From contig NZ_CP085344.1 in the NCBI RefSeq assembly GCF_020618415.1, positions 3,551,977 to 3,615,976 of the forward strand: a DNA stretch of 64,000 nucleotides, read 5' to 3'. This stretch comes from Cupriavidus sp. MP-37. Its GTDB lineage: Bacteria > Pseudomonadota > Gammaproteobacteria > Burkholderiales > Burkholderiaceae. Under the pieces are notes generated by a model, which was given only the letters and a program-made list of their open reading frames with translations, was not told the origin of the DNA and searched no databases. Positions 1 through 64,000 of the stretch are shown here, piece by piece. Positions within the stretch are counted from its first letter, which is position 1. Every line of letters begins with the position of its first letter. A program made the translations under genes and the position numbers.

Positions 1-795
1 CGCGCCATCAGCTTCGTGTTCCTGGGCTGGAGCGTCGCCAGCGTGGTGGGCGTGCCGCTGGGGACGTGGATTTCCAGCACGCTGGGCTGGCGCGTCAGCA
101 TGGCGCTGGTCGGGGTGATGGCGCTGCTGGTGGCGGCGGCGGTATGGCGCGCGCTGCCGCGCGGGCTGATGGTGCCGCCGGCCGGGCGCGAGGCCTGGGG
201 CGCGGTGCTGCGCCACAAGCCGGTGATGCTGGTGGTGCTGACCACCATGATCTCGTCGGCGGGCATGTTTACGCTGTTTACCTATATCGCGCCGCTGATG
301 CGCGACGTCTATGGCATCAGCGGCGGCGCGCTCAGCCTGATGTTCCTGGCCTACGGTGCCTGCGGGGTGTTCGGCAACGCCATGGCGGCGTCGCGCATGG
401 ACCGGGTCACGCCGAGCCGGATCGTGCAGGTGACGCTGCTGACCTCGATCACGGCGATGGTGCTGTGGCCGCTGGCCGGGCTGGGCAGCGTGGCGCTGGT
501 GGCGCTGTTCATGCTGTGGGGCGTGGGCGGCTTTGCCACCAACAGCGCGCAGCAGGCGCGGCTGGTGCTGCTGGCGCCGGAGCGGGCCTCGGTGTCGATC
601 TCGCTGAACTCCTCGTCGATCTACCTGGGGCAGGCCGCCGGTGCCATGGCGGGCGCGGCGATCTATACCCTGGCCGGCCCGGACACGCTGCACTGGGGCG
701 CGGCGGCGCTGATGCTGGCGGCGCTGGCGGTGTCGCAGCGCGCGCGCCTGCTGGGCTGCCGCTGGCAGCCGGCGCACGCGGCGCGGCAGCTCTGA
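1..795 (+). CDS. MFS transporter, 5' part missing
   Basis: The reading frame is open from base 1, so the start lies upstream of the window; 264 codons are visible and end with TGA at 793-795. The product is a polytopic membrane protein with about eight hydrophobic segments alternating with short basic loops, as expected for the C-terminal two thirds of a 12-helix major facilitator. Segments such as SAGMFTLFTYIAPLM and the short SRMDRVTPSR loop resemble the DHA1 drug/arabinose efflux branch. The substrate cannot be told. The gene is followed by a 164-base spacer carrying DnaA-box-like sequences. Confidence 0.75.
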   Translation, partial: RAISFVFLGWSVASVVGVPLGTWISSTLGWRVSMALVGVMALLVAAAVWRALPRGLMVPPAGREAWGAVLRHKPVMLVVLTTMISSAGMFTLFTYIAPLMRDVYGISGGALSLMFLAYGACGVFGNAMAASRMDRVTPSRIVQVTLLTSITAMVLWPLAGLGSVALVALFMLWGVGGFATNSAQQARLVLLAPERASVSISLNSSSIYLGQAAGAMAGAAIYTLAGPDTLHWGAAALMLAALAVSQRARLLGCRWQPAHAARQL

Positions 796-871
796 TTCCG
801 GTCTGGGGTTCCGGTCTGAAACGGGCGCCGCGATCCCCCGCCGGCGCCTTGTGAGGAACCGCACCAAGCAC

Positions 872-939
872 TTGTCCACAGCCTTATCCGCCCCGTTATC
901 CTCAGGGATATCCGCAGCTTATCCACATCCCTTTCCACA
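872..939 (+). promoter_or_regulatory. Array of six DnaA-box-like 9-mers
   Basis: Six 9-mers begin at 872, 884, 896, 908, 919 and 931, a nearly perfect 12-base pitch and all in the same orientation. They read TTGTCCACA, TTATCCGCC, TTATCCTCA, ATATCCGCA, TTATCCACA and CTTTCCACA. The fifth is the consensus DnaA box and the first differs by one base. The same variants TTGTCCACA and CTTTCCACA occur in the origin region in front of dnaA at 62.7-62.9 kb. Seen in sequence; binding by DnaA is inference. Confidence 0.55.
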
Positions 940-959
940 ACCACGAAGCGGGGGCGCAC

Positions 960-1598
960 GTGAGCGATTCGAGACCTTGGCCGGGCCTTGCGCGCGTGCT
1001 GGCGGTCAGCCTGGGCAAGGCCATCCCGCTGGTGGTGGCGGGCGCGGGCACCGAGGCGGTGGTGCTGTCGGGCATCCGCAAGCATCCGGTCAGCACGCTG
1101 CTGCATCCGCTGCGGGTCCAGGTGCAGCCACTGGGCCTGGCGGGCGACGAGCAGGGCGACCTGACCGTGCACGGCGGCCTCGACAAGGCGGTCTACGCCT
1201 ACCCGTCCGAGCACTACGCGTGGTGGAATGCCCGCCGCCGCGCCTGCGCGCAGCCTGACTCCGGCCCGCCGCTGCCCTACGGCGCGATGGGGGAAAACCT
1301 GACGCTGGAGGGTTTGCTGGAGTCCGCGCTATGGATCGGCGACCTGGTGCGGGTCGGCACCGCCCTGCTGCGGGTGGAAGCGCCGCGCCAGCCCTGCTAC
1401 AAGTTCAACGCCGCGCTGGGCTACCGCCACGCGGTGCGCGACATGGTGCAGAGCGGCTACTCCGGGGTCTACCTCAGCGTGGTGCTGAAGGGCGAAGTGC
1501 GCGCCGGCGACGCGGTGATTGTGCAGGCCGGACCACGGGAATTGTCGGTCGACAGCGTAAATCAGTGGCGCCGCGATGGCCGGCGGCAGCTTTTCTGA
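960..1598 (+). CDS. MOSC domain-containing protein (YiiM-like)
   Basis: This 212-residue protein fits the MOSC family, beta-barrel proteins related to the C-terminal domain of molybdenum cofactor sulfurase and to YiiM/mARC-type enzymes that handle molybdopterin cofactor or reduce N-hydroxylated compounds. Visible hallmarks are the HGGLDKAVYAYP stretch from His71, the GENLTLEG turn near residue 111 and the conserved cysteine Cys146 in the APRQPCYKFN motif. Translation starts at GTG 960, directly after the DnaA-box-like array; no strong Shine-Dalgarno sequence is visible. Length matches YiiM (about 220). The physiological substrate is unknown. No molybdenum cofactor gene is adjacent. Confidence 0.8.
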   Translation: MSDSRPWPGLARVLAVSLGKAIPLVVAGAGTEAVVLSGIRKHPVSTLLHPLRVQVQPLGLAGDEQGDLTVHGGLDKAVYAYPSEHYAWWNARRRACAQPDSGPPLPYGAMGENLTLEGLLESALWIGDLVRVGTALLRVEAPRQPCYKFNAALGYRHAVRDMVQSGYSGVYLSVVLKGEVRAGDAVIVQAGPRELSVDSVNQWRRDGRRQLF

Positions 1599-1859
1599 TA
1601 ATGTTTGTCTAACCATACAAGCGCCCCGCTACACACATCTCCGGCCTCCCCTGTGGCCCGGACGGCGTTTGCCGGCGCCGGGCATTACCAGACCCTTGCA
1701 CCTCTGTAACGGACTGTAATACGCGGCGCTGGCTCCGGCGGGCGAAGCGCGGTACTAGTAGAGTCTTTGCGCGACACGCACCGGCAACATCTGGGCACAA
1801 CATGCCGGGCGGTACACGGGGAGTGGCGCTGAAGACGCGGGGCAGAGGGTCCACACAAC

Positions 1860-3095
1860 ATGAAATCTGACAGGATCGACCAGCCCAAGGGCTTCGTCGA
1901 CAGCAACTGGAGGGCGGCCGCCGGGACCGGGCGCGGCCGCGTGTCGCCGTGGCTGGCGGTGGTCGTAGTGCTGGCCGTCGCCGGGTTGGGCTGGTTTGCG
2001 TGGCGCACGTGGCTGGCGCCGAAGCCCGCGCCCAAGCCGCCCGCGGCCGCCGTCGTGTCTACCGCGCCGGTGCAGCAGGGCGACGTGCCGCTGCAGGTCT
2101 CGGCCAACGGCAATGTCACGGCGCTGTCCACGGTGGAGGTGCGGCCGCAGGTGTCCAGCACCGTGCGCACCGTCCATATCAAGGAAGGCCAGACCGTCAA
2201 GCCGGGCGACCTGCTGTTCTCGCTCGATACCCGCATGGACGAGGCCAACCTGGCCAAGGCGCAGGCGCAGCTGCTGCGCGACCAGGCCGACCTGGCCGAT
2301 GCGCGCCGCGCGCTGGCGCGCAGCCAGGAGCTGCTGCAGCGCAATTTCATTTCGAAGAGCGCGGTCGATACCGCGCAGGCGCGGGCCGACGGCCTGGCCG
2401 CCACCGTGCGCGCCGACCAGGCCGCGATCGAGGCCAGCCGCGTGGCGGTGAGCTATGGCGCCATCCGCGCCACCATCAGCGGCCGCACCGGCGTGATCAA
2501 CGCCTTCCCGGGCTCGCTGGTACTGCCCAACAGCACCCAGCCGATGGTCACCATCGCCCAGGTGCAGCCGATCGCCGTCACCTTCAGCCTGCCCGAACGC
2601 CAGCTGGCCGCGCTGCGCGGGGCGCTGCGCGCCGGCCCGGTGCAAGTCACCGCGCAGCCCAACGACGGCAACCCGGCGCCGGTGACCGGCCGCATCAGCT
2701 TCGTCGACAACACCGTCGATCCCCAGTACGGCACCATCCGCGTCAAGGCGCAGTTCGACAATGAAGAACAGCGGCTGTGGCCGGGCACCTATGCCACCGT
2801 CAGCGCCGTGGTGCAGACCCTGAAAAACGCGCTGTCGGTGCCGCCGCAGGCAGTGGTGACCGGCCCCGAGGGGCGTTTCGTCTATGTGGTGCAACCCGAC
2901 AGCAAGGTGGCGCGCGTGCCGGTGCGGGTGGTGACGACTACCGCCGCCGCGGCCGTGGTCGAGGGCGTGCAGCCCGGCGCCCGCGTGGTGGTGGAAGGCA
3001 CGCAGAACCTGCGCCCCGGCGCGCTGGTGCGCGAGGCCGCGGCCCGCGGCGCCTCGGCCGCCGACGCTGCCCGCCCTGCCAGCGCGGGGCACTGA
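1860..3095 (+). CDS. mdtA: RND efflux periplasmic adaptor (MdtA-like)
   Basis: This is the membrane fusion subunit of a tripartite RND pump, linking an inner-membrane permease to an outer-membrane channel. The 411-residue protein has a cytoplasmic N terminus, one membrane anchor at about residues 30-47, a proline/alanine linker, a lipoyl/barrel-sandwich half (VEVRPQVSSTVRTVHIKEGQ), a helical hairpin rich in Ala/Gln/Arg, the second lipoyl half (GAIRATISGRTGVI) and beta-barrel plus membrane-proximal domains. It lies 3 bases ahead of the permease gene, so the two are surely cotranscribed. The gene symbol rests on family resemblance to MdtA only. The 260 bases upstream show no convincing promoter or operator. 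Confidence 0.85.
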   Translation: MKSDRIDQPKGFVDSNWRAAAGTGRGRVSPWLAVVVVLAVAGLGWFAWRTWLAPKPAPKPPAAAVVSTAPVQQGDVPLQVSANGNVTALSTVEVRPQVSSTVRTVHIKEGQTVKPGDLLFSLDTRMDEANLAKAQAQLLRDQADLADARRALARSQELLQRNFISKSAVDTAQARADGLAATVRADQAAIEASRVAVSYGAIRATISGRTGVINAFPGSLVLPNSTQPMVTIAQVQPIAVTFSLPERQLAALRGALRAGPVQVTAQPNDGNPAPVTGRISFVDNTVDPQYGTIRVKAQFDNEEQRLWPGTYATVSAVVQTLKNALSVPPQAVVTGPEGRFVYVVQPDSKVARVPVRVVTTTAAAAVVEGVQPGARVVVEGTQNLRPGALVREAAARGASAADAARPASAGH

Positions 3096-3098
3096 GCC

Positions 3099-6000
3099 AT
3101 GACGCTCTCCGAACTCTGCATCCGCCGTCCGGTGATGACGGTGCTGCTGTGCCTGGCGGTGGTGGTCACCGGCATCGTGCTGTATCCGACCATTCCCATT
3201 GCGGCGCTGCCCAGCTTCAACTCGCCGGTGATCCAGGTCACCGCCACCCTGCCCGGCGCCAGCCCCGAGACCATGGCCGCGTCGGTGGCCACGCAGCTGG
3301 AGAAACAGTTCGCGACGATTCCGGGCGTGTCGGTGATCAGCTCGTCGAACACGCTCGGCAACTCCAGCATCACCATCGAGTTCAACAGCGACCGCGATAT
3401 CGACGATGCGGCCGTCGACGTGCAAGCGGCGCTGTTCCGCGCGCAGCGTTCGCTGCCGATCGAGATGACGACGCCGCCGTCGTACCGCAAGGTCAACCCG
3501 GCCGACGCGCCGGTGCTGCTGCTGGCGATCAACTCGCCGGCAATGAGCCTGGCCGACCTGAACGCCTTCGGCGACAACCTGATCTCGCCGACGCTGGCAA
3601 CGCTGCCGGGCGTGGCGCAGGTGCAGATCTTCGGGCAGAAGCGCTTTGCGGTGCGCGTGCGCGCGCACCCGGACGCGCTCGCTGCGCGCGGCCTGACGCT
3701 GGATGAACTGGCCACCGCGCTGAACCGCGCCAACGCCAACACGCCGGTGGGCACGCTCGACAGCGCGCGCCAGACCCTGACGATCCAGGCCAACCGGCAG
3801 CTGACCAGTGCCGACGCCTTCCGCAATATCATCGTCGCCAGCCAGCCCAACGGCGCGCTGGTGCGGCTGTCCGACGTGGCCGAGGTCGAGGACAGCGTCG
3901 AAACCATCAAGACCGGCAGCTGGCTCAACAACGAGCGCTCGATCGTGCTGGCGGTGCTGCGCCAGCCCGACGCCAATACCGTCGCCGTGGTCGACGCCAT
4001 CCATGCCGCCCTGCCCCGCCTGATCCAGCAGATGCCGGGCTCGATCAACGTGTCGGTGGTCAACGACCGCTCGCGCTCGATCCGCGAATCGATCCACGAC
4101 GTGCAGTTCACGCTGGCGCTGACGGTGGCGCTGGTGGTGATGGTGATCTTCCTGTTCCTGCGCCGCGCCGCGGCCACGCTGATCCCGACGGTGTCGCTGC
4201 CGATCTCGCTGATCGGCACGGTGGCCTTGATGAAAGCGTTCGGCTACAGCCTGGACAACGTCTCGCTGCTGGCGATCACGCTCGCGGTGGGGCTGGTGGT
4301 CGACGACGCCATCGTCATGCTCGAGAACATCGTGCGCCATATCGAGGAAGGCGTGCCGCCGCTGAAGGCGGCGCTGGTGGGCTCGCGCGAGATGGGCTTC
4401 ACCATCCTGTCGATCTCGATCTCGCTGGTGGCAGTGTTTATCCCGATCTTCTTCATGCCGGGCGTGATCGGGCTGCTGTTCCACGAATTCGCCGCGGTGG
4501 TGTCGCTGTCGATCCTGGTGTCGGCGCTGGTGTCGCTGACGCTGATCCCGATGCTGTGCGCGCGCTTCCTGTCGGCCGAGAACGTGCCGGTGGACGAGTC
4601 GCACCACGCCTATGGCGACCACCCGCCGGGCCAGCCGGCCAAGCCCGCGGTGGCGCAGAAGCAGACCCTGGGCATGCGCTCGACGCAGTGGTTCGAGAAC
4701 CTGTTCGAGTTCACGCTGCACCGCTATGCGCGCGGGCTGGACTGGTGCCTGGCGCACCGGCGCACCGTGCTGGTGGCGGCGGGCCTGACCTTCGTGCTGA
4801 CCGCGGTGCTGTTCGTCGCCATTCCCAAGGGCTTCTTCCCGGAAGAGGATATCGGCCAGATCCGCGTCAACGCCGAAGGGCCGCAGGATATTTCGTTCGA
4901 TGCCATGTCAGAGCGGTTGCGCGACGCGGCCGAGCGCATGCGCGCCAACCCGGCGGTCAAGAGCATCGTGGTGGCCATCGGCGGCGGCCCGTCGCCGGCC
5001 ATCAACACCGGGCGCATGTTCGTCGAACTGAAGCCGCGCGGCGAGCGCGCCGCCATGCCCAAGGTGATCGAGTCACTGCGGCGCGACGTTGCCGGCGTGC
5101 CGGGCCTGGCGGTGTACTTCGCGCCGGTGCAGAACCTGCAGCTGGGCGGGCGCCAGAGCAAGAGCCGCTACCAGTACACGCTGCAGAGCGTGAAGGCCGG
5201 GCAGCTGCAGGATTACTCCGACCAGCTGATGGCGAAGATGCGCGCCGACAGCCTGTTCCGCGACGTCACCAGCGACTCGCAGCAGTCCGGCCTCGAAGCC
5301 CACCTGACCATCGACCGCGACAAGGCCAATGCGCTGGGCGTGCAGATGCAGGACGTGCGCACCGCGCTGTATTCGGCCTTCGGCGAGCGCCAGGTGTCGA
5401 CCATCTACACGCCGATCGACAACTACTACGTGATCCTGCAGGCGGCCGATGTCGACCGCACCGACGAAAGCGCGTTCTCCAAGCTCTATGTGCGCAGCAA
5501 GACCGGGCAGATGGTGCCGGTGTCGGCCTTCGCCACCACCGAGCGCCGGGTCGGCCCGATCGCGGTCAACCACCAGGGCCAGCTGCCGTCGGTGACGGTG
5601 TCGTTCAACCTGGCCCCGGGCGCGGCGCTGGGCGACGCCTCGGCGCGCATCGACCGCTACAAGCAGGAGATCGCGATGCCGACCTCGATCTTCACCAGCT
5701 GGGGCGGCGACGCGGCGGTGTTCCAGTCGTCGCAGGCGACACAGATCGTGCTGCTGGTGGCGGCGATCGCGGTGATCTACACGCTGCTGGGGGTGCTGTA
5801 CGAGAGCTACATCCACCCGCTCACCATCCTGGCGGGCCTGCCGTCCGCGGCGGTGGGGGCGTTGCTGACGCTCTTTATCTTCAACGTCGAGCTGTCGCTG
5901 ATCGCGGTGATCGGCGTGCTGATGCTGATCGGCATCGTCAAGAAGAACGCGATCATGATGATCGACTTCGCGCTGGCGGCGCAGCGCGAACAGGGCATGA

Positions 6001-6305
6001 CGCCGGCCCGGGCGATCCGGCAGGCGTGCCTGCTGCGCTTCCGGCCGATCATGATGACCACCTTCGCCGCGGTGATGGGCGCGCTGCCGCTGGCGCTGGG
6101 CCTGGGCGCCGGCGCCGAGCTGCGCCAGCCGCTGGGCCTGGCGGTGGTCGGCGGGCTGCTGTTCTCGCAGGTGATCACGCTGTTCATCACGCCGGTGATC
6201 TACCTGGCGCTGGACAAGTTCTCCGGCACCGGGCCGCTGCAGATCGACGCGGAAGGCAACAAGCTGCCGGAGAAGGTGTCCGCGGAGGCGGTGCGGCAGC
6301 ACTGA
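3099..6305 (+). CDS. mdtB: RND efflux permease, HAE1 family (MdtB/MdtC-like)
   Basis: A 1068-residue proton-driven inner-membrane efflux permease. Twelve hydrophobic segments in the RND arrangement and two large periplasmic loops are visible. The proton-relay residues are present: Asp402 and Asp403 in the LVVDDAIVMLEN segment of TM4 and a lysine of the VKKNAIMM segment (residues 948-949) in TM10. Sequence style (ELCIRRPVMTVLL at the N terminus, PIAALPSFNSPVIQVTA) is closer to MdtB/MdtC than to AcrB. Enterobacterial MdtB and MdtC work as a pair; only one permease is encoded here, and no outer-membrane factor follows, so the pump probably borrows a channel such as the OprM-like protein at 32.3 kb. 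Substrates cannot be inferred. Confidence 0.88.
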   Translation: MTLSELCIRRPVMTVLLCLAVVVTGIVLYPTIPIAALPSFNSPVIQVTATLPGASPETMAASVATQLEKQFATIPGVSVISSSNTLGNSSITIEFNSDRDIDDAAVDVQAALFRAQRSLPIEMTTPPSYRKVNPADAPVLLLAINSPAMSLADLNAFGDNLISPTLATLPGVAQVQIFGQKRFAVRVRAHPDALAARGLTLDELATALNRANANTPVGTLDSARQTLTIQANRQLTSADAFRNIIVASQPNGALVRLSDVAEVEDSVETIKTGSWLNNERSIVLAVLRQPDANTVAVVDAIHAALPRLIQQMPGSINVSVVNDRSRSIRESIHDVQFTLALTVALVVMVIFLFLRRAAATLIPTVSLPISLIGTVALMKAFGYSLDNVSLLAITLAVGLVVDDAIVMLENIVRHIEEGVPPLKAALVGSREMGFTILSISISLVAVFIPIFFMPGVIGLLFHEFAAVVSLSILVSALVSLTLIPMLCARFLSAENVPVDESHHAYGDHPPGQPAKPAVAQKQTLGMRSTQWFENLFEFTLHRYARGLDWCLAHRRTVLVAAGLTFVLTAVLFVAIPKGFFPEEDIGQIRVNAEGPQDISFDAMSERLRDAAERMRANPAVKSIVVAIGGGPSPAINTGRMFVELKPRGERAAMPKVIESLRRDVAGVPGLAVYFAPVQNLQLGGRQSKSRYQYTLQSVKAGQLQDYSDQLMAKMRADSLFRDVTSDSQQSGLEAHLTIDRDKANALGVQMQDVRTALYSAFGERQVSTIYTPIDNYYVILQAADVDRTDESAFSKLYVRSKTGQMVPVSAFATTERRVGPIAVNHQGQLPSVTVSFNLAPGAALGDASARIDRYKQEIAMPTSIFTSWGGDAAVFQSSQATQIVLLVAAIAVIYTLLGVLYESYIHPLTILAGLPSAAVGALLTLFIFNVELSLIAVIGVLMLIGIVKKNAIMMIDFALAAQREQGMTPARAIRQACLLRFRPIMMTTFAAVMGALPLALGLGAGAELRQPLGLAVVGGLLFSQVITLFITPVIYLALDKFSGTGPLQIDAEGNKLPEKVSAEAVRQH

Positions 6306-6320
6306 CGCCTTCCGTCGCCT

Positions 6321-6457
6321 GCCGGTTTGCTCCCCTCTCCCGCGAAGTGGGAGAGGGGCAGGGGGTGAGGGTAGGCGCTGGCATACCGACGTCCTGAACT
6401 TCGTCGGTACTCCGGCCCTCACCCCCACCCCTCTCCCACTTCGCGGGCGAGGGGAGC
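6321..6457 (+). repeat. Dispersed palindromic repeat, two inverted units
   Basis: Two copies of a GC-rich palindromic unit in opposite orientation occupy 6321-6370 and 6412-6457, each containing a CCCCTCTCCC..GGGAGAGGGG hairpin followed by a CAGGGGGTGAGGG tail. The same unit recurs near 14.8, 22.8, 33.8, 48.3, 52.5 and 59.5 kb. The arrangement resembles REP/BIME elements. It sits just downstream of the RND permease gene and may end its transcript. Confidence 0.75.
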
Positions 6458-6587
6458 GTCCACCCAGGACGGCAGCATTCTCCAGCCCCTTGCCTGTTCC
6501 CACTTCCACCAGACCCTAGCGAATATGTGGCATCCCAGCCACATTCCCAGCGGCGTTGATCTAAGCCCTTTACCTATCAGACTTAAA

Positions 6588-6602
6588 TGATAATAATTCT
6601 CG
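6588..6602 (+). promoter_or_regulatory. Fur box upstream of the tetrapyrrole uptake operon
   Basis: The sequence TGATAATAATTCTCG matches the 7-1-7 Fur operator TGATAAT-N-ATTATCA at 12 of 14 positions: the left arm is perfect and the right arm matches five of seven. It lies about 110 bases before the TonB receptor start, inside the most AT-rich part of the 6306-6714 spacer. Iron repression of the whole operon by Fur is the natural reading. The rest of that spacer holds the palindromic repeat at its left end and nothing else recognisable. Confidence 0.7.
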
Positions 6603-6714
6603 TTAACTAAAACGGCGTCACCCGCGGCTAGCCTGCCGGGCAGCGCCTCCACGCGAGCCAGCCACCCTTTACGGTTTTCCGCCAGCCAGCGTTCGATTTC
6701 TTTGGGGAGAATCC

Positions 6715-8994
6715 ATGAAACGTCGCTGCCTGGCGCACCTGCGCGCCACCGTCCGGGTCACGCCAGTTGCCGCCGTCTGCGCGGCGCTGGGCGCGCCAGC
6801 CATTGCCGCGGACGGCGCTGGCAACACCACTACGCTGGCTGCACTGAATGAGGTGGTGGTCACCGCCACCCGCACCGAAGAACGCGCCGATGCGGTGGCG
6901 TCCACCATCACCACGCGCGATGCGCGCCAGATCCAGCGCGCACAGCCGGTCGACGAAGCCGGGCTGTTCGCCGACGAGCCGGACATCGACGTGCCGCGCG
7001 ACCGCCGCCGCTTTGGCGCCGGCAGCATCAATATCCGCGGCATCGAGGACAACCGCGTGCTGCAGATGGTCGACGGCGTAAGGCTGCCGGATTTCTTCAA
7101 CGGCGGCGGTCCGTCGAACATCTCGAGCTCGACCCGCGATGCGCCGGAGTTCTCGTTCCTGAAGCGGGTCGAAGTGCTGCGCGGGCCGGCGTCGAGCCTG
7201 TATGGCTCCGACGCGATCGGCGGCGTGGTGGCATACGCGACCAAGGATCCGTCGGACCTGATGCAGGGCCGCAAGGTCGGCGGCGAGCTGGGGCTGAACT
7301 GGAACGGCATCGACAATGGCTTCGGCCAGAGCGCCGGCGTGGCCGGCGGCAGCGACACCCTGCAGGGCCTGTTCATGTATGCGAACCGCAACGCGCATGA
7401 AATGAAGAACATGGGCAGCGACGATTCCAACTCGGTCAACCGCACCCGGCCCAACCCGCAGGACGTGCGCACGCAGGCCTGGCTCGGCAAGATCGTGCTC
7501 AACGCCAGCCCGGCGCACCAGTTCAGGTTTACCTACGAGCATCGCGACGGCAACACCGACACTGACCTGCTGCGCTTGTCCACGGCCTTGCCGCGCGTCA
7601 CCGCCGCCAATGGCAATGAAGACCTGAGCCGCGACCGCGTCAGCCTGGACTACACGTGGAAGCCGGCCAGCGGCGTGCTCGACCGCCTGGCCGCGCAGGT
7701 CTACTACCAGGAGTCCGAGACCACCACGCTGACCAGCCAGGTGCGCAGCAACACCAGCACCGGCTGCTCGGCCACCACGCGCGGCACCAGCCTGTGCAAC
7801 GTCTCGCTGGGCTTTGCCTTCAAGCAGGAGCAGACCGGCTTCAACCTGCAGGGCGACAAGTCGTTTGCCACCGGCGGCGTCGAGCACCGGCTGATCGGCG
7901 GCGTCGATTTCCTGCGCGTGCGCTCGTCGGAAGCGCGCGACGGCACGGTGCGCAACCTGACCACCGGCACCACCACCAAGTCGCTGGCCGGCGAGAATTT
8001 CCCGATCCACGACTTCCCTACCGGCGAGACGCGCCAGACCGGCCTGTTCGCGCAGGACGAGATGCGCTTTTTCGATGGCCGCTTTACGCTGACGCCCGGC
8101 CTGCGCTTCGACCATTACTCGCTGTCGCCCGATGGCGATGACTTGGTCTACAACAATGCCGGCGGCCGCCCGGCGGTCAGCAAGAGCGATTCGCACTTGT
8201 CGCCCAAGCTGTCGGCGCTGTGGCAGGCGAGCGACCGCGTCAACCTGTGGGCGCAGTACGTATTCGGCTACCGCGCGCCGAACTACCAGGAAGTCAACGG
8301 CAGCTTCCGCAATCCGGTGCAGGGCTATGGCGCCGCGCCCAATGCGAACCTGGATCCGGAGAAAAGCCGCTCGTTCGAGGTCGGTGCGCGCTATACCAGC
8401 GACAACGTGCAGACCAGCGTGGCGCTGTTCGACAACCGCTACCGCGACTTTATCGAACAGGTGCAGCTGGCCTGCCCGTCCGACCCCGCGTGCCTGCCCG
8501 GCCTGCGCGCGACCTACCAGTACCGCAACCAGACCAGCGTGCGCATCTATGGTGCCGAGTGGCGCGGGGTGTGGCGCTTCCTGCCGCAATGGCGCGTCGA
8601 TGGCGCGGTGGCGTACGCGCATGGCAACAACGAGCAGACCGGCCAGCCGCTCAACAGTGTGTCGCCGCTGCGCGCCAGCGCCGGGCTGACGTGGGAGCGC
8701 GTGCAGGGACAGGGCGCCGCGATCCGCTGGCGCGGCGCGCGTCCGGTGACGCGCACCGACGATTCGTCGTTCACCTACTTCAAGCCCGCCGGCTACGGCG
8801 TGGTCGACCTGCAGGCGTGGTGGCGCTTCAATCGCTACGTCAGCCTGGCGCTGTCGGTCAACAACCTGTTCGACAAGAAGTACTGGCTGTGGGGCGACGT
8901 GCGCCAGACCGGCGTATCGGCCTCCGAGCCCGGCGTGGACTTCTACACGCAGCCGGGCCGCACCTTCGCCGCCAGCCTGAAGCTGTCGTTCTGA
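6715..8994 (+). CDS. TonB-dependent receptor, heme/hemoglobin receptor family
   Basis: A 759-residue outer-membrane active transporter. A signal peptide of about 31 residues (cleavage near AIAA-DGAG) is followed by a TonB box NEVVVTATR at about 45-53, a plug domain containing NIRGIEDNRVLQMVDGVRLPD and VEVLRGPASSLYGSDAIGGV, and a 22-strand barrel ending in the terminal aromatic SLKLSF. The plug motifs fit the hemoglobin/transferrin/lactoferrin receptor class. The YRAP (519-522) and PNANL (542-546) pair corresponds to the FRAP and NPNL signature of heme receptors, but there is no histidine between them. The start is fixed by GGGGAGA four bases upstream of ATG 6715. It opens a Fur-box operon with a CobN-like chelatase, so heme or another metallo-tetrapyrrole is the probable ligand. 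Confidence 0.88.
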   Translation: MKRRCLAHLRATVRVTPVAAVCAALGAPAIAADGAGNTTTLAALNEVVVTATRTEERADAVASTITTRDARQIQRAQPVDEAGLFADEPDIDVPRDRRRFGAGSINIRGIEDNRVLQMVDGVRLPDFFNGGGPSNISSSTRDAPEFSFLKRVEVLRGPASSLYGSDAIGGVVAYATKDPSDLMQGRKVGGELGLNWNGIDNGFGQSAGVAGGSDTLQGLFMYANRNAHEMKNMGSDDSNSVNRTRPNPQDVRTQAWLGKIVLNASPAHQFRFTYEHRDGNTDTDLLRLSTALPRVTAANGNEDLSRDRVSLDYTWKPASGVLDRLAAQVYYQESETTTLTSQVRSNTSTGCSATTRGTSLCNVSLGFAFKQEQTGFNLQGDKSFATGGVEHRLIGGVDFLRVRSSEARDGTVRNLTTGTTTKSLAGENFPIHDFPTGETRQTGLFAQDEMRFFDGRFTLTPGLRFDHYSLSPDGDDLVYNNAGGRPAVSKSDSHLSPKLSALWQASDRVNLWAQYVFGYRAPNYQEVNGSFRNPVQGYGAAPNANLDPEKSRSFEVGARYTSDNVQTSVALFDNRYRDFIEQVQLACPSDPACLPGLRATYQYRNQTSVRIYGAEWRGVWRFLPQWRVDGAVAYAHGNNEQTGQPLNSVSPLRASAGLTWERVQGQGAAIRWRGARPVTRTDDSSFTYFKPAGYGVVDLQAWWRFNRYVSLALSVNNLFDKKYWLWGDVRQTGVSASEPGVDFYTQPGRTFAASLKLSF

Positions 8995-9014
8995 GCGGCA
9001 GCAAGGAGCTTCGC

Positions 9015-12000
9015 ATGTCCCCACAAAACATGACCGGCCGCTGGCTCTGGGCGCTGCTGTGCCTGCTGGTATGGATGGGCGCGATATGGATAGGCGCGGC
9101 GCAGGCGGCAACGCCGCGCATCGCCATCCTGACCAGCTCGCCGGTGCCGGCGGGCAAGTTCGGCCCGCTGCGCGAACTGGCGCAGGCCCAGGGCATGACG
9201 CTGGAAGCGCAGTACCTGGAGCGCATGCCGGCGCAGGAGGTCGCACCGTTTATCCACAACGCCGACCTGCTGATCGTCGATGCGCCGCGCGACCATATCG
9301 TCAGCGCAATGCTGCAGCGCCTCGGCCCGTTGTGGAGCGAGGCGCGCGTGCCGCGCGTGCTGATCGCCACCGACCGTTATCAAGCGCATGGCGTCGACGA
9401 CAAGCTCGCGGCCCGGCTGCATGCGTACTACGTCAACGGCGGCCGCGGCAACTTCGGCGCCATGATGCGCACGATCGCGGCACAGCAGTTCCGCTTGCGT
9501 GCCGATGCCACCATTCCCGCGCCGGTGGTGTTCCCCAAGGCCGCCTACTACCATCCCCGGCTCGCCGGCGTGATCACCACCTCGCCGCTGGAAGCGCTGG
9601 CCGCCTCCGGCAGCAGCGGCCCGGTGATCGGCATCGCCATCCACCAGGCCTATGTGTCGGGCCTCGACAGCGCCTTTATCGACGACCTGATCGCGCGGCT
9701 GGAAGCCCGCCACGCGCGCGTGCTGGCGTTCTACGGTCCGGTGATGGATGCCGACGGCATTACGCGCATGGCCATGCCCGGCGGCAAACGGCTGGTCGAC
9801 GTGCTGGTCAACGGCCAGATCATGCTGAACCCGCACGGGCGCAAGGCCGAGTTCGAGCAGCTCGACGTGCCGGTGCTGCAGGTCATGCCCTACCGCAAGG
9901 GCGACGCGCAGGCGTGGCAGGACGACCTGCACGGCATCAGCCTGACCGATACGCCGTTCTACCTGGTGCAGCCCGAGCTGGCCGGCGTGATCGATCCCAT
10001 CCTGGCCGCCGCCACGGCCAAGGGCGACGGCGCCATCGTCGGCCTGCCGGCGCAGCTCGATGCGGTGGCGGACAAGGCGCTGGCGCTGGCGCGGCTGCGC
10101 CACCTGCCCAACGCCGACAAGCGCGTGGCGATCCTGTACTACAACTATCCCGCCGGCGAGAAGAACCTGTCGGCGTCGTTCCTGAACCTGCCCAAGAGCC
10201 TCGCCAGCACGCTGGCGGCGCTGCGCGCGGCGGGCTACACCACCGAGGCCGCCGACGAAGCGCGGCTGCAGCGCGACCTGGGCGCGTTGCTGGCGCCGTT
10301 CTATCGCAGCGGCAGGCTGGAACCGCTGCTCGATGCCGGCCTCGCGGTGTGGATGCCGATGTCGCAATACCGCCGCTGGTACGACGCGCAGCCCGCGCCG
10401 TTCCGCGCTGCCGTGGCGCAGCGCTGGGGCAATCCGGAGCAATCGGCGATGGCGACCACGCGCCGCGGCGAAGCCGGCTTCGTGATCCCGCGGCTGCAGC
10501 TCGGCAACGTGGCGCTGATGCCGGTGCCGCCGCGCGGCGAGCGCAACGAGTCGGACGAGAAGGCGCTGTACCACTCCACCTCGACGCCGCTGAACCACTT
10601 CTACATGGCCGCCTACCTGTGGGCGCGCCAGGAGCGCGAGGCGCTGGTGCACTACGGCACCCACGGCACGCAGGAATGGACGCCGGGCAAGGAGCGCGGC
10701 CTGTCGGTCACCGACCAGCCCTACCTGGTGCTGGGCAATGTGCCGGTGATCTATCCGTATATCGTCGACGACGTCGGCGAAGCGATCCAGGCCAAGCGCC
10801 GCGGCCGCGCCGTGATCGTTAGCCACCAGACGCCGCCGTTCCGGCCGGCCGGGCTGCATACCGACCTGGTAGCGCTGCACGACCAGTTGCATGCGTACCT
10901 GCAGCAGGACGAAGGCGCGGTGAAGGACACCATCCGCCAGCAGATCCTGTCGCGCAGCGCGTCGATGCATCTGTTCGAGGACATGGGCTGGAGCGCGGCG
11001 CGGGCGCGCGCGGATTTCAGCGGCTATCTCGATGCGCTGCATATCCACCTGCACGAACTCGGCGGCGCGCTGCAGCCCTATGGCCTGCACACGTTCGGGC
11101 AATCGCAGGACGAAGGGCTGCGGCTTTATACGACCATGGCGATGCTCGGCAAGGACTGGCTCAGGCGCGTGTTCCCCGACGAGCCGGAAGAGCTGTTCGC
11201 GGTCGACTATGCGCAGCTGGCGCAGACACCGCCCTATGCGATGGTGCGGCGCTATGTGGCCGAGGGCGCCTCGCTGGACGAGCTGCGCGATGCGCGCCAG
11301 CGCGAAGACATGCAGCGCGCGCGGCAGCTCTATGCCAGCCTCGATGCAAGGCCCGAGAACGCGGGGCTGCTGACCGCGCTGGCCGGCCGCCACCTGCACT
11401 CGGGCACCGGCGGCGACCCGGTGCGCAACCCCGACACGCTGCCGACCGGACGCAACCTGTACGGCTTCGATCCCTCCAAGGTCCCCAGCCGCGAAGCCTG
11501 GAAGGCGGGCCAGGCCGCCGCCGAGGCGATGATCGCGGACTGGCGCAAGCGCCATGGCCGTTACCCCGACAAGCTGGCGTTCTCGCTGTGGAGCGTCGAG
11601 ACCATGCGCCACCAGGGCATGCTCGAAGCGCAGGCGATGGCGGCGCTGGGGGTGCGGCCGAAGTGGGACGACGGCGGCCGCGTGGTCGGGGTCGAGCCGA
11701 TTGCTGCCGCGGAACTTGGCCGACCGCGCGTCGACGTGGTGCTGTCGGCCACCGGTCTGTATCGCGACCACTTCCCCAACCTGATGAAGTGGCTGGCCGA
11801 GGCGGTAAAGCTCGCCGCCGCGCAACCGGAAGCCGGCAACGTCGTCGCCGCGAATACCCGCGCAGTCCGTGAGCGGCTAAGCAAGCTGAATGTCCCCGCC
11901 GAGCGGCTCGACGCGCTCGCGGTGACCCGCATCTTCGCCAGCGAATCGGGCAACTACGGCACCGGCCTGAACGATGCCGCGATGGCCACCGACACCTTCG

Positions 12001-13031
12001 GCAGCGGCCGCCAGGCCGATGCCAGGCTGGCGCAGCTGTATCTCGCGCGCATGCAGTACGCCTACGGCCCGGACGAGCAGCACTGGGGCGAGGCGCTGCC
12101 GCAGGTCAACCTGTATGCCGAGAACCTCAAGGGCGTCGATGGCGCGCTGCTGGCGCGCAGCTCCAACCTGTACGGCATGCTGACCACCGATGATCCGTTC
12201 CAGTATCTCGGCGGCATCGGCCTGGCGGTGCGGCACCTGACCGGCAAGGCGCCGGAGCTGCTGATCTCCAACCTGCGCGATGCCAGCCAGGCGCGCACCG
12301 AGACCGCCGCCGGCTTCCTCGCCAGCGAACTGCGCACGCGCTACTTCCATCCCGGCTGGATCGAGGGCATGAAGGCCGAGGGCTACAGCGGCGCGCTGAA
12401 CGTGCTCGACACCGTCAACAATTTCTGGGGCTGGACCGCGGTCTCGCCAGAAATCGTGCGCGACGACCAGTGGACCGAGTTTGCCGAGGTCTATGTCAAC
12501 GACAAGCACCAGCTCGGCCTGAACCAATGGTTCGAGAAGCACGCCCCGCAGGCCCAGGCGCAGGTGATCGAACGCATGCTCGAGGCCGCGCGCAAGGGCT
12601 ACTGGAAGGCCGACAGCAAGCTGCTGCGGACGCTGGCGCAGCGCTATGAAGACCTGGCGCAACGGCACGATATCGTCAGCAACAACCGCGCGTTCAACCA
12701 GTATCGCGAGCAGCAGGCCCGCGCCGCCGCGCCGGGCTATGGCTTGCAGCCGCCCGCCGCGGCACCGCGCAAGGCGGCGGCACCGACGCCGCGGCAGGCT
12801 GCCGCCGCGGCACCCGCGCCCGAGCCCCCTGCCGCGCCCGCGCCGAACCCGCCCCAGCCGGTGCAAGGCATGGAGCTGGTGGAGCGCAAGCCGCCCGCGG
12901 CCGAGATCGTGCCGGTGCTGTCGTGGCTGGCCGGCGGCATTGCGCTGGCGGCGGCGATCGCGGGCGGCGCGCTCAGTGCGCGGCGGCGCCGGGTCGATGC
13001 CCGCGCCGGCTGGCTGCCGGAACGGCGCTGA
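9015..13031 (+). CDS. Exported, membrane-anchored CobN/HmuS-like chelatase
   Basis: A 1338-residue member of the CobN/BchH (class I chelatase large subunit) family. Cytoplasmic CobN inserts cobalt into a corrin ring, but this protein has a signal peptide (hydrophobic residues 10-30, cleavage near AQA-ATPR) and, after an Ala/Pro-rich linker, a C-terminal membrane helix at about 1300-1320 followed by arginines, so its chelatase body must lie in the periplasm. The family motif HYGTHGTQEWTPGK is intact at 546-559. ATG 9015 is preceded by AAGGAG. No CobS/CobT or ChlI/ChlD ATPase partner is present. In Porphyromonas and Bacteroides the analogous HmuS sits with a TonB receptor and ExbB-like proteins and has been described as removing iron from heme; a similar dechelatase role is inferred here. 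Replacement in a cobalamin or F430 context is possible but less likely given the Fur box and ChaN. Confidence 0.8.
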   Translation: MSPQNMTGRWLWALLCLLVWMGAIWIGAAQAATPRIAILTSSPVPAGKFGPLRELAQAQGMTLEAQYLERMPAQEVAPFIHNADLLIVDAPRDHIVSAMLQRLGPLWSEARVPRVLIATDRYQAHGVDDKLAARLHAYYVNGGRGNFGAMMRTIAAQQFRLRADATIPAPVVFPKAAYYHPRLAGVITTSPLEALAASGSSGPVIGIAIHQAYVSGLDSAFIDDLIARLEARHARVLAFYGPVMDADGITRMAMPGGKRLVDVLVNGQIMLNPHGRKAEFEQLDVPVLQVMPYRKGDAQAWQDDLHGISLTDTPFYLVQPELAGVIDPILAAATAKGDGAIVGLPAQLDAVADKALALARLRHLPNADKRVAILYYNYPAGEKNLSASFLNLPKSLASTLAALRAAGYTTEAADEARLQRDLGALLAPFYRSGRLEPLLDAGLAVWMPMSQYRRWYDAQPAPFRAAVAQRWGNPEQSAMATTRRGEAGFVIPRLQLGNVALMPVPPRGERNESDEKALYHSTSTPLNHFYMAAYLWARQEREALVHYGTHGTQEWTPGKERGLSVTDQPYLVLGNVPVIYPYIVDDVGEAIQAKRRGRAVIVSHQTPPFRPAGLHTDLVALHDQLHAYLQQDEGAVKDTIRQQILSRSASMHLFEDMGWSAARARADFSGYLDALHIHLHELGGALQPYGLHTFGQSQDEGLRLYTTMAMLGKDWLRRVFPDEPEELFAVDYAQLAQTPPYAMVRRYVAEGASLDELRDARQREDMQRARQLYASLDARPENAGLLTALAGRHLHSGTGGDPVRNPDTLPTGRNLYGFDPSKVPSREAWKAGQAAAEAMIADWRKRHGRYPDKLAFSLWSVETMRHQGMLEAQAMAALGVRPKWDDGGRVVGVEPIAAAELGRPRVDVVLSATGLYRDHFPNLMKWLAEAVKLAAAQPEAGNVVAANTRAVRERLSKLNVPAERLDALAVTRIFASESGNYGTGLNDAAMATDTFGSGRQADARLAQLYLARMQYAYGPDEQHWGEALPQVNLYAENLKGVDGALLARSSNLYGMLTTDDPFQYLGGIGLAVRHLTGKAPELLISNLRDASQARTETAAGFLASELRTRYFHPGWIEGMKAEGYSGALNVLDTVNNFWGWTAVSPEIVRDDQWTEFAEVYVNDKHQLGLNQWFEKHAPQAQAQVIERMLEAARKGYWKADSKLLRTLAQRYEDLAQRHDIVSNNRAFNQYREQQARAAAPGYGLQPPAAAPRKAAAPTPRQAAAAAPAPEPPAAPAPNPPQPVQGMELVERKPPAAEIVPVLSWLAGGIALAAAIAGGALSARRRRVDARAGWLPERR

Positions 13032-13070
13032 GGCAAACGCAGATATCCATCGCATTCAACGAGACCAGAC

Positions 13071-13580
13071 ATGACACCCACCCTGCTCGAAACCCTGATG
13101 TACGACGTCGGCCAGCTGTTCCTGATACCGACGCTGGCGCTGATCGCGCTGCTGTTCCTGTACGCCTTCTGGGCGCTTGGCGAATTCGCCATGCAGGCCT
13201 GGCTGCGCGCGCGCCACCCGATCGCCAGCGGGCGCGGCTATGTGCTGGTGGCGTGGGCGCGCAAGCACCAGGTGGCCGATGCCGACGCGCTCGACGTCGC
13301 CGCGCACCGGCTGCTGGAGCGGCCCCGCATCGCCACGCGCGTGGCGCCGATGCTGGGGCTGGTGGCGACCATGATCCCGATGGGGCCGGCGCTGAAGGGG
13401 CTGTCGGGTGGCAACCTGGCCAATGTGGGCGAGAATCTCACCATCGCCTTCTCCGCGGTGATCCTGGCGCTGATCGCGGCCAGCATCACCTTCTGGGTGG
13501 TCAACGTGCGCCGGCGCTGGCTGGCCGAGGAGCTGGTGTGGCTGGGGCAGTCGCGGCCGCAATGGGAGGTGGACGCATGA
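13071..13580 (+). CDS. MotA/TolQ/ExbB-family proton channel protein
   Basis: A 169-residue membrane protein with three hydrophobic segments at about 14-36, 88-106 and 120-143. The TolQ/ExbB hallmark is seen in the RVAPMLGLVATMIPMGPAL segment that opens the second helix. It lacks the long cytoplasmic extension of MotA. It lies 39 bases after the chelatase gene and overlaps the next gene by the ATGA junction, so it is part of the same transcript and translationally coupled to the DUF2149 protein. Together they probably form an ExbB/ExbD-like motor that energises the receptor or the chelatase; this job is inferred from context. Confidence 0.8.
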   Translation: MTPTLLETLMYDVGQLFLIPTLALIALLFLYAFWALGEFAMQAWLRARHPIASGRGYVLVAWARKHQVADADALDVAAHRLLERPRIATRVAPMLGLVATMIPMGPALKGLSGGNLANVGENLTIAFSAVILALIAASITFWVVNVRRRWLAEELVWLGQSRPQWEVDA

Positions 13581-13924
13581 AGTTCCTGGAAGAGAGCGAG
13601 GCCGACGATCCGATCCTGTCGGTGGTGAACCTGATCGACGTGTTCCTGGTGGTGATCGCCGCGCTGCTGGTGGCGATCGCGCAGAACCCGGCCAACCCGT
13701 TCACCCATGATGACGTGACTATCATCAAGAATCCCGGCAAGCCGAACATGGAGATCGTGTCGCGCCAGGGCGAGAAGGTGGTGCGCTACCAGGCCAGCGG
13801 GCAGGTTGGCAGCGGCGACGGCATCAAGGCCGGGGTGGCGTACCGGATGCAGGACGGATCGATGGTGTACGTGCCGGAACAGCCTGCGCCGCAGGCGTCG
13901 GTGCCGACTACTGAAACCAGATAA
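13577..13924 (+). CDS. DUF2149 protein, probable ExbD-like motor subunit
   Basis: A 115-residue protein that matches the DUF2149 family found beside CobN-like and ExbB-like genes in bacteria and methanogens. Its single membrane helix carries VVNLIDVFLVVIAALL, which lines up with the PFIDVMLVLL segment of ExbD/TolR; Asp21 takes the place of the essential ExbD aspartate. The periplasmic part is short (about 75 residues) with a proline-rich tail. ATG 13577 overlaps the stop of the ExbB-like gene (ATGA), the usual sign of stoichiometric coupling. Function as the ExbD partner is inferred from this motif and the gene order. Confidence 0.72.
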   Translation: MKFLEESEADDPILSVVNLIDVFLVVIAALLVAIAQNPANPFTHDDVTIIKNPGKPNMEIVSRQGEKVVRYQASGQVGSGDGIKAGVAYRMQDGSMVYVPEQPAPQASVPTTETR

Positions 13925-13934
13925 GGGAAACCGC

Positions 13935-14771
13935 GTGATCTCATTCCGCTTGTGCGCGGCCGCCATGCTGGCCGCTGTCGCTGTGCTGGCCGCCGGCTGT
14001 GCTGCGCGGGGGCCGGCGCCGTCCACGGTCAGCGCCGCCTTCGCCGGCAAGCCCTACGTGTTGCTGGGCGAGGTGCACGACAACGCCGCCGGCCAGCGGC
14101 AGCGGCTCGACGCGCTGACGCGCGCGCTCGAGCAAGGCTGGCGCCCGGCCATCGCCATGGAGCAGTTCGACCGCGAGCGCCAGGCCGATATCGACCGGGC
14201 CCGGCGCGAGCGCCCGCGCGATGCCGACTACCTGATCGCGCAGGCCGGCGGCGGCGCCTGGCAGTGGCCGCTGTACCAGCCCGTGGTGGCGCTGGCGCTG
14301 CAATACGATCTGCCGCTGGTCGCCGCCAACCTGTCGCGCGCCGACGCGGGCAAGATCGTGCGCGGCGGGCTGGACGGGCTGTTTTCCGCTGAGGAGCGGC
14401 ACCGGCTTGGCCTGACCGGCGCCCTGCCGCCGGACCTGGTGGCGGCGCAGACCGCGGTGCTCGACCGCGGGCACTGCGGCAATTTCCCCAAGGCGATGCT
14501 GCCCGGCATGCTGGCGGCACAGGCCGCGCGCGACGCGGTGATGGCGCAGGCGTTGCGGCCGCATGCCGCGCGCGGCGCGGTGCTGATCGCGGGAAACGGG
14601 CATGTGCGGCGCGATGTGGGGGTGCCGCGCTGGCTTGCGGGCGAGGCCGGCAAGGTGATCAGCGTGGGCTATGTGGAAAGCGCGCCGGCCGATGGCGAGT
14701 TCGACCTGGCAGTGGTGGTGCCGGCGGTCGAGCGCAAGGATCCGTGCCTGCAGGCGAAGCCGGCGGGGTGA
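13935..14771 (+). CDS. ChaN-family iron-regulated lipoprotein, probable heme binder
   Basis: A 278-residue lipoprotein with a clear lipobox LAAGC (lipidated Cys22). The mature part begins with YVLLGEVHDNAAGQRQRLDAL and contains AMEQFDRERQADID, the signature of the ChaN/DUF399 fold, and ends with GNGHVRRDVGVP. ChaN of Campylobacter jejuni is known to bind heme in a dimer. GTG at 13935 is chosen because the lipoprotein signal begins there and AGGGAA lies upstream; it is 10 bases beyond the DUF2149 stop, so the gene closes the Fur-controlled operon. It may receive or store heme delivered by the receptor. The anchoring membrane cannot be told. Confidence 0.78.
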   Translation: MISFRLCAAAMLAAVAVLAAGCAARGPAPSTVSAAFAGKPYVLLGEVHDNAAGQRQRLDALTRALEQGWRPAIAMEQFDRERQADIDRARRERPRDADYLIAQAGGGAWQWPLYQPVVALALQYDLPLVAANLSRADAGKIVRGGLDGLFSAEERHRLGLTGALPPDLVAAQTAVLDRGHCGNFPKAMLPGMLAAQAARDAVMAQALRPHAARGAVLIAGNGHVRRDVGVPRWLAGEAGKVISVGYVESAPADGEFDLAVVVPAVERKDPCLQAKPAG

Positions 14772-14807
14772 GGTGGTGAGTTCAGGACCGGTTGCCATGG
14801 ACGCGCC

Positions 14808-15026
14808 TGCCCTCTCCCCCGCCCCTCTCCCGCAAGCGGGAGAGGGGAGCAAACCGGCGGTATGTGAAAGCGTTCGAGCCGGCTGCATCCCTGCGCCTGC
14901 GCCCCCTTCTTCCGCAAGCGGGAGAGGGGAGCAAACCGGCGGCGTGCGGAGCGTGTGAGCTTGCTGAGAACGCTCGCAAGCGCTCCCCTCTCCCGCGCGC
15001 GGGAGAGGGGTTGGGGGAGAGGGCCG
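14808..15026 (+). repeat. Dispersed palindromic repeat, three units
   Basis: Three units of the window-wide palindrome lie at about 14808-14861, 14899-14942 and 14981-15026; the first two share an orientation and the third is inverted. The middle unit is degenerate (CCCCCTTCTTCCGC in one arm). They fill most of the spacer between the ChaN gene and tctC. Confidence 0.75.
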
Positions 15027-15099
15027 GCGCCGCCACGAAGTCGCGCCGTCCGCATACCCGCCCCACCATCCACGTAAACCCCAACCCCAACGCCCCCGA

Positions 15100-15135
15100 T
15101 TTGACAGCCTTTTGACAGTTTCCCCCGCCTAGAAT
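15100..15135 (+). promoter_or_regulatory. 11-bp direct repeats and -10 element ahead of tctC
   Basis: TTTGACAG occurs at 15100-15107 and again at 15111-15118, exactly 11 bases apart. Read on the other strand the pair is CTGTCA-N5-CTGTCA, the half-site layout of a Pho box. A TAGAAT element at 15130-15135 follows the second repeat by 11 bases, the distance seen at promoters activated by OmpR/PhoB-type regulators. Binding by the TctD-like regulator at 24.4-25.0 kb, or by PhoB, is inference. From 15136 to 15356 nothing else is recognisable except the ribosome site of tctC. Confidence 0.4.
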
Positions 15136-15356
15136 CCGCCCCAAGACCAGCAGTTCCGGTCTGACGTTCACCAAATCCAAGAACAGTCCCGGCCAGCCCT
15201 TGCCGCGCCGGACAGGAGACCAGCCCGGTGCCGCGCCGCTGCGCACGCCCCCAGGCCCCAATCCCGTCCCGCAACGCCGAGGCCACCGGAACCCCCGGGT
15301 CGGATCGCGGCAGCCAACGCAGGCAAGCGATCACCGGCATTACCAAGGAGACCGCC

Positions 15357-16325
15357 ATGCGCCGTACCTATTTCCGCTTCGCCCATGCCGTGATGGCATC
15401 GGCCACCCTTGCCGCCGCTGCCGTGGCCGCGCCTGCCTTCGCGATGGACAACGTCAAGGTCATGATCGGCGCCAACCCCGGCGGCGGCTTCGACCAGACC
15501 GGCCGCTCGCTGGGCGCGGCGATGATCGCCGCGGGCCAGGCCAAGGCCGCTTCGTACGACAACAAGGGCGGCGCCGGCGGCACCATCGCGCTGACCCAGT
15601 TCGTCAACACCGACAAGGGCAACCCCAATGCGCTGATGGTGGTGGGCGCGGTGATGGTCGGCGCGATCGAGACCAACAAGCCGCCGGTCACGCTGAAGAA
15701 CGCCACCCCGATCGCGCGCCTGTTCGCCGACACCATGGTCATCACCGTGCCGGCCAGCTCGCCGATCAAGTCGATCAAGGACCTGACCACGCAACTCAAG
15801 GCCAACCCGGGCAGCGTCAGCTGGGGCGGCGGCTCCAAGGGCTCGATCGACCATATCCTGGCCGGCCTGGTCGCCAAGGAAAGCGGCGTCGATCCGAAGA
15901 AGGTCAACTACGTGCCGTTCCAGGGCGGCGGCGAAGCGTCGGCCTCGATCATGGGCGGGCACGTGACGGTGGGCATCGCCGGCGTGTCGGAATTCCTGCC
16001 CTTCATCAAGAGCGGCAAGATGCGCGCGCTGGCGGTCACGTCCAAGGACCGTGTCGCCGATATCCCGACGCTGAAGGAGCAAGGCCTCAACGTCGAGATC
16101 TATAACTGGCGCGGCGTATACGGCGCCCCGGGCACCACGCCGGAGCAGCGCAAGGCCATGATCGACGCCGTGGTCAAGGCCACCGAAAGCAAGGCCTGGA
16201 AGGACACGCTGCAGAAGAACGACTGGACCCCGTTCCTGCTGACCGGCGACGAGTTCGGCAAGTTCGTCGACAGCGAATCGGCCCGCCTGGGCGCCACGCT
16301 GCGCGAACTGGGCGTGGCCAAGTAA
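15357..16325 (+). CDS. tctC: Tripartite tricarboxylate transporter binding protein TctC
   Basis: The periplasmic solute-binding subunit of a TTT transporter. The 322-residue precursor has a signal peptide ending at PAFA and the mature protein starts MDNVKVMIGANPGGGFDQTG, the phosphate/carboxylate-binding PGGG loop typical of TctC/Bug proteins. The frame is open upstream to 15228, but ATG 15357 is preferred because AAGGAG lies just before it and the signal peptide starts there. Genes for the TctB and TctA membrane subunits follow in the order C-B-A. Ligands of this group are citrate and other tri- or dicarboxylates; the exact one cannot be read from sequence. Confidence 0.88.
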   Translation: MRRTYFRFAHAVMASATLAAAAVAAPAFAMDNVKVMIGANPGGGFDQTGRSLGAAMIAAGQAKAASYDNKGGAGGTIALTQFVNTDKGNPNALMVVGAVMVGAIETNKPPVTLKNATPIARLFADTMVITVPASSPIKSIKDLTTQLKANPGSVSWGGGSKGSIDHILAGLVAKESGVDPKKVNYVPFQGGGEASASIMGGHVTVGIAGVSEFLPFIKSGKMRALAVTSKDRVADIPTLKEQGLNVEIYNWRGVYGAPGTTPEQRKAMIDAVVKATESKAWKDTLQKNDWTPFLLTGDEFGKFVDSESARLGATLRELGVAK

Positions 16326-16589
16326 CACTGTGGGCGTGCGGGGCCGCAGTGCCCTGCAATACCGCCTTGATGGCTTAACGCATTAACGCATCCCTCTCGC
16401 TTTACCTGTCGTGCCTGCCGACGCCGCCGGTGATCCCGGTGGCCGGAAACACGGCGCGGGGCCCGGTGTCCACCTGCGATACCGAAGACAACAACATCTG
16501 TCACTGGGCCCCGCCGCCGCGCGGGCAGCATCCGCCGGCGTCGCGCATGCCAGCCTCCGCGGCTGGCGACCAAGGCCCAAGGAGTCTCC

Positions 16590-17063
16590 ATGAAACCCTC
16601 GCACCTCGCCATCGGCATCGCCGTGCTGGCGATCTCGCTGTTCTTCTTCCTCGGGCTGTCCGGCATCTCCGGCGACGAGGGCTACGCCGGCCTGTCGCCG
16701 CGCTTCGTGCCCACGCTGGTGGCGGTGGGCCTGGCGGTGTGCGGCGCGCTGCTGACCTGGCAGGGCGTGCGCGGCGGTTTCCGCAACATGCCGGAAGAGG
16801 ATGCCGAGCTGCCCAACGCGCCGCACAACTTCGGCGGTTTCGTCTGGGTCGCCGCGGGCCTGGTGCTGAACATGGCGCTGATCGGCACGCTCGGCTTCGT
16901 GCTGGCGTCGACGCTGCTGATGGTCTGCGTGGCGCGCGGCTACGGCAGCCGCCGCGTCGTGCGCGACGCGATCATCGGGCTGTGCATCACGGTGCCGATG
17001 TGGGCGCTGTTCGAGTTCCTGCTCGGCATCAACCTGCCGCTGCTGCCCATCGCCGGCTTCTGA
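16590..17063 (+). CDS. tctB: Tripartite tricarboxylate transporter small membrane protein TctB
   Basis: A 157-residue protein with four hydrophobic segments, the normal size and topology of the small TTT membrane subunit. The first helix ([20 protein letters not shown]) is followed by a Gly-rich loop [11 protein letters not shown], a TctB hallmark where the protein contacts the pathway. AAGGAG precedes ATG 16590. The 264-base spacer after tctC contains a tandem TTAACGCA duplication (16375-16390) but no clear terminator, so tctCBA is probably one transcript with reduced expression after tctC. Confidence 0.85.
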
Positions 17064-17091
17064 GCCCGCCCGTCCCGCAAGGAGTCTTCGC

Positions 17092-18606
17092 ATGGATACC
17101 CTGAACCAGCTGATGCACGGCTTTGCCGTCGCGATCACGCCGATCAACCTGATGTGGGCCCTGGTGGGCTGCTTCCTCGGCACCGCCATCGGCGTGCTGC
17201 CGGGCATCGGCCCCGCGCTGACGGTGGCGATGCTGCTGCCGCTGACCGCCAAGGTCGAGCCCACCGCGGCGCTGATCATGTTTGCCGGCATCTACTACGG
17301 CGCGATGTACGGCGGCTCGACCACCTCGATCCTGATGAACACGCCGGGCGAGTCTTCCACCATGGTCACCGCCATGGAAGGCAACCTGATGGCCAAGAAC
17401 GGCCGCGCCGGCCCGGCGCTGGCGACCGCGGCGATCGGCTCGTTCGTGGCCGGCACCATCGCCACCGTGATGCTGTCGCTGTTCGCGCCGGTGGCGGCCG
17501 ACGTGGCGCTGCAGTTCGGCCCGGGCGAGTACTTCATGATCATGCTGCTGGCCTTCACCACGGTCTCGGCGGTGCTGGGCTCGTCGCTGCTGCGTGGCAT
17601 GACCGCGCTGTTCCTGGGCCTGGGCATCGGCCTGATCGGCATGGACTCGCTGTCGGGCCAGACGCGTTATTCGATGAACGTGCAGGAGCTGTACGACGGC
17701 ATCGACATCGTGGTGGTCGCGGTGGGCCTGTTCGCGGTGGGCGAGGCGCTGTTCAACGCGTTCTTTCCGCAGCCGCCCAGCACCTACAACAAGCTCAGCT
17801 CGACCCACATGAACCGGTCGGACTGGAAGCGTTCGCTGCCGGCGTGGATCCGCGGCACCTTCATCGGCTTTCCGTTCGGGCTGATCCCCGCGGGCGGCGC
17901 CGAGATCCCGACCTTCCTGTCCTATGCTACCGAGAAAAAGCTGTCGGACCACAAGGAAGAGTTCGGCAAGGTCGGCGCGATCGAAGGCGTGGCTGGCCCC
18001 GAGGCCGCCAACAACTCGGCCGTGACGGCGACGCTGGCGCCGCTGCTGACGCTGGGCATCCCCACCTCCAACACCACCGCGATCCTGCTGGCGGCGTTCC
18101 AGAACTACAACCTGCAGCCGGGCCCGATGCTGTTCCAGACCTCGGGCGACCTGGTGTGGGGACTGCTGGCGTCGCTGTATATCGGCAACGTGATGCTGCT
18201 GGTGCTGAACCTGCCGGCGATCGGGCTATGGGTGCGCATGCTGCGCGTGCCGACGCCGCTGCTGTACGGCGGCATCCTGATCTTCGCGGGGCTGGGCGCG
18301 TACGGCATCCGCCAGTCGTGGTTCGACCTGCTGCTGCTGTTCGTGGTGGGGCTGCTCGGCATGGTGATGCGCCGCTTCGACTTCCCCACCGCGCCGGTGA
18401 TCGTCGGCATGATCCTCGGGCCGATGGCGGAGAAGCAGCTGCGCAATGCGCTGTCGATCGGCCAGGGCGACTGGAGCCTGTTCCTCAAGCAGCCGATTTC
18501 GGCCTCGATCCTGGCGCTGACCGTGGCGGTGGTGGTGATCCCGCGCCTGCTGCGCTGGCACGCCGGGCGCGGCACCGCGCATGCGCAGGCAGACAACGCC
18601 GCGTGA
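17092..18606 (+). CDS. tctA: Tripartite tricarboxylate transporter large permease TctA
   Basis: The 504-residue, roughly twelve-helix permease of the TTT system. Family signatures are [19 protein letters not shown] near the N terminus and [14 protein letters not shown], with the second [20 protein letters not shown] repeat half-way. Length equals that of Salmonella TctA. It starts 28 bases after tctB with AAGGAG upstream and is followed by a hairpin terminator, so it ends the operon. It uses the ion gradient rather than ATP. Control by the TctD/TctE-like pair about 4 kb downstream is likely from family knowledge. Confidence 0.9.
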
Positions 18607-18635
18607 TTGGCGTTAGCATGCGATAGTCTCTCCGG

Positions 18636-18668
18636 AGGCCCGGCGCCATGGCGTCGGGCCTCTTTGCT
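18636..18668 (+). terminator. Rho-independent terminator of tctCBA
   Basis: A stem AGGCCCG (18636-18642) pairs with CGGGCCT (18655-18661) around a partly self-complementary loop, followed by the T-rich run TCTTTGCTT. It lies 30 bases after the tctA stop codon. Confidence 0.65.
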
Positions 18669-18720
18669 TCCCTTCGTCACAACAACAAGCGCCGACGCTC
18701 CCGTGCCAGGCCGCTGACCG

Positions 18721-19779
18721 ATGCCGCTTGCCGCCAACCGCTGGCTGTCCGCGCTGCCCACGCTGGCGCTCGGGCTGGCCGCCGCCCTGCTCTGCACCCT
18801 GCTGCAAACGCCGCTGCCGTGGATGATCGGCCCGCTGCTGGCCGTCGCCGCCGCGCGCATGTGGGGCGCCGACCTGCGCGCGCCGGCGCAGGCGCGCAAT
18901 GCCGGCCAATGGGTCATCGGCGCCTCGCTGGGGCTGTATTTCACGCCGGACGTGGTGGCGCGGCTGGTGGAGTACTTGCCGTACATCGTGGCCGGCTCGC
19001 TGTTCGCGCTGGCACTGGGCGCCGGCGGCGCGCTGCTGCTGCGGCGGACCACCGGCGTCGCTTTCAAGACCGCATTCTTCTCCACCGCCATCGGCGGCGC
19101 GTCGGAGATGGCCAACCTGGCCGAGCGCAACGGCGCGCGCATCGACCAGGTCGCGGCCGCGCATTCGCTGCGGGTGCTGATGGTGGTGGTGACGGTGCCG
19201 GCGATCTTCCAGTACGGCGGCATCCACGGGCTCGACCCGTATATCCCGGGTCCGCGCGTGGTCAGCGCGCCCGGGCTGCTGGCGCTGGTGGCGATTACGC
19301 TGGGCGTGGCGCTGCTGGTGAAGCGGCTGAACATGCCCAACCCGTTCGTGATCGGCACGCTGCTGGCGGCGGCGGTGCTGACCGCCTGCGGCATCGAGCT
19401 GTCGGCCATCCCAACCTGGATGAGCCGGGCCGGCCAGCTGCTGATCGGGGTGTCGCTGGGGGTGCGCTTCTCGCGCGAGTTCCTGCATACCGCGCCGCGC
19501 TTCCTGTCCGGGGTGGCGCTGTACACCGTGCTGGCGCTGGTAGTGTCGGCGCTGTTCGGCTGGGGGCTGTCGGCGCTGTCGGGCGCGCATCCGGCCACGG
19601 TGATCCTGGGCACCACCCCGGGCGGCATCGCCGAGATGTGCATCACCGCCAAGGTGCTCGAGGTCGGGGTGCCGCTGGTGACCGCCTTCCACGTGATCCG
19701 GATGGCGTTCGTGGTGCTGGCCACCGGGCCCCTGTATCATTGCCTCAAACATCGCGTCGCGCCGGAGGAGACGGAATAG
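18721..19779 (+). CDS. AbrB-family membrane protein (ammonia monooxygenase-like AbrB duplication)
   Basis: A 352-residue hydrophobic protein of the AbrB_dup family (PF05145), often misnamed ammonia monooxygenase. Two repeats are visible, each with a PWMIGPLLA or PNPFVIGTLL segment and a conserved acidic patch STAIGGASEMANLAERNG or TTPGGIAEMCITAKVLE. About ten membrane helices are predicted. The function of the family is unknown; it is frequently found close to TctA-type transporters, and here it directly follows tctCBA but beyond its terminator. It is not related to the soluble AbrB transition regulator. Confidence 0.75.
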   Translation: MPLAANRWLSALPTLALGLAAALLCTLLQTPLPWMIGPLLAVAAARMWGADLRAPAQARNAGQWVIGASLGLYFTPDVVARLVEYLPYIVAGSLFALALGAGGALLLRRTTGVAFKTAFFSTAIGGASEMANLAERNGARIDQVAAAHSLRVLMVVVTVPAIFQYGGIHGLDPYIPGPRVVSAPGLLALVAITLGVALLVKRLNMPNPFVIGTLLAAAVLTACGIELSAIPTWMSRAGQLLIGVSLGVRFSREFLHTAPRFLSGVALYTVLALVVSALFGWGLSALSGAHPATVILGTTPGGIAEMCITAKVLEVGVPLVTAFHVIRMAFVVLATGPLYHCLKHRVAPEETE

Positions 19780-19831
19780 CGGTCCGCCACAGGGGACCGC
19801 CATGGTGCGGCCACACAGAACCAGGAGCACC

Positions 19832-20245
19832 ATGCCCGAAGCCCTGACCCTTGCCGACATCGACGCCACGCTCGAGCGCGTGCTGGCGCCGTGGGTACGC
19901 CAGCTCGGCCTGCGCGCCGAAGCCGTCGATGCCCAGGGCGTGACCCTGCGCCTGCCGTTCAGCGAATCGTTCCGCCATGCGGGCGGCGTGGTCTGCGGCC
20001 AGGTGCTGATGTCCGCCGCCGATACCGCCATGATCGTCGCCGTGGCCAGCGCGCTGGGCGCGTTCCGGCCGATGACCACGGTGTCGCTGACCACCAACTT
20101 CATGCGCCCGGTGATCGACGGCGACGTGCTGGTGCGCGCCAACGTGCTGCGCCTCGGCAAGACCGTGGTGTTCGGCGAGATCGAGCTGACCGGCACCGAC
20201 GGCAAGCTGGCGGTGCAGGCCACCACCACCTACGCCCTGCTCTGA
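19832..20245 (+). CDS. PaaI-type hotdog thioesterase
   Basis: A 137-residue single-hotdog protein of the PaaI/YdiI acyl-CoA thioesterase class. The central helix motif HAGGVVCGQVLMSAADTAM contains the HxGG(V/I) turn and the catalytic acidic residue of this class, and MTTVSLTTNFMRPV forms the following strand. ATG 19832 is chosen over an in-frame ATG at 19802 because CCAGGAG lies five bases upstream and the homologous fold begins there. The acyl substrate is unknown. It lies 17 bases ahead of a patatin-like gene, which may point to lipid turnover. Confidence 0.78.
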   Translation: MPEALTLADIDATLERVLAPWVRQLGLRAEAVDAQGVTLRLPFSESFRHAGGVVCGQVLMSAADTAMIVAVASALGAFRPMTTVSLTTNFMRPVIDGDVLVRANVLRLGKTVVFGEIELTGTDGKLAVQATTTYALL

Positions 20246-20262
20246 CGCGCTCCGGCTCTCCC

Positions 20263-21159
20263 ATGCATTGCGCTGACGCCAATCCCTTCGACCAGGTCGT
20301 CTTTGCCGGCGGCGGCAACCGCTGCTGGTGGCAGGCGGGCTGGTGGGACACGGTGGCGCCGGAACTGCAGCTGCGCCCGCGCGTGATCGCCGCGATCTCC
20401 GCCGGCGCGGCCACCGCCTGCATGGTCTATGCGCACGACTCGCACCAGACCATGGACTACTACCGCGCGGTGCTGGCCAGCAACCGGCGCAACGCCTACT
20501 GGGGCAACCTGCTGCGCAACGAGCGCGTGTTCCCGCACTACGGCATCTACCGCACCGCGCTGCTGACCATCTTTGCCGACGGGCGCCTGGCGCACCTGCA
20601 GCAGGCGCCCGAGATCCGCATCGGCGTGGCGCACATCCCGCGCTGGAGCGGCCCGCGCCTGGCGGTGGCCGCCGGGCTGCTGGCCTACAACATCGACAAG
20701 CACGTGCTCAAGACGCTGCACCCGCGGCTGGGGCGCAAGCTGGGGTTCCGGCCCGAGTTCGTGCGCGCGCAGGACTGCGCCTCGCCCGAGCAGCTGGCCG
20801 ACCTGCTGCTGCAGTCGGCGTCGACGCCACCGTTTACGCCCGTGCTGCGCCGCGACGGCCGCCCGGTGCTGGACGGCGGGCTGGTCGACAACGTCCCGGT
20901 CGACGCGCTCGATGCCGCGCCCGGCAATGTGCTGGTGCTGGTCACGCGGCTGTACCCGCGCCCGCGCCGCTTCGTGCTGGAGCAAGGCGGCCAGCGCCGC
21001 CTGTACCTGCAGCCTTCGCAGCGCGTGCCGATCTCGAGCTGGGACTACACCCGGCCCGAGGCCATGACGCACGCCTATGAACTGGGCCGCCGCGACGGGG
21101 AAACTTTCCTGCGCGAATGGCCGTCGATCCTGAATACCGAACTGCGGCCCGCTGCCTAG
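20263..21159 (+). CDS. Patatin-like phospholipase family protein
   Basis: A 298-residue protein with a patatin fold. It has the oxyanion-hole loop FAGGGNRCWWQAGWW at the N terminus, the nucleophile elbow AISAG with Ser46, and the catalytic DGGLVDN motif with Asp204, giving the Ser-Asp dyad. The usual first glycine of GxSxG is alanine here. No signal peptide is present, so it is probably a cytosolic lipid acyl hydrolase. It follows the thioesterase gene closely and may share its transcript. The lipid substrate cannot be told. Confidence 0.78.
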   Translation: MHCADANPFDQVVFAGGGNRCWWQAGWWDTVAPELQLRPRVIAAISAGAATACMVYAHDSHQTMDYYRAVLASNRRNAYWGNLLRNERVFPHYGIYRTALLTIFADGRLAHLQQAPEIRIGVAHIPRWSGPRLAVAAGLLAYNIDKHVLKTLHPRLGRKLGFRPEFVRAQDCASPEQLADLLLQSASTPPFTPVLRRDGRPVLDGGLVDNVPVDALDAAPGNVLVLVTRLYPRPRRFVLEQGGQRRLYLQPSQRVPISSWDYTRPEAMTHAYELGRRDGETFLREWPSILNTELRPAA

Positions 21160-21226
21160 TTTCCGTGTTGCCGGCGCTGGCCTGATGATTGTCGATGCGG
21201 CCCGCGTGCCGCGACAGGAGGCATGG

Positions 21227-22714
21227 ATGACCAAACGCCAGACACCGCTTTCCATAGTGCAGGGAACCAGCGCGCCGCGGCGTGCCCGCGAGGTCAGCGC
21301 GGCGCCGCCGGTGCAGCAGGTGCCGCGCGCGCGCAGCGGCCGCAGCCGGCGCAACGACAAGGCGCGCACGGCCGACCTGGTGGTGATCGGCGGCGGCTCC
21401 GCGGGCGTGGCCTGCGCGCGGCGCGCGGCGGCGCACGGGGCGCGCGTGATCCTGGTCGAGCGCGACGCCATCGGCGGCACCTGCGTCAACCGCGGCTGCG
21501 TGCCCAAGAAGATGCTGTCCTACGGCGCGTCGTGGTCGGCGATCCTGTCGGGCTGCCTGTCGCACACCGGCGGGCACGAGGACTGGCGCGACGCCATCGT
21601 GCGCGTCAACGCCGAGGTCGCGCGGCTGAACGTGGGCTACACCCAGCGCCTGACCGATTCGGGCGTGGAAGTCCTGCACGGCGAGGCCCGGGTCACCGGC
21701 CCGGAGGAAGTCTGCGTCGGCGACGAGACCATCCATGCGCGCCGCATCCTGATCGCCACCGGGGCCCGGCCGCGCACGCTCGACGTGCCCGGCGGCGACC
21801 TGGCCGCGAGCTCCGACGACGTCTTCACCTGGCAGAGCCTGCCGGCGTCGGTTGCCGTCATCGGCGGCGGCTATATCGGCGTGGAACAGGCGTCGATCCT
21901 GTCGCGCTACGGCGTCAAGGTCGACCTGATCGTCGCCGGCGAACGGCTGCTGCCGCATTTCGACCATGACATCGCCGCCGCGCTGGCCGACACGCTCAAC
22001 GCGCGCGGCGTGCGCCTGCACCTGAACGCGCGCGTGCACCTGCTGAGCCAGGCCAACGGCGCGGTCGAGGTCTGCTACCAGCCCACCAACGACCCCAGCC
22101 GCGCCGGCCAGACCGAGTCGGTGCGCGCGCAGGCCGCGCTGGCGGCGATCGGGCGCGTTTCCAATGTGCAGGGCCTGGGGCTGGAAGCGCTGGGCGTGGC
22201 CTTCGGCGAGCGCGGCGGCATCCGCGTCGACCGCCAGTTCCGCAGCAGCGTGCGCAGCGTCTACGCGCTGGGCGATGCCATCGACGGCCTGCACCTGACC
22301 CCGGTGGCTACCGCGCAGGGCCGCTGGCTGGCCGACCGGCTGTTCGGGCGGCGCGGCGAACGCGCGGATTTCGACTTCGTGCCCACCGCGGTGTTCTGCG
22401 AGCCGGCCATCGGCGCGGTGGGACTGACCGAAGCCCAGGCCATCGAGGCCGCCGGCAAGCCCGAGCGCATCCGCACCGTGATCAAGCGCTTTGTCTCGCT
22501 GGAGCATCGCTTTGCCGGGACGCCGCATCAGTCGGTGTTCAAGCTGGTGCTGAACGCGCGCAGCGGGCGCGTGCTGGGGGCGCACCTGATGGATAACGCG
22601 GCGCCCGAGATCGTGCAGACGCTGGCGGTGGCGTTAAGGCTGGGAGTGCGGGAGTCGCATCTGCAGACGACGGTGCAGGTGCATCCGACGGTGGCGGAGG
22701 AGTTGTTCGGGTAG
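21227..22714 (+). CDS. Glutathione-reductase-like flavoprotein disulfide reductase
   Basis: A 495-residue FAD/NAD(P)H-dependent pyridine nucleotide-disulfide oxidoreductase. It has the FAD-binding VVIGGGSAGVACARRA, the redox-active disulfide in GGTCVNRGCVPKK (Cys86 and Cys91), a second nucleotide fold VIGGGYIGVEQASIL, ALGDAIDG near the flavin and the C-terminal active-site histidine in VQVHPTVAEE (His486), so it is catalytically complete. The CVNRGC spacing and VPKKMLSYGASW helix are closest to glutathione reductases, though lipoamide or mercuric reductase-like roles cannot be excluded. About 45 basic, Ser/Arg-rich residues precede the FAD domain, which is unusual. GGAGG upstream of ATG 21227 supports that start. 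Confidence 0.75.
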   Translation: MTKRQTPLSIVQGTSAPRRAREVSAAPPVQQVPRARSGRSRRNDKARTADLVVIGGGSAGVACARRAAAHGARVILVERDAIGGTCVNRGCVPKKMLSYGASWSAILSGCLSHTGGHEDWRDAIVRVNAEVARLNVGYTQRLTDSGVEVLHGEARVTGPEEVCVGDETIHARRILIATGARPRTLDVPGGDLAASSDDVFTWQSLPASVAVIGGGYIGVEQASILSRYGVKVDLIVAGERLLPHFDHDIAAALADTLNARGVRLHLNARVHLLSQANGAVEVCYQPTNDPSRAGQTESVRAQAALAAIGRVSNVQGLGLEALGVAFGERGGIRVDRQFRSSVRSVYALGDAIDGLHLTPVATAQGRWLADRLFGRRGERADFDFVPTAVFCEPAIGAVGLTEAQAIEAAGKPERIRTVIKRFVSLEHRFAGTPHQSVFKLVLNARSGRVLGAHLMDNAAPEIVQTLAVALRLGVRESHLQTTVQVHPTVAEELFG

Positions 22715-22739
22715 TTGATGGCGGAGAAGCCGGCTTGCT

Positions 22740-22870
22740 GCCGGTTTGCTCCCCTCTCCCGCCTGCGGGAGAGGGGCAGGGGGTGAGGGCCGGCGCTGGC
22801 ATACCAACAGGCATCACTTCGTCGACGCGCCCGCCCTCACCCCAACCCTCTCCCGCAAGCGGGAGAGGGA
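22740..22870 (+). repeat. Dispersed palindromic repeat, two inverted units
   Basis: Units at 22740-22800 and 22831-22870 in opposite orientation, separated by a variable spacer, fill the gap between the convergent reductase and histidine kinase genes. The left unit keeps the full family form from GCCGGTTTGCTCC to GGCGCTGGCATACC. Confidence 0.78.
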
Positions 22871-22892
22871 GACCACAATTGGTGGCAATGCG

Positions 22893-24350
22893 TTATTCGC
22901 CGACCGGCAGTTTCAGGACCGCCCGCACGCCGGTGCCCTGCGCACCCTCTCCCAACACCACCGTCCCCCCGAACCGCGCCGCCATCTCCCGCGAAATCGC
23001 CAGCCCCAGCCCCGAGCCCGGCTCCGCATTTCCCACCCGCCGGTAGAACCGCGCGAACACCTTCTCGCGTTCCTCGGCCGGAATGCCCGGACCATCGTCC
23101 TCGACCACCAGGCAGGCGTGATCGCCTGACCGCGTTGCCGACAGCGTGATGCGGCTGCCGCGCGGCGAATACTGGATCGCGTTGTGGACCAGGTTGGCCA
23201 GCGCCTCGCGCAGCAGCGCGGGGTCGGCGCGCACCGGCAGCGCCAGCCCCGGCACCGGCTCCCAGCCGAAGTCCTGCTGCTTGCCGCGCGCCAGCGGCAG
23301 GTAGTCCAGCGCCACCTGCTCGGCCACGGTGACGGCATCGATGATGTCGATGCCTTCGCCGGCTTCGCCAGGCTGCGCGGCGTCGGCGCGGTGCTGGCGT
23401 ACCCGCGCCAGCGCCAGCAGCTGGTTGGTCAGCCGCGCGGCCTGTTCCAGCTGCGTGACGATGCCGCCCACGGCTTCGCCGGCGGCGGCGCGGGCGGCTT
23501 CGGGGTCGGGCGCGTTGAGTTGGCGCTGGGCGTATTCGGCCTGGGTCTTGAGGATGGCCAGGGGGGTGCGCAGCTGGTGCGCGGCATCGGCGATGAACTG
23601 TGCCTGCGACTGCGCCATCGCGGCCGAGCGCGACACGTGCAGGTTGACCGCGTCGACCAGCGGCCGCACCTCGGCGGGCACGCGCTCGAACGCAAGCGGG
23701 GTCAGGTCTTCGGGCGAGCGCGCCTCGACGTCGTCGCGCACGCGCGCCAGCGGGCGCAGCACATAGGTGACGCCGCCCACCAGGATGGCGGCGCTCAGCA
23801 CGATCAGCAGCAGGTCGCGCGCCAGCGCGCTGCGCCACACCGAGCCGATCAGCGCGCTGCGCGGCTCGGCGGTCTCGGCCACCTGGATGATCACGCGCAT
23901 GCGCGCGTCGGGCCGGTACACCGGCCGCGCCATCGCGGCAATGCGCACCGCCTCGCCCAGGTATTCGGCGTCGTAGAAGCGCGGCTGGTTGTTGACCAGC
24001 GGGCCGCGCGGCAGCGGCAGGTCGCTGTAGCCGGTCACGGTCTCGACCTGGCCGGCGCGCTCGGTCGAGACCCGGTAGAACACATGGGTCTGCGCCGCGG
24101 TCTCGAAGATCTCCATGGCGGCGTCGGGCAGGGTCAGCTGGACGTTGTCGCCGGCCATGCCGATGGCGTTGTCGATGGCGCGGATCGAGCCGTAGAGCGA
24201 GCGGTCGTAGGCGGTGTTGGCGGCGTCGCGCAGGGTGCCGTAGGTAAGCCAGGTGTCGAGCGCCATCATCGCCGCCAGCGCCGGCAGCAGCAGCAACAGC
24301 AATTGCCGGCGCAGGCTGCCGCGGCGCCACAGCAGCACCGGGTGCCGCAT
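22893..24350 (-). CDS. tctE: Sensor histidine kinase, TctE/QseC-like
   Basis: A 485-residue membrane-bound histidine kinase. A first membrane helix (QLLLLLLPALAAMMALDTWL) is followed by a periplasmic sensor region of about 140 residues, a second helix, a HAMP-like linker, and the catalytic core: H-box DAAHQLRTPLAIL with phospho-acceptor His258, N-box LVHNAIQYSP, G1 VEDDGPGIP and G2 GSGLGLAIS. The sensor region resembles the two-component sensor N-terminal domain of TctE. The start ATG 24350 lies 1 base after the stop of the regulator gene, so the pair is one operon. A role in sensing external tricarboxylates is inferred from family and from tctCBA nearby. Confidence 0.85.
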   Translation of the reverse strand: MRHPVLLWRRGSLRRQLLLLLLPALAAMMALDTWLTYGTLRDAANTAYDRSLYGSIRAIDNAIGMAGDNVQLTLPDAAMEIFETAAQTHVFYRVSTERAGQVETVTGYSDLPLPRGPLVNNQPRFYDAEYLGEAVRIAAMARPVYRPDARMRVIIQVAETAEPRSALIGSVWRSALARDLLLIVLSAAILVGGVTYVLRPLARVRDDVEARSPEDLTPLAFERVPAEVRPLVDAVNLHVSRSAAMAQSQAQFIADAAHQLRTPLAILKTQAEYAQRQLNAPDPEAARAAAGEAVGGIVTQLEQAARLTNQLLALARVRQHRADAAQPGEAGEGIDIIDAVTVAEQVALDYLPLARGKQQDFGWEPVPGLALPVRADPALLREALANLVHNAIQYSPRGSRITLSATRSGDHACLVVEDDGPGIPAEEREKVFARFYRRVGNAEPGSGLGLAISREMAARFGGTVVLGEGAQGTGVRAVLKLPVGE

Positions 24351-24351
24351 C

Positions 24352-25026
24352 TCAGCCCCTCGCCTCCGGCTCCAGCAGGTAGCCGAAGCCGCGCAGCGTG
24401 ACGATGGTGACGCCATGCCCGGCCAGCTTCTTGCGCAGCCGGTAGACCAGTACCTCGATCGCATCGGGCGAGACATCGGCGTCGAGCGAGAACACCTTGT
24501 CGAGCAGCTGCGCCTTGGTCAGGGGCTGGCCGCTGCGCGCCAGCAGCGCGCCCAGCAGCGTCGATTCGCGCGGCGTCAGCGCCAGCGGCGCGCCGTCCAG
24601 CGTGAAGCTGCGGGTCTCGCCGTCGAACACCAGCGTGCCGCACTGCAGGCGCGGATGCGCGCGCCCGCGGCTGCGGCGGATCAGCGCCAGCAGCCGGGCT
24701 TCGAGCTCGGCGATGGCAAAGGGCTTGGGCAGGTAGTCGTCGGCGCCCAGGTTGAGGCCGCGCACGCGTTCGTCGAGGGTGTCCTGCGCGGTCAGGATCA
24801 GCACCGGGGTGCGGTCATCGCGCCCGCGCATGGACTTGAGCACGGCCAGCCCGTCCTTGCCGGGCAGCCGCAGGTCGAGCAGCACGGCGTCGTATTCCTC
24901 GGCCTGCAGGCGCGCCTCGGCCTGCAGGCCGTCGGCAACGTGCTCGATCACAAAGCCGCCCTGCTCCAGCGCGCGGGCGACCCAGCGCGCCAGTTCGACT
25001 TCATCCTCCACCAGCAGGATGCGCAT
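24352..25026 (-). CDS. tctD: OmpR-family response regulator, TctD-like
   Basis: A 224-residue two-domain regulator. The receiver domain shows the acidic pocket Glu7-Asp8, the phosphorylation site Asp51 in LLDLRLPG, and the PKPF lysine; the C-terminal winged helix contains LTPRESTLLGALLARSGQPLT and IEVLVYRLRKKL. Length and sequence style match TctD/QseB. ATG 25026 is preceded by AAGGAGA. It is the first gene of the pair with the histidine kinase and is divergent from a periplasmic binding protein gene. OmpR-type regulators bind direct repeats about 10-11 bases apart, as found in front of tctC. Confidence 0.85.
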   Translation of the reverse strand: MRILLVEDEVELARWVARALEQGGFVIEHVADGLQAEARLQAEEYDAVLLDLRLPGKDGLAVLKSMRGRDDRTPVLILTAQDTLDERVRGLNLGADDYLPKPFAIAELEARLLALIRRSRGRAHPRLQCGTLVFDGETRSFTLDGAPLALTPRESTLLGALLARSGQPLTKAQLLDKVFSLDADVSPDAIEVLVYRLRKKLAGHGVTIVTLRGFGYLLEPEARG

Positions 25027-25148
25027 GCCGGTCTCCTTCTGTGCCGGTTGGTTCTATGTTAGTTGCGGCGCGCACACGCGGGGAAAAGCGTGGAAAGCGC
25101 CCGCAAAACCGGGGGCAGCACCGATGGAGCGCGCCCGCCGCGGGCGCC

Positions 25149-25154
25149 TATAAT
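25149..25154 (+). promoter_or_regulatory. -10 element for the binding protein gene
   Basis: A perfect TATAAT stands 73 bases before the GTG start of the binding protein gene in an otherwise very GC-rich divergent spacer. No matching TTGACA is present 16-18 bases upstream, so the promoter may need an activator such as the divergently encoded regulator. Confidence 0.45.
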
Positions 25155-25226
25155 ACCCTCGCCCCGCCGCTCCCGGCGCGCTCGCCGCTCTCCGGCGGCA
25201 TCGGCAGTCCCTCCGTCCCGAGCACC

Positions 25227-26429
25227 GTGTCGCCGCGTTCGTCCCAGCCGTCCCGACCATCCCAGCCGCGCCAGTCCGCCTGCGCTTCGCCCGCCTCGGC
25301 ACAGCGCCGTCGCCTGCTGGGCGCCGCCCTGCTGGGCGGCGCCGCATGGCCCCTGCATGCCCAGTCCAGGCCGCCGGCACCGCCGCCGGGGTATCCGTCG
25401 GGGTACGACGCCACCATTGCCGGCGCGCTGCGCGAAGGCATGGTCACGGTGTACGCGTCGACCGACCTGGAAGTCGCGCGGCCGCTGATTGCCGCGTTCG
25501 AGGCGCGCTACCCCGGCATCCGCGTGCACTACCAGGATCTCAATACGGTCGAGCTCAACCAGCGCTTCCTGGCCGAGAGCGCCGCGCTGTCGGGCCGGCC
25601 GCCGCCGCCCAACGCGGTCTTTGCCGATGTGCTGTGGAGCACCGCGATGGACCTGCAGATCAAGCTGGTCAACGACGGCCATGCGCAGCGCTACGCCTCG
25701 CCCGAGCGTGCCGGCCTGCCGGGCTGGGCGGTGTGGCGCGACGAGGCCTGGGGCACCACCTTCGAGCCCGCGGTGATCGTCTACAACCGCCACCACCTGG
25801 CCGGCATGCGCCCGCCGCGCAGCCGCAGCGGGCTGGCGCGGCTGCTGCAGGAGCACGCGCCGCGCTGGCACGGCAAGGTGGTGACGTATGACGTGGAGCG
25901 CTCGGGGGTGGGCTACCTGCTGGCGCAGCAGGACGCGCGCATGGGCGCCGAGTTCTGGTACCTGGCGCAGGCGCTGGGCCGGGCCGGGGTGCAGCTGTCG
26001 GCGTCGACCGCGGAGATGATCGAGCGCATTGCCAGCGGCGAGCTGGTGATGGGCTACAACCTGCTCGGGTCCTATGCCTTGTCGCTGATGCAGCGCGGCG
26101 CGGCGATCGATGTGATTGCCCCGAGCGACTACACGCTGGTGATGTCGCGCGTCGCCTTTATCGCGCGGCGCGCGCCGCGGCCGAATGCGGCGCGGCTGTG
26201 GCTGGACTACCTGCTGTCGCGCGAGGGCCAGGCGCTGCTGGCCAAGTCGACTTCGCAGCTCTATACCATCCGCACCGATACCGACAGCGTGCACACCGCC
26301 GCGGCGCTGTCGGAGCGGCTCGGCTACGCGCTCAAGCCGATCAGCGTCGGCCCGGGGCTACTGGCGGCGCAGGACGCGATGCGCAAGCGCGCGTTCCTGG
26401 CGCGCTGGCGCGAAGCCATGCGCGGCTAG
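25227..26429 (+). CDS. Periplasmic extracellular solute-binding protein, family 1 type
   Basis: A protein of about 400 residues with a Tat-like or Sec signal (SAQRRRLLGAALLGGAAWPLHAQ) and a mature region starting around a Pro-rich stretch. Segments such as EGMVTVYASTDLEVARPLIAAFEARYPGI and YNRHHLAGMRPPRS are typical of iron/polyamine-type ABC binding proteins. No ABC permease or ATPase is adjacent. It is divergent from the TctD/TctE-like pair, an arrangement that suggests the protein acts as a periplasmic sensor partner of the kinase rather than as a transporter subunit; that is inference. GTG 25227 is chosen because the signal peptide lies shortly after; the frame is open to 25041 but the extra residues look untranslated. 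Confidence 0.7.
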   Translation: MSPRSSQPSRPSQPRQSACASPASAQRRRLLGAALLGGAAWPLHAQSRPPAPPPGYPSGYDATIAGALREGMVTVYASTDLEVARPLIAAFEARYPGIRVHYQDLNTVELNQRFLAESAALSGRPPPPNAVFADVLWSTAMDLQIKLVNDGHAQRYASPERAGLPGWAVWRDEAWGTTFEPAVIVYNRHHLAGMRPPRSRSGLARLLQEHAPRWHGKVVTYDVERSGVGYLLAQQDARMGAEFWYLAQALGRAGVQLSASTAEMIERIASGELVMGYNLLGSYALSLMQRGAAIDVIAPSDYTLVMSRVAFIARRAPRPNAARLWLDYLLSREGQALLAKSTSQLYTIRTDTDSVHTAAALSERLGYALKPISVGPGLLAAQDAMRKRAFLARWREAMRG

Positions 26430-26444
26430 CGTTGCCGCCCGGGC

Positions 26445-27188
26445 TCAGGGAACCAGGTCGGGAGTATCGAGATTGCCGTTCTGCGCGCCGGCGCAGGCCT
26501 GCCGGCACAGCGTGGACAGCTCCTGGTCCAGCTCGGCCATCGGGCGCGGCACGTAGCCGTGGCGCAGCGCCGGAGAGAACTTCAGGGTATCGATGAAGGC
26601 GTCGGACAGGCGCTCGGCATTGGCGTCGAGGTTGAAGTCCTGCGGCGAGAACAGCCAGTGCGCCAGCACCCCGCCAACCGCGGCATGGAAGGCGTTGACG
26701 GCCAGGTCCAGGTCCAGGTCGGCGGGCAGCTGACCGCGCTCCACCGCCAGGCGCAGGTGTTCGCGCATCTTGACCAGGCCGTCCTGGTGCGACTGGCGCT
26801 GGCGCTCGAAGATGGCGCCGTTGTCCTGCACCATTTCGCACTTGTGGAAGATGATCTCGAAGACCCGGCGCCAGCGCGGGTTGATCACGGTCTGGCGCAT
26901 CACATAGGCGCAGATGTCGCGGATGCCGCCGAGCGGGTCTTCCTGGCGCGCCAGCCGCTCCGGCTCGATCAGCGCTTCTACCGGCAGATGGACGCGGTCG
27001 CACATGGCGGCGAACACGTCGCTCTTGTTCTTGAAGTGCCAGTAGATGGCGCCGCGGGTGACCCCCGCCGCCTCGGCAATATCGGCCAGCGACGGGCGTG
27101 CCACGCCGCGGGCGTGGAACACGGCCTCGGCCGCGTCGAGTATCCGGTGGCGCGTTTCAAGCGCCTCTTCCTTGGTGCGTCTGACCAT
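26445..27188 (-). CDS. TetR-family repressor, AcrR/TtgR-like
   Basis: A 247-residue transcriptional repressor. The N-terminal helix-turn-helix is clear (TRHRILDAAEAVFHARGV, then SLADIAEAAGVTRGAIYWHF), matching AcrR/TtgR/MexR-like pump repressors where ligand binding to the C-terminal domain releases DNA. ATG 27188 is chosen because the conserved domain starts at MVRRTKEEALETRH. The gene is divergent from the AcrAB-OprM-type pump genes, and an AcrR-like operator lies in the spacer, so it very probably represses that pump. It is about 30 residues longer than AcrR at the C terminus. Confidence 0.85.
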   Translation of the reverse strand: MVRRTKEEALETRHRILDAAEAVFHARGVARPSLADIAEAAGVTRGAIYWHFKNKSDVFAAMCDRVHLPVEALIEPERLARQEDPLGGIRDICAYVMRQTVINPRWRRVFEIIFHKCEMVQDNGAIFERQRQSHQDGLVKMREHLRLAVERGQLPADLDLDLAVNAFHAAVGGVLAHWLFSPQDFNLDANAERLSDAFIDTLKFSPALRHGYVPRPMAELDQELSTLCRQACAGAQNGNLDTPDLVP

Positions 27189-27511
27189 GATTGTCTCTGG
27201 TACCGGCGGCATGGCGCGATCTGCGCGCATGGCCGGCCTGGTTGTTCTCTCCCGGATGCGGCTGCCATGGCAGCCGCACATGCCGGCGGCGTGGGCCCGC
27301 GGCGGGTCGTTGTCATCACATGATGGGCATTGCCAAGCTTGCGAGCCGACACGACGGCGCGCATCCTAACCCGAGCCGGCGGTTCGCGCCCTGATCCCGG
27401 GTGGATTGCACGTATTTCGTACCGATCCGATCGATGGAGCGGCATGGTTTTGCGTCTTGCCGTGCCTTTTTGCGCAGGTTGTGCGTCGAAAGGCCCTTTC
27501 GCAACATCAAC

Positions 27512-27541
27512 TTAACATACATGCTTGAATGTATATATAAT
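27512..27541 (+). promoter_or_regulatory. Pump promoter with embedded AcrR-type operator
   Basis: A sigma-70 promoter is formed by TTAACA (27512-27517), an 18-base spacer and TATAAT (27536-27541). The spacer holds the inverted repeat ATACAT-GCTTGA-ATGTAT (27517-27534). From memory of the E. coli acrAB operator, the 20-base block 27516-27535 matches it at 16 positions. Repressor binding here would block RNA polymerase directly. The remaining spacer from 27189 to 27806 has no gene; the predicted transcript leader is about 255 bases long. Confidence 0.72.
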
Positions 27542-27806
27542 ATGCGCTTGCCCGGCATTCGGCCAGCCGCCCTCTGTGACCTACCCAGCACGGCGGGCGC
27601 CCCTGCCGCAGGCCAGCCGGTCAATTTATCCAGTCGTTACATAAAAGCCACCGTTCGTCGCAATCGTCACCGCGACGCCGCGATTTGTGGCTAGCATCAC
27701 GCTTTTGCCCGCCGCAAAGCCTTGCGGCGCGCCATGTCGTACTCGTTTGTCCGATGACAGCCCGGGGCGGCACGGCGAATCTCAAATTGCCATCATGGGG
27801 TTATCG

Positions 27807-29057
27807 ATGAGGAAGTCCCAACGTATCAGTTGCGTTGCAGCCTATGCACTAGCGGCCCTGTCGGCCGTGGCGCTGTCCGCCTGCGGCGACAAGAAGGCCG
27901 AGGGCGCTGCCCCGCCGCCGCCGGAAGTGGGCGTGGTCACCGTGACGCCGTCGCCGGTCGCCGTGGTCAATGAACTGCCGGGCCGCCTGGAAGGCGTGCG
28001 CACGGCCGAAGTGCGGGCGCGCGTCGAAGGCATCGTGCTGTCGCGCAACTACACCGAAGGCGGCGAAGTGAAGGCCGGCCAGGTCATGTTCCGCATCGAC
28101 CCCGCGCCCTACCAGGCCGAGCTGGCGTCGGCCCAGGCCGCGCTGCAGCGCGCCGAAGCCAACGCCGTGTCGGCGCGCCTGAAGGCCGACCGCTACAAGC
28201 CGCTGGTGGCGGTCAACGCGGTCAGCAAGCAGGAGTACGACGACGCCGTCGCCGCCGCCGGCCAGGCCAACGCCGACGTGGCCTCGGCCAAGGCCGCGGT
28301 GCGCACCGCCCAGATCAACCTGGGCTACACCACCGTGACCGCGCCGATCAGCGGCCGCGCCGGCCGTGCGCTGGTGACCGAAGGCGCGCTGGTGGGCAAG
28401 GGCGAGGCGACCAAGCTGGCGCTGGTGGAGCAGGTCGACCCGATGTGGGTCACCTTCACCCAGCCCGCCTCCGAAGTCACGCGCCTGCGCCGCGCCATCG
28501 AGTCCGGCGCGGTCAAGGGGCTGAACGGCGGCGCCAAGGTGCATCTGTTCGTCGAGGACGGGCGCGAGTATGCGCAGACCGGCAAGCTGCTGTTCTCCGA
28601 CATGACCGTCGACCCGACCACCGGCGCGATCACGCTGCGCGCGCAGTTCCCCAACCCGAACCGCGAACTGCTGTCGGGCACCTTCGTGCGCGTGAAGATC
28701 GAGCAGGGCGTCGATGAAAACGCCCTGACCGTGCCGCAGCGCGCGCTGATCCGCGGCGCCCAGGGCGCCAGCGTGATGGTGGTGGGTGCCGACGGCAACG
28801 TCGCGGCGGTGCCGGTCAAGGCGCCGCAGGCGATCGGTGACCGCTGGATCGTGACCGAAGGCCTGAAGGGCGGCGAGAAGGTGATCGTCGAGGGCCTGCA
28901 GAAGGTCAAGGTGGGCGCGCCGGCCAAGGCCGTGCCGTTCGTGCAGGCGGGTGCCTCGGCACCGGCCGCGACCCCGGCTGCGGCTTCCGCCGCTCCCGCC
29001 TCGGCGCCCAAGGCCGAAGCGAAGCAGGAAGGGAAGGCCGAGGGCAAGCAAGGCTGA
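27807..29057 (+). CDS. acrA: RND efflux adaptor lipoprotein (AcrA/MexA-like)
   Basis: The periplasmic adaptor of a tripartite multidrug pump. The 416-residue precursor carries a lipobox LSAC with lipidated Cys26, then the barrel-sandwich half EVRARVEGIVLSRNYTEGGEV, an alpha-hairpin, the second half TVTAPISGRAGRALVTEGALV, a beta-barrel and membrane-proximal domain, and an Ala/Glu/Lys-rich tail. ATG 27807 with GGGG six bases upstream gives a compact lipoprotein signal; an in-frame ATG at 27795 would add four residues. It is the first gene of an adaptor-permease-channel operon divergent from a TetR repressor. Confidence 0.9.
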   Translation: MRKSQRISCVAAYALAALSAVALSACGDKKAEGAAPPPPEVGVVTVTPSPVAVVNELPGRLEGVRTAEVRARVEGIVLSRNYTEGGEVKAGQVMFRIDPAPYQAELASAQAALQRAEANAVSARLKADRYKPLVAVNAVSKQEYDDAVAAAGQANADVASAKAAVRTAQINLGYTTVTAPISGRAGRALVTEGALVGKGEATKLALVEQVDPMWVTFTQPASEVTRLRRAIESGAVKGLNGGAKVHLFVEDGREYAQTGKLLFSDMTVDPTTGAITLRAQFPNPNRELLSGTFVRVKIEQGVDENALTVPQRALIRGAQGASVMVVGADGNVAAVPVKAPQAIGDRWIVTEGLKGGEKVIVEGLQKVKVGAPAKAVPFVQAGASAPAATPAAASAAPASAPKAEAKQEGKAEGKQG

Positions 29058-29129
29058 ACACCGCCGGGCCGCGGCGGCTGATGCCGGCCGCCGCGGCACA
29101 CAGGGCTAGACAAAGAGGGAGCCAGTCTT

Positions 29130-32100
29130 ATGGCCAAGTTTTTTATCGACCGGCCGGTGTTCGCGTGGGTGCTCGCGCTGATCATCGTGCTGGGCGGCAT
29201 ATTGTCGATCCTGCAGTTGCCGATCGCGCAATATCCGAACATCGCCCCGCCGACGATCTCGGTCACCGCCACCTATCCGGGTGCGTCGGCCAAGACGCTG
29301 GAGGATTCCGTCACTTCGGTGATCGAGCAGGAGCTTAACGGCGCCCCCAACCTGCTCTACTACAGCTCGACCAGCGAGTCGTCCGGCCTGGCCAGCATCA
29401 CCATCGCCTTTGCGCCGGGCTCGAACGTCGACCTGAACTCGGTCGAGGTGCAGAACCGCCTCAAGCGCGTGGAAGCGCGCCTGCCGGCGGAAGTGCGCCA
29501 GCAGGGCGTGCGCGTCGACAAGGCCGGGAACAACTACATGATGTTCCTCACCGTGTCGTCCAAGTCCGGCACGGCCAGCGCGATCCAGCTCGGCAACTAC
29601 GTCTCGGCGCAGGTGATCGACTCGATCCGCCGCGTGCCCGGCGTGGGCCAGGCCGACCTGTTCGGCACCGAGTACGCCATGCGGATCTGGCTGGACCCGG
29701 CCAAGCTGACCGGCTTCAACCTGACCCCGACCGACGTCACCGCCGCGGTGGGCGAGCAGAACATCCAGGTCGCCGTGGGCGAGCTGGGCGGCACGCCGTC
29801 GCCCAAGGGCACCGAGCTCAACGCCACCGTCACCACCGAAAGCCGCCTGACCACGCCGGAGCAGTTCGGCAACATCCTGCTGCGCACCAACCCGGACGGG
29901 TCGTCGGTGCGCATCAAGGACGTCGGCCGCGTGGAACTGGGCGGGGCCGACTACTCGACCCAGGCCCGCACCAACGGCAAGCCGTCGGCGGCCATCGCCA
30001 TCAAGCTGGCCCCGACCGGCAACGCGCTCGCCACCGCCACCGCGGTGCGCGCCAAGATGGAAGAGCTGGCCAAGAACTTCCCGGCGGACTACGAGTACTC
30101 GGTGCCGTACGACACCTCGGCCTTCGTCAAGATCTCGATCGAGGAAGTGATCAAGACCCTGCTCGAAGCCGTGGTGCTGGTGTTCCTGGTGATGTACCTG
30201 TTCCTGCAGAACTTCCGCGCCACCATCATCCCGACGCTGGTGGTGCCTATCGCGCTGCTGGGTACGTTCGGCGCGCTGCTGGCGTTCGGCTTCTCGATCA
30301 ACGTGCTGACCATGTTCGGCATGGTGCTGGCCATCGGTATCCTGGTGGACGATGCCATCGTGGTGGTCGAGAACGTCGAACGCATCATGAGCGAGGAAGG
30401 ACTGTCGCCACGCGAAGCCACGCGCAAGGCCATGGGCCAGATCACCGGCGCCATCGTCGGCATCACGCTGGTGCTGACCGCGGTGTTCATCCCGATGGCG
30501 TTCTTCTCGGGCTCGGTGGGCAACATCTACCGCCAGTTCTCGCTGTCGCTGATCGCCTCGATGGCGTTCTCGGCGCTGCTGGCGCTGACGCTGACCCCGG
30601 CGCTGTGCGCGACGCTGCTCAAGCCGGTCGAGGCTGGCCATCACCACGAGAAGAAGGGCTTCTTCGGCTGGTTCAACCGCACCTTCGCCACGGCGTCGAC
30701 CGGCTACCAGGGCGTGGTCGCGCGCATCCTCAAGCGCACCGGCCGCTACCTGATCATCTACGCGGTCATCATCGCCGGCGTGGTGGTGCTGTTCCAGCGC
30801 CTGCCGTCGTCGTTCCTGCCCGACGAAGACCAGGGCTACATGATCACCGTGGTGCAGCTGCCCAACGGCGCCACCCAGGACCGTACCATCGGCGTGCTCA
30901 AGCAGATCGAGGACTACTACCTGCAGAAGGAAAGCAAGGTGGTGGACCAGATGATCACGGTGGCGGGCTTCTCGTTCTTCGGCCGCGGCCAGAACGGCGG
31001 TATCGCGTTCGTGCGCCTGAAGGACTGGAAGGAACGCACCGGCGAGGGCGAGACCGCGCAGGACCTGGTCGGCCGTGCCTTCGGCGCGCTGTCGTTCATC
31101 AAGGACGCGATCATCTTCCCGCTGAATCCGCCGGCGATTTCCGAACTGGGCAACTCCTCGGGCTTTGACTTCCGCCTGCAGGACCGCACCGGCCAGGGCC
31201 ACGCCAAGCTGATGGAAGCGCGCAACATGATGCTCGGCATGGCCGCGCAGAGCCCGGTGCTGATGGGCGTGCGCCCGGAAGGCCAGGAAGACGCGCCGCA
31301 GCTGCAGATCGACATCGACCGCGAGAAGGCCAAGGCGCTCGGCGTGAGCGTGGCGAGCATCAACTCGACGCTGTCGATCGCGTTCGGCTCCAACTACGTC
31401 AACGACTTCATCTATGAAGGCCGGGTGCGCAAGGTGATCGTGCAGGCCGAGGGCGCCGACCGCCGCCTGCCGGACGACCTGACCAAGCTGCGCGTGCGCA
31501 ACAGCAACGGCGACATGGTGGCGTTCGCGGCGTTCGCGACCTCCAAGTGGGTGATGGGCTCGCCGCGCCTGGAGCGCTACAACGGCATGCCGGCGGTCAA
31601 GCTGGCGGGCCAGGCCGCGCCGGGCCGCAGTACCGGCGAAGCCATGCGCGTGATGGAGGAGAACTTCGCCAAGCTGCCGCCGGGCTTCGGCTTCGAGTGG
31701 TCCGGACAGTCGTACGAAGAACGCCTGGCCGGCTCGCAGGAACCGATCCTGTACACGCTGTCGCTGATCATCGTGTTCCTGTGCCTGGCCGCGCTGTATG
31801 AGAGCTGGTCGATCCCGTTCTCGGTGCTGCTGGTGGTGCCGCTGGGCGTGCTCGGTGCGCTGCTGGGTGTGACGCTGCGCGGCATGCCCAACGACGTGTA
31901 CTTCAAGGTGGGCCTGATCGCCACCATCGGCCTGTCGGCGAAGAACGCCATCCTGATCGTGGAATTCGCCAAGGACCTGCAGGCGCAGGGCAAGGGCCTG
32001 ATCGAAGCCACGCTGGAAGCGGTGCACCTGCGCTTCCGCCCGATCCTGATGACGTCGATGGCGTTCATCCTGGGCGTGCTGCCGCTGGCGATCGCCACCG

Positions 32101-32282
32101 GCGCGGGCTCGGGCAGCCAGCGCGCCATCGGTACCGGCGTGATGGGCGGAATGATCACGGCCACGGTGCTGGCGATCTTCCTGGTGCCGGTGTTCTTCGT
32201 GGTGGTGCGCAAGCGCTTCAAGGGCAGTGCCCGCCAGCGCATGCTGGACCAGAAGTGGCACGACCCCCAAGAGGAAATCTGA
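29130..32282 (+). CDS. acrB: RND multidrug efflux permease (AcrB/MexB-like)
   Basis: A 1050-residue proton-antiporting RND permease, one residue longer than E. coli AcrB. Proton-relay residues fall at the same numbers: Asp407 and Asp408 in [14 protein letters not shown] and Lys938 (AcrB Lys940) in [16 protein letters not shown]. The N terminus [18 protein letters not shown] and the [16 protein letters not shown] segment are those of the AcrB/MexB branch. It lies 72 bases after the adaptor gene with GGGAGCC upstream. The intact relay and complete operon indicate a working multidrug pump; the substrate range is not readable. Confidence 0.93.
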
Positions 32283-32284
32283 AC

Positions 32285-33772
32285 ATGACCAAGACTCTGA
32301 CCACACTGCTGCTGGTGGCCGGCGTTCTGACGGGGTGCACGCTGGCGCCCCACTATGACCGCCCTGCCCCGCCGGTGGCAGACAGCTTCCCGACGGCGCC
32401 CGAAGGCTATGCCACCGCCGAGGTGAAGAGCGGCGAAACCCGCCGCGCCGCCGACATCGGCTGGCGCGAGTTCTTCCGCGACCCGCGCCTGCAGGCGCTG
32501 ATCGCGACCTCGCTGGAAAACAACCGCGACCTGCGCACCGCGGCGCTGCGCATCGAGGAAGCGCGCGCGCTGTACCAGGTGCAGCGCGCCGACCTGCTGC
32601 CCACGGTCAACGCCAACGCCGGCTACACCCGCGCCCGCACCTCGGCCGCGCAGGCGGCCACGGCGCTGGGCCAGCCCGGCGTGACCGAGATCTACGAAGC
32701 GGGCCTGGGGATCTCGTCGTACGAGCTCGATTTCTTCGGGCGCGTGCGCAGCCTGTCCAATGCCGCGCTGGCGCAGTACTTCGCCACCGAAGAGGCGCGT
32801 CGCTCGGCGCAGATCTCGCTGGTGTCGGAAGTGGCCAAGGCCTACCTGGCCGAACGTTCCTACGCCGAGCAGTACGAGATTGCCCGCGACACGCTGAAGG
32901 CGCGCGAAAGCACCTATGGCCTGGCCAGGCAGCGTTTCGAGGCGGGCGCCACCTCGGCACTGGACCTGCGCGACAACGAGTCGCTGGTGGCCCAGGCCCG
33001 CGTCGCCGCGGCGCAGTTGGCGCGCCAGCGCGCGCAGGCGCACAACGCGCTCGAGGTGCTGGTGGGCAAGCCCATCGGCACCATCGAGAACCTGCCCGAG
33101 CCGATGCGCCTGTCGGACGAGCGCATCATCAGCGATATCCCGCCGGGGCTGCCGTCGGACCTGCTCGAGCAGCGTCCCGATATCCGCCAGGCCGAGCAGC
33201 TGCTGCTGTCGGCCAACGCCAATATCGGCGCGGCGCGCGCGGCGTTCTTCCCGCGCATCACGCTGACCGCCAGCGGCGGCACCATCAGCCCGACGTTCTC
33301 GGGGCTGTTCGATGCCGGCACACGCGCGTGGTCGTTCGCGCCGCAGCTGGTGCTGCCGATCTTCGACTTTGGCCGCAATATTTCCAACCTGGACCTGGCC
33401 AACGTGCGCAAGAACATCCAGGTCGCCAACTACGAGAAGACCATCCAGACGGCCTTCGCGGAAGTGGCCGACGCGCTGGTGGCGCGCGGCACGCTGGAAG
33501 ACCAGGTGTCCGGACAGGAAGCGGTGCGCAACGCCGAAGCCGCGCGCTACGAGCTGGCGCGGCTGCGCTTCCGCAGCGGCGTGTCGAGCTACCTGGATGA
33601 GCTCGATGCACAGCGCCAGCTGTTCACCGCGGAGCAGGCGCTGGTGCAGGCGCGGCAACTGCGGCTGAACAATGCGATCGATCTGTACCGGTCGCTGGGC
33701 GGCGGGTTGCAGGAGAGCAGTGCGGTGGCGCAGCAGGGTACGGCGGCCGGGCAAGGAACGGTGACGCAGTAA
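32285..33772 (+). CDS. oprM: Outer-membrane efflux channel lipoprotein (OprM/NodT family)
   Basis: The trimeric outer-membrane factor of the pump. The 495-residue precursor has a lipobox LTGC (Cys18) followed by TLAPHYDRPAPPVADSFP, the usual OprM-type N-terminal linker, two repeated OEP domains with long coiled-coil helices (SLENNRDLRTAALRIEEARA and its later equivalent), and the strand region PTVNANAGYTRART. It starts 2 bases after the permease stop, so translation is coupled. As the only outer-membrane factor in the window, it may also serve the MdtAB-like pump at 1.9-6.3 kb. Confidence 0.9.
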   Translation: MTKTLTTLLLVAGVLTGCTLAPHYDRPAPPVADSFPTAPEGYATAEVKSGETRRAADIGWREFFRDPRLQALIATSLENNRDLRTAALRIEEARALYQVQRADLLPTVNANAGYTRARTSAAQAATALGQPGVTEIYEAGLGISSYELDFFGRVRSLSNAALAQYFATEEARRSAQISLVSEVAKAYLAERSYAEQYEIARDTLKARESTYGLARQRFEAGATSALDLRDNESLVAQARVAAAQLARQRAQAHNALEVLVGKPIGTIENLPEPMRLSDERIISDIPPGLPSDLLEQRPDIRQAEQLLLSANANIGAARAAFFPRITLTASGGTISPTFSGLFDAGTRAWSFAPQLVLPIFDFGRNISNLDLANVRKNIQVANYEKTIQTAFAEVADALVARGTLEDQVSGQEAVRNAEAARYELARLRFRSGVSSYLDELDAQRQLFTAEQALVQARQLRLNNAIDLYRSLGGGLQESSAVAQQGTAAGQGTVTQ

Positions 33773-33790
33773 CGCGGCATCGCTTGCCGA

Positions 33791-33824
33791 GGGTTTGCTC
33801 CCCTCTCCCGCTTGCGGGAGAGGG
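33791..33824 (+). repeat. Dispersed palindromic repeat, single unit
   Basis: One truncated unit, GGTTTGCTCC followed by the perfect hairpin CCCTCTCCCGC..GCGGGAGAGGG (33801-33824), lies between the convergent oprM and ompW-like genes, directly before a classic terminator. Confidence 0.72.
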
Positions 33825-33855
33825 AGTACACCCGCAGCGGTTTATGCGACTGAAG

Positions 33856-33882
33856 CCAGTGGTCTCGCCACTGGTTTTTTTT
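33856..33882 (+). terminator. Rho-independent terminator of the acrAB-oprM operon
   Basis: The stem CCAGTGG/CCACTGG with loop TCTCG (33856-33874) is followed by eight T residues (33875-33882). It ends transcription from the oprM side and lies 5 bases before the stop of the converging OmpW-like gene. Confidence 0.85.
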
Positions 33883-33887
33883 CGTCC

Positions 33888-34727
33888 TCAGAACTTGTAC
33901 GAAGCCGCCAAAAAGAACACCAGCGGATTCGGCTCCAGCTTCGTCTTCGAAGTCGACAGCACCGTGCCGTTGGCCGCCTTGATCGTCATCGTCGACGTCG
34001 TCTTGAGCGGAATGTAGGTCACCGCCGCCGTCAGCCCCCAGTGTTCGTCGAAGTTATAGGTGCCGCCGATATTGAACACCGGTGCCCACGACGACGACGC
34101 ATCGGCGCTGACCGAAGTCGGTCCCGGAATGCCCGCGCCCGCCGCCAGGATGGCGCCGAGGTTGTTGTTGACCGAGCTGGCGAAGGCCGGATTGACTTCG
34201 ATGTTGGTAAAGAAGTTGTACGAGACCCCGAGCCCCAGGAACGGCCGGAAGCGCGTGCCCGGCTCCAGGAAGTGGTACTGCACCATCGCCGCCGGGCTCC
34301 ACTGGCGCGCCTTGGTAATGATCGGGTTCAGCGACGGGTCGCCCAGGCTCTGGCGGCCGAGCGCGCCGGCCGGTCCGGGCGGGATCAGTTCGCCGTGGCC
34401 ATAGAGCTTGAACTCGGGCGGGATGCCGCCCACCGCGGTGATGGCGATATGGTCTGTGACGAAGTGGCTGAAGGTCAGCCCCAGCGTATTGGCGTTGGAC
34501 GAAGAGATGCTGCTGCCCGGCGCGGTGAAGCTGGACGGCAGCCCGAGCGGATAGTTGATCGGCACGTCCAGCAGCGAGGTGGTGAGCGGGTCGCTCTGGC
34601 CGTGGGTCCGGATATGGAACCAGCCGGCCGAGACCACGTTGTCGCCCTTCTTCTGGGCGTGGGCAGGCAGGGCGATGCTGGCCAGCGCGGCCAGCACCAG
34701 CGCAAGCGTCAGGTGCAAGGTCTTCAT
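33888..34727 (-). CDS. OmpW-family outer membrane protein
   Basis: A 279-residue protein with a signal peptide cleaved after PAHA and a mature beta-rich sequence ending in the outer-membrane signal SYKF. NVVSAGWFHIRTHG near the start and the terminal NPLVFFLAASYKF fit OmpW/AlkL, small eight-stranded barrels with a hydrophobic lateral channel; AlkL of Pseudomonas carries alkanes across the outer membrane. It is longer than OmpW (about 210) because of extended loops rich in Gly, Pro and Ser. It lies 81 bases after a DUF2957 lipoprotein gene, probably as the last gene of that set. Import of a hydrophobic substrate is inferred. Confidence 0.75.
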   Translation of the reverse strand: MKTLHLTLALVLAALASIALPAHAQKKGDNVVSAGWFHIRTHGQSDPLTTSLLDVPINYPLGLPSSFTAPGSSISSSNANTLGLTFSHFVTDHIAITAVGGIPPEFKLYGHGELIPPGPAGALGRQSLGDPSLNPIITKARQWSPAAMVQYHFLEPGTRFRPFLGLGVSYNFFTNIEVNPAFASSVNNNLGAILAAGAGIPGPTSVSADASSSWAPVFNIGGTYNFDEHWGLTAAVTYIPLKTTSTMTIKAANGTVLSTSKTKLEPNPLVFFLAASYKF

Positions 34728-34808
34728 GTTGTGTCCCCGGGCAGTGAAGTCACTGGTGATGCATCGATGGAAGCGCCGGGGCTGCGATGGCCCCGGGCCT
34801 GGGCCGGC

Positions 34809-36083
34809 TTATTGCACGAACGCGCCGACGGTGAAGTACGGGCCGTTGTCGCGCTGCTCGAGGAAGCCGAACACGCCGCCGGTGAACATCAGCTTGCCGG
34901 TCGGCGCCGAGCCCGCCGGTGCCTCGCGGCGCGAGGTGCGGACCACGCCCGGCACCTGCTGCGAGAAGTCGAGCCGGTACGGGATCGCCAGCGACGCATC
35001 GGACGGCCGGAACGGATCCATCATGGTCGCGGCGGCGCCGACCAGCGCGGTCACGCGGTAGTTGAAGTTGCTGTCGACGCCGACGTATTCGCCATTGACC
35101 GTGCCCTCGGTGACCGCCACCGCGGGCGCCATCATGCCGATGCCGATCTCGTCGTCGGCGCCCAGCGGCCCGTTGGCGAGCGAGTCGTTGGCATAGCCCA
35201 CGCGGATCATGATCGGCACCAGCTGGCCGCGCAGCTTGCCGACGATCAGGTAGGCCTTGCCGAGCGTGCTGCCCAGCGTGGGCGGCTGGCTCTCGGCCTT
35301 GTAGTTGGTCGACAGCAGTGCGCCGCTGGGCTGCGGCACGAAGTTGTTGCCCTTGCGCTCGCAGCTGTTGGTAGCGTTGTCGCAGACCGTGAACGAGCCG
35401 TCGGCGGCGAGCGCCATGCGGTAGTCCTGCGCCACCAGCTGGAACTGCTTGGACGGCACCTCGTGGAAGCCCAAGCCGTGGTATTGCCCGGCGATCTTCG
35501 ACAGGTCGGTCTCAGTCTGCGCGAAGCCGATGAACTGGAAGTACGGGAAGGTGGTATCGGGCACCGCGCCGGCGCCGAGCACGCCGTTGAACTGGATCCG
35601 CGCACCCGGGATGGTGCCGCCCGCGACGCCTTCGCCGACGAACAGCTTGGCCGGACGGTTGGGATCGAGGCTGGCGCCGCTCAGCTCGAACGCGCACTGG
35701 TTCAGCTTCTCGGTGGGCAGGCCGGTCTCGGCCTTGAGCGTGCCGCGCATCACGTTGAGGCCGTTGGTGGGGTCGCTGCGCGTGGGCTGGACGGTGCCGG
35801 TCTGGCGCGGCACCGACGAATCGAGGAAGGTCACCTGCCAGGTCTTCTGGGTGGTGTCGATCTGCACCTTGACCAGTTCGCCGGAGCCGGTGCCGCCGGT
35901 GAAGGTGGTGTTGTAGTCCAGCGTGGCCGGGCATAGGCGCGTCTGCGCGGCCGTCGGCGTGGCCGGGGCGTCGTCGCCGCCGCCGCCACCGCCGCAGGCG
36001 GCAAGCATGGCGGTGGCGGCCACGGCCAGCGCGCGCGCCGGCACGGTCGATGGGCGCGGCAGGATCGTTCGATTGGGCTGCAT
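34809..36083 (-). CDS. DUF2957 lipoprotein (copy A)
   Basis: A 424-residue predicted lipoprotein: lipobox MLAAC (Cys30) followed by six glycines and DDAPATPT. The mature part is mostly beta-strand with few cysteines and matches the Burkholderiaceae DUF2957 group. Conserved stretches shared with the upstream paralog are LCPATLDYNTTFTGGTGSGELVK near the N terminus, FAQTETDLSKIAGQYHGLGFHEVP in the middle and GTVNGEYVGVDSNFNY later (each shown only in part). No function is known. Position beside a paralog and an OmpW-like channel suggests an outer-membrane or surface role in the same process. Confidence 0.68.
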   Translation of the reverse strand: MQPNRTILPRPSTVPARALAVAATAMLAACGGGGGGDDAPATPTAAQTRLCPATLDYNTTFTGGTGSGELVKVQIDTTQKTWQVTFLDSSVPRQTGTVQPTRSDPTNGLNVMRGTLKAETGLPTEKLNQCAFELSGASLDPNRPAKLFVGEGVAGGTIPGARIQFNGVLGAGAVPDTTFPYFQFIGFAQTETDLSKIAGQYHGLGFHEVPSKQFQLVAQDYRMALAADGSFTVCDNATNSCERKGNNFVPQPSGALLSTNYKAESQPPTLGSTLGKAYLIVGKLRGQLVPIMIRVGYANDSLANGPLGADDEIGIGMMAPAVAVTEGTVNGEYVGVDSNFNYRVTALVGAAATMMDPFRPSDASLAIPYRLDFSQQVPGVVRTSRREAPAGSAPTGKLMFTGGVFGFLEQRDNGPYFTVGAFVQ

Positions 36084-36119
36084 GATTTTGTCTCCTTTAT
36101 GTTTTTGTCAGCGCTGCAA

Positions 36120-37478
36120 TCAGGGGGCCGCCAGCACGCCGACGCGGAAGGTCGGGTTCGCGCCGCCGGTGCCCGACAGGTGGCTGAACACGCGGCCGCT
36201 GGCGATCAGCGCGCCGGTGGTGCCGCTGTTGTCAGTGGTGGTGACCATGCCCGCTGCGGTCTGCGTGAAGTCGAGCTGGAAGCCGCCGGTCTGGTTCATC
36301 GTCATCGGGTCGAGCAGGTCGACGCGCGCGCCCTTGACCAGCGACGCCGTGTAGGCAAAGTCGCTGCCCGAGCCGATATAGCCGCCATCGAGCTGGCCGC
36401 TGGCGACGGTGGTGGCCGGCGCCATCAGTGCCAGCCCCGATTCATCGTCGACATTGACCGTCAGCGGCAGCAGCGAGATCTGCGCATAGCCGGTGCGCAC
36501 CAGCAGCGGCACCAGCGCGCCGTTGAGCTTGCCCACCACCATCAGGCCCTTGGCGCGGCTGGCGTTGTTGGCGGTGATGGCCTGGCTCTGGAACGACGGA
36601 TAACGCCGGCTGCCGTCGGCATTGCTGCTCTCGAACGCGCCGTCGGCGCTGCGCAGCTTCCAGTTGTTGCCGGTGCTGAGGCAGCTGCCGGCCGCGGCGG
36701 TGCAGCTGCCGTCGGCGTGCAGCGTCTCGGTGGTCTGCGCGGTGGCGGGCGTGAAGTGGCTCGACGCGGTCAGCGCGCCGCCGGACGGCACCTGGTGGTA
36801 GCCCAGCAGGTTGTAGGTGCCGGCCACCCTGGTGAAGTCGGTCTCGGTTTGCGCAAACGCCAGCACCGGATAGAACGGGAACGTGGTGGCCGGGATCGCA
36901 CCGAGGCCGAGCACGCCCCCATAGGAGATGGTGGCGCCGGGGATGCCGCCGCCGGCAACGCCGTTGCCGAGGAAGATCACCGGCGGCCTGGCGCTGTCGA
37001 TGGTCGCCTGCGAGACGCCGTCCGATGCCGTGGCGGTCTGCAGTGCCACCGCGCAGCGGTTCTGCTCGGCGGTGGGCAGCGAGGTCAGGTTGGCGAAGGT
37101 GCCGGTGAAGGTCACGCCGGCGCGCGTCGGGCTGACGCTGCCGGGCTGCTTCGGCACGGGGGATTCGATGATCTCGAGCTGGTACGTGCGCGCCGCGGTA
37201 TCGAAGCGCAGCTTGACGAGCTCGCCCGCGCCGGAGCCGCCGGTAAAGGTGGTGCCGTAGTCCAGTGCCGCCGGGCACAGCGATCCGGGCGGGCCGCCGA
37301 TGGTGACCGGCCCCTGCGCCGGGCACGTGCCGGTGTCCGCGCATTGCGGCGGCGCCTGCGTGCCGGCGCGCGGCGCGTCGTCATCGCCGCCGCCCCCGCC
37401 GCCGCAGCCGGCCAGCGCCGCAGTAATACTCACCCCTGTCACTGCCAAAGTCCTGCGAAAAAGCCTCGACATGGTCAT
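36120..37478 (-). CDS. DUF2957 lipoprotein (copy B)
   Basis: A 452-residue paralog of the following gene, with the same plan: lipobox LAGC (Cys25), a hexaglycine tract with DDD, then an extra Cys-containing insert (PPQCADTGTCPAQG) absent from copy A, and the shared blocks ALDYGTTFTGGSGAGELVK, FAQTETDFTRVAGTYNLLGY and GQLDGGYIGSGSDFAY. ATG 37478 is chosen because AGGAG lies seven bases upstream and the lipoprotein signal starts there. It lies 36 bases before copy A, so the pair is cotranscribed and looks like an old tandem duplication. Function unknown. Confidence 0.68.
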   Translation of the reverse strand: MTMSRLFRRTLAVTGVSITAALAGCGGGGGGDDDAPRAGTQAPPQCADTGTCPAQGPVTIGGPPGSLCPAALDYGTTFTGGSGAGELVKLRFDTAARTYQLEIIESPVPKQPGSVSPTRAGVTFTGTFANLTSLPTAEQNRCAVALQTATASDGVSQATIDSARPPVIFLGNGVAGGGIPGATISYGGVLGLGAIPATTFPFYPVLAFAQTETDFTRVAGTYNLLGYHQVPSGGALTASSHFTPATAQTTETLHADGSCTAAAGSCLSTGNNWKLRSADGAFESSNADGSRRYPSFQSQAITANNASRAKGLMVVGKLNGALVPLLVRTGYAQISLLPLTVNVDDESGLALMAPATTVASGQLDGGYIGSGSDFAYTASLVKGARVDLLDPMTMNQTGGFQLDFTQTAAGMVTTTDNSGTTGALIASGRVFSHLSGTGGANPTFRVGVLAAP

Positions 37479-37627
37479 TGCCTGTCTCCTGTTTTTCCTG
37501 CGACCCCTGTTGCCGGATCGGTCGTCCGGCTCTGCGTCCGGATCCTGCGGTGTGCGCGACTGTCGCCGCGCGCGTGTTCTGGCGTCAATAGAGCGCCCGT
37601 TCCAAACGGGCGCGGCACATGCACGCG

Positions 37628-38557
37628 TCAGAAGCGATACTCGGGATTGGCCGGGTCGAACACCGCGGCCTCGAAGGTCTTGCGCACCAGCTTGTCGAAC
37701 ACGATCTTCTCGACCATGTTGCCGTCGGCATCCCACGCGGTTTCCACGCGGATATACGGATGCTTAAGGTCCAGCATCAGCTGCACCCGCTTGGCGTAGT
37801 ACTGCGGCGCGCCGGCCGGCAGGTCCCAGGTCAGCGCCACCATGCGCACGCCCTGCTCCTGCACGATCTCGGCCTTGCCGTATTTTTCCGACAGGCCGGC
37901 GGCGCGCAGCGATTTCGCGTCGCGCTCGAGCATCGACAGCACGTACTGGAAGCCCAGGTCGCGCACGGTGTGGTTGGACTGCGAACGCGCCAGCGAACCA
38001 TCGAGCGCGATCCACATCGAGGTGAAGCCCAGCACGCCGCCCAGGTGGCCGTACATCTCGTCCTTGCGGCGGGTCTCGTCATAGAGGATTTCCTGGCCCG
38101 CCTGCGCGCCGCCAGGCAGCCATTTGGCATAGAGCTGGCGCGGCGCGTGCCGGTAGCGGATCTGCATCTTCGCGGGCTGTTCCTGCCACTGGCCGTTGAG
38201 CCGTTCCTGGCGCGACATCCAGTATTCGTATTCGGGATAGCGGTTCATCTCGGCGCGTGCCCATTTCAGCAGCGCATCGGGCTGCAGCGCCTGGAACACG
38301 GCCAGCACCTGTGCATCGGACAGGCGCGCGAGCTCGCCGCTGGCGACCTGGCGCGAGAACAGCGCGGCCTGCTGCGCCGAGGGCAGGCCGTCATAGGCCG
38401 TGCCTGTCGCGGCGGCGGCGCTGGCAGGCTGGGCCATGGCCACGGGCGGATACGCCAGCGGCGCGGCCAGCAGGCCGATCACGGCGGCCGCGGCGGCCGC
38501 GGCGACGGCAAGGTGGCGCGGTTTGATCGATGACTTGATTGATGCTCGGATTGACAC
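37628..38557 (-). CDS. Exported DUF1571-like protein
   Basis: A 309-residue exported protein. The start is taken as GTG 38557, because a strong GAGGAGGAAG site lies just upstream and the signal anchor (hydrophobic residues about 15-40) follows. The mature protein contains KMQIRYRHAPRQLYAKWLPG, EILYDETRRKDEMYGHLGG and GSLARSQSNHTVRDLGFQ, which I associate with DUF1571, a LolA-like fold that could bind lipid; this assignment is from memory and moderately sure. It precedes the two DUF2957 genes on the same strand. A carrier or chaperone for hydrophobic material is possible but not shown. Confidence 0.6.
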   Translation of the reverse strand: MSIRASIKSSIKPRHLAVAAAAAAAVIGLLAAPLAYPPVAMAQPASAAAATGTAYDGLPSAQQAALFSRQVASGELARLSDAQVLAVFQALQPDALLKWARAEMNRYPEYEYWMSRQERLNGQWQEQPAKMQIRYRHAPRQLYAKWLPGGAQAGQEILYDETRRKDEMYGHLGGVLGFTSMWIALDGSLARSQSNHTVRDLGFQYVLSMLERDAKSLRAAGLSEKYGKAEIVQEQGVRMVALTWDLPAGAPQYYAKRVQLMLDLKHPYIRVETAWDADGNMVEKIVFDKLVRKTFEAAVFDPANPEYRF

Positions 38558-38734
38558 GGCAGCTTCCTCCTCAAGACAGGCAGAGCGGAACAGGGTCACC
38601 GCAGCGCCCGCAGCAATGCGCCGGGCGCACGGGGTCCACGGGGCCGCGGCGCGGCCTCGCTGGGTGGATCGACGGTTCAGGTTGCGCGAGTGCTGCGGCG
38701 CCGTGCCGGCGGTAACCGGCGGCGGCGCGCGCCG

Positions 38735-39697
38735 CTAGGTCCGGGTGCGCATTCGCATCCAGTCATCCAGCGGGTTGCTGGGAAAGCTCACGGTGTGCTC
38801 GCGCGCGCGCACCGGCACGCTGGTCACGGCGGCACGCTTGGTGCCCGCATTGCGCACGATGCGGGCGCTGGTGCGGGCCTTGCCGAGGGCGGCGGCGGCA
38901 TGGCTGGCCGCGTCGCCCATGCTGGCCGCGATCGCGGCCACGCTGGCATCCGGGTCATCGGCGGGACGGCTGTCGCGCTGCCCGCTGTGCTGTGGTTCCT
39001 CACCCAGCTCGAACACCGACTGCAGCGCCGCGAGCTGCTCCGCACCGGGCTGCGCCACGTTCAGCACGGCCTCGACCATCGCGGTGAGCTGGGCCAGCAC
39101 GTGCGCATCGCTCATCTGCCGGCCCTGCGTGAAGGCGGGCAGCAGGCTGGCCAGTTCCTCGCCGGCGAGCACGCCGGCCAGCGCCTTGAGCGCGAACTGC
39201 AGGCGCCAGCCCAGCTCCTGCCGCGGCAGCGCCGGGATGGCGCGCGCGAAGGCATCGAAGAAGCGGCCGTACACCGGCGCGTAGTGCTCCAGCAGGTATT
39301 GCTGGATAAAGGGCGAGGTATCCGAATACACGCGTCCCAGCAGCCGCAGGAACGACGGCCCGCCCACCGCCGGGTCGCGCGCCATCTGCAGCGCGGGCAC
39401 GAACAGCGCGCCCATCACGTGCTCGCAGCGGATGGCGTGGCCGGGCCAGCGCGCCTCGCACGCATCGAGCAGCGCCAGGCGCCGCGCGTTGAGCGGGTCC
39501 AGGCGCCGGCTCAGCACGGCGTGCATCATGATGTCCTTGCTGCGGAAGTGGTAGTTCACGGCGGCCAGGTTGACGATGGCGCGCGACGTGACCTGCCTGA
39601 GCGAGGTGGCTTCGTAGCCGACCTCGGTGAACAGCTTTTCCGTGGCGTCGAGAATCCGGGCCTTGGTGTCTCCTGCCGAGCTTTTGCCGGTCTTCAT
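38735..39697 (-). CDS. TetR-family transcriptional regulator
   Basis: A 320-residue regulator. The TetR DNA-binding domain is at the N terminus (ARILDATEKLFTEVGYEATSL, then AIVNLAAVNYHFRSKD). The middle carries the CerR/YbiH-like C-terminal helical domain with PFIQQYLLEHYAPVYGRFF. After about residue 235 the protein continues with an Ala/Arg-rich low-complexity tail unusual for TetR proteins. ATG 39697 gives a start right before MKTGKSSAGDTKARI with AGAGAAG upstream. It sits between the GMC oxidoreductase and the lipoprotein set on the same strand and may control either. Confidence 0.78.
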   Translation of the reverse strand: MKTGKSSAGDTKARILDATEKLFTEVGYEATSLRQVTSRAIVNLAAVNYHFRSKDIMMHAVLSRRLDPLNARRLALLDACEARWPGHAIRCEHVMGALFVPALQMARDPAVGGPSFLRLLGRVYSDTSPFIQQYLLEHYAPVYGRFFDAFARAIPALPRQELGWRLQFALKALAGVLAGEELASLLPAFTQGRQMSDAHVLAQLTAMVEAVLNVAQPGAEQLAALQSVFELGEEPQHSGQRDSRPADDPDASVAAIAASMGDAASHAAAALGKARTSARIVRNAGTKRAAVTSVPVRAREHTVSFPSNPLDDWMRMRTRT

Positions 39698-39841
39698 GGG
39701 GGCGCTTCTCTCTTCTGTACCGCGATAAACCCCTTTGCAATTGGCTGCGCTGTCCGCTCCCTGCTCTGACGGCATACGGATGCTTGAAACAGCTGTACGA
39801 AGCCTATCCACGGCTTCGGGCGTTTCACAAGACCTGAATTG

Positions 39842-39853
39842 GAATGGACATTC
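39842..39853 (-). promoter_or_regulatory. Candidate TetR operator
   Basis: GAATGGACATTC is a perfect 5-2-5 inverted repeat in the 275-base spacer between the GMC oxidoreductase and the TetR gene, about 145 bases before the TetR start, in a locally AT-richer stretch. Autoregulation by the adjacent TetR protein is a guess. The rest of the 39698-39972 spacer shows nothing else I can name. Confidence 0.3.
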
Positions 39854-39972
39854 TAAAAGCGCCGGTTGTGTGGGGAATCGCACCACATTGTCCGCGGCGC
39901 CATGCAGCGGGCAGGCTTGCCGCATGGCTGGGCAGCCAGACAACCGGGGCTTGCCGGGCTCGTACAAATCCA

Positions 39973-41568
39973 TCATGACGTGAGGTTTCGCGCCAGCGCA
40001 TCGGCGTTCTGCGCGGTGAGCGCGAACACCGACAATTGCGGATTCGCGCCCACGCTGGTCGGGAACACCGAGCCGTCGAACACCGACAGGTTGGCCAGCT
40101 GGTGATGGCGGCCGCGGCTGTCGACCACGCCGCCGCGCGGGTCGTCGCTCATGCCGCAGCCGCCCATCAGGTGCGCGGTAAACAGCGCGGTGCGGAACGG
40201 CTTGAGCGGCAGTTGCGCGATGGCGTCGCGCGCTTCGGGCCAGCTGCGGTATTCGGCGGCATCCAGGTGCGCGGGCCGCACGTGCTCGGCGCCGGCGGCG
40301 AACTGCGCCTGCGCCATGCTCAGCCACGCGCGCCGCACGCCGTCCCAGGCGTACTCGTTCATCTCGTAGTCCAGCAGCGGGCTGCCGTCGGAGGCCAGGC
40401 GCACGCGGCCACCCGGGCTGTCCGGCACGAAGCCGTCGCGCAGCAGCGCCAGCATGGCGTTGGTGTTGGGCAGCTGCGCCATATCGCGGCGCAGCGCCTC
40501 GCCCACGCCGTTGACCACGCCCGCGCTGATGCCGGGGAACATCGGCGGCACCTCCAGCTTGTAGCCCATCGGCCCGGTCGCGCCGTCCTTCCATTGGAAA
40601 TGGTCGGAGGCAATCGACTGTGGCGCTCCATAATACGGATCAATGCGCTCCGGCATCTTGGCGATGCTGATATTCACCGGATGGATAAAGGTGCGCAGTC
40701 CCAGCCGCTGGTGCGGGTCCGGCACGCGCGAGTGCAGCAGCAATGCCGGCGTGTTGATGGCGCCGCCGGCGGCGACTACGTGCCGGGCGCGCACGACCAC
40801 GCTGATGCCGGTGGGCGTATATCCATCGGCGCCGAGCGCTTCGCCGGTGACCGAGCGCACGCGCTTGCCGTCGTGGTCGAGCGTGCGCACGCGCACGCGG
40901 TGCACCAGCGTGGCGCCGCTGGCCAGCGCCGCGGGAATGGTCGACACCAGCATCGACTGCTTGGCGTTGACCGGGCAGCCGAAGCCGCAATAGCCCGAAT
41001 TCCAGCAGCCCTTCACATTGCGCGGGATCACGTGCCATTCCCAGCCGAGCGTCTCGCAGCCGCGCCGGAGCACATCGTTGTTGGGATTGGGCGCCATCGC
41101 CCACGGGGCGATGCCCAGGCGCGCTTCCACCTTGTCGAACCATGGCGCCATCTCGGCCTCGCCGTGGCCGGTGACGGCATGGTGCTTGGCCCAGTGCGCC
41201 AGCGTCTGCGGCGGCGTGCGGAAGCTCGACGACCAGTTGACCGTGGTGCTGCCGCCGACCGCGCGGCCCTGCAGGATGGCGATGGCGCCGTCGGCGGTGG
41301 TGCGCGCCGCGGCCTCCTGGTACAGCTCGCGGTAGGCGCGGTTCTCGTCCATGTCGCGGAAGCTGTCGGAGGTGCGCAGCGCGCCTTCTTCCAGCAGCAC
41401 CACGCGCAGGCCGGCGCGGCTGAGGGCTTCGGCGCTGATGCCGCCGCCGGCGCCGCTGCCGACGATGACGACGTCGGCATCGAGCGTGCGCGGGGCGGTA
41501 AGTGTGCTGGCGTCCAGCACGTTCCAGCCGGCGGCGATGCCGGCGTCGTAGAGATTGTCGATGGCCAT
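39973..41568 (-). CDS. GMC-family FAD-dependent alcohol oxidoreductase
   Basis: A 531-residue glucose-methanol-choline oxidoreductase. The ADP-binding GSGAGGG motif lies at 37-43, followed by AVGGSTTVNWSSSFRTP (FAD loop) and, at the C terminus, TAHLMGGCGM and SVGANPQLSVFALTAQNAD, the substrate-oxidising His/Asn region. A GYCGFGCPVNAKQS segment with paired cysteines is typical of the long-chain alcohol oxidase and gluconate-dehydrogenase-like branch. The start is 7 bases after the stop of the Tat-exported small-subunit gene, so both are expressed together. Oxidation of a hydrophobic alcohol, with electrons passed to the membrane, is the likely role; no cytochrome subunit is adjacent. Confidence 0.8.
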   Translation of the reverse strand: MAIDNLYDAGIAAGWNVLDASTLTAPRTLDADVVIVGSGAGGGISAEALSRAGLRVVLLEEGALRTSDSFRDMDENRAYRELYQEAAARTTADGAIAILQGRAVGGSTTVNWSSSFRTPPQTLAHWAKHHAVTGHGEAEMAPWFDKVEARLGIAPWAMAPNPNNDVLRRGCETLGWEWHVIPRNVKGCWNSGYCGFGCPVNAKQSMLVSTIPAALASGATLVHRVRVRTLDHDGKRVRSVTGEALGADGYTPTGISVVVRARHVVAAGGAINTPALLLHSRVPDPHQRLGLRTFIHPVNISIAKMPERIDPYYGAPQSIASDHFQWKDGATGPMGYKLEVPPMFPGISAGVVNGVGEALRRDMAQLPNTNAMLALLRDGFVPDSPGGRVRLASDGSPLLDYEMNEYAWDGVRRAWLSMAQAQFAAGAEHVRPAHLDAAEYRSWPEARDAIAQLPLKPFRTALFTAHLMGGCGMSDDPRGGVVDSRGRHHQLANLSVFDGSVFPTSVGANPQLSVFALTAQNADALARNLTS

Positions 41569-41575
41569 GTCGGGT

Positions 41576-42181
41576 TCAGGCGTGCAGCGCCCGGTAGACG
41601 GCCGCGTTGGGGCCGGGATAGCCGCAGCCGGCCCAGGCGGCCGGCAGCGCGTAGTAGCCCACGCTGGCAAGCTTGACCAGCACCACCGCGCCGGCATTGA
41701 GCGTGGCCAGGCGGCTGGCGCGCCAGCGCGCCAGGAAGGCCTGCACCTGCGCCGGCGTGGCGGCGCTCCAATCCTGGCGGATGCCGGTCAGCGCCCAGCG
41801 CAGCGGCGTGCTGGCGAGCAGGCCGAACAGCTTGCGCAGCTCGGCCTGCGCGCCCACGCCCATGGCGGCGCAGGTGGCGTCGATATTGCGCAGCGCGTCG
41901 TGCGCCAGCGCGGCCTGGCGTGGCGGCGGGGCTTCGGCCAGTTCGGTGATGATGGCCGGCAGCAGCGCGCGGAACAGCGCCACGTCGTCCGGGCGCAGGA
42001 ACGACATGCCGGCGTGCGGGGCGGGATCGGCGGACGAGCAGCCGGCCAGCGACGGCACCAGCGCGGTACACGCCAGTGCGGCCGAGAAGCCAAGGCCCAC
42101 CTTGAGGAAGCCGCGCCGCGTCAGCGCGTGCAGCGCATCGGCATCGGCCACCGCATGGCGGTGATGAGGGTTGGGGCGCAT
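41576..42181 (-). CDS. Tat-exported small subunit for the GMC dehydrogenase
   Basis: A 201-residue protein with a twin-arginine signal (TRRGFLKVGLGFSAALACTALV) leading into a lipobox-like LAGC. The mature helical region, FLRPDDVALFRALLPAIITEL and so on, resembles gluconate 2-dehydrogenase subunit 3 proteins that escort a partner flavoprotein through the Tat pathway. ATG 42181 has AAGGAGA just upstream. Because the GMC protein lacks its own signal, hitch-hiking export of the complex by this subunit is a reasonable inference. The operon is divergent from the AraC regulator gene. Confidence 0.7.
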   Translation of the reverse strand: MRPNPHHRHAVADADALHALTRRGFLKVGLGFSAALACTALVPSLAGCSSADPAPHAGMSFLRPDDVALFRALLPAIITELAEAPPPRQAALAHDALRNIDATCAAMGVGAQAELRKLFGLLASTPLRWALTGIRQDWSAATPAQVQAFLARWRASRLATLNAGAVVLVKLASVGYYALPAAWAGCGYPGPNAAVYRALHA

Positions 42182-42291
42182 CGGGTCTCCTTGCGTCAGT
42201 CTCTTGTCTTTGCTCTGCGGTGCGGGCGGGCAGGCCCGCATTGACGCTGTCCGGAGTTTGGATAAAGATCGGTGCCCGGTCTTGATCCCGC

Positions 42292-43398
42292 ATGACAGGT
42301 GATTTGATGCCACGCGCCACTCCGCCCGATGGCGGTGCCAGTGCCGGTGGTACGCAGGCCGGCACCGCATCCGGCACCACATCGGGCACCGTCTCGCTCG
42401 CCTACCTTCGCGCCGTGCTCGACCACGGCGAGCGCCAGGGCATCGCCCCGGCCGCGCAGCTGCGCGCCGTCGGCGTGCCGCCGGCGGTGCTGGACGCGGG
42501 CGCGCAGGCGCAGACCGCCACGCGCATTCCCGGCGCGGCCTACGTCGCGCTGCTGGACTGGCTGGCGCAAGCCACCGGCGATGCCGATGTCGGCCTGCGC
42601 GCCGGCGCCGCCTTCGCGCCGCGCCACTATGCCGAGATGGGCTACGTGGTGCTCACCACGCCCACCGTGCGCGACGCCATCGTGCAGGGCATCCGCTATG
42701 AAGTGCTGGCCAACGACATCGGTGCCACCCGCCTGATCGAAACGCCGCAGTCGGCGTGCATGACGTGGGAGGCGCGGCATGGCGCGCTGTCGCGCCATGC
42801 GCACGAGCTGCATATGGCCACATGGGTGGTGTTCGCGCGCTGGCTGATCGGCAGCCAGCATGTGGCGACGCAGGTCGAATTCCCGCACGCCGCCCCCGCC
42901 GACACCCGTTTGCATGCCGAGGTGTTCGGCTGCCCCGTGGTCTTCAATGCCGGGCGCCATGCCATGCATGTCGAACGCGCCCTGCTGGACCTGCCGTCGC
43001 TCCAGGCCGATGCCGGCATGCAGGCGCAGATGACACGCATCGCCGACTCGCAGCTGCAGCAGATCGTGCCCGCGGGCGCCGACGCGCTGGCGCAGGCGCG
43101 CGCCTGCATCCGCGCGCGGCTGCCGCAGGGCGAGGTGCCGATCGCCGACGTCGCCGCGCACCTGGGCCTGCCGGTGCGCACGCTGCAGCGGCGGCTGCAG
43201 GCGCAAGGGATCAGTTATTCACAGCTCGTGGATAACGTGCGGCAGGCGCTGGCCCGGCAGTATCTGGCCGAACCCGGCCTGAGCCTGGCGCAATGCGCGA
43301 TGCGGCTCGGCTATTCCGAACAGAGCGCCTTCACCCACGCGTTCAAGCGCTGGACCGGTGAAACGCCGCATGGCTGGCGCAAGGGCCGGACTTCCTAG
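42292..43398 (+). CDS. AraC-family regulator with arabinose-binding-type N domain (VirS/OruR-like)
   Basis: A 368-residue activator-type regulator. The first 210 residues fit the PF12625 ligand-binding domain (LDWLAQATGDADVGLRAGAAF, then YAEMGYVVLTTPTVRDAI), as in OruR, VirS and ArgR-type AraC proteins. The C terminus has two helix-turn-helix units, VPIADVAAHLGLPVRTLQRR and LSLAQCAMRLGYSEQSAFTHAF. It lies between the divergent GMC operon and the monooxygenase operon and is a candidate to control both. The start may lie a few codons downstream at the second ATG (42307). VirS, the same domain type, controls the mymA monooxygenase operon in Mycobacterium. Confidence 0.82.
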   Translation: MTGDLMPRATPPDGGASAGGTQAGTASGTTSGTVSLAYLRAVLDHGERQGIAPAAQLRAVGVPPAVLDAGAQAQTATRIPGAAYVALLDWLAQATGDADVGLRAGAAFAPRHYAEMGYVVLTTPTVRDAIVQGIRYEVLANDIGATRLIETPQSACMTWEARHGALSRHAHELHMATWVVFARWLIGSQHVATQVEFPHAAPADTRLHAEVFGCPVVFNAGRHAMHVERALLDLPSLQADAGMQAQMTRIADSQLQQIVPAGADALAQARACIRARLPQGEVPIADVAAHLGLPVRTLQRRLQAQGISYSQLVDNVRQALARQYLAEPGLSLAQCAMRLGYSEQSAFTHAFKRWTGETPHGWRKGRTS

Positions 43399-43576
43399 CG
43401 CCCTTTTGTTGCGGACACGCCTTCGTCATCGGCGAAGCCCCGAAAAAATCCTGCGGTTTCAAACGCACGTGGCAATCCCCGTGGCAAGGGACGATGCAGC
43501 CGCCCGGCACTGTTTTATGTGCGCCAGACGTCGCTGGAAAACACGAAAAATTAGAACCATTCTTCCATTCACGGCA

Positions 43577-43605
43577 TTGACCACCCACGCCGCGCTTCCT
43601 ACGAT
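43577..43605 (+). promoter_or_regulatory. Promoter of the monooxygenase operon
   Basis: TTGACC (43577-43582), a 17-base spacer and TACGAT (43600-43605) form a reasonable sigma-70 promoter about 50 bases before the monooxygenase start. The 43399-43655 spacer is locally poorer in GC than its surroundings and holds no gene. Confidence 0.45.
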
Positions 43606-43655
43606 GACATCCATCAATGTCACAATAAACACTGTCGTAAAGGTGAGGAGCGCGC

Positions 43656-45251
43656 ATGAATGCACCCGCGGAGTTGCCGCCGGCGTTGTCGCCGCAGTGG
43701 CCACCACAGGCACCCCCTGCCCCTGAGCACACCGACATCGCCATCATCGGCAGCGGCTTTGCCGGCCTGGGCATGGCGATCCGGCTGCGCGAGCGCGGCG
43801 AGCACGATTTCCTGGTGTTCGAGAAAGCCGGCTCGGTCGGCGGCACCTGGCGCGACAACCATTACCCCGGCTGCGCCTGCGATGTGCAGTCGCACCTGTA
43901 TTCCTTTTCCTTCGCGCCCAATCCGGACTGGTCGCGCATGTTCTCGACCCAGCCGGAAATCCGCGCCTACCTGGAGGACTGCACCGACCGCTTCGGGCTG
44001 CGCCCGCACCTGCGGCTGCACCATGAGCTGCGCCACGCCGCCTGGGACGAGTCCGCGCAGTTGTGGCGATTGCAGATGGCCGACGGCAAGGTGGTGCGGG
44101 CGCGCGTGCTGGTGTCGGGCATGGGCGGGCTGAGCCGGCCTTCGTATCCCGACATCCCGGGGCTGGACACGTTCGAGGGCGAATGCTTCCACTCGCAGCA
44201 CTGGAACCATGCCTATGCGCTGCGCGGCAAGCGCGTCGCGGTGATCGGCACCGGCGCCAGCGCGATCCAGTTCGTGCCGCAGATCGCCCCCCAGGTGGCG
44301 CAGCTGGACCTGTACCAGCGCACGCCGCCGTGGATCATGCCCAAGCCCGACCGCGAGGTCAGCGCCGCCGAGCGCTGGCTGTTCCGCCGCCTGCCGTTCA
44401 CGCAGACGCTGGTGCGCACCGGCATTTACTGGATGCTGGAGTCGCGCGTGCTGGGCTTCGTGCTGCATCCCAAGGTCATGAAGGTGGTCGAGCGCGTCGC
44501 GCGCCGCCACCTGGCGCGGCAGGTACGCGACCCCGCGCTGCGCGCGGCGCTGACCCCGGACTACACCATCGGCTGCAAGCGCGTGCTGATCTCCAACGAC
44601 TACTACCCGGCGCTCACGCGCGACAACGTCGACGTGGTCACCACCGGCATCGAACGCGTCGAGCGCGACGCGGTGGTGCTGCGCGACGGCACGCGCCGGC
44701 CGGCGGACTGCATCATCCTCGGCACCGGCTTCCACGCCACCGACCCGCTGCCGCGCGGCGTGATCGCCGGCATCGGCGGCGTCGACCTGGTCGATGCGTG
44801 GCGCGACGGCGCGCAGGCTTACCTGGGCACGACGGTGTCGGGGTTTCCCAACCTGTTCTTCGTGGTCGGGCCCAACACCGGCCTGGGCCACAGCTCGATG
44901 GTGTTCATGATCGAGTCGCAGGTGGCCTATATCGCCGATGCGCTGCGCCAGATGCGCCGCGACGGCGTGCAGGCGGTGGACGTGCGCGAGCCGGTGCAGC
45001 GCCGCTTCAACGAACGGCTGCAGGCGCGGCTGGGCCATGCGATCTGGTCCGCCGGCGGCTGCGCCAGCTGGTACCTCGACCCGCGCAGCGGCCGCAACAC
45101 CACGCTGTGGCCGGGCTTCACCTGGCAGTTCCGCCGCGCCACGGCCAGCTTCCGCATGACCGACTACGACCTGTACCCGGTGCGGCGCGCCGTGCCGGAC
45201 GAGGGCGCGCGGCAGCCGTCGGCGGACATCGCCAGCGCCGCGGGTGCATGA
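43656..45251 (+). CDS. Flavin-containing monooxygenase, Baeyer-Villiger type
   Basis: A 531-residue class B flavoprotein monooxygenase that uses FAD and NADPH to insert oxygen. It has FAD-binding IIGSGFAGLGMAIRL (Gly32 region), the GGTWRDNHYPGCACDVQS block of Baeyer-Villiger enzymes, the fingerprint FEGECFHSQHW (173-183, ending in Asn instead of the usual Pro or Asp) and the NADPH-binding VIGTGASAIQFVPQIA. GAGGAG precedes ATG 43656. It opens an operon with an SDR, a hydrolase, a PF10118 protein and rubredoxin. Ketone-to-ester conversion followed by ester hydrolysis is the obvious reading; the substrate is unknown. The closest functional parallel is mycobacterial MymA. Confidence 0.83.
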   Translation: MNAPAELPPALSPQWPPQAPPAPEHTDIAIIGSGFAGLGMAIRLRERGEHDFLVFEKAGSVGGTWRDNHYPGCACDVQSHLYSFSFAPNPDWSRMFSTQPEIRAYLEDCTDRFGLRPHLRLHHELRHAAWDESAQLWRLQMADGKVVRARVLVSGMGGLSRPSYPDIPGLDTFEGECFHSQHWNHAYALRGKRVAVIGTGASAIQFVPQIAPQVAQLDLYQRTPPWIMPKPDREVSAAERWLFRRLPFTQTLVRTGIYWMLESRVLGFVLHPKVMKVVERVARRHLARQVRDPALRAALTPDYTIGCKRVLISNDYYPALTRDNVDVVTTGIERVERDAVVLRDGTRRPADCIILGTGFHATDPLPRGVIAGIGGVDLVDAWRDGAQAYLGTTVSGFPNLFFVVGPNTGLGHSSMVFMIESQVAYIADALRQMRRDGVQAVDVREPVQRRFNERLQARLGHAIWSAGGCASWYLDPRSGRNTTLWPGFTWQFRRATASFRMTDYDLYPVRRAVPDEGARQPSADIASAAGA

Positions 45252-45312
45252 CGCACGCGCCTTTCCCCTGCCTACACCCAGAACAACGACACACACCGGA
45301 AGGAGACCGGAG

Positions 45313-46203
45313 ATGAAGGACTTCCGCAACAAGGTTGCCGCGATCACCGGCGCCGGCTCGGGCATCGGCCGCGCGCTGGCGCTGGCGCTGGCGCGCGAGG
45401 GCTGCCAGCTGGCGCTGTCGGACCGCAACGAGGCCGGGCTGGCGCAGACCGTGGCGCAGGCCATGGGCGCGGCGCCGCATGCCCGCATCACCCAGCACAC
45501 GGTCGACGTGGCCGACCGCGCTGCGGTCTATGCGTGGGCCGCGGCCGCCGCCGACGCGCACGGCCGCATCAACCTGATCTTCAACAACGCCGGCGTGGCG
45601 CTGTCCAGCACGGTCGAGGGCATGAGCTACGACGACCTGGAATGGATCATCGGCATCAACTTCTGGGGCGTGGTGTATGGCACCAAGGCTTTCCTGCCGT
45701 ACCTGAAGGCCAGCGGCGACGGCCACGTGGTCAATACCTCGAGCATCTTCGGCATCTTCGCCCAGCCCGGCATGGGCGCCTACAACGCCAGCAAGTACGC
45801 GGTGCGCGGCTTTACCGAATCGCTGCGGCAGGAGCTGGACCTGATGGACTGCGGCGTGTCGGCCACCACCGTGCATCCCGGCGGCATCAAGACCAATATC
45901 GCGCAGGCCAGCCGGGTCTCGGCCAGCGTCAACGGCTTCCTGGTGCGCGATGCCCAGCACGGCAAGGACGAGTTCGAGAAGTTCTTCATCACCTCGCCCG
46001 ACAAGGCCGCGCGCGTGATCCTGGAGGGCGTGCGGCGCAACCGCCGGCGCGTGCTGATCGGGCCCGACGCCTACGCCGCCGACGCCATGGCGCGGCTGCT
46101 GCCCGCCGCCTACCAGTCGCTGGTGGTGCGCGAGACGCGCCGCAAGCGCGATCTCGGCAACGTGGTGGCGCCTGCTTCGGTAAGTCAGGGAGAGCGTCCG
46201 TGA
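45313..46203 (+). CDS. Short-chain dehydrogenase/reductase
   Basis: A 296-residue classical SDR. The nucleotide motif TGAGSGIG is at 12-19, NNAG follows strand 4, and the catalytic Ser144, Tyr157 and Lys161 are intact (in SSIFG and YNASK). The extended C terminus after residue 250 is typical of the SadH-like lipid-active SDRs. ATG 45313 has AAGGAGA upstream. Its stop codon overlaps the GTG of the hydrolase gene, so the two are coupled. It would oxidise an alcohol to the ketone used by the monooxygenase upstream, an inference from gene order. Confidence 0.87.
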   Translation: MKDFRNKVAAITGAGSGIGRALALALAREGCQLALSDRNEAGLAQTVAQAMGAAPHARITQHTVDVADRAAVYAWAAAAADAHGRINLIFNNAGVALSSTVEGMSYDDLEWIIGINFWGVVYGTKAFLPYLKASGDGHVVNTSSIFGIFAQPGMGAYNASKYAVRGFTESLRQELDLMDCGVSATTVHPGGIKTNIAQASRVSASVNGFLVRDAQHGKDEFEKFFITSPDKAARVILEGVRRNRRRVLIGPDAYAADAMARLLPAAYQSLVVRETRRKRDLGNVVAPASVSQGERP

Positions 46204-47159
46204 ACCGCCTCGCGATCGAAGCGGACGCCGCGCTGCTGGCGCCGCCGGGGATGCTGACGCGCTGGTTCGGGCAGGGCCGCGTGGGCCTGTTCAGCCTGTC
46301 GCGCGCGACGCTGGCGCAGCGCCACGCGCTGCCGGCGTCGCGCTGGGTGCGCGTGCTGGATGCGATGGTCCACTACACCGACGAAGGCCCCGCCGACGGC
46401 GAGACCCTGGTGCTGATCCACGGCTTCGGCGCGTCGCTGCATACCTGGCAGGGCATCGTGCCGGCGCTGGCGCAACGCTATCGCGTGCTGCGGCTGGACC
46501 TGGCCCCGTTCGGGCTGACCGGGCCGCTGCGCGATGCGCGCGGGCGCATCGAGACCATGGACGTGCACCGCTACCGCGATTTCATCGATGCCTTCCTGGC
46601 CGCGCTGGACGTGCGCCGCGCCAGCGTCATCGGCAATTCGCTGGGCGGGCTGATCGCATGGGACCTCGCGGTGCGCCGGCCGGCTGCGGTCGACAAGCTG
46701 GTGCTGATTGATGCCGCCGGCTTCCCGATGAAGCTGCCGGTCTATATCGACCTGTTCCGCCATGCGCCGGTGCGCTGGTCGGCGCCGTGGCTGCTGCCCG
46801 AATTCATCATCCGCGCCGCCACGCGCGACGTCTACGGCGATGCCTCGCGCGTGCCCGAAGCCACCTTCCGCCGCTACGTGGATTTCTTCTATGCCGAGGG
46901 CAGCCGCGAGGCCGTCGGCAAGATGGTGCCGAAGCTCGACTTTGCCCAGCTCGACACCCACCTGCTCGGCAGCGTGCGCGCGCCCACGCTGGTGCTGTGG
47001 GGCGAGCGCGACCGCTGGATCCCGCCCGCGCACGCGCAGGCCTTCGCCGAGCGCATTCCCGGCGCGCAGCTGCGCCGCTATGCGGGGCTGGGCCATGTGC
47101 CGATGGAAGAAGACCCGCAACGCGTGGCCGCAGACCTGCTGTCTTTTTTTGCCAACTGA
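46200..47159 (+). CDS. Alpha/beta-fold hydrolase
   Basis: A 319-residue esterase/hydrolase with an intact triad: nucleophile Ser147 in GNSLGG, Asp271 in GERDRWIPP and His299 in GLGHVPMEE; the oxyanion region is IHGFGASLHTWQG. GTG 46200 overlaps the SDR stop and AGGGAGAG lies upstream, so it is translated by coupling. In the Baeyer-Villiger operon it probably splits the ester formed by the monooxygenase, in the way LipR accompanies MymA. No signal peptide is present, which points to the cytoplasm, though the N-terminal residues are partly hydrophobic. Confidence 0.82.
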   Translation: MNRLAIEADAALLAPPGMLTRWFGQGRVGLFSLSRATLAQRHALPASRWVRVLDAMVHYTDEGPADGETLVLIHGFGASLHTWQGIVPALAQRYRVLRLDLAPFGLTGPLRDARGRIETMDVHRYRDFIDAFLAALDVRRASVIGNSLGGLIAWDLAVRRPAAVDKLVLIDAAGFPMKLPVYIDLFRHAPVRWSAPWLLPEFIIRAATRDVYGDASRVPEATFRRYVDFFYAEGSREAVGKMVPKLDFAQLDTHLLGSVRAPTLVLWGERDRWIPPAHAQAFAERIPGAQLRRYAGLGHVPMEEDPQRVAADLLSFFAN

Positions 47160-47169
47160 GGAGACCGCC

Positions 47170-48045
47170 ATGATGCCAGTCCGCCGCGACGTGCATCCCC
47201 ACCTGCCGCCGGAGCGCATCTGCGACTGGCACGAACGGGGCCGTCACGTCACCCATTTCCTCAACACGCTGTCGCTCTTCTTCCCGGCCGGCGAGCGCTT
47301 CTTCATGGACAGCGTGCGTAACTACCGCGACCAGGTGAAGGACCCCGAGCTGAGCCGCGCCATCGCCGGCTTTATCGGCCAGGAGGCGATGCACACGCGC
47401 GAGCACATCCTCTACAACCGGCTGATGGAAGACGCCGGCCTGCCCGCCGCGGCGCTGGACCGCACGGTATGGAGACTGCTCGACCTGCTGCGCAAGATCC
47501 TGCCCAAGTCCTGGCAGCTGGCGCATACCATCGCGCTGGAGCACTACACGGCGATGCTGGCCGACGGCGTGCTGAAAGACGTGCGCCACCTGGGCGCGGA
47601 CTCGCAGACCGGCTACCGGCAGGTGTGGACCTGGCACGCGCTGGAGGAAACCGAGCACAAGGCGGTAGCCTACGACGTGTGGAACACCGTGATGAAGCCC
47701 GGCCCCTACCGCTACTTCGTGCGCACCTTCACCATGCTGACCACCACGGTGACGTTCTGGGCCATGGTGTTCGTGTTCCATATCGCGCTGGTGATGGGCG
47801 ACAAGGGCTGCCGCAACAAGCTGAGCGGGTTCGGCACCGCGCTGCGCTTCCTGTGGGCGTCGCCCGGCGCGCTGCCGCGCATGATTCCGGAGTGGCTCAG
47901 CTACTTCCGCCCCGGCTTCCATCCGTGGGACGATGACAACCGCGCCGAGCTGGCCCGCATCGAGCCGCTGGTCCGCGAGATCGAAGACACCGCGCGCGCC
48001 GCCGGCGTCTCCACCCGGGCGCCTTCGCTGCGGGGGACGGCATGA
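47170..48045 (+). CDS. PF10118 protein, putative diiron oxidase/oxygenase
   Basis: A 291-residue helical protein of the family annotated as predicted metal-dependent hydrolase (PF10118/COG3687). The helices carry Glu42, Glu72-x-x-His75, Glu124 and Glu160-x-x-His163, which is the E-ExxH-E-ExxH ligand order of ferritin-like diiron oxygenases. Two hydrophobic segments (about 195-215) could touch the membrane. GAGGAGA precedes ATG 47170 (a second ATG follows at once). Its stop overlaps the start of a rubredoxin gene by ATGA, so an electron-transfer partner is made with it. A redox role is therefore favoured over hydrolysis; this is inference from motif and neighbour. Confidence 0.72.
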   Translation: MMPVRRDVHPHLPPERICDWHERGRHVTHFLNTLSLFFPAGERFFMDSVRNYRDQVKDPELSRAIAGFIGQEAMHTREHILYNRLMEDAGLPAAALDRTVWRLLDLLRKILPKSWQLAHTIALEHYTAMLADGVLKDVRHLGADSQTGYRQVWTWHALEETEHKAVAYDVWNTVMKPGPYRYFVRTFTMLTTTVTFWAMVFVFHIALVMGDKGCRNKLSGFGTALRFLWASPGALPRMIPEWLSYFRPGFHPWDDDNRAELARIEPLVREIEDTARAAGVSTRAPSLRGTA

Positions 48046-48206
48046 CCATCTGGCAATGCCAAATCTGTGGCTTCGTCTATGAAGAAGCGCTCGGCATGCC
48101 CGAGCACGGCATCGCGCCCGGCACACCGTGGGGCGCGGTCCCGCCGGAATGGAGCTGCCCGGACTGCGGCATGGCGAAAGCGGATTTCGACATGGTTGCG
48201 TTATAG
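48042..48206 (+). CDS. Rubredoxin (54 residues)
   Basis: A small one-iron electron carrier that is short enough to be missed by length cut-offs. The four iron ligands are Cys6 and Cys9 (CQICG) and Cys39 and Cys42 (CPDCG), and the aromatic core (Trp4, Phe11, Tyr13, Trp37) and PPEWSCPDCG turn are those of rubredoxins that serve alkane hydroxylases and related oxygenases. ATG 48042 overlaps the stop of the PF10118 gene (ATGA), so the two are coupled. No AlkB or rubredoxin reductase is present in the window, so the PF10118 protein is the natural partner. Confidence 0.88.
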   Translation: MTIWQCQICGFVYEEALGMPEHGIAPGTPWGAVPPEWSCPDCGMAKADFDMVAL

Positions 48207-48254
48207 GCGGTGAGGTTGGCGAGAGCCGAGGGACTTAGCGAACCGCCGGCGTAA

Positions 48255-48388
48255 CTCCCCTCTCCCGCTTGCGGGAGAGGGGTGGGGGTGAGGGCCAGTG
48301 GATCCACGAAGTCCAGGCCTGCGGTATGCCAGCGCCCGCCCTCACCCCCTGCCCCTCTCCCGCAAGCGGGAGAGGGGAGCCAACCGGC
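48255..48388 (+). repeat. Dispersed palindromic repeat, two inverted units
   Basis: Two units in opposite orientation (about 48255-48297 and 48331-48388) with perfect CCCCTCTCCCGC/GCGGGAGAGGGG stems lie between the convergent rubredoxin and MerR-type genes, with a GCGGTATGCCAGCGCCCGCC spacer edge that also occurs in the copy near 22.8 kb in inverted form. Confidence 0.78.
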
Positions 48389-48394
48389 GCGAGA

Positions 48395-49231
48395 TCATGA
48401 CTTCCCGCCGCCCCCACCCTCCTCATCATGCAAATGCTCGATGATCGCCGCCACCCGGTCGCCCAGGTACTTGTTGGCCGAGATTTCCAGCGCCCGCATC
48501 ATCTCGGTCTCGGCCATCACCAGCGCCAGCGGGCGGATGCGCCACAGGATGTCGACCAGCCGCGGCACGTCCTGTGGCGGCGGCAGCTTGCCTTCGCCGA
48601 AGCGGTCCAGCTCGCGCACCACGGTGGCGACGATCTGGTCTGAAACCGCCTGGAAATGCGCGCGCGACTGCGCGATGATCTCCAGCACGTCTTCCAGCGC
48701 AAAGCCCGCGTGGGCGATTTCGGCGCCCGCGGCCAGCGCGCGCGGGCTGCGCGCCAGGTAGCCCAGCCCGTCCGGTTCCAGCAGGCCCAATGAGATCGCC
48801 TTGGCCAGCGCCGGGCGCGAGATCGCCCGGCCGAACAGCCGCGCCAGCGCCAGGTAGGAATAGTGGCGCGGGGTCTCGTTGGTCCACGGGCTGCTGATCG
48901 CCGTCTCCAGCCCCAGGATCGAGCGCAGGTCGTGCCCTTCGACGATGGCCTTGAGCAGCTCGGTGATATTGGCCAGCGTGTAGCCGCGCGCCAGCAGGTG
49001 GTGGATCAGCTTGAGCCGCCCCAGGTGCGCCTGCGTGTAGATGCCCACGCGTCCGCGCCGCTGCGGCGGGTCGATCAGGCCGCGGTCCTGGTACGAGCGC
49101 ACGTTGCGCACCGTGGTGCCGGCCACGCGCGCCAGTTCGTCGATGGTGTATTCCGGGGCGGGTGGCGGTCCGGAGGCGGCGGAGGCCGGGCGGGTCGGGG
49201 ACGAGGGTTGGCGGCGCCGGGTCAGTGTCAT
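48395..49231 (-). CDS. MerR-family transcriptional regulator
   Basis: A 278-residue regulator. After a Ser/Pro-rich N-terminal stretch of about 25 residues comes the MerR winged helix YTIDELARVAGTTVRNVRSY QDRGLI with a coiled-coil region behind it. The C-terminal part (about 150 residues) has no cysteine cluster, so a metal-sensing role like MerR or CueR is unlikely; it resembles the larger HTH_17-like regulators of lipid or solvent response genes. ATG 49231 begins MTLTRRRQPSS. It is divergent from a LysR gene and convergent with the rubredoxin operon; its targets are unknown. Confidence 0.75.
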   Translation of the reverse strand: MTLTRRRQPSSPTRPASAASGPPPAPEYTIDELARVAGTTVRNVRSYQDRGLIDPPQRRGRVGIYTQAHLGRLKLIHHLLARGYTLANITELLKAIVEGHDLRSILGLETAISSPWTNETPRHYSYLALARLFGRAISRPALAKAISLGLLEPDGLGYLARSPRALAAGAEIAHAGFALEDVLEIIAQSRAHFQAVSDQIVATVVRELDRFGEGKLPPPQDVPRLVDILWRIRPLALVMAETEMMRALEISANKYLGDRVAAIIEHLHDEEGGGGGKS

Positions 49232-49324
49232 GCCAAAAATTCTAACCGAGGAACGCGGCAGGCAAAGTGGCGGCGGGTTTTGCCGATAATGCAGGCATTG
49301 CCCCCACCGCGACCGTCCGCTTCC

Positions 49325-50281
49325 ATGCATATCCGCTGGCTCGAAGACTTCGTCTGCCTGGCCCAGGCCGGCAGCCTCGCGCGCGCCGCCGAACTGCGCA
49401 ACGTGACCCCGCCCGCCTTTGGCCGGCGCATGCAGGCGCTGGAAGTCTGGGCCGGCGCGCCGCTGATCGACCGCAGCGCCTTCCCGGTGCGGCTGACCGC
49501 CGAGGGGCGCCAGTTCCTGGAAGCCGCGCAGAGCGCGCTGCGCACGCTCGACGACACGCGCCTGGCGCTGCGCGCCGCGCACCGCGCCGACGCCAGTACC
49601 GTCACCATCGCCACCGGCAAGACGCTGGCGCGCTCGATGGTGCCGGCCTGGCTGGCGGGGCTGCGCGAGGCGCTGCGCCATGACCCCGCCGCGGCCGGCT
49701 TCCGCACCCGCCTGTCGACCTTCCCGATGCACGACGCGCTGGCGATGTTCGCCGAGGGCGATGCCGATTTCCTGCTGTGCTACAGCCCGCCCGACCTGCC
49801 GGTGATGCTGGACGACGCGCGCTACCAGTTCCACCTGGCCGGCGTGGAGCGGCTGGTATGCGTCAGCGCCGCCGACGCGCGCGGCGCGCCGCTGCACCGG
49901 CTCGGTACGGGAAAGGCCACGGGCAAGACCGCGGCCAGGCCGGTGCCGATGATCGCCTATGCCGAGACCCTGACGCTGGGCCGCATGGTCAACCAGGAAA
50001 TCGCGCGCCGCAAGCTGGCGCCGCGGCTCGACGTGATCGCGGTCAGCGACTTTGCCGAGTCGGTGCACGAGATGGTGCGCCAGCGCATGGGCCTGGCCTG
50101 GCTGCCGGCGCGGCTGATCGCCGATGACCTGCGCGACGGCCGCCTGGTACGCGCCATCGCCGCGCCGCGCAGCGATGACGGCGGCGATTTGGCGCTCGAC
50201 ATCCGCCTGTACCGTCCGCGCGCGCCGATGCGGCCGCTGGCCGAGGCCTTCTGGCAGGCGGCGGTGCAGGCGCCGCGCTGA
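49325..50281 (+). CDS. LysR-family transcriptional regulator
   Basis: A 318-residue LysR protein: N-terminal winged helix MHIRWLEDFVCLAQAGSLARAA and the recognition segment TPPAFGRRMQALE, then the periplasmic-binding-like effector domain ending with a PMRPLAEAFW helix. The ATG at 49325 gives the canonical start. It precedes a Bug-type binding protein and an M14 deacylase on the same strand, separated from the first by a spacer containing a perfect LysR box. It is probably the local activator of those genes, responding to the imported compound. Confidence 0.85.
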   Translation: MHIRWLEDFVCLAQAGSLARAAELRNVTPPAFGRRMQALEVWAGAPLIDRSAFPVRLTAEGRQFLEAAQSALRTLDDTRLALRAAHRADASTVTIATGKTLARSMVPAWLAGLREALRHDPAAAGFRTRLSTFPMHDALAMFAEGDADFLLCYSPPDLPVMLDDARYQFHLAGVERLVCVSAADARGAPLHRLGTGKATGKTAARPVPMIAYAETLTLGRMVNQEIARRKLAPRLDVIAVSDFAESVHEMVRQRMGLAWLPARLIADDLRDGRLVRAIAAPRSDDGGDLALDIRLYRPRAPMRPLAEAFWQAAVQAPR

Positions 50282-50298
50282 GGCGCGCCGGCGACCCC

Positions 50299-50313
50299 TT
50301 GCCGAATCGGCAA
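50299..50313 (+). promoter_or_regulatory. LysR-type operator before the Bug binding protein gene
   Basis: TTGCCGAATCGGCAA is a perfect 7-1-7 palindrome with the T-N11-A layout of a LysR recognition site. It lies 17 bases after the LysR stop and about 90 bases before the binding protein start; a further TTGCC half-site occurs at 50320. Confidence 0.55.
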
Positions 50314-50401
50314 CCGCGGTTGCCAAAGCCGCACGGCGGGTCCGGTGCCGCGCTTCTACCATCGCTCCACAACTATGATTCCGGGACCTGGAGCCAAGAC
50401 C

Positions 50402-51388
50402 ATGAAGACCACCCTGCGCGCGGCCGCTGCCGCACTTTGCCTTGCCGCGTCCGCCGGCGCCGTTTCCCATGCCGGCGCCGCCACGGCCGCCTGGCCCACC
50501 AAGCCGATCACGCTGGTGGTGGGCTACACTGCCGGCGGCAGCGTCGACCTGGTGGCCCGCACTATCGCGCCTGAGCTGGGCAAGCGCCTGGGCCAGAGCG
50601 TGGTGATCGAAAACCTGGGTGGTGCCGGCGGCACCATCGGCGCGGCCAAGGTGGTCAAGGCCGAAGCCGATGGCTATACCTTGCTGATGGGCTCGGGCAG
50701 CGAGGTGTCGATCGCGCGCCTGACCAACCCGGCGGTGCGCTATGACGGCGAGAAGGACCTGGCGCCGGTGACCTTTGTCGGCACCCAGCCGATGGTGCTG
50801 GTCGGCAAGCCCGGCCTGCCGGCGAAGAACGCGGCGGAACTGATCACGCTGGCCAAGGCCCAGCCCGGCAAGCTGTCGTATGCCTCGTCAGGCGTCGGCA
50901 CGCCGCTGAACCTGGCGGGCGAGCTGATCAAGCAGCAGGGCAAGGTCGAGATCACGCACGTGCCATACAAGGGCGCGTCGGCCATGGCCACCGACCTGCT
51001 CGGCGGACAGATCGACCTGGCGGTGATGGTGCTGTCGTCGGCGCTGCCGCATATCCAGGCCAACCGCGTGCAGGCCTACGGCGTGACCGGCGCCAAACGC
51101 TCGCCGGTGGCGCCCAACGTGCCCGCGCTCGCCGAGACGCCCGCGCTCAAGGGCGTGGACATGGGCGTGTGGTTCGGCCTGATGGGCCCGGCCAGCTTGC
51201 CCAAGCCGGTGGTCGAGCGCCTGAACACCGAGATGCAGGCCGTGCTGGCCATGCCGGACGTGAAGAAAAAGCTGGCCGAGGCCGGCGTGGAAGTGGCGCC
51301 CGCCAATCCGGCGCAGTTCGGCAGCTTTATCAAGCGCGAGACCGGGCGCTATCGCACGATTGTGCAGACGGCGGGGATTCAGCAGTAA
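50402..51388 (+). CDS. Bug/TctC-family periplasmic solute-binding protein
   Basis: A 328-residue exported binding protein. The signal peptide ends near SHAGA-ATAAWP, and the mature protein starts WPTKPITLVVGYTAGGSVDLVAR, the two-lobed Bug fold with the carboxylate-binding TAGGSVD loop. No TctA/TctB genes are adjacent, as is usual for the many orphan Bug proteins of Bordetella and Cupriavidus. It is followed by an M14 deacylase gene and preceded by LysR, so an acylated amino acid or another carboxylate is a possible ligand. ATG 50402 is supported by the signal peptide position. Confidence 0.85.
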   Translation: MKTTLRAAAAALCLAASAGAVSHAGAATAAWPTKPITLVVGYTAGGSVDLVARTIAPELGKRLGQSVVIENLGGAGGTIGAAKVVKAEADGYTLLMGSGSEVSIARLTNPAVRYDGEKDLAPVTFVGTQPMVLVGKPGLPAKNAAELITLAKAQPGKLSYASSGVGTPLNLAGELIKQQGKVEITHVPYKGASAMATDLLGGQIDLAVMVLSSALPHIQANRVQAYGVTGAKRSPVAPNVPALAETPALKGVDMGVWFGLMGPASLPKPVVERLNTEMQAVLAMPDVKKKLAEAGVEVAPANPAQFGSFIKRETGRYRTIVQTAGIQQ

Positions 51389-51492
51389 GTACGTGGGCGA
51401 TATCGCCATTGCATGCGCTCACCCTCACCCCATCTCAAACATCGACCCGGCAGGCACCGACCCGCCAGGCACCCCTGAACGCACCGACTCCC

Positions 51493-52470
51493 ATGACCCA
51501 CCAGCCCACCGCTCCCCTCGAAGCCTACCCCGTCGACGTCGCCTTCCCCGACATCCGCGCCTACGCCGCCGGCAACACCGGCATCCCCTACCTCTACACC
51601 TTCGACAGCGGCCAGCCCGGCCCGCACGTGATGGTCAACGCGCTGACGCACGGCAACGAAGTCTGCGGCGCCATCGCCGTCAAGGCGCTGCTCGACCACG
51701 GCCTGCGCCCGCGCCGCGGCCGCCTGACGCTGGCCTTTGCCAACGTCGACGCGTACCACCGCTTCGATCCCGCCAGGCCGGACGCCTCGCGCTTTGTCGA
51801 CCAGGACTTCAACCGCGTCTGGACCGCGAAGGTGCTCGATGACGCCGGGCTCGATTCCTCGGAGCTGCGCCGCGCGCGCGCCATGCGGCCGGTGATCGAT
51901 ACCGTCGACCTGCTGCTGGACCTGCATTCGATGCATGAGAAAAGCCGGCCGCTGATCGTCTCCGGGCCGCTGGACAAGGGCATCGCGCTGTCGCGCGCGC
52001 TCGGTGCGCCGGCCGACGTGATCGTCGACGAAGGCCATCCCGAAGGCCGCCGCATGCGCGACTACGATGGCTTCGGCGATGCCGCCAGCCCGCGCAACGC
52101 GCTGCTGATCGAATGCGGCCAGCACTGGGAGCCGGCCGCCGTGACGGTGGCGCAGGACAGCACCGCGCGCTTCCTGCTGCACGCCGGCATCGTTCAGGAG
52201 AGCGACCTGCCGGCCGGCTGGCTGCAGCCGCTGCCCGCCGCGCAGCGCGTGGTGCGCGTGACCGAGCCGGTGGTGGCCACCAGCATGGACTTCCGCTTTG
52301 CCGGCCCCTACACCGGGCTGGAAACGTTTACCGAGGCCGGGACCGTAATCGGCTGGCGCGACGGCGAGCCGGTGGTGACGCCGTATCCGGATTGCGTGCT
52401 GGTGATGCCATCGCTGCGCCAGCTGCGCCCGGGCGTGACCGTGGTGCGCCTGGGCCGGCTGGAGCGCTGA
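51493..52470 (+). CDS. Succinylglutamate desuccinylase/aspartoacylase family protein
   Basis: A 325-residue M14-type zinc deacylase. Zinc ligands are His53 and Glu56 in THGNEVCG and His145 in DLHSMHE, and the C-terminal beta domain ends with VVRLGRLER. Such enzymes cut an amide bond of N-acyl amino acids (N-acetylaspartate, N-succinylglutamate). No other AST pathway gene is present, so arginine catabolism is not indicated. No signal peptide is present. It lies about 100 bases after the Bug binding protein and may process the compound that protein binds. Confidence 0.82.
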   Translation: MTHQPTAPLEAYPVDVAFPDIRAYAAGNTGIPYLYTFDSGQPGPHVMVNALTHGNEVCGAIAVKALLDHGLRPRRGRLTLAFANVDAYHRFDPARPDASRFVDQDFNRVWTAKVLDDAGLDSSELRRARAMRPVIDTVDLLLDLHSMHEKSRPLIVSGPLDKGIALSRALGAPADVIVDEGHPEGRRMRDYDGFGDAASPRNALLIECGQHWEPAAVTVAQDSTARFLLHAGIVQESDLPAGWLQPLPAAQRVVRVTEPVVATSMDFRFAGPYTGLETFTEAGTVIGWRDGEPVVTPYPDCVLVMPSLRQLRPGVTVVRLGRLER

Positions 52471-52503
52471 CCCGCTGAGGCGCTTCGATCTACCGCTTGT
52501 GCG

Positions 52504-52540
52504 CTCCCTCTCCCGCAAGCGGGAGAGGGGAGCAAACCGC
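52504..52540 (+). repeat. Dispersed palindromic repeat, single unit
   Basis: One unit with hairpin CCTCTCCCGC/GCGGGAGAGG followed by GGAGCAAACCGC, in the orientation opposite to the 33.8 kb copy, between the convergent deacylase and lipoprotein genes. Confidence 0.72.
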
Positions 52541-52571
52541 AGGGTTCAAAAAGACTTGTCGCGGCGCCGGC

Positions 52572-53129
52572 TCAGGCCGCAGGTGCCGCATCTTGCTCGG
52601 CCGGTGTGGTCGCCGTGCCTGCGGGCGGCGGCAGCATGCCGGGGAACAGCTGCTCGACCAGTTCATCGAGCTTGGACGACGGCTGCACGAAGTTGCTCAG
52701 GTTCAGCCCGCCGGCGCTGCGGTTGGCGTTGTAGATCGCCTTGCCGACCCGGTCGCCATTGCGGAACACGGTGATGTCGGCGTTGTTCAGGTAGGCGTTC
52801 CAGTACCACGCGCCGCGCGCGGTGTACAGCGCCACCATCGGGCACGACGCGATCGAGGTCTGCGCCTGCAGCACTTTCACCTCGAAATTGCGCCGCCGCA
52901 GCGACGACAAAAAGTTCTCGACAAAGTCATTGCCGCTGACCGGGTTCACCACCACGCACAGCAGCGTGCCGTTGGCGCCGTAGTTGCCCAGCGGGCCGCC
53001 GCCGGCCGGCAGCTGGAACGCGACCACGGGATCGGTGGGGTCAAGGCGGTCGACCGGCGTCACGGCCTGGTAGGTCGAGCAGCCGGTGAGCAGCAGGCCC
53101 GCGCAGGCCGCCAGCAGTGCAAGCTTCAT
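52572..53129 (-). CDS. Hypothetical lipoprotein
   Basis: A 185-residue predicted lipoprotein with lipobox LTGC (Cys17) directly followed by STYQAVTPVDRLD. The mature part has two cysteines (in TLLCVVVNP and SIASCPMVALY) that could form a disulfide, a YWNAYLNNADITVF strand, and a Pro/Thr/Ala-rich tail. It resembles the small Sbal_3080-type lipoproteins, but I cannot confirm this. ATG 53129 is chosen because the lipoprotein signal begins there. Function unknown. Confidence 0.6.
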   Translation of the reverse strand: MKLALLAACAGLLLTGCSTYQAVTPVDRLDPTDPVVAFQLPAGGGPLGNYGANGTLLCVVVNPVSGNDFVENFLSSLRRRNFEVKVLQAQTSIASCPMVALYTARGAWYWNAYLNNADITVFRNGDRVGKAIYNANRSAGGLNLSNFVQPSSKLDELVEQLFPGMLPPPAGTATTPAEQDAAPAA

Positions 53130-53283
53130 GGAATGTCCTGGATGGCTGGGCGGCGCGCCACGACAAGGCGCAATGGCCACCGCATACCTTCACACTGTAG
53201 GCGCCGGCAGGCCAATCCAATCGGGCAAACAGAAGCGCAAAACGGTCGCTTCTGGCGTTGCGGACGTAACTGCGGATTGCGCC

Positions 53284-53472
53284 TCAGCCGCCCGCCAGCC
53301 GGCCCACCAGCACCAGGCACAGCGCAGCCAGGCAGACCCCGACCACCGCCACCTGCACCCGCGTCACGGGTTTGCCGCCGAACAGCGTCTGGCTGAGCCA
53401 GGCGGGCGAGATCACACCGACAAGGGTCGCCACCATGATCAGGATGGCAAGGACGGACAGCACGGATTGCAT
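53284..53472 (-). CDS. Small two-helix membrane protein
   Basis: A 62-residue protein made of two hydrophobic helices (about 3-24 and 40-59) joined by a short loop SQTLFGGKPVTR. No family is recognised. It lies 33 bases after the next upstream gene on the same strand (53506-54096), which supports it being a genuine gene of a small envelope-protein cluster. Confidence 0.5.
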   Translation of the reverse strand: MQSVLSVLAILIMVATLVGVISPAWLSQTLFGGKPVTRVQVAVVGVCLAALCLVLVGRLAGG

Positions 53473-53505
53473 GGCTGGGTAACTCCGGAATCGTCGCGGG
53501 CGCGC

Positions 53506-54096
53506 TCAGTTGGCGCCGCCGCGCAGCAGGCAGTCGCGCAGCAGCGGCATGCCATCGGCGAGTCCCGCGCCGTTGCACTCCACCGCCACCTTCTGGCCGC
53601 GCCGCACCATGGTGGCGCGCGCTTCCACTTCACACTCGCGCCCGGCCGGGCCGCAGATCTGGCGCGGCAGCAGCAGCGCGCGCACATTGGCGCCGGGGTC
53701 GTTGGTGCGGATGTCGACAAAGACCTGCTCGCCGTCGCGGCGGATGCCGCTGGCCACGCCTTCGACGATCAGGTACTGGTTCAGGTAGCGCCGGTCGGCT
53801 TGCGCGGGATTGTCGCGGTACGCATTCAGCAGCGCGTCGGCCTGCAGCTGCGGCAGGCGGTCGGCGGGGCGCTGCGGGTCGATGCTGATCGGGTCCAGCG
53901 TGCCGTTGTGCGGCACGCCGCGCACGTCGCTGGCCGCGGCCTGCACGTCGGCCTGCGCGTCGGCCTGCGCGTCGGCCTGCGCCTCGGGTGCCGCGCCGCC
54001 AACATCGTCGCGTCGGTCATTGCCGGCAAACCACAACATGCCAAGGACAGCCATGGCGACGATGGCAATGAGGATCTGCTGGGTACGGTTCAACAT
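53506..54096 (-). CDS. Membrane-anchored OB-fold (tRNA_anti-like) protein
   Basis: A 196-residue protein with an N-terminal anchor (IAIVAMAVLGMLWFAG), an acidic linker with tandem AQAD units at about 40-52, and a C-terminal domain (YLIVEGVASGIRRDGEQVFVDI) that fits the tRNA_anti-like OB fold, a small beta-barrel found in exported proteins of unknown function. Two cysteine pairs in the domain (CGPAGREC and CNG..DC) suggest a disulfide-stabilised periplasmic fold. The repeat is also visible at DNA level as 12-base units near 53950-53985. Function unknown. Confidence 0.55.
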   Translation of the reverse strand: MLNRTQQILIAIVAMAVLGMLWFAGNDRRDDVGGAAPEAQADAQADAQADVQAAASDVRGVPHNGTLDPISIDPQRPADRLPQLQADALLNAYRDNPAQADRRYLNQYLIVEGVASGIRRDGEQVFVDIRTNDPGANVRALLLPRQICGPAGRECEVEARATMVRRGQKVAVECNGAGLADGMPLLRDCLLRGGAN

Positions 54097-54132
54097 CGGG
54101 AAGGTCCTGCGTCAGTGAAAGCGAAAGGCGGA

Positions 54133-55377
54133 TTATGCGCCCTGCCTGCCGCAAAAGCGCCCGATCGCCGCGACGGCATGGTCGACGCCGCGCTCGGCCG
54201 CCACCGCTCGGCCCAGCGTGGCGGCGCGTGCGCGCGTGGCGGGCTGCTCGGTGAAGGCGATCATCGCCGCCAGCCGCGGCGCATCGATCTTGTGCCCAGG
54301 GACATGCCGCGGCGCCACGCCCAGTGCCGCCAGCCGGCCCGCCCAGAAAAACTGGTCGCCCGCAAACGGCAGCACGATCGACGGCACGCCGGCCGCCGCC
54401 GCCGCATGCGTGGTCCCTGCCCCGCCATGGTGGATGGCCGCGGCCACGCGCGGCAGCAGCCAGTCATGCGGCGTCGCGCCCACCACGTGGAAGTTGGCCG
54501 GCAACGCCGCCACGTCGATGCCGCTCCAGCCCGGATAGAACAACGCGCGCCGGCCATCGACCGCCTGCACCAGCGCCGACACCACCTTGTGCCGGTCAAA
54601 GCCCGCCATGCTGCCGAAACCGATATAGAGCGGCGCCTCGCCCGCCGCGAGGAAGTCGCGCAGCGGCGCATCCGGCTGCCAGTCCGGCTGCGGCGGCAGG
54701 GTCCAGGCGCCGGTCACCAGCCAGTCGCCATGCCAGTCCCGCGGACGCGGCACCAGCTGCGGCGACATCGCATACAGCGTCGGAAACGCCGGCCACATCG
54801 CCTTGCGCGCCGGCACGCCGAACAGCCGCGACCGCGCCGCATTGGTCGCGTTGCGGAACATCCGCCACAGCACGAAGTTGATCAGGTGATGGCTGGCGCG
54901 GTTGGCCCACCCCGGCATCCTCACCGGCGGCAGCAGCGCCGACGGAAACGCCCGCGTCGGCGAGATCGGGAACATGCCCGCCCCGATCACCGGCTTGCCG
55001 AGCTGCTCGCCCACTGACAGCGCCACATACGCCGTCAGCCCCGAGAATACGATGCCATCCGCATCGCGCGCCGCCTGCGCCAGCTGCGCCATCCACGCCT
55101 CGGTGTTGTCCGCGGCAATGTGCCCGAACGCGCGCGTGGCCTCGGCCACGTTGCCGCCCTCGGTCATCAGCTTGTGCAGCGCGCCGCCCGGCGCCAGCGT
55201 CTGCTGGATATCGCCCGCCATGGGCTCGAACGGGATGCCGTGCTCCGCCGCCAGCGGCGCCGCCGAGCGTTCGCCGAGCATCAGCACGTCGTGGCCGGCT
55301 TCACGCAAGCCCAGGGCCAGGGCGACGATGGGGCGGCAGTCGCCCTGGGTGCCGAAGGTGATGAGGGTCAGGCGCAT
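54133..55377 (-). CDS. UGT-type glycosyltransferase
   Basis: A 414-residue GT-B glycosyltransferase of the GT28/GT1 type. The N-terminal domain begins LTLITFGTQGDCRPIVALAL, as in sterol glucosyltransferases and MurG-like enzymes, and the C-terminal nucleotide-sugar domain has HHGGAGTTHAAAAAGVPSI followed by PFAGDQFFWAGRLAALG, the UDP-sugar-binding signature. Acceptors of this bacterial group include lipids, rhamnolipid precursors and macrolides; none can be assigned. It stands alone, downstream of mnmE on the same strand by 78 bases. Confidence 0.8.
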   Translation of the reverse strand: MRLTLITFGTQGDCRPIVALALGLREAGHDVLMLGERSAAPLAAEHGIPFEPMAGDIQQTLAPGGALHKLMTEGGNVAEATRAFGHIAADNTEAWMAQLAQAARDADGIVFSGLTAYVALSVGEQLGKPVIGAGMFPISPTRAFPSALLPPVRMPGWANRASHHLINFVLWRMFRNATNAARSRLFGVPARKAMWPAFPTLYAMSPQLVPRPRDWHGDWLVTGAWTLPPQPDWQPDAPLRDFLAAGEAPLYIGFGSMAGFDRHKVVSALVQAVDGRRALFYPGWSGIDVAALPANFHVVGATPHDWLLPRVAAAIHHGGAGTTHAAAAAGVPSIVLPFAGDQFFWAGRLAALGVAPRHVPGHKIDAPRLAAMIAFTEQPATRARAATLGRAVAAERGVDHAVAAIGRFCGRQGA

Positions 55378-55455
55378 GGAGGTCGTCGCGAGGTGGGTCG
55401 GGTCAAGGCTCTGCCGCGTGCGCGGAGCCGTTGTGCCCCGCCGGCTCGGCCCGCC

Positions 55456-56883
55456 CTACTTCCCAATACAAAACCGCGTAAAAATCGTCCCCAGCAAATC
55501 ATCGCTGGTGAACTCCCCGGTAATGCTGTTCAGGTGCTCCTGCGCCAGCCGCAGTTCTTCCGCAAACAAGTCCAGCGCCTGCGCCTGGCGTTCGCTCTGG
55601 TCGGCGGCCACGTCGAGGTGCGATTGCGCCTGACGCAGCGCGGTCAGGTGCCGTTCGCGTGCGAGGAAGGTGCCTTCGTTGCCCGACTGCCAGCCGATCA
55701 GCCGCAGCAGTTCGCGGCGCAGCAGTTCGATGCCGGCGCCGGTGCGGGCCGAGATCCAGATCTCGGTCGGGTTGGGGCCGTTGGCGGCGACCACGTGCGG
55801 GCGGTTGCCGCCGAACATGACCTCGCCCACCGACGGGGCCTTGTCGATCTTGTTGACGATGCGCACGATCGGCGCGCCCGGCGGCAGCTGGCCGCTGAGC
55901 TTGTCGTCGATGGCGTCGTCGATCTCGGACAGGCCGTGGCGCAGGTAGTCGGTGGCGTCGACCAGGTGCAGCACGATGTCGGCGCGGCGGATGGCGTCCC
56001 AGGTGCGTTCGATGCCGATGCGCTCGACCTCGTCGGCGGCTTCGTCGCGCAGGCCGGCGGTGTCGATGATATGCAGCGGGATGCCGTCGATCTGGATGGT
56101 CTCGCGCACGCGGTCGCGCGTGGTGCCGGCAATCGGCGTGACGATGGCCAGCTCCGCGCCGGCCAGCGCGTTCAGCAGCGACGACTTCCCCACGTTGGGC
56201 TGGCCCGCCAGCACCACCGACAGCCCTTCGCGCAGCAGCGCGCCCTGGCGCGCCTGCGCCAGCACCGCGCCCAGTTCATTGCGGATGGCGGCAAGCTGGC
56301 CGCGCGCGTCGGACTGCTCCAGGAAATCGATTTCTTCCTCGGGGAAATCCAGCGTCGCCTCGACCAGCATGCGCAGGTGGATGACCTTGTCCACCAGCTG
56401 GCGGATGGCGTTGGAAAATTCGCCCTCCATCGAGCGCGCGGCGGAGCGCGCCGCGGCCTCGGTGCTGGCCTCGATCAGGTCGGCCACGGCCTCGGCCTGG
56501 GCCAGGTCGAGCTTGTCGTTGAGGAAGGCGCGGCGCGTGAACTCGCCGGGCTCGGCCAGGCGCAGGCCGATGCCGTCGCCGGCCTGCAGGCAGCGCGTCA
56601 GCAGCATCTGCATCACCACCGGGCCGCCGTGGCCCTGCAGCTCCAGCACTTCCTCGCCGGTATAGGAATTGGGCGCGGGGAAATACAGCGCCAGGCCATG
56701 GTCGATGACCTTGCCGTTGCCGTCGAGAAACGGCAGGTAGGTGGCGTGGCGCGGCTTCAGGGCCTGGCCGCAGACGGCGCGCATCACGGGGCCGACATCG
56801 GGGCCGGACACGCGCACCACGCCGATGCCGCCGCGGCCGGGCGCGGTGGCGATGGCGGCAATGGGAAGCTGGGGAGCAGTCAT
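55456..56883 (-). CDS. mnmE: tRNA uridine-5-carboxymethylaminomethyl modification GTPase MnmE
   Basis: MnmE works with MnmG to modify the wobble uridine of certain tRNAs. The 475-residue protein has the N-terminal tetrahydrofolate-binding domain ([15 protein letters not shown]), a helical domain, the inserted G domain with GQPNVGKSS (G1), TRD (G2 region), DTAGLRDE (G3) and NKID (G4), and the invariant C-terminal CIGK with its catalytic cysteine. The length is normal (E. coli 454). ATG 56883 begins [16 protein letters not shown], the usual start. Its position between yidC and other genes near the origin is widely conserved. Confidence 0.96.
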
Positions 56884-56962
56884 GGCGGTATTGTCGCAGA
56901 TCGGGTGCGCGGGTGCGGTTGGCGTGGCACCTGTGGACGGGCCGCCATGGCTGGCGGAGCGG

Positions 56963-57793
56963 TCAGCTGGCGCCGGGCAGCGGCGGCGCCGCATCGTCCG
57001 GCATCGCCTGCACCGCCAGGCACTCGGCCATCAGGCGCCGCGCGACGATGCCGTCGACCATACGCCCCAGCCGGGCCTGCCGTTTGACCAGCTTGCGATG
57101 CAGGCGCCTGGTATAGCGCGCCGGCAATACCGGCGCCAGGGCCTCGATCGCATAGCGCAGCCGCTTGCCGGCGATGCGCTGCGCGTGCACCGCGACGGGA
57201 TCGCCCTCGCGCGCGCTTCTGGCCAGCGCCCGCAGCTGCTTGCGGCCGCGGCGCACGCGCTGGCGCGCAAAGGGCGCGAGGCGTGCGCCATCGTTGCGGG
57301 CGCGGGCGGCAAGATGCGCCAGGTGCGCCAGGTCGCGATGCAGCGCGGGCAGCGGCCAGTCGCGGTAGGCGGCCAGCGCCGCCAGCATCGCTTCGCGCGC
57401 GGCGTCTCGGCGCTGCCGGGCGGTGCCGGCGATAGCGGCCAGTATTGTGTCGTGCGGCTCCAGTTCGCGGGCCGGTTCGATGGTCTCTGCCAGCAAGACG
57501 TCCCAGTCGCGGACTTCGCTGGTGGCGCGCGCCAGCGTGCGCAGGTCGCGCTTCCAGCGGTCGCGCTCCTGCCGCGGCAAGGCCGGGCCCATGGCCCACA
57601 CCACCGCGCGCGCCTGGCGCAGCGCGATGCGCAGCTGGTGCAGGTCTTCCGGGTCGTCGCGGTGCTGCAACTGATCCAGGCACGCGTCGATGCGCGCCAG
57701 GCTGGCTTGCGCCAGCGCGGCAAAGGCAGCGGCGGGCCGCGTCTTGCGGCGCAGCCTGGGGGAATTGGCGTCGGCGTTCATGGCGGTCTGCAT
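56963..57793 (-). CDS. CHAD domain-containing protein
   Basis: A 276-residue, strongly basic all-helical protein of the CHAD family, which binds inorganic polyphosphate. Conserved basic/histidine positions of the two four-helix bundles are seen in [18 protein letters not shown] and [18 protein letters not shown] second in-frame ATG at 57781 would shorten the protein by four residues and no ribosome site decides between them. It ends 79 bases before mnmE on the same strand. CHAD proteins are common on polyhydroxyalkanoate or polyphosphate granules, fitting a Cupriavidus-like host. Confidence 0.78.
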
Positions 57794-57959
57794 GCGGTCA
57801 GGCGCGCACGCGGGACGCAGATGCCTTCAGTGTAGGCGACAGCACGCGCCTGGGTGGCATGCGGCGGCAACGCCGCTTCCACTCGGTTGACAGGCCGCGG
57901 CCTTCACGCTGGAATGCGCAGATCCGCCAGGACCAGTGCCCTGACCCACGAGGAACGCC

Positions 57960-58397
57960 ATGACTACCGAACAGGAACGGCTGCTGCTGCGCGACACCAT
58001 CGAGGCCGGCTTCCGCCAGGCCGCCTTCGTCAACGACGTCGGCATTGCGCTGGCGGACTGCGGGCCCGGCTGGTGCGAGTCCACGCTGGCGATCACGGCG
58101 CGCCACCTGCAGCATGGCGGCATCGTGCACGCGGGCGTGCAGGCCACCATGGCCGACCACACCGCCGGCGCGGCGGCATCGACCATCCTGGAAGCCGGCC
58201 AGCACGTGGTCACCGCGGAGTTCAAGATCAACTTGCTGCGCGCCGTGCGCAGCGAACGGCTGCGCTGCCGCGCCGACGTGCTCAAGTCCGGCCGTTCCAT
58301 CATCGTGGTCGAGGCCGACGTGTTCGCCGACGTCCATGGCGAATCCGTGCTGGTCAGCCGGCTCAACGCGACCATGAGCGTGCTCGACCTGGCCTGA
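57960..58397 (+). CDS. PaaI-family hotdog thioesterase
   Basis: A 145-residue hotdog thioesterase, unrelated in close detail to the copy at 19.8 kb but of the same PaaI class. The central motif HLQHGGIVHAGVQATMADHTAG carries the HGG turn and the catalytic Asp, and FKINLLRAV forms the next strand. ACGAGGAACGCC precedes ATG 57960. It hydrolyses an unknown acyl-CoA. It is a single gene facing the tam gene. Confidence 0.8.
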   Translation: MTTEQERLLLRDTIEAGFRQAAFVNDVGIALADCGPGWCESTLAITARHLQHGGIVHAGVQATMADHTAGAAASTILEAGQHVVTAEFKINLLRAVRSERLRCRADVLKSGRSIIVVEADVFADVHGESVLVSRLNATMSVLDLA

Positions 58398-58535
58398 CAT
58401 CTTTCCTCTTCAATGCGAAAGGAAGCCATCGCGCCGCACTGGCCGCCGGCGGGCGCGACAACGGCGCGCCGGGCCTCCGCCCGCATTACCGAGGCGGTGT
58501 GCCACAAGCCCGCCTGACAACCCTTCAGCGCGGCC

Positions 58536-59306
58536 TCAGCGCGTCGCCACGATAAACAGCCGCGGGAACGGCAGCAGCACCGAGCCATCCGGCAGCGCCG
58601 GATACGCGTTGGCGATCTCGGTCTGGTAGCGGGCCAGGTAGGCGGCCCGCTCGGCCTCGTCCAGCGGCTGCAGGAACGGACGCAGGCCGCTGCCCTTGAA
58701 CCACTCCACCACCGCGGCCGGGCCGCCGGCGAGCGGATGGTGGTAGGTGGTCAGCCACACGTCCACGCGCTGGCACAGCGGGCGCAGCAGCTCGTAGTAC
58801 CAGCGCGCCGGCGCGCGTTCGGCGCGGGCCTTGCTGGCCCCGGCCAGCTTGTCGGCCCACGGGCCTTCCGCCGCCACCCGGCGCATCAGCTGGTGCGCGG
58901 GTTCTTCGAGGTTGTCCGGCATCTGCACGGCAAGCGTGCCGCCCTGGGAAAGCTTCGAGACGAGTTCGGGAAACAGGCGGCCGTGGTCGGGCAGCCACTG
59001 CAGCACGGCGTTCGCCAGGATCACGTCGTACGGGCCGGCATCGTCCCAGGCGCCGATATCGGCCACGCGGAACTGCACGTCGGGCAGGCGCTTGCGCGCG
59101 GCGTCGATCATGTCCTGCGAACTGTCCAGCCCGGTCACCGACGCACCGGCGTAGCGCGCCAGCAGCACCTCGGTGGAATTGCCCGGCCCGCAGCCGATAT
59201 CCACCGCGCTGCGCGCGATCTCGTTGGGAATGGCAGCCACCAGGTCACGGACCGGGCGGGTGCGTTCGTCTTCGAAGGCGACGTATTGGTGGGCGGACCA
59301 GCTCAT
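58536..59306 (-). CDS. tam: Trans-aconitate 2-methyltransferase
   Basis: Tam methylates trans-aconitate, a spontaneous toxic by-product of the citric acid cycle, using S-adenosylmethionine. The 256-residue protein starts MSWSAHQYVAFEDERTRP, a Tam hallmark, and carries the SAM-binding motif DIGCGPGNSTEVL at about 35-47, QMPDNLEEPAH and the C-terminal YPALPDGSVLLPFPRLFIVA. Length equals that of E. coli Tam (252). ATG 59306 has GGAGACCC upstream. Not adjacent to aconitase genes in this window. Confidence 0.9.
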   Translation of the reverse strand: MSWSAHQYVAFEDERTRPVRDLVAAIPNEIARSAVDIGCGPGNSTEVLLARYAGASVTGLDSSQDMIDAARKRLPDVQFRVADIGAWDDAGPYDVILANAVLQWLPDHGRLFPELVSKLSQGGTLAVQMPDNLEEPAHQLMRRVAAEGPWADKLAGASKARAERAPARWYYELLRPLCQRVDVWLTTYHHPLAGGPAAVVEWFKGSGLRPFLQPLDEAERAAYLARYQTEIANAYPALPDGSVLLPFPRLFIVATR

Positions 59307-59395
59307 GGGGGTCTCCTGACGGCAAGGGCAGGCCAGTAGGATACGCCTGCCGCAGCCAACGGAGATCAGCCGCAGCCAACGCCGCGGGAACAAGG

Positions 59396-59530
59396 CTCCC
59401 CTCTCCCGCGCGCGGGAGAGGGGTGGGGGTGAGGGCCAGAGTTTCAACGGAGTTAAGTCCGTCGCTATTGCCAACGCCCGCCCTCACCCCCGGCCCCTCT
59501 CCCATTTCATGGGAGAGGGGAGCAAACCGC
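59396..59530 (+). repeat. Dispersed palindromic repeat, two inverted units
   Basis: Two units in opposite orientation (59396-59437 and 59480-59530) in the spacer between the tam start and the yidC terminator. The right unit has a shortened hairpin CCCATTTCATGGG in place of CCCGC..GCGGG. The rest of the 59307-59617 spacer holds only the yidC terminator and no gene. Confidence 0.75.
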
Positions 59531-59564
59531 GCGACAGCCCTGCGCCGTCAGCGATCGACCAAAC

Positions 59565-59591
59565 AAAAAGCCCGGCATCTCTGCCGGGCTT
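59565..59591 (-). terminator. Rho-independent terminator of the yidC operon
   Basis: A perfect 10-base stem AAGCCCGGCA/TGCCGGGCTT with a four-base loop lies 26 bases after the yidC stop, followed on the minus strand by a T run. It should end the rpmH-rnpA-yidD-yidC transcript. Confidence 0.88.
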
Positions 59592-59617
59592 CCCGATTAC
59601 CGCATCCTGCAACAGGC

Positions 59618-61288
59618 TCAGCTCTTGGCCACCACCGCGGCCTTGCCCTTGCCCAGCATCCGGTTGATCTGCCACTGCTGCGCGATCGACAGGATGTTGT
59701 TCACCACCCAGTACAGCACCAGGCCGGCCGGGAAGAAGAAGAACATCACCGAGAACACCAGCGGCATGATCATCATCACCTTGGCCTGCACCGGATCCGG
59801 CGGGGTCGGGTTCAGCTTGGTCTGCACGAACATCGACACGGCCATCACGATCGGCAGGATGTAGAACGGATCCGGCACCGACAGGTCATGGATCCAGCCC
59901 AGCCACGGCGCGCCGCGCATTTCCACCGACGACAGCAGCACCCAGTACAGCGCGATGAACACCGGGATCTGGATCACGATCGGCAGGCAGCCGCCGAGCG
60001 GGTTGACCTTCTCGGTGCGGTACAGCGCCATCATCTCCTGGTTCATCTTCTGCGGGTCGCTCTTGTAGCGCTCGCGGATCGACGTCATGCGCGGCTGCAG
60101 GTCCTTCATCTTGCCCATGGACTTGTAGCTTGCCGCCGACAGCGGGAAGAACACCAGCTTGATCAGCACCGTCAGCGCGATGATCGACCAGCCCCAGTTG
60201 CCGAGGAAGCCGTGCAGCTTCTCCAGCAGCCAGAACAGCGGCTTGGCCAGGATGGTCAGCCAGCCGTAGTCCTTCACCAGCTCCAGGCCCGGGGCGATCT
60301 TCTCGAGCATGTGCTCTTCCTGCGGGCCGGCGAACAGGCGCGCATCGGTGCTGACCGTCGCGCCCGGGGCCAGTTCGCCCAGCGGCTGCTGCACGCCCAC
60401 GCGGTACAGGTGCGGATCGATCTGCTGCACGTAGAAGCTGCGCTCCTTGCCGGTCTGCGGAATCCACGCCGAGGCAAAGTAGTGCTGCACCATCGCCACC
60501 CAGCCGTTGTTGGCGGCGGCCGGCACGGTGGCCTTGCCCTTGGCGATGTCTTCGAAGTCGATCTTGTGGTACTTGTCGGCGTCGGTGTAGACCGCCGGAC
60601 CGGTGAAGGTGCTGTAGAACTGCGATTGCTCGACCTTGCTGCCGTCGCGCGCCAGCTCCAGGTAAAGCGTCGGCGAGACCGGCGCGGTGCCCGCGTTGGT
60701 CACGTCGAACTTGCTGTCGACCACGTAGCTGCCCTTGCGGAAGGTGTAGGTCTTGACCAGCTTCACGCCGCTCTTCTCGGCGCTCAGCACCACCTGCAGC
60801 TGCTCGGCGCCGTCCAGCGCGCGCGGGCCCGGGGCCGCGGTGAACAGCGTGGTGTGGTTGGGCAGGTCGCCGCCGATCAGGCCCGAGCGGGCCATGTAGG
60901 TGCGCACGTTGTCGCGCTCGAACAGCACCACCGGCTTGCCGTCCTTCTCATGCTCCTTGAGCAGCTCCAGGCGCGACACGATGCCGCCGGCGGTGTCGAT
61001 CTCGGCGCGCACCGTGTCGGTGGTCACCACGATCTTCTCGCCGGTGGGCTGGGCCGCGGCCTGCGGCGAGGCGCCCGCGGCCGGCGCGGCTGCGCCAGGC
61101 TGGACGTTGGCCTTGGGCACGTCGCCCTGCGCGGCCGCGCCGCTGGCGGCCGGCGCCGAAGCGGCCTGCTGCTGCGTCGTGCTCGGGAAGAACATCGACG
61201 CATGGCCGTTGGCGCGCTGCCAGTTGTCGTAGAGCAGCACGAGGGACATCGAGAAGATGACCCAGAGGATGGTGCGTTTGATATCCAT
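59618..61288 (-). CDS. yidC: Membrane protein insertase YidC
   Basis: The inner-membrane insertase that folds and inserts membrane proteins alone or with SecYEG. The 556-residue protein has an N-terminal anchor ([20 protein letters not shown]), a linker, a large periplasmic beta domain and a C-terminal 60KD_IMP region with five helices, including [19 protein letters not shown] and [20 protein letters not shown]. The length matches the Burkholderiaceae proteins. It follows yidD by 21 bases in the conserved rpmH-rnpA-yidD-yidC order. Confidence 0.97.
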
Positions 61289-61309
61289 GTCTGGCTGTGG
61301 TCGGAAAAA

Positions 61310-61591
61310 TCAGGGTCTGGGCAGACGGATTGCCACGGGCGCATGGCCTGTGGCGGCATGGACTGGCGTGTCAGCTTCCGTGCCCGGCACGGGATCATAC
61401 CCGCCTTGCGCGAAAGGATGGCAGCGGCACAGCCGGCAGGCGGCCATCCAGCTGCCGTGCGCGGCGCCATGATGGACGATGGCGTCGCGGGCGTAGTCGG
61501 AACAGGTCGGCAGGAAGCGGCACTGCGAGCCCAGGTAAGGGCTGAGGGCGATCTTGTAGACGCGCAGCAGGGCTAGCAGGATTCGCTTCAT
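61310..61591 (-). CDS. yidD: Membrane protein insertion efficiency factor YidD
   Basis: A 93-residue cysteine-containing protein that assists YidC. It shows the family pattern [27 protein letters not shown] and later [18 protein letters not shown], the segment with three conserved cysteines. A short Pro/Thr tail extends the normal 70-85 residues. It lies between rnpA and yidC, starting 11 bases after the rnpA stop. Confidence 0.95.
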
Positions 61592-61601
61592 GGCGGGGTG
61601 G

Positions 61602-62066
61602 TCAGGCTGGCTGGCCGGGTGGCTGGCTTTGCGAGGGGCTCGCCGCTGGCGCCGCGCTGGGCGGTGCCGGGGGCGAGGCAGGCGGCGCGGGTGGCGGCAG
61701 TGGCCTGGCCGCTACCTCGAGCAGGCTGGCGATTTCCGCCGCGCATGCCCTTCGGACCGCCGCGCGCGTCGCAAATTCCGCGCGCGGAAACTTCGCTTGC
61801 AGGCGCAGCAGCACGTCGCGGCCCCCCAGTTGTTCGCGGCGCTGGCGGAACAGCTCGCGCGCCATGCGCTTCACCAGGTTGCGCTCGGCGGCGCGCGGCG
61901 CGAACTTCTTGCCCACCACCACGCCCAGGCGGCCTTCCGGCCGGTCGTTGGGGCGGACATAGAGCACGAAGTGGGTGCTGCGCCGCCGGGGCCGCAAAGC
62001 AAAAACGGATGAAAACTCATCCGTCTTTGTAAGCCTCGCGGCTTTGGGGAAGGCATGGGCTGACAC
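61602..62066 (-). CDS. rnpA: Ribonuclease P protein component
   Basis: RnpA is the protein subunit that helps the catalytic RNA trim tRNA precursors. The conserved core is present: [37 protein letters not shown] and [13 protein letters not shown]. The frame is open into rpmH, so the start must be downstream of it; GTG 62066, right before [11 protein letters not shown], gives 154 residues and fits the family, with GTG 62078 as an alternative. The C-terminal 30 residues are Pro/Ala/Ser-rich, longer than in E. coli (119 residues). Confidence 0.88.
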
Positions 62067-62238
62067 GCTGGGTGACACTGGCAAGCGCTGGCAAATAAGA
62101 CTGCTGGCGCAAAGCGGCGCCCTGCGGCAAGCTGCCGGCCGACCTGAAGCCGGGGCGGTGGGCGTTGACGGCCGCGCGGCATGGCTGCGGTACGCTGCAG
62201 CCGGCGCCGGGCGCGCCGTCAGGCCGGTCGCCCGGGCC

Positions 62239-62373
62239 TCAGATGGCCAGGCGCTTGCGGCCCTTGGCGCGGCGAGCGTTGATGACGGCACGGCCGCCGC
62301 GGGTCTTCATGCGCACGCGGAAACCGTGGGTACGCTTGCGGCGGGTAACGGAAGGTTGGTAGGTACGTTTCAT
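62239..62373 (-). CDS. rpmH: 50S ribosomal protein L34
   Basis: The complete 44-residue L34, starting [18 protein letters not shown] and ending KGRKRLAI, with the invariant RTHGFRxRM core. It is the first gene of the rnpA-yidD-yidC transcript and is divergent from dnaA. The spacer in between (62374-63190) carries the DnaA boxes described separately. Confidence 0.97.
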
Positions 62374-62714
62374 GTTGCACTCTCTGGTTGATCTTGGCTT
62401 GCCCGTCTCCGGCCGGTGCCGGGGTGCCGTGGCCGCCGCGTATGGTTCGCATGGGGCTGCCGCTTGCGAGGGAACTGCAGCGGCGGGTCCGACGATTCTG
62501 GTTCTGTCTTGCTGCCGGCCGTGCTTGCGCGTGTGCAGGTAGTGAAACCTGTCAGCGCGGACGGCACGAACAGGCCAGACCGGCGATGCGCATACGTGAT
62601 CCCCTGCCGCATCGCAGAACCCGCCATTTAAACGATTTTCCGCGGCGCTGTCAAGGTGACAGTCTGTGTGCGACGGCACAATCACCACACCGCGTTGCGG
62701 CCCCTGGTGCGCCA

Positions 62715-62910
62715 TTGTCCACAACAGCCAGTGGGTAACCGCTAGTGCCCCGAAGGCCATCTCCAGCCCACCCATCCACAGGCGAAGTCCCTGTTTTGCC
62801 TGAAATTTTGCCCCTTTCCACACCCCGGAAAGCCGCATCGCAGCAGGGGTTGTGCACACCAATCCACTGCATTTGCACAAGTTGTCCACAGACTTATCCT
62901 TTGTGGATAA
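62715..62910. other. oriC: Probable chromosome replication origin (oriC) with DnaA boxes
   Basis: In the 817-base rpmH-dnaA spacer, DnaA-box-like 9-mers occur at 62715-62723 (TTGTCCACA), 62772-62780 (CCATCCACA, weak), 62814-62822 (CTTTCCACA), 62882-62890 (TTGTCCACA), 62894-62902 (TTATCCTTT, weak) and, inverted, the consensus TTATCCACA at 62902-62910. The last three are crowded within 29 bases. Place and boxes fit a betaproteobacterial oriC next to dnaA. AT-richer patches near 62630-62650, 62790-62815 and 63170-63190 are possible unwinding sites. Confidence 0.7.
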
Positions 62911-62930
62911 CTCAGGGGCGGGGGTACAAT
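62901..62930 (+). promoter_or_regulatory. Candidate dnaA promoter overlapping a DnaA box
   Basis: TTGTGG (62901-62906), an 18-base spacer and TACAAT (62925-62930) make a plausible sigma-70 promoter about 260 bases before dnaA. The -35 region coincides with the inverted consensus DnaA box at 62902-62910, the arrangement expected for autorepression. Confidence 0.45.
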
Positions 62931-63066
62931 CCGGGTCCAAACACAACACGGGCTGCGTGGCGCAGGCGCAACCCGGGCCCCCACCGCGGCAACGCATGAC
63001 TTTACGCACGCCAGTGCGGCGAACCGGAAGGCTCGCTGGCGGCTGCATGGCATGCCGCGGAGGCCT

Positions 63067-63097
63067 CGACCATCAGTATTGATTCGCAATACGGTCG
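63067..63097 (+). other. Hairpin in the dnaA leader
   Basis: GTATTG (63076-63081) pairs with CAATAC (63087-63092) around ATTCG, and the flanking CGACC (63067-63071) and GGTCG (63093-63097) extend the stem with a four-base bulge. It lies about 100 bases before the dnaA start and could act in the mRNA leader or as a protein site. Confidence 0.4.
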
Positions 63098-63190
63098 GGG
63101 CGGTCCGGATGACGCGGCGCATACGCCGCCCGTGGCGTACCCGGGCTGCTGACAAGGCGGCCTCGGAGTGCGATTACTTAACAACAAACA

Positions 63191-64000
63191 ATGCAAGATT
63201 TCTGGCAGGCGGCAGCCGCGCAACTCGAGCGCGAGCTGACGCCGCAACAGTTCAAAACGTGGATCAAGCCGCTGGCGCCCGTTGCGTTCGATGAAGAAAC
63301 GCATGCGCTGCGGATTGCTGCGCCCAACCGTTTCAAGCTCGACTGGGTCAAGAGCCAGTTTTCGGGGCGCATCACCGCCCTCGCCTGCGAATACTGGGAA
63401 GCGCAGGTCAGCGTCCAGTTCGTGCTCGATCCCGCCGCGTCGGGCCGCGCCGCTGCCTACATGCAGCCGGCCCAGCCCGGCATGGGCGCGGGCGGCATGG
63501 ACCAGCACGCAGCACCGGGTACGGGCATGGGTGGCTATCCCGGCGCGCAGCCGATGGGCGGCCAGCCTCCGTTTGCCATGCCTGGCCAGCCGGGTCAGCC
63601 CGGCTATGGCGAATACCCCACCGCCGCCGCGTATGGACTGGGCCAGCCGCCATATGGAAACCCCGGCAACCCGGCCGGCATGCCGTCCGCCGCGCCGCTT
63701 CCGGCTGGCGCGCGCAACCAGGGCATGGGCCAGCATCCCGGCCAGCACCACCCGCAGCACAACACCGACCTGGGCGAGATCGACGTGGTCCAGATGGACC
63801 CCGCCGAAGCCAGCGCCCGCTCCTACCGCGCGCCGCAGCAGGGCCAGCATCCGCATGCCGCGATGGGTAACGCCGCGCCGATGCCCGGCCACCAGCCCAG
63901 CGACACGGTCCACGAGCGCTCGCGCCTGAACCCGATCCTGACGTTCGACAACTTCGTCACCGGCAAGGCCAACCAGCTGGCGCGCGCCGCCGCGATCCAG
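63191..64000 (+). CDS. dnaA: Chromosomal replication initiator DnaA, 5' part
   Basis: The first 270 codons of dnaA; the gene runs off the window end. Domain I is typical ([20 protein letters not shown], then [10 protein letters not shown] and [14 protein letters not shown]). Domain II (about residues 83-243) is a very long linker rich in Gly, Pro, Gln and Met, several times the length of that in E. coli. Domain III starts at [20 protein letters not shown]. The ATPase motifs and the DNA-binding domain lie beyond the window. ATG 63191 begins the standard MQDFW; no strong ribosome site is visible. Divergent from rpmH across the origin-like spacer. Confidence 0.95.

Follow-up and report, generated by a model that had tools for sequence, protein, structure and literature searches.

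In the genome of Cupriavidus sp. MP-37, sequence comparison points to a five-gene, Fur-repressed operon by which iron would be gained from a metallo-tetrapyrrole, heme being the most likely one, with removal of the metal in the periplasm by a chelatase that a proton-driven pair may serve, a reading to which we give about an even chance. The operon lies in a 64,000-nucleotide window of contig NZ_CP085344.1 (GCF_020618415.1), the window being the whole stretch of DNA that was analyzed, and its numbering is used for all positions below.

A conserved five-gene operon behind a Fur-type box

All five genes lie on the + strand. They encode a heme/hemoglobin-family TonB-dependent outer-membrane receptor (6715–8994; over the cut-offs of TIGR01786 and TIGR01785), a CobN/HmuS-like class I chelatase H-subunit homolog (9015–13031, 1338 aa; PF02514, 978 bits), an ExbB/TolQ/MotA-like membrane protein homologous to HmuU (13071–13580; PF01618, 25 bits for a cut-off of 22.9), a DUF2149 protein homologous to HmuV (13577–13924; PF09919, 96 bits), and a ChaN-family lipoprotein (Cofac_haem_bdg, Tiki superfamily; 13935–14771; PF04187, 147.5 bits), the last with a GTG start and a lipobox LAAGC in the product. 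From 5′ to 3′, they are separated by a 20 bp gap, a 39 bp gap, a 4-bp overlap, and a 10 bp gap, and gene calls and profile search placed no gene between the box and the receptor or between the chelatase and the ExbB-like gene. The profile matches, the spacing, and the conserved box confirm the first-pass annotation of a five-gene set that follows one Fur box with short gaps or overlaps, and the assignment of the five genes to one operon is supported. When the set was searched for in related genomes, all five genes were present in 10/10 named Cupriavidus loci found via the CobN-like protein; in one of these loci the chelatase gene is interrupted by an early stop, and in one the receptor is split over two frames.

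The Fur-type box TTAAATGATAATAATTCTCGTTAAC (6583–6607, no strand assigned) lies ∼110–130 bp upstream of the receptor start and, in each of two overlapping registers, agrees with the classical Fur consensus of 19 bp at 14/19 positions. It is kept in 10/10 named Cupriavidus loci, with 10/10 matching arm bases in 4/10 of them and 7/10 in MP-37. Genome-wide, TGANAATNATTNTC with at most one mismatch gave 13 forward and 10 reverse matches, against 1 and 1 for a reversed-pattern control, and the motif is found upstream of feoA (feoAB), tonB, hemP, and two TonB receptors; of the 17 distinct motif places, 14 were inspected, and these iron genes and the five-gene operon account for 6 of them. Because these known iron genes carry the box motif too, Fur-type iron control of the operon, as initially proposed, is well supported at the level of sequence, Fur binding itself being predicted. 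A sigma-70-like promoter (TTTACC, 17 nt, AATAAT; 6569–6597, + strand; 9/12 matches) has its −10 within the box and is the sole such site in 6300–15300, where shuffles yield 0.5 on average, so that the site alone is not above chance. Zur control, a candidate prompted by a Pseudomonas operon, was rejected: the best match to a Zur-like consensus was 13/21 and overlapped the Fur box.

A relative of CobN and HmuS with predicted export

Hydropathy points to a signal peptide at the hydrophobic N-terminus of the CobN-like protein and to a C-terminal transmembrane segment followed by RRRR; on hydropathy alone, the protein is predicted to be exported and membrane-anchored, two traits of HmuS. An N-terminal signal and a C-terminal hydrophobic segment also occur in its full-length relatives, and the latter is absent from the three true CobN proteins checked. 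Type-2 Cupriavidus CobN-like proteins have a hydrophobic C-terminus too, but without ExbB-like/DUF2149 neighbors. The structure model (pLDDT 86.6) retrieved CobN (7c6o, E 2.3e-73) and HmuS (9d26, E 2.7e-68) with Foldseek, which predicts a chelatase H-subunit fold along the modeled length.

The dechelatase function initially borrowed from HmuS is supported as far as this predicted exported chelatase fold and the catalytic histidine are concerned, and falters on the other hallmarks of HmuS. The His538 motif, HFG(T/A)HG, reads HYGTHG here, with H550 invariant in a 19-row alignment; this histidine is also conserved throughout the chelatase superfamily. At the second motif, LSLDHxxEFMGG (His1209, Glu1212), MP-37 has LTTDDPFQYLGG, and the two positions are Asp/Gln in 11/11 Cupriavidus rows, in a motif of CobN type (DDPFQYLGG); LSLDHVYEFMGG is kept by 3/3 hmu-operon proteins from Bacteroidota plasmids. 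The methionine-rich domain IV insertion is missing, the MP-37 segment having 122 residues and 4 Met and those of the three hmu proteins 184, 372, and 289 residues and 8, 11, and 31 Met, an imperfect control in that only the 31-Met protein is clearly Met-rich. Neither is the Met79/His254-Gly-Arg site between head and neck found: Met is absent from the head columns of the alignment (2/3 hmu proteins have one), and the HGR at 274–276, whose His is Gln in 7/11 Cupriavidus rows, is out of register with that of 3/3 hmu proteins. In a tree built with three full-length hmu-operon proteins rather than pieces of HmuS, the side holding HmuS and the proteins of the CobN-like/ExbB-like/DUF2149 gene set (hereafter the triad) has moderate support only (87/92). 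This tree supersedes a first one, in which the HmuS pieces were placed on a long branch (2.57).

Could the protein then be what its NCBIfam name says, a plain cobaltochelatase CobN that makes cobalamin together with CobS/CobT? Such a role would agree with the score of 1382 bits for NF004644 (cobaltochelatase subunit CobN; cut-off 1248) and with a genome in which no other CobN was found and whose second contig encodes a CobS/CobT-like pair, but both CobS/CobT matches fall short of the respective NCBIfam cut-offs, and genes for taking up and salvaging B12 are present. Given also the predicted signal peptide and anchor, the Fur-type box in a region (6200–15300) where no B12 riboswitch or other Rfam family reached gathering score, and an HxGTHG shared with the hmu proteins where true CobN rows have HxGKHG, we regard this role as very improbable.

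Heme as the likely cargo

From the sequences at hand, heme is likely the cargo. The receptor scores 426 bits for TIGR01786 (cut-off 324) and 417 bits for TIGR01785 (cut-off 317), both heme-receptor models, and its closest solved structure is PhuR (8the, E 8.6e-104); a lipoprotein of the heme-uptake family ChaN (E 7.1e-5 to 2g5g) is encoded within the operon, in 10/10 named Cupriavidus loci; and hemP is preceded by the same box. No ChaN match was obtained in the Uliginosibacterium and Magnetospirillum loci, both of which have the four other genes, and the only ChaN relative on plasmid records, in Comamonas odontotermitis, adjoins a TonB receptor.

These observations speak against the same machinery serving another metallophore or tetrapyrrole (for example a coproporphyrin, a corrinoid, or a non-tetrapyrrole metallophore), with iron control reflecting the iron gained, an alternative that we find rather unlikely. 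In its favor, at the presumed His/Tyr heme-ligand positions of PhuR, the receptor has T140 (11/11 Cupriavidus rows) and N528 (10/10 readable rows), so that these ligands are not conserved. The CobN-type second motif would likewise suit another cargo, as would the related triads embedded in a Runella hyp cluster for hydrogenase maturation, adjoining B12 lower-ligand genes in Trichlorobacter, and, as described in PMC4542158 and PMC9431628, under Zur in Pseudomonas aeruginosa.

The rest of the genome is consistent with iron acquisition from heme outside the cytoplasm. The absence of heme oxygenase and ABC importer genes, first noted for the set itself, holds and extends genome-wide for the profiles searched (PF01126, PF05171, and FecCD): heme oxygenase (PF01126) and HemS (PF05171) had 0 matches, and the one FecCD permease over cut-off lies within a B12-salvage cluster, a second match being partial and sub-threshold (21.9 bits, cut-off 26.5). 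FeoAB is encoded, with the box motif in common with the five-gene operon.

The ExbB-like/DUF2149 pair

That the ExbB-like and DUF2149 proteins are homologs of the hmu-operon proteins HmuU and HmuV is supported by sequence similarity, blastp matching the ExbB-like protein to the Prevotella nigrescens hmu ExbB at E 2.9e-22. The DUF2149 protein consists of a small beta domain and a single transmembrane helix, in which an ExbD/TolR-like motif contains the acidic residue expected of an ExbD-type stator, D21, invariant in 15/15 rows. With hhalign, it aligned to ExbD, Asp on Asp, at E 4.8e-4 and a probability of only 32%, a match equaled by 5/5000 shuffles. Since Foldseek retrieved nothing from the PDB at E ≤ 1e-3 with its model (pLDDT 71), we claim the likeness to ExbD for the transmembrane part only and no longer for the periplasmic fold.

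ExbB-like and DUF2149 genes are present in 6/6 loci of the same class that exceed the cut-off of the same NCBIfam family and in 0/8 other CobN-type loci (L085–L091, L115); five long CobN-type proteins (L092–L096), with ExbB-like neighbors in 5/5 and weak DUF2149 matches only in 3/5, were excluded from the count on account of the latter. On plasmid records, DUF2149 is clustered with CobN in 10/11 cases. The triad's recurrence in further settings, including ones linked to Zn and Ni, suggests that the pair may be a proton-driven chelatase motor. Tentatively, and on the unlikely side, the triad as a whole would be a proton-motive-force-driven class I (de)chelatase, in which an ExbB/ExbD-related stator stands in place of CobST/ChlID and metals are pulled from chelators, or turnover is repeated, where ATP is absent; such a module would be metal-neutral, acting on Fe in the case of Cupriavidus and Bacteroidota, on Zn in that of Pseudomonas, and on Ni in that of Runella, with HmuS–HmuU–HmuV as its heme branch.

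Alternatively, the pair would energize the receptor, the view held in the literature for HmuU/HmuV and PA1924, while the CobN-like protein works motor-free or only binds or regulates. We judge this unlikely: TonB is missing from the operon, a canonical TonB–ExbB–ExbD is encoded elsewhere in the MP-37 genome and, in Trichlorobacter, is annotated next to the triad, no receptor is annotated in the 15.7 kb examined around a Comamonadaceae triad, and DUF2149 is present in Methanosarcina acetivorans, an archaeon without an outer membrane. In methanogens, DUF2149 is also listed as TolQ-linked (PMC9425974). It is nevertheless the role that a published figure assigns to HmuU/HmuV, as energy supply of HmuR (PMC12583661). 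The same paper describes HmuS as a demonstrated heme dechelatase with no need for ATP, the purified protein yielding PPIX with NADH, though for 1–2 turnovers only, and Bacteroides thetaiotaomicron membranes converting ∼80% of heme without a proton gradient; a motor is thus not strictly needed for HmuS. Free PPIX is, moreover, still made by a Bacteroides fragilis btuS1 btuS2 double mutant (PMC6460266).

A possible route for iron and its significance

Returning to our preferred reading, the metallo-tetrapyrrole would enter the periplasm via the receptor, powered by the ordinary TonB–ExbB–ExbD from elsewhere; ChaN may hold it, or its metal, at the membrane face; and the CobN-like protein would strip the iron in the periplasm. 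The ExbB-like/DUF2149 pair may form a proton-driven stator-type complex serving the chelatase, in replacement of the cytoplasmic AAA+ partners (CobST, ChlID), which would be out of reach for an exported protein. Fe(II) would then be taken up through FeoAB, the ring staying outside the cytoplasm. This scheme is favored by the conservation of operon and box, the box shared with iron genes, the anchor, the fold, the catalytic His, FeoAB, the TonB–ExbB–ExbD from elsewhere, the absence of matches to heme oxygenase, HemS, and a second FecCD permease above cut-off, the distribution of the triad and of DUF2149–CobN clusters, and the precedent of HmuS; it is weakened by the Asp/Gln pair, the unkept PhuR ligands, the PPIX that HmuS yields with no proton gradient, the low hhalign probability, the support of the tree, the Type-2 proteins, and the PPIX of the btuS1 btuS2 mutant.

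If true, soil betaproteobacteria use no heme oxygenase but free tetrapyrrole iron outside the cytoplasm, a trait so far reported, in the sources consulted, for anaerobic Bacteroidota. Among the matches listed for open-licence PMC, titles and abstract openings included no Cupriavidus CobN-like iron operon or proton-driven chelatase. The comparison makes testable the role of HmuU/HmuV beside an ordinary Ton system and the reason why recombinant HmuS halts after its 1–2 turnovers (PMC12583661). It also cautions that many proteins bearing the label cobaltochelatase CobN probably leave the cytoplasm and serve metal retrieval.

Comparison with known systems

Cytoplasmic CobN (7c6o, M. tuberculosis) works with CobS and CobT and has HxGKHG, whereas the Cupriavidus protein is predicted to be exported and anchored, has HxGTHG and ExbB-like/DUF2149 neighbors, and has no CobS/CobT in its operon, the like genes being on the other contig. 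With the Phu system of Pseudomonas, the operon shares a receptor nearest to PhuR among solved structures and a ChaN-type gene, PhuW being presumably a ChaN relative; however, it has no counterpart of PhuS, PhuT, PhuU, or PhuV, and the presumed PhuR heme ligands are not conserved.

Also close are the hmuYRSTUV operons of Bacteroidota (B. thetaiotaomicron, Porphyromonas gingivalis), which likewise combine iron-regulated receptor, anchored CobN-like, ExbB-like, and DUF2149 genes. HmuS and the Cupriavidus protein have HxGTHG in common and are homologous by blastp and predicted fold, but the latter lacks the domain IV insertion, an in-register Met79/His254, and His1209/Glu1212. The proposed HmuR–HmuS–HmuT/U/V correspondence must accordingly be trimmed: within the operon, R, S-like, U, and V have counterparts, HmuY and HmuT do not, and ChaN is extra. 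Neither is the arrangement confined to Bacteroidetes, as had been supposed, since PA1922–PA1925 of P. aeruginosa (receptor, CobN-like, ExbB/D-like, DUF2149) was already described (PMC4542158, PMC9431628); going by these gene descriptions, which mention no ChaN, this set is also co-regulated by metal, through zinc and Zur rather than a Fur-type box.

Genomic organization and a candidate Fur site

The five genes and Fur-type box proposed in the first-pass annotation are real. By gene calls, Pfam, and NCBIfam, on the forward strand, a heme/hemoglobin-family TonB receptor (6715-8994), a CobN/Mg-chelatase protein (9015-13031), a MotA/TolQ/ExbB protein (13071-13580), a DUF2149 protein (13577-13924), and a ChaN-type protein (13935-14771) follow one another at intergenic distances of 20, 39, -4, and 10 bp. 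The Fur-type box (6583-6607) is a candidate Fur site. It is kept 5' of the receptor gene in all 10 named Cupriavidus loci, four of which match all ten arm pairs of AAACGAGAATAATTCTCGTTT (7/10 in the window). Allowing at most one mismatch, TGANAATNATTNTC gave 13 forward and 10 reverse matches in the window's own 6.1-Mb genome, against 1 forward and 1 reverse for the reversed-pattern control. These matches correspond to 17 distinct places, and among the 14 whose flanks were considered (13 inspected plus the window's own), six precede iron or TonB genes, namely this operon, feoA, tonB, hemP, and two TonB-dependent receptors. Neighbors at the other places tested were a cytidylate kinase, a response regulator, and a desaturase/AurF-like protein, and some of the remaining places had no clear gene alongside. 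A longer, stricter box pattern matched at this operon alone. The single promoter-like site in 6300-15300 has its -10 element inside the box; since shuffles give a mean of 0.5 such sites, a single site does not exceed chance and is supporting evidence only.

A 26-bp palindrome, CCCCTCTCCCGC..GCGGGAGAGGGG, recurs ten times in the window when up to 3 mismatches are allowed, against an expectation of 0 from 100 shuffles. It lies at 14822-15010, 22751-22870, 33800-33825, 48257-48377, 52505-52530, and 59398-59423; three copies lie after the ChaN gene.

Distribution of the operon and of CobN-like proteins

The CobN-like protein, used as a query over named genomes, retrieved 12 loci. The five-gene set, which the first-pass annotation had proposed to look for across Burkholderiaceae, was present in all 10 named Cupriavidus loci (chelatase identity 79-97% over the best segment), and the loci of Uliginosibacterium aquaticum and Magnetospirillum fulvum hold four genes each, with no ChaN match in either. 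As assembled, two of the Cupriavidus copies appear damaged, through assembly error or real loss: the chelatase gene of C. necator SHC 2-3 has an early stop (L033:10001-13690), and the receptor of C. lacunae is split over two frames (L034:7612-9890).

More broadly, a PF02514 protein occurs in 130 of 249 genomes of the family and in 18 of the 30 same-genus genomes listed. Sorted by score band, the window type (970-990 bits) is found in 10 of these 18, of which three also have a true CobN; the remaining 8 have another type (906-937 bits), and all of them have a true CobN as well (three viewed as DNA); none of the 30 carries both types. In other Cupriavidus genomes, the other type lies directly upstream of the true CobN (L085:5733-9866, L086:5881-10068, L087:4959-9371), has no ExbB-like or DUF2149 neighbor, and bears the motif HxGRHGTLEW, with DDTYQYAGG in L085 and L086. 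Contig 2 of the window's own genome encodes a CobS/CobT-like pair (L078:6314-9021), both below NCBIfam cut-offs, for which the genome offers no CobN partner besides the predicted-exported window protein.

Candidate cargo

Heme is supported as the cargo by the receptor family, by PhuR as nearest solved relative, by ChaN, and by the presence of the same box at hemP. The first-pass claim that the operon lacks a heme oxygenase extends, for PF01126, to the whole genome (positive controls matched in Synechococcus, Deinobacterium, and Corynebacterium), where HemS was not found either (positive control matched in E. coli). One FecCD permease exceeds the cut-off in the genome; its cluster also contains cobA, cobT (DBIPRT), and genes for an adenosylcobinamide kinase and a BtuB-like receptor. 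This receptor and the permease both score below B12-specific cut-offs. The heme ligands of PhuR are His124 and Tyr519, probably chain positions 137 and 532. The operon receptor has Thr140 and Asn528 at these positions (11/11 Cupriavidus rows and 10/10 readable rows, respectively), substitutions that would count against heme.

A putative proton-driven motor for the chelatase

Judged by sequence similarity, the ExbB-like and DUF2149 proteins are homologous to HmuU and HmuV, respectively (blastp E 2.9e-22 and 1.6e-23 against the Prevotella nigrescens operon). DUF2149 has one transmembrane helix, with an Asp invariant in 15/15 aligned proteins and replaced by Glu in the Runella protein. Aligned with ExbD, this helix places Asp on Asp (hhalign E 4.8e-4, with a probability of only 32%; equally good score in 5/5000 shuffles), and the rest of the protein has no PDB match at E<=0.001.

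The pair also accompanies the chelatase. The cut-off of NF004644, the cobaltochelatase CobN family, is exceeded in 7 of 369 same-class genomes, including the window's, and the six other loci all have ExbB-like and DUF2149 genes near the chelatase gene, sometimes ahead of it or on the opposite strand; neither gene occurs at eight other CobN-type loci (L085-L091, L115). DUF2149 clusters with CobN on 10 of 11 plasmid records, the Paracoccus plasmid showing no CobN or ExbB-like gene within the 13.6 kb viewed, which end at the record start. Among 14 control genomes, Methanosarcina acetivorans matched both DUF2149 and PF02514, and a list in PMC9425974 links DUF2149 to TolQ in methanogens.

An alternative is that the pair energizes the receptor, the role that PMC12583661 assigns to HmuU/HmuV and that has also been published for PA1924 of P. 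aeruginosa. However, exbB, exbD, and tonB are also annotated in the Trichlorobacter cluster, canonical ExbD-like frames are present at L082 and L083, and the window's genome encodes a separate tonB-exbB-exbD, so Ton energization should not require the pair. From this, together with the homology, the transmembrane Asp, the co-location with the chelatase, and the methanogen occurrence, we infer that the ExbB-like/DUF2149 pair would act as a proton-driven motor for the chelatase. Against this reading, PMC12583661 reports that dialyzed B. theta membranes with NADH convert about 80% of heme to PPIX and that recombinant HmuS alone forms PPIX, limited to 1-2 turnovers; a motor there could thus do no more than assist turnover or product release.

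On a Runella slithyformis plasmid (L114:5443-11156), the CobN-like, ExbB-like, and DUF2149 genes are embedded in a hydrogenase-maturation (hyp) cluster that also encodes a weakly NicO/DsbD-like membrane protein, a setting hinting at nickel retrieval. At five same-class loci of different families (L092-L096), the CobN-like protein is long (about 1450-1495 aa) and an ExbB-like gene adjoins it, with DUF2149 giving only weak matches, in three of the five; the four compared share HxGRHSTYEF and NDAFDYLGG. In the CobN-like protein at L083:7097-11125, domain IV has a His-rich stretch (16 His among 144 residues), which suggests that it binds zinc or nickel.

Comparison with known systems

Three proteobacterial members, at L079, L084, and L110, lack the domain IV insertion and still show a His/Glu pair of HmuS type (DHPFEYLGG), so insertion and pair are not strictly linked. 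In the hmu-operon CobN-like proteins of Bacteroides finegoldii (L141:3571-7653) and Aureibacter (L142:2925-7607), the insertion is not Met-rich (8 Met of 184 and 11 of 372 residues), and a Met79 equivalent is absent from the Aureibacter alignment; published HmuS features are therefore not valid for every hmu operon.

Our search of the open-licence literature found no account of this Fur-type betaproteobacterial version with ChaN, of its mixed HmuS/CobN active-site signature, or of the argument that the ExbB-like/DUF2149 pair tracks the chelatase rather than the receptor. HmuS is a known heme dechelatase (PMC12583661), CobN-like proteins together with FeoAB are described in heme-iron use by B. 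fragilis (PMC6460266), and in P. aeruginosa the set of four genes (receptor, CobN-like, ExbB/D-like, and DUF2149) is described as Zur-regulated (PMC4542158, PMC9431628). Whereas that operon is assigned to Zur, the Cupriavidus operon has a Fur-type box and adds ChaN.
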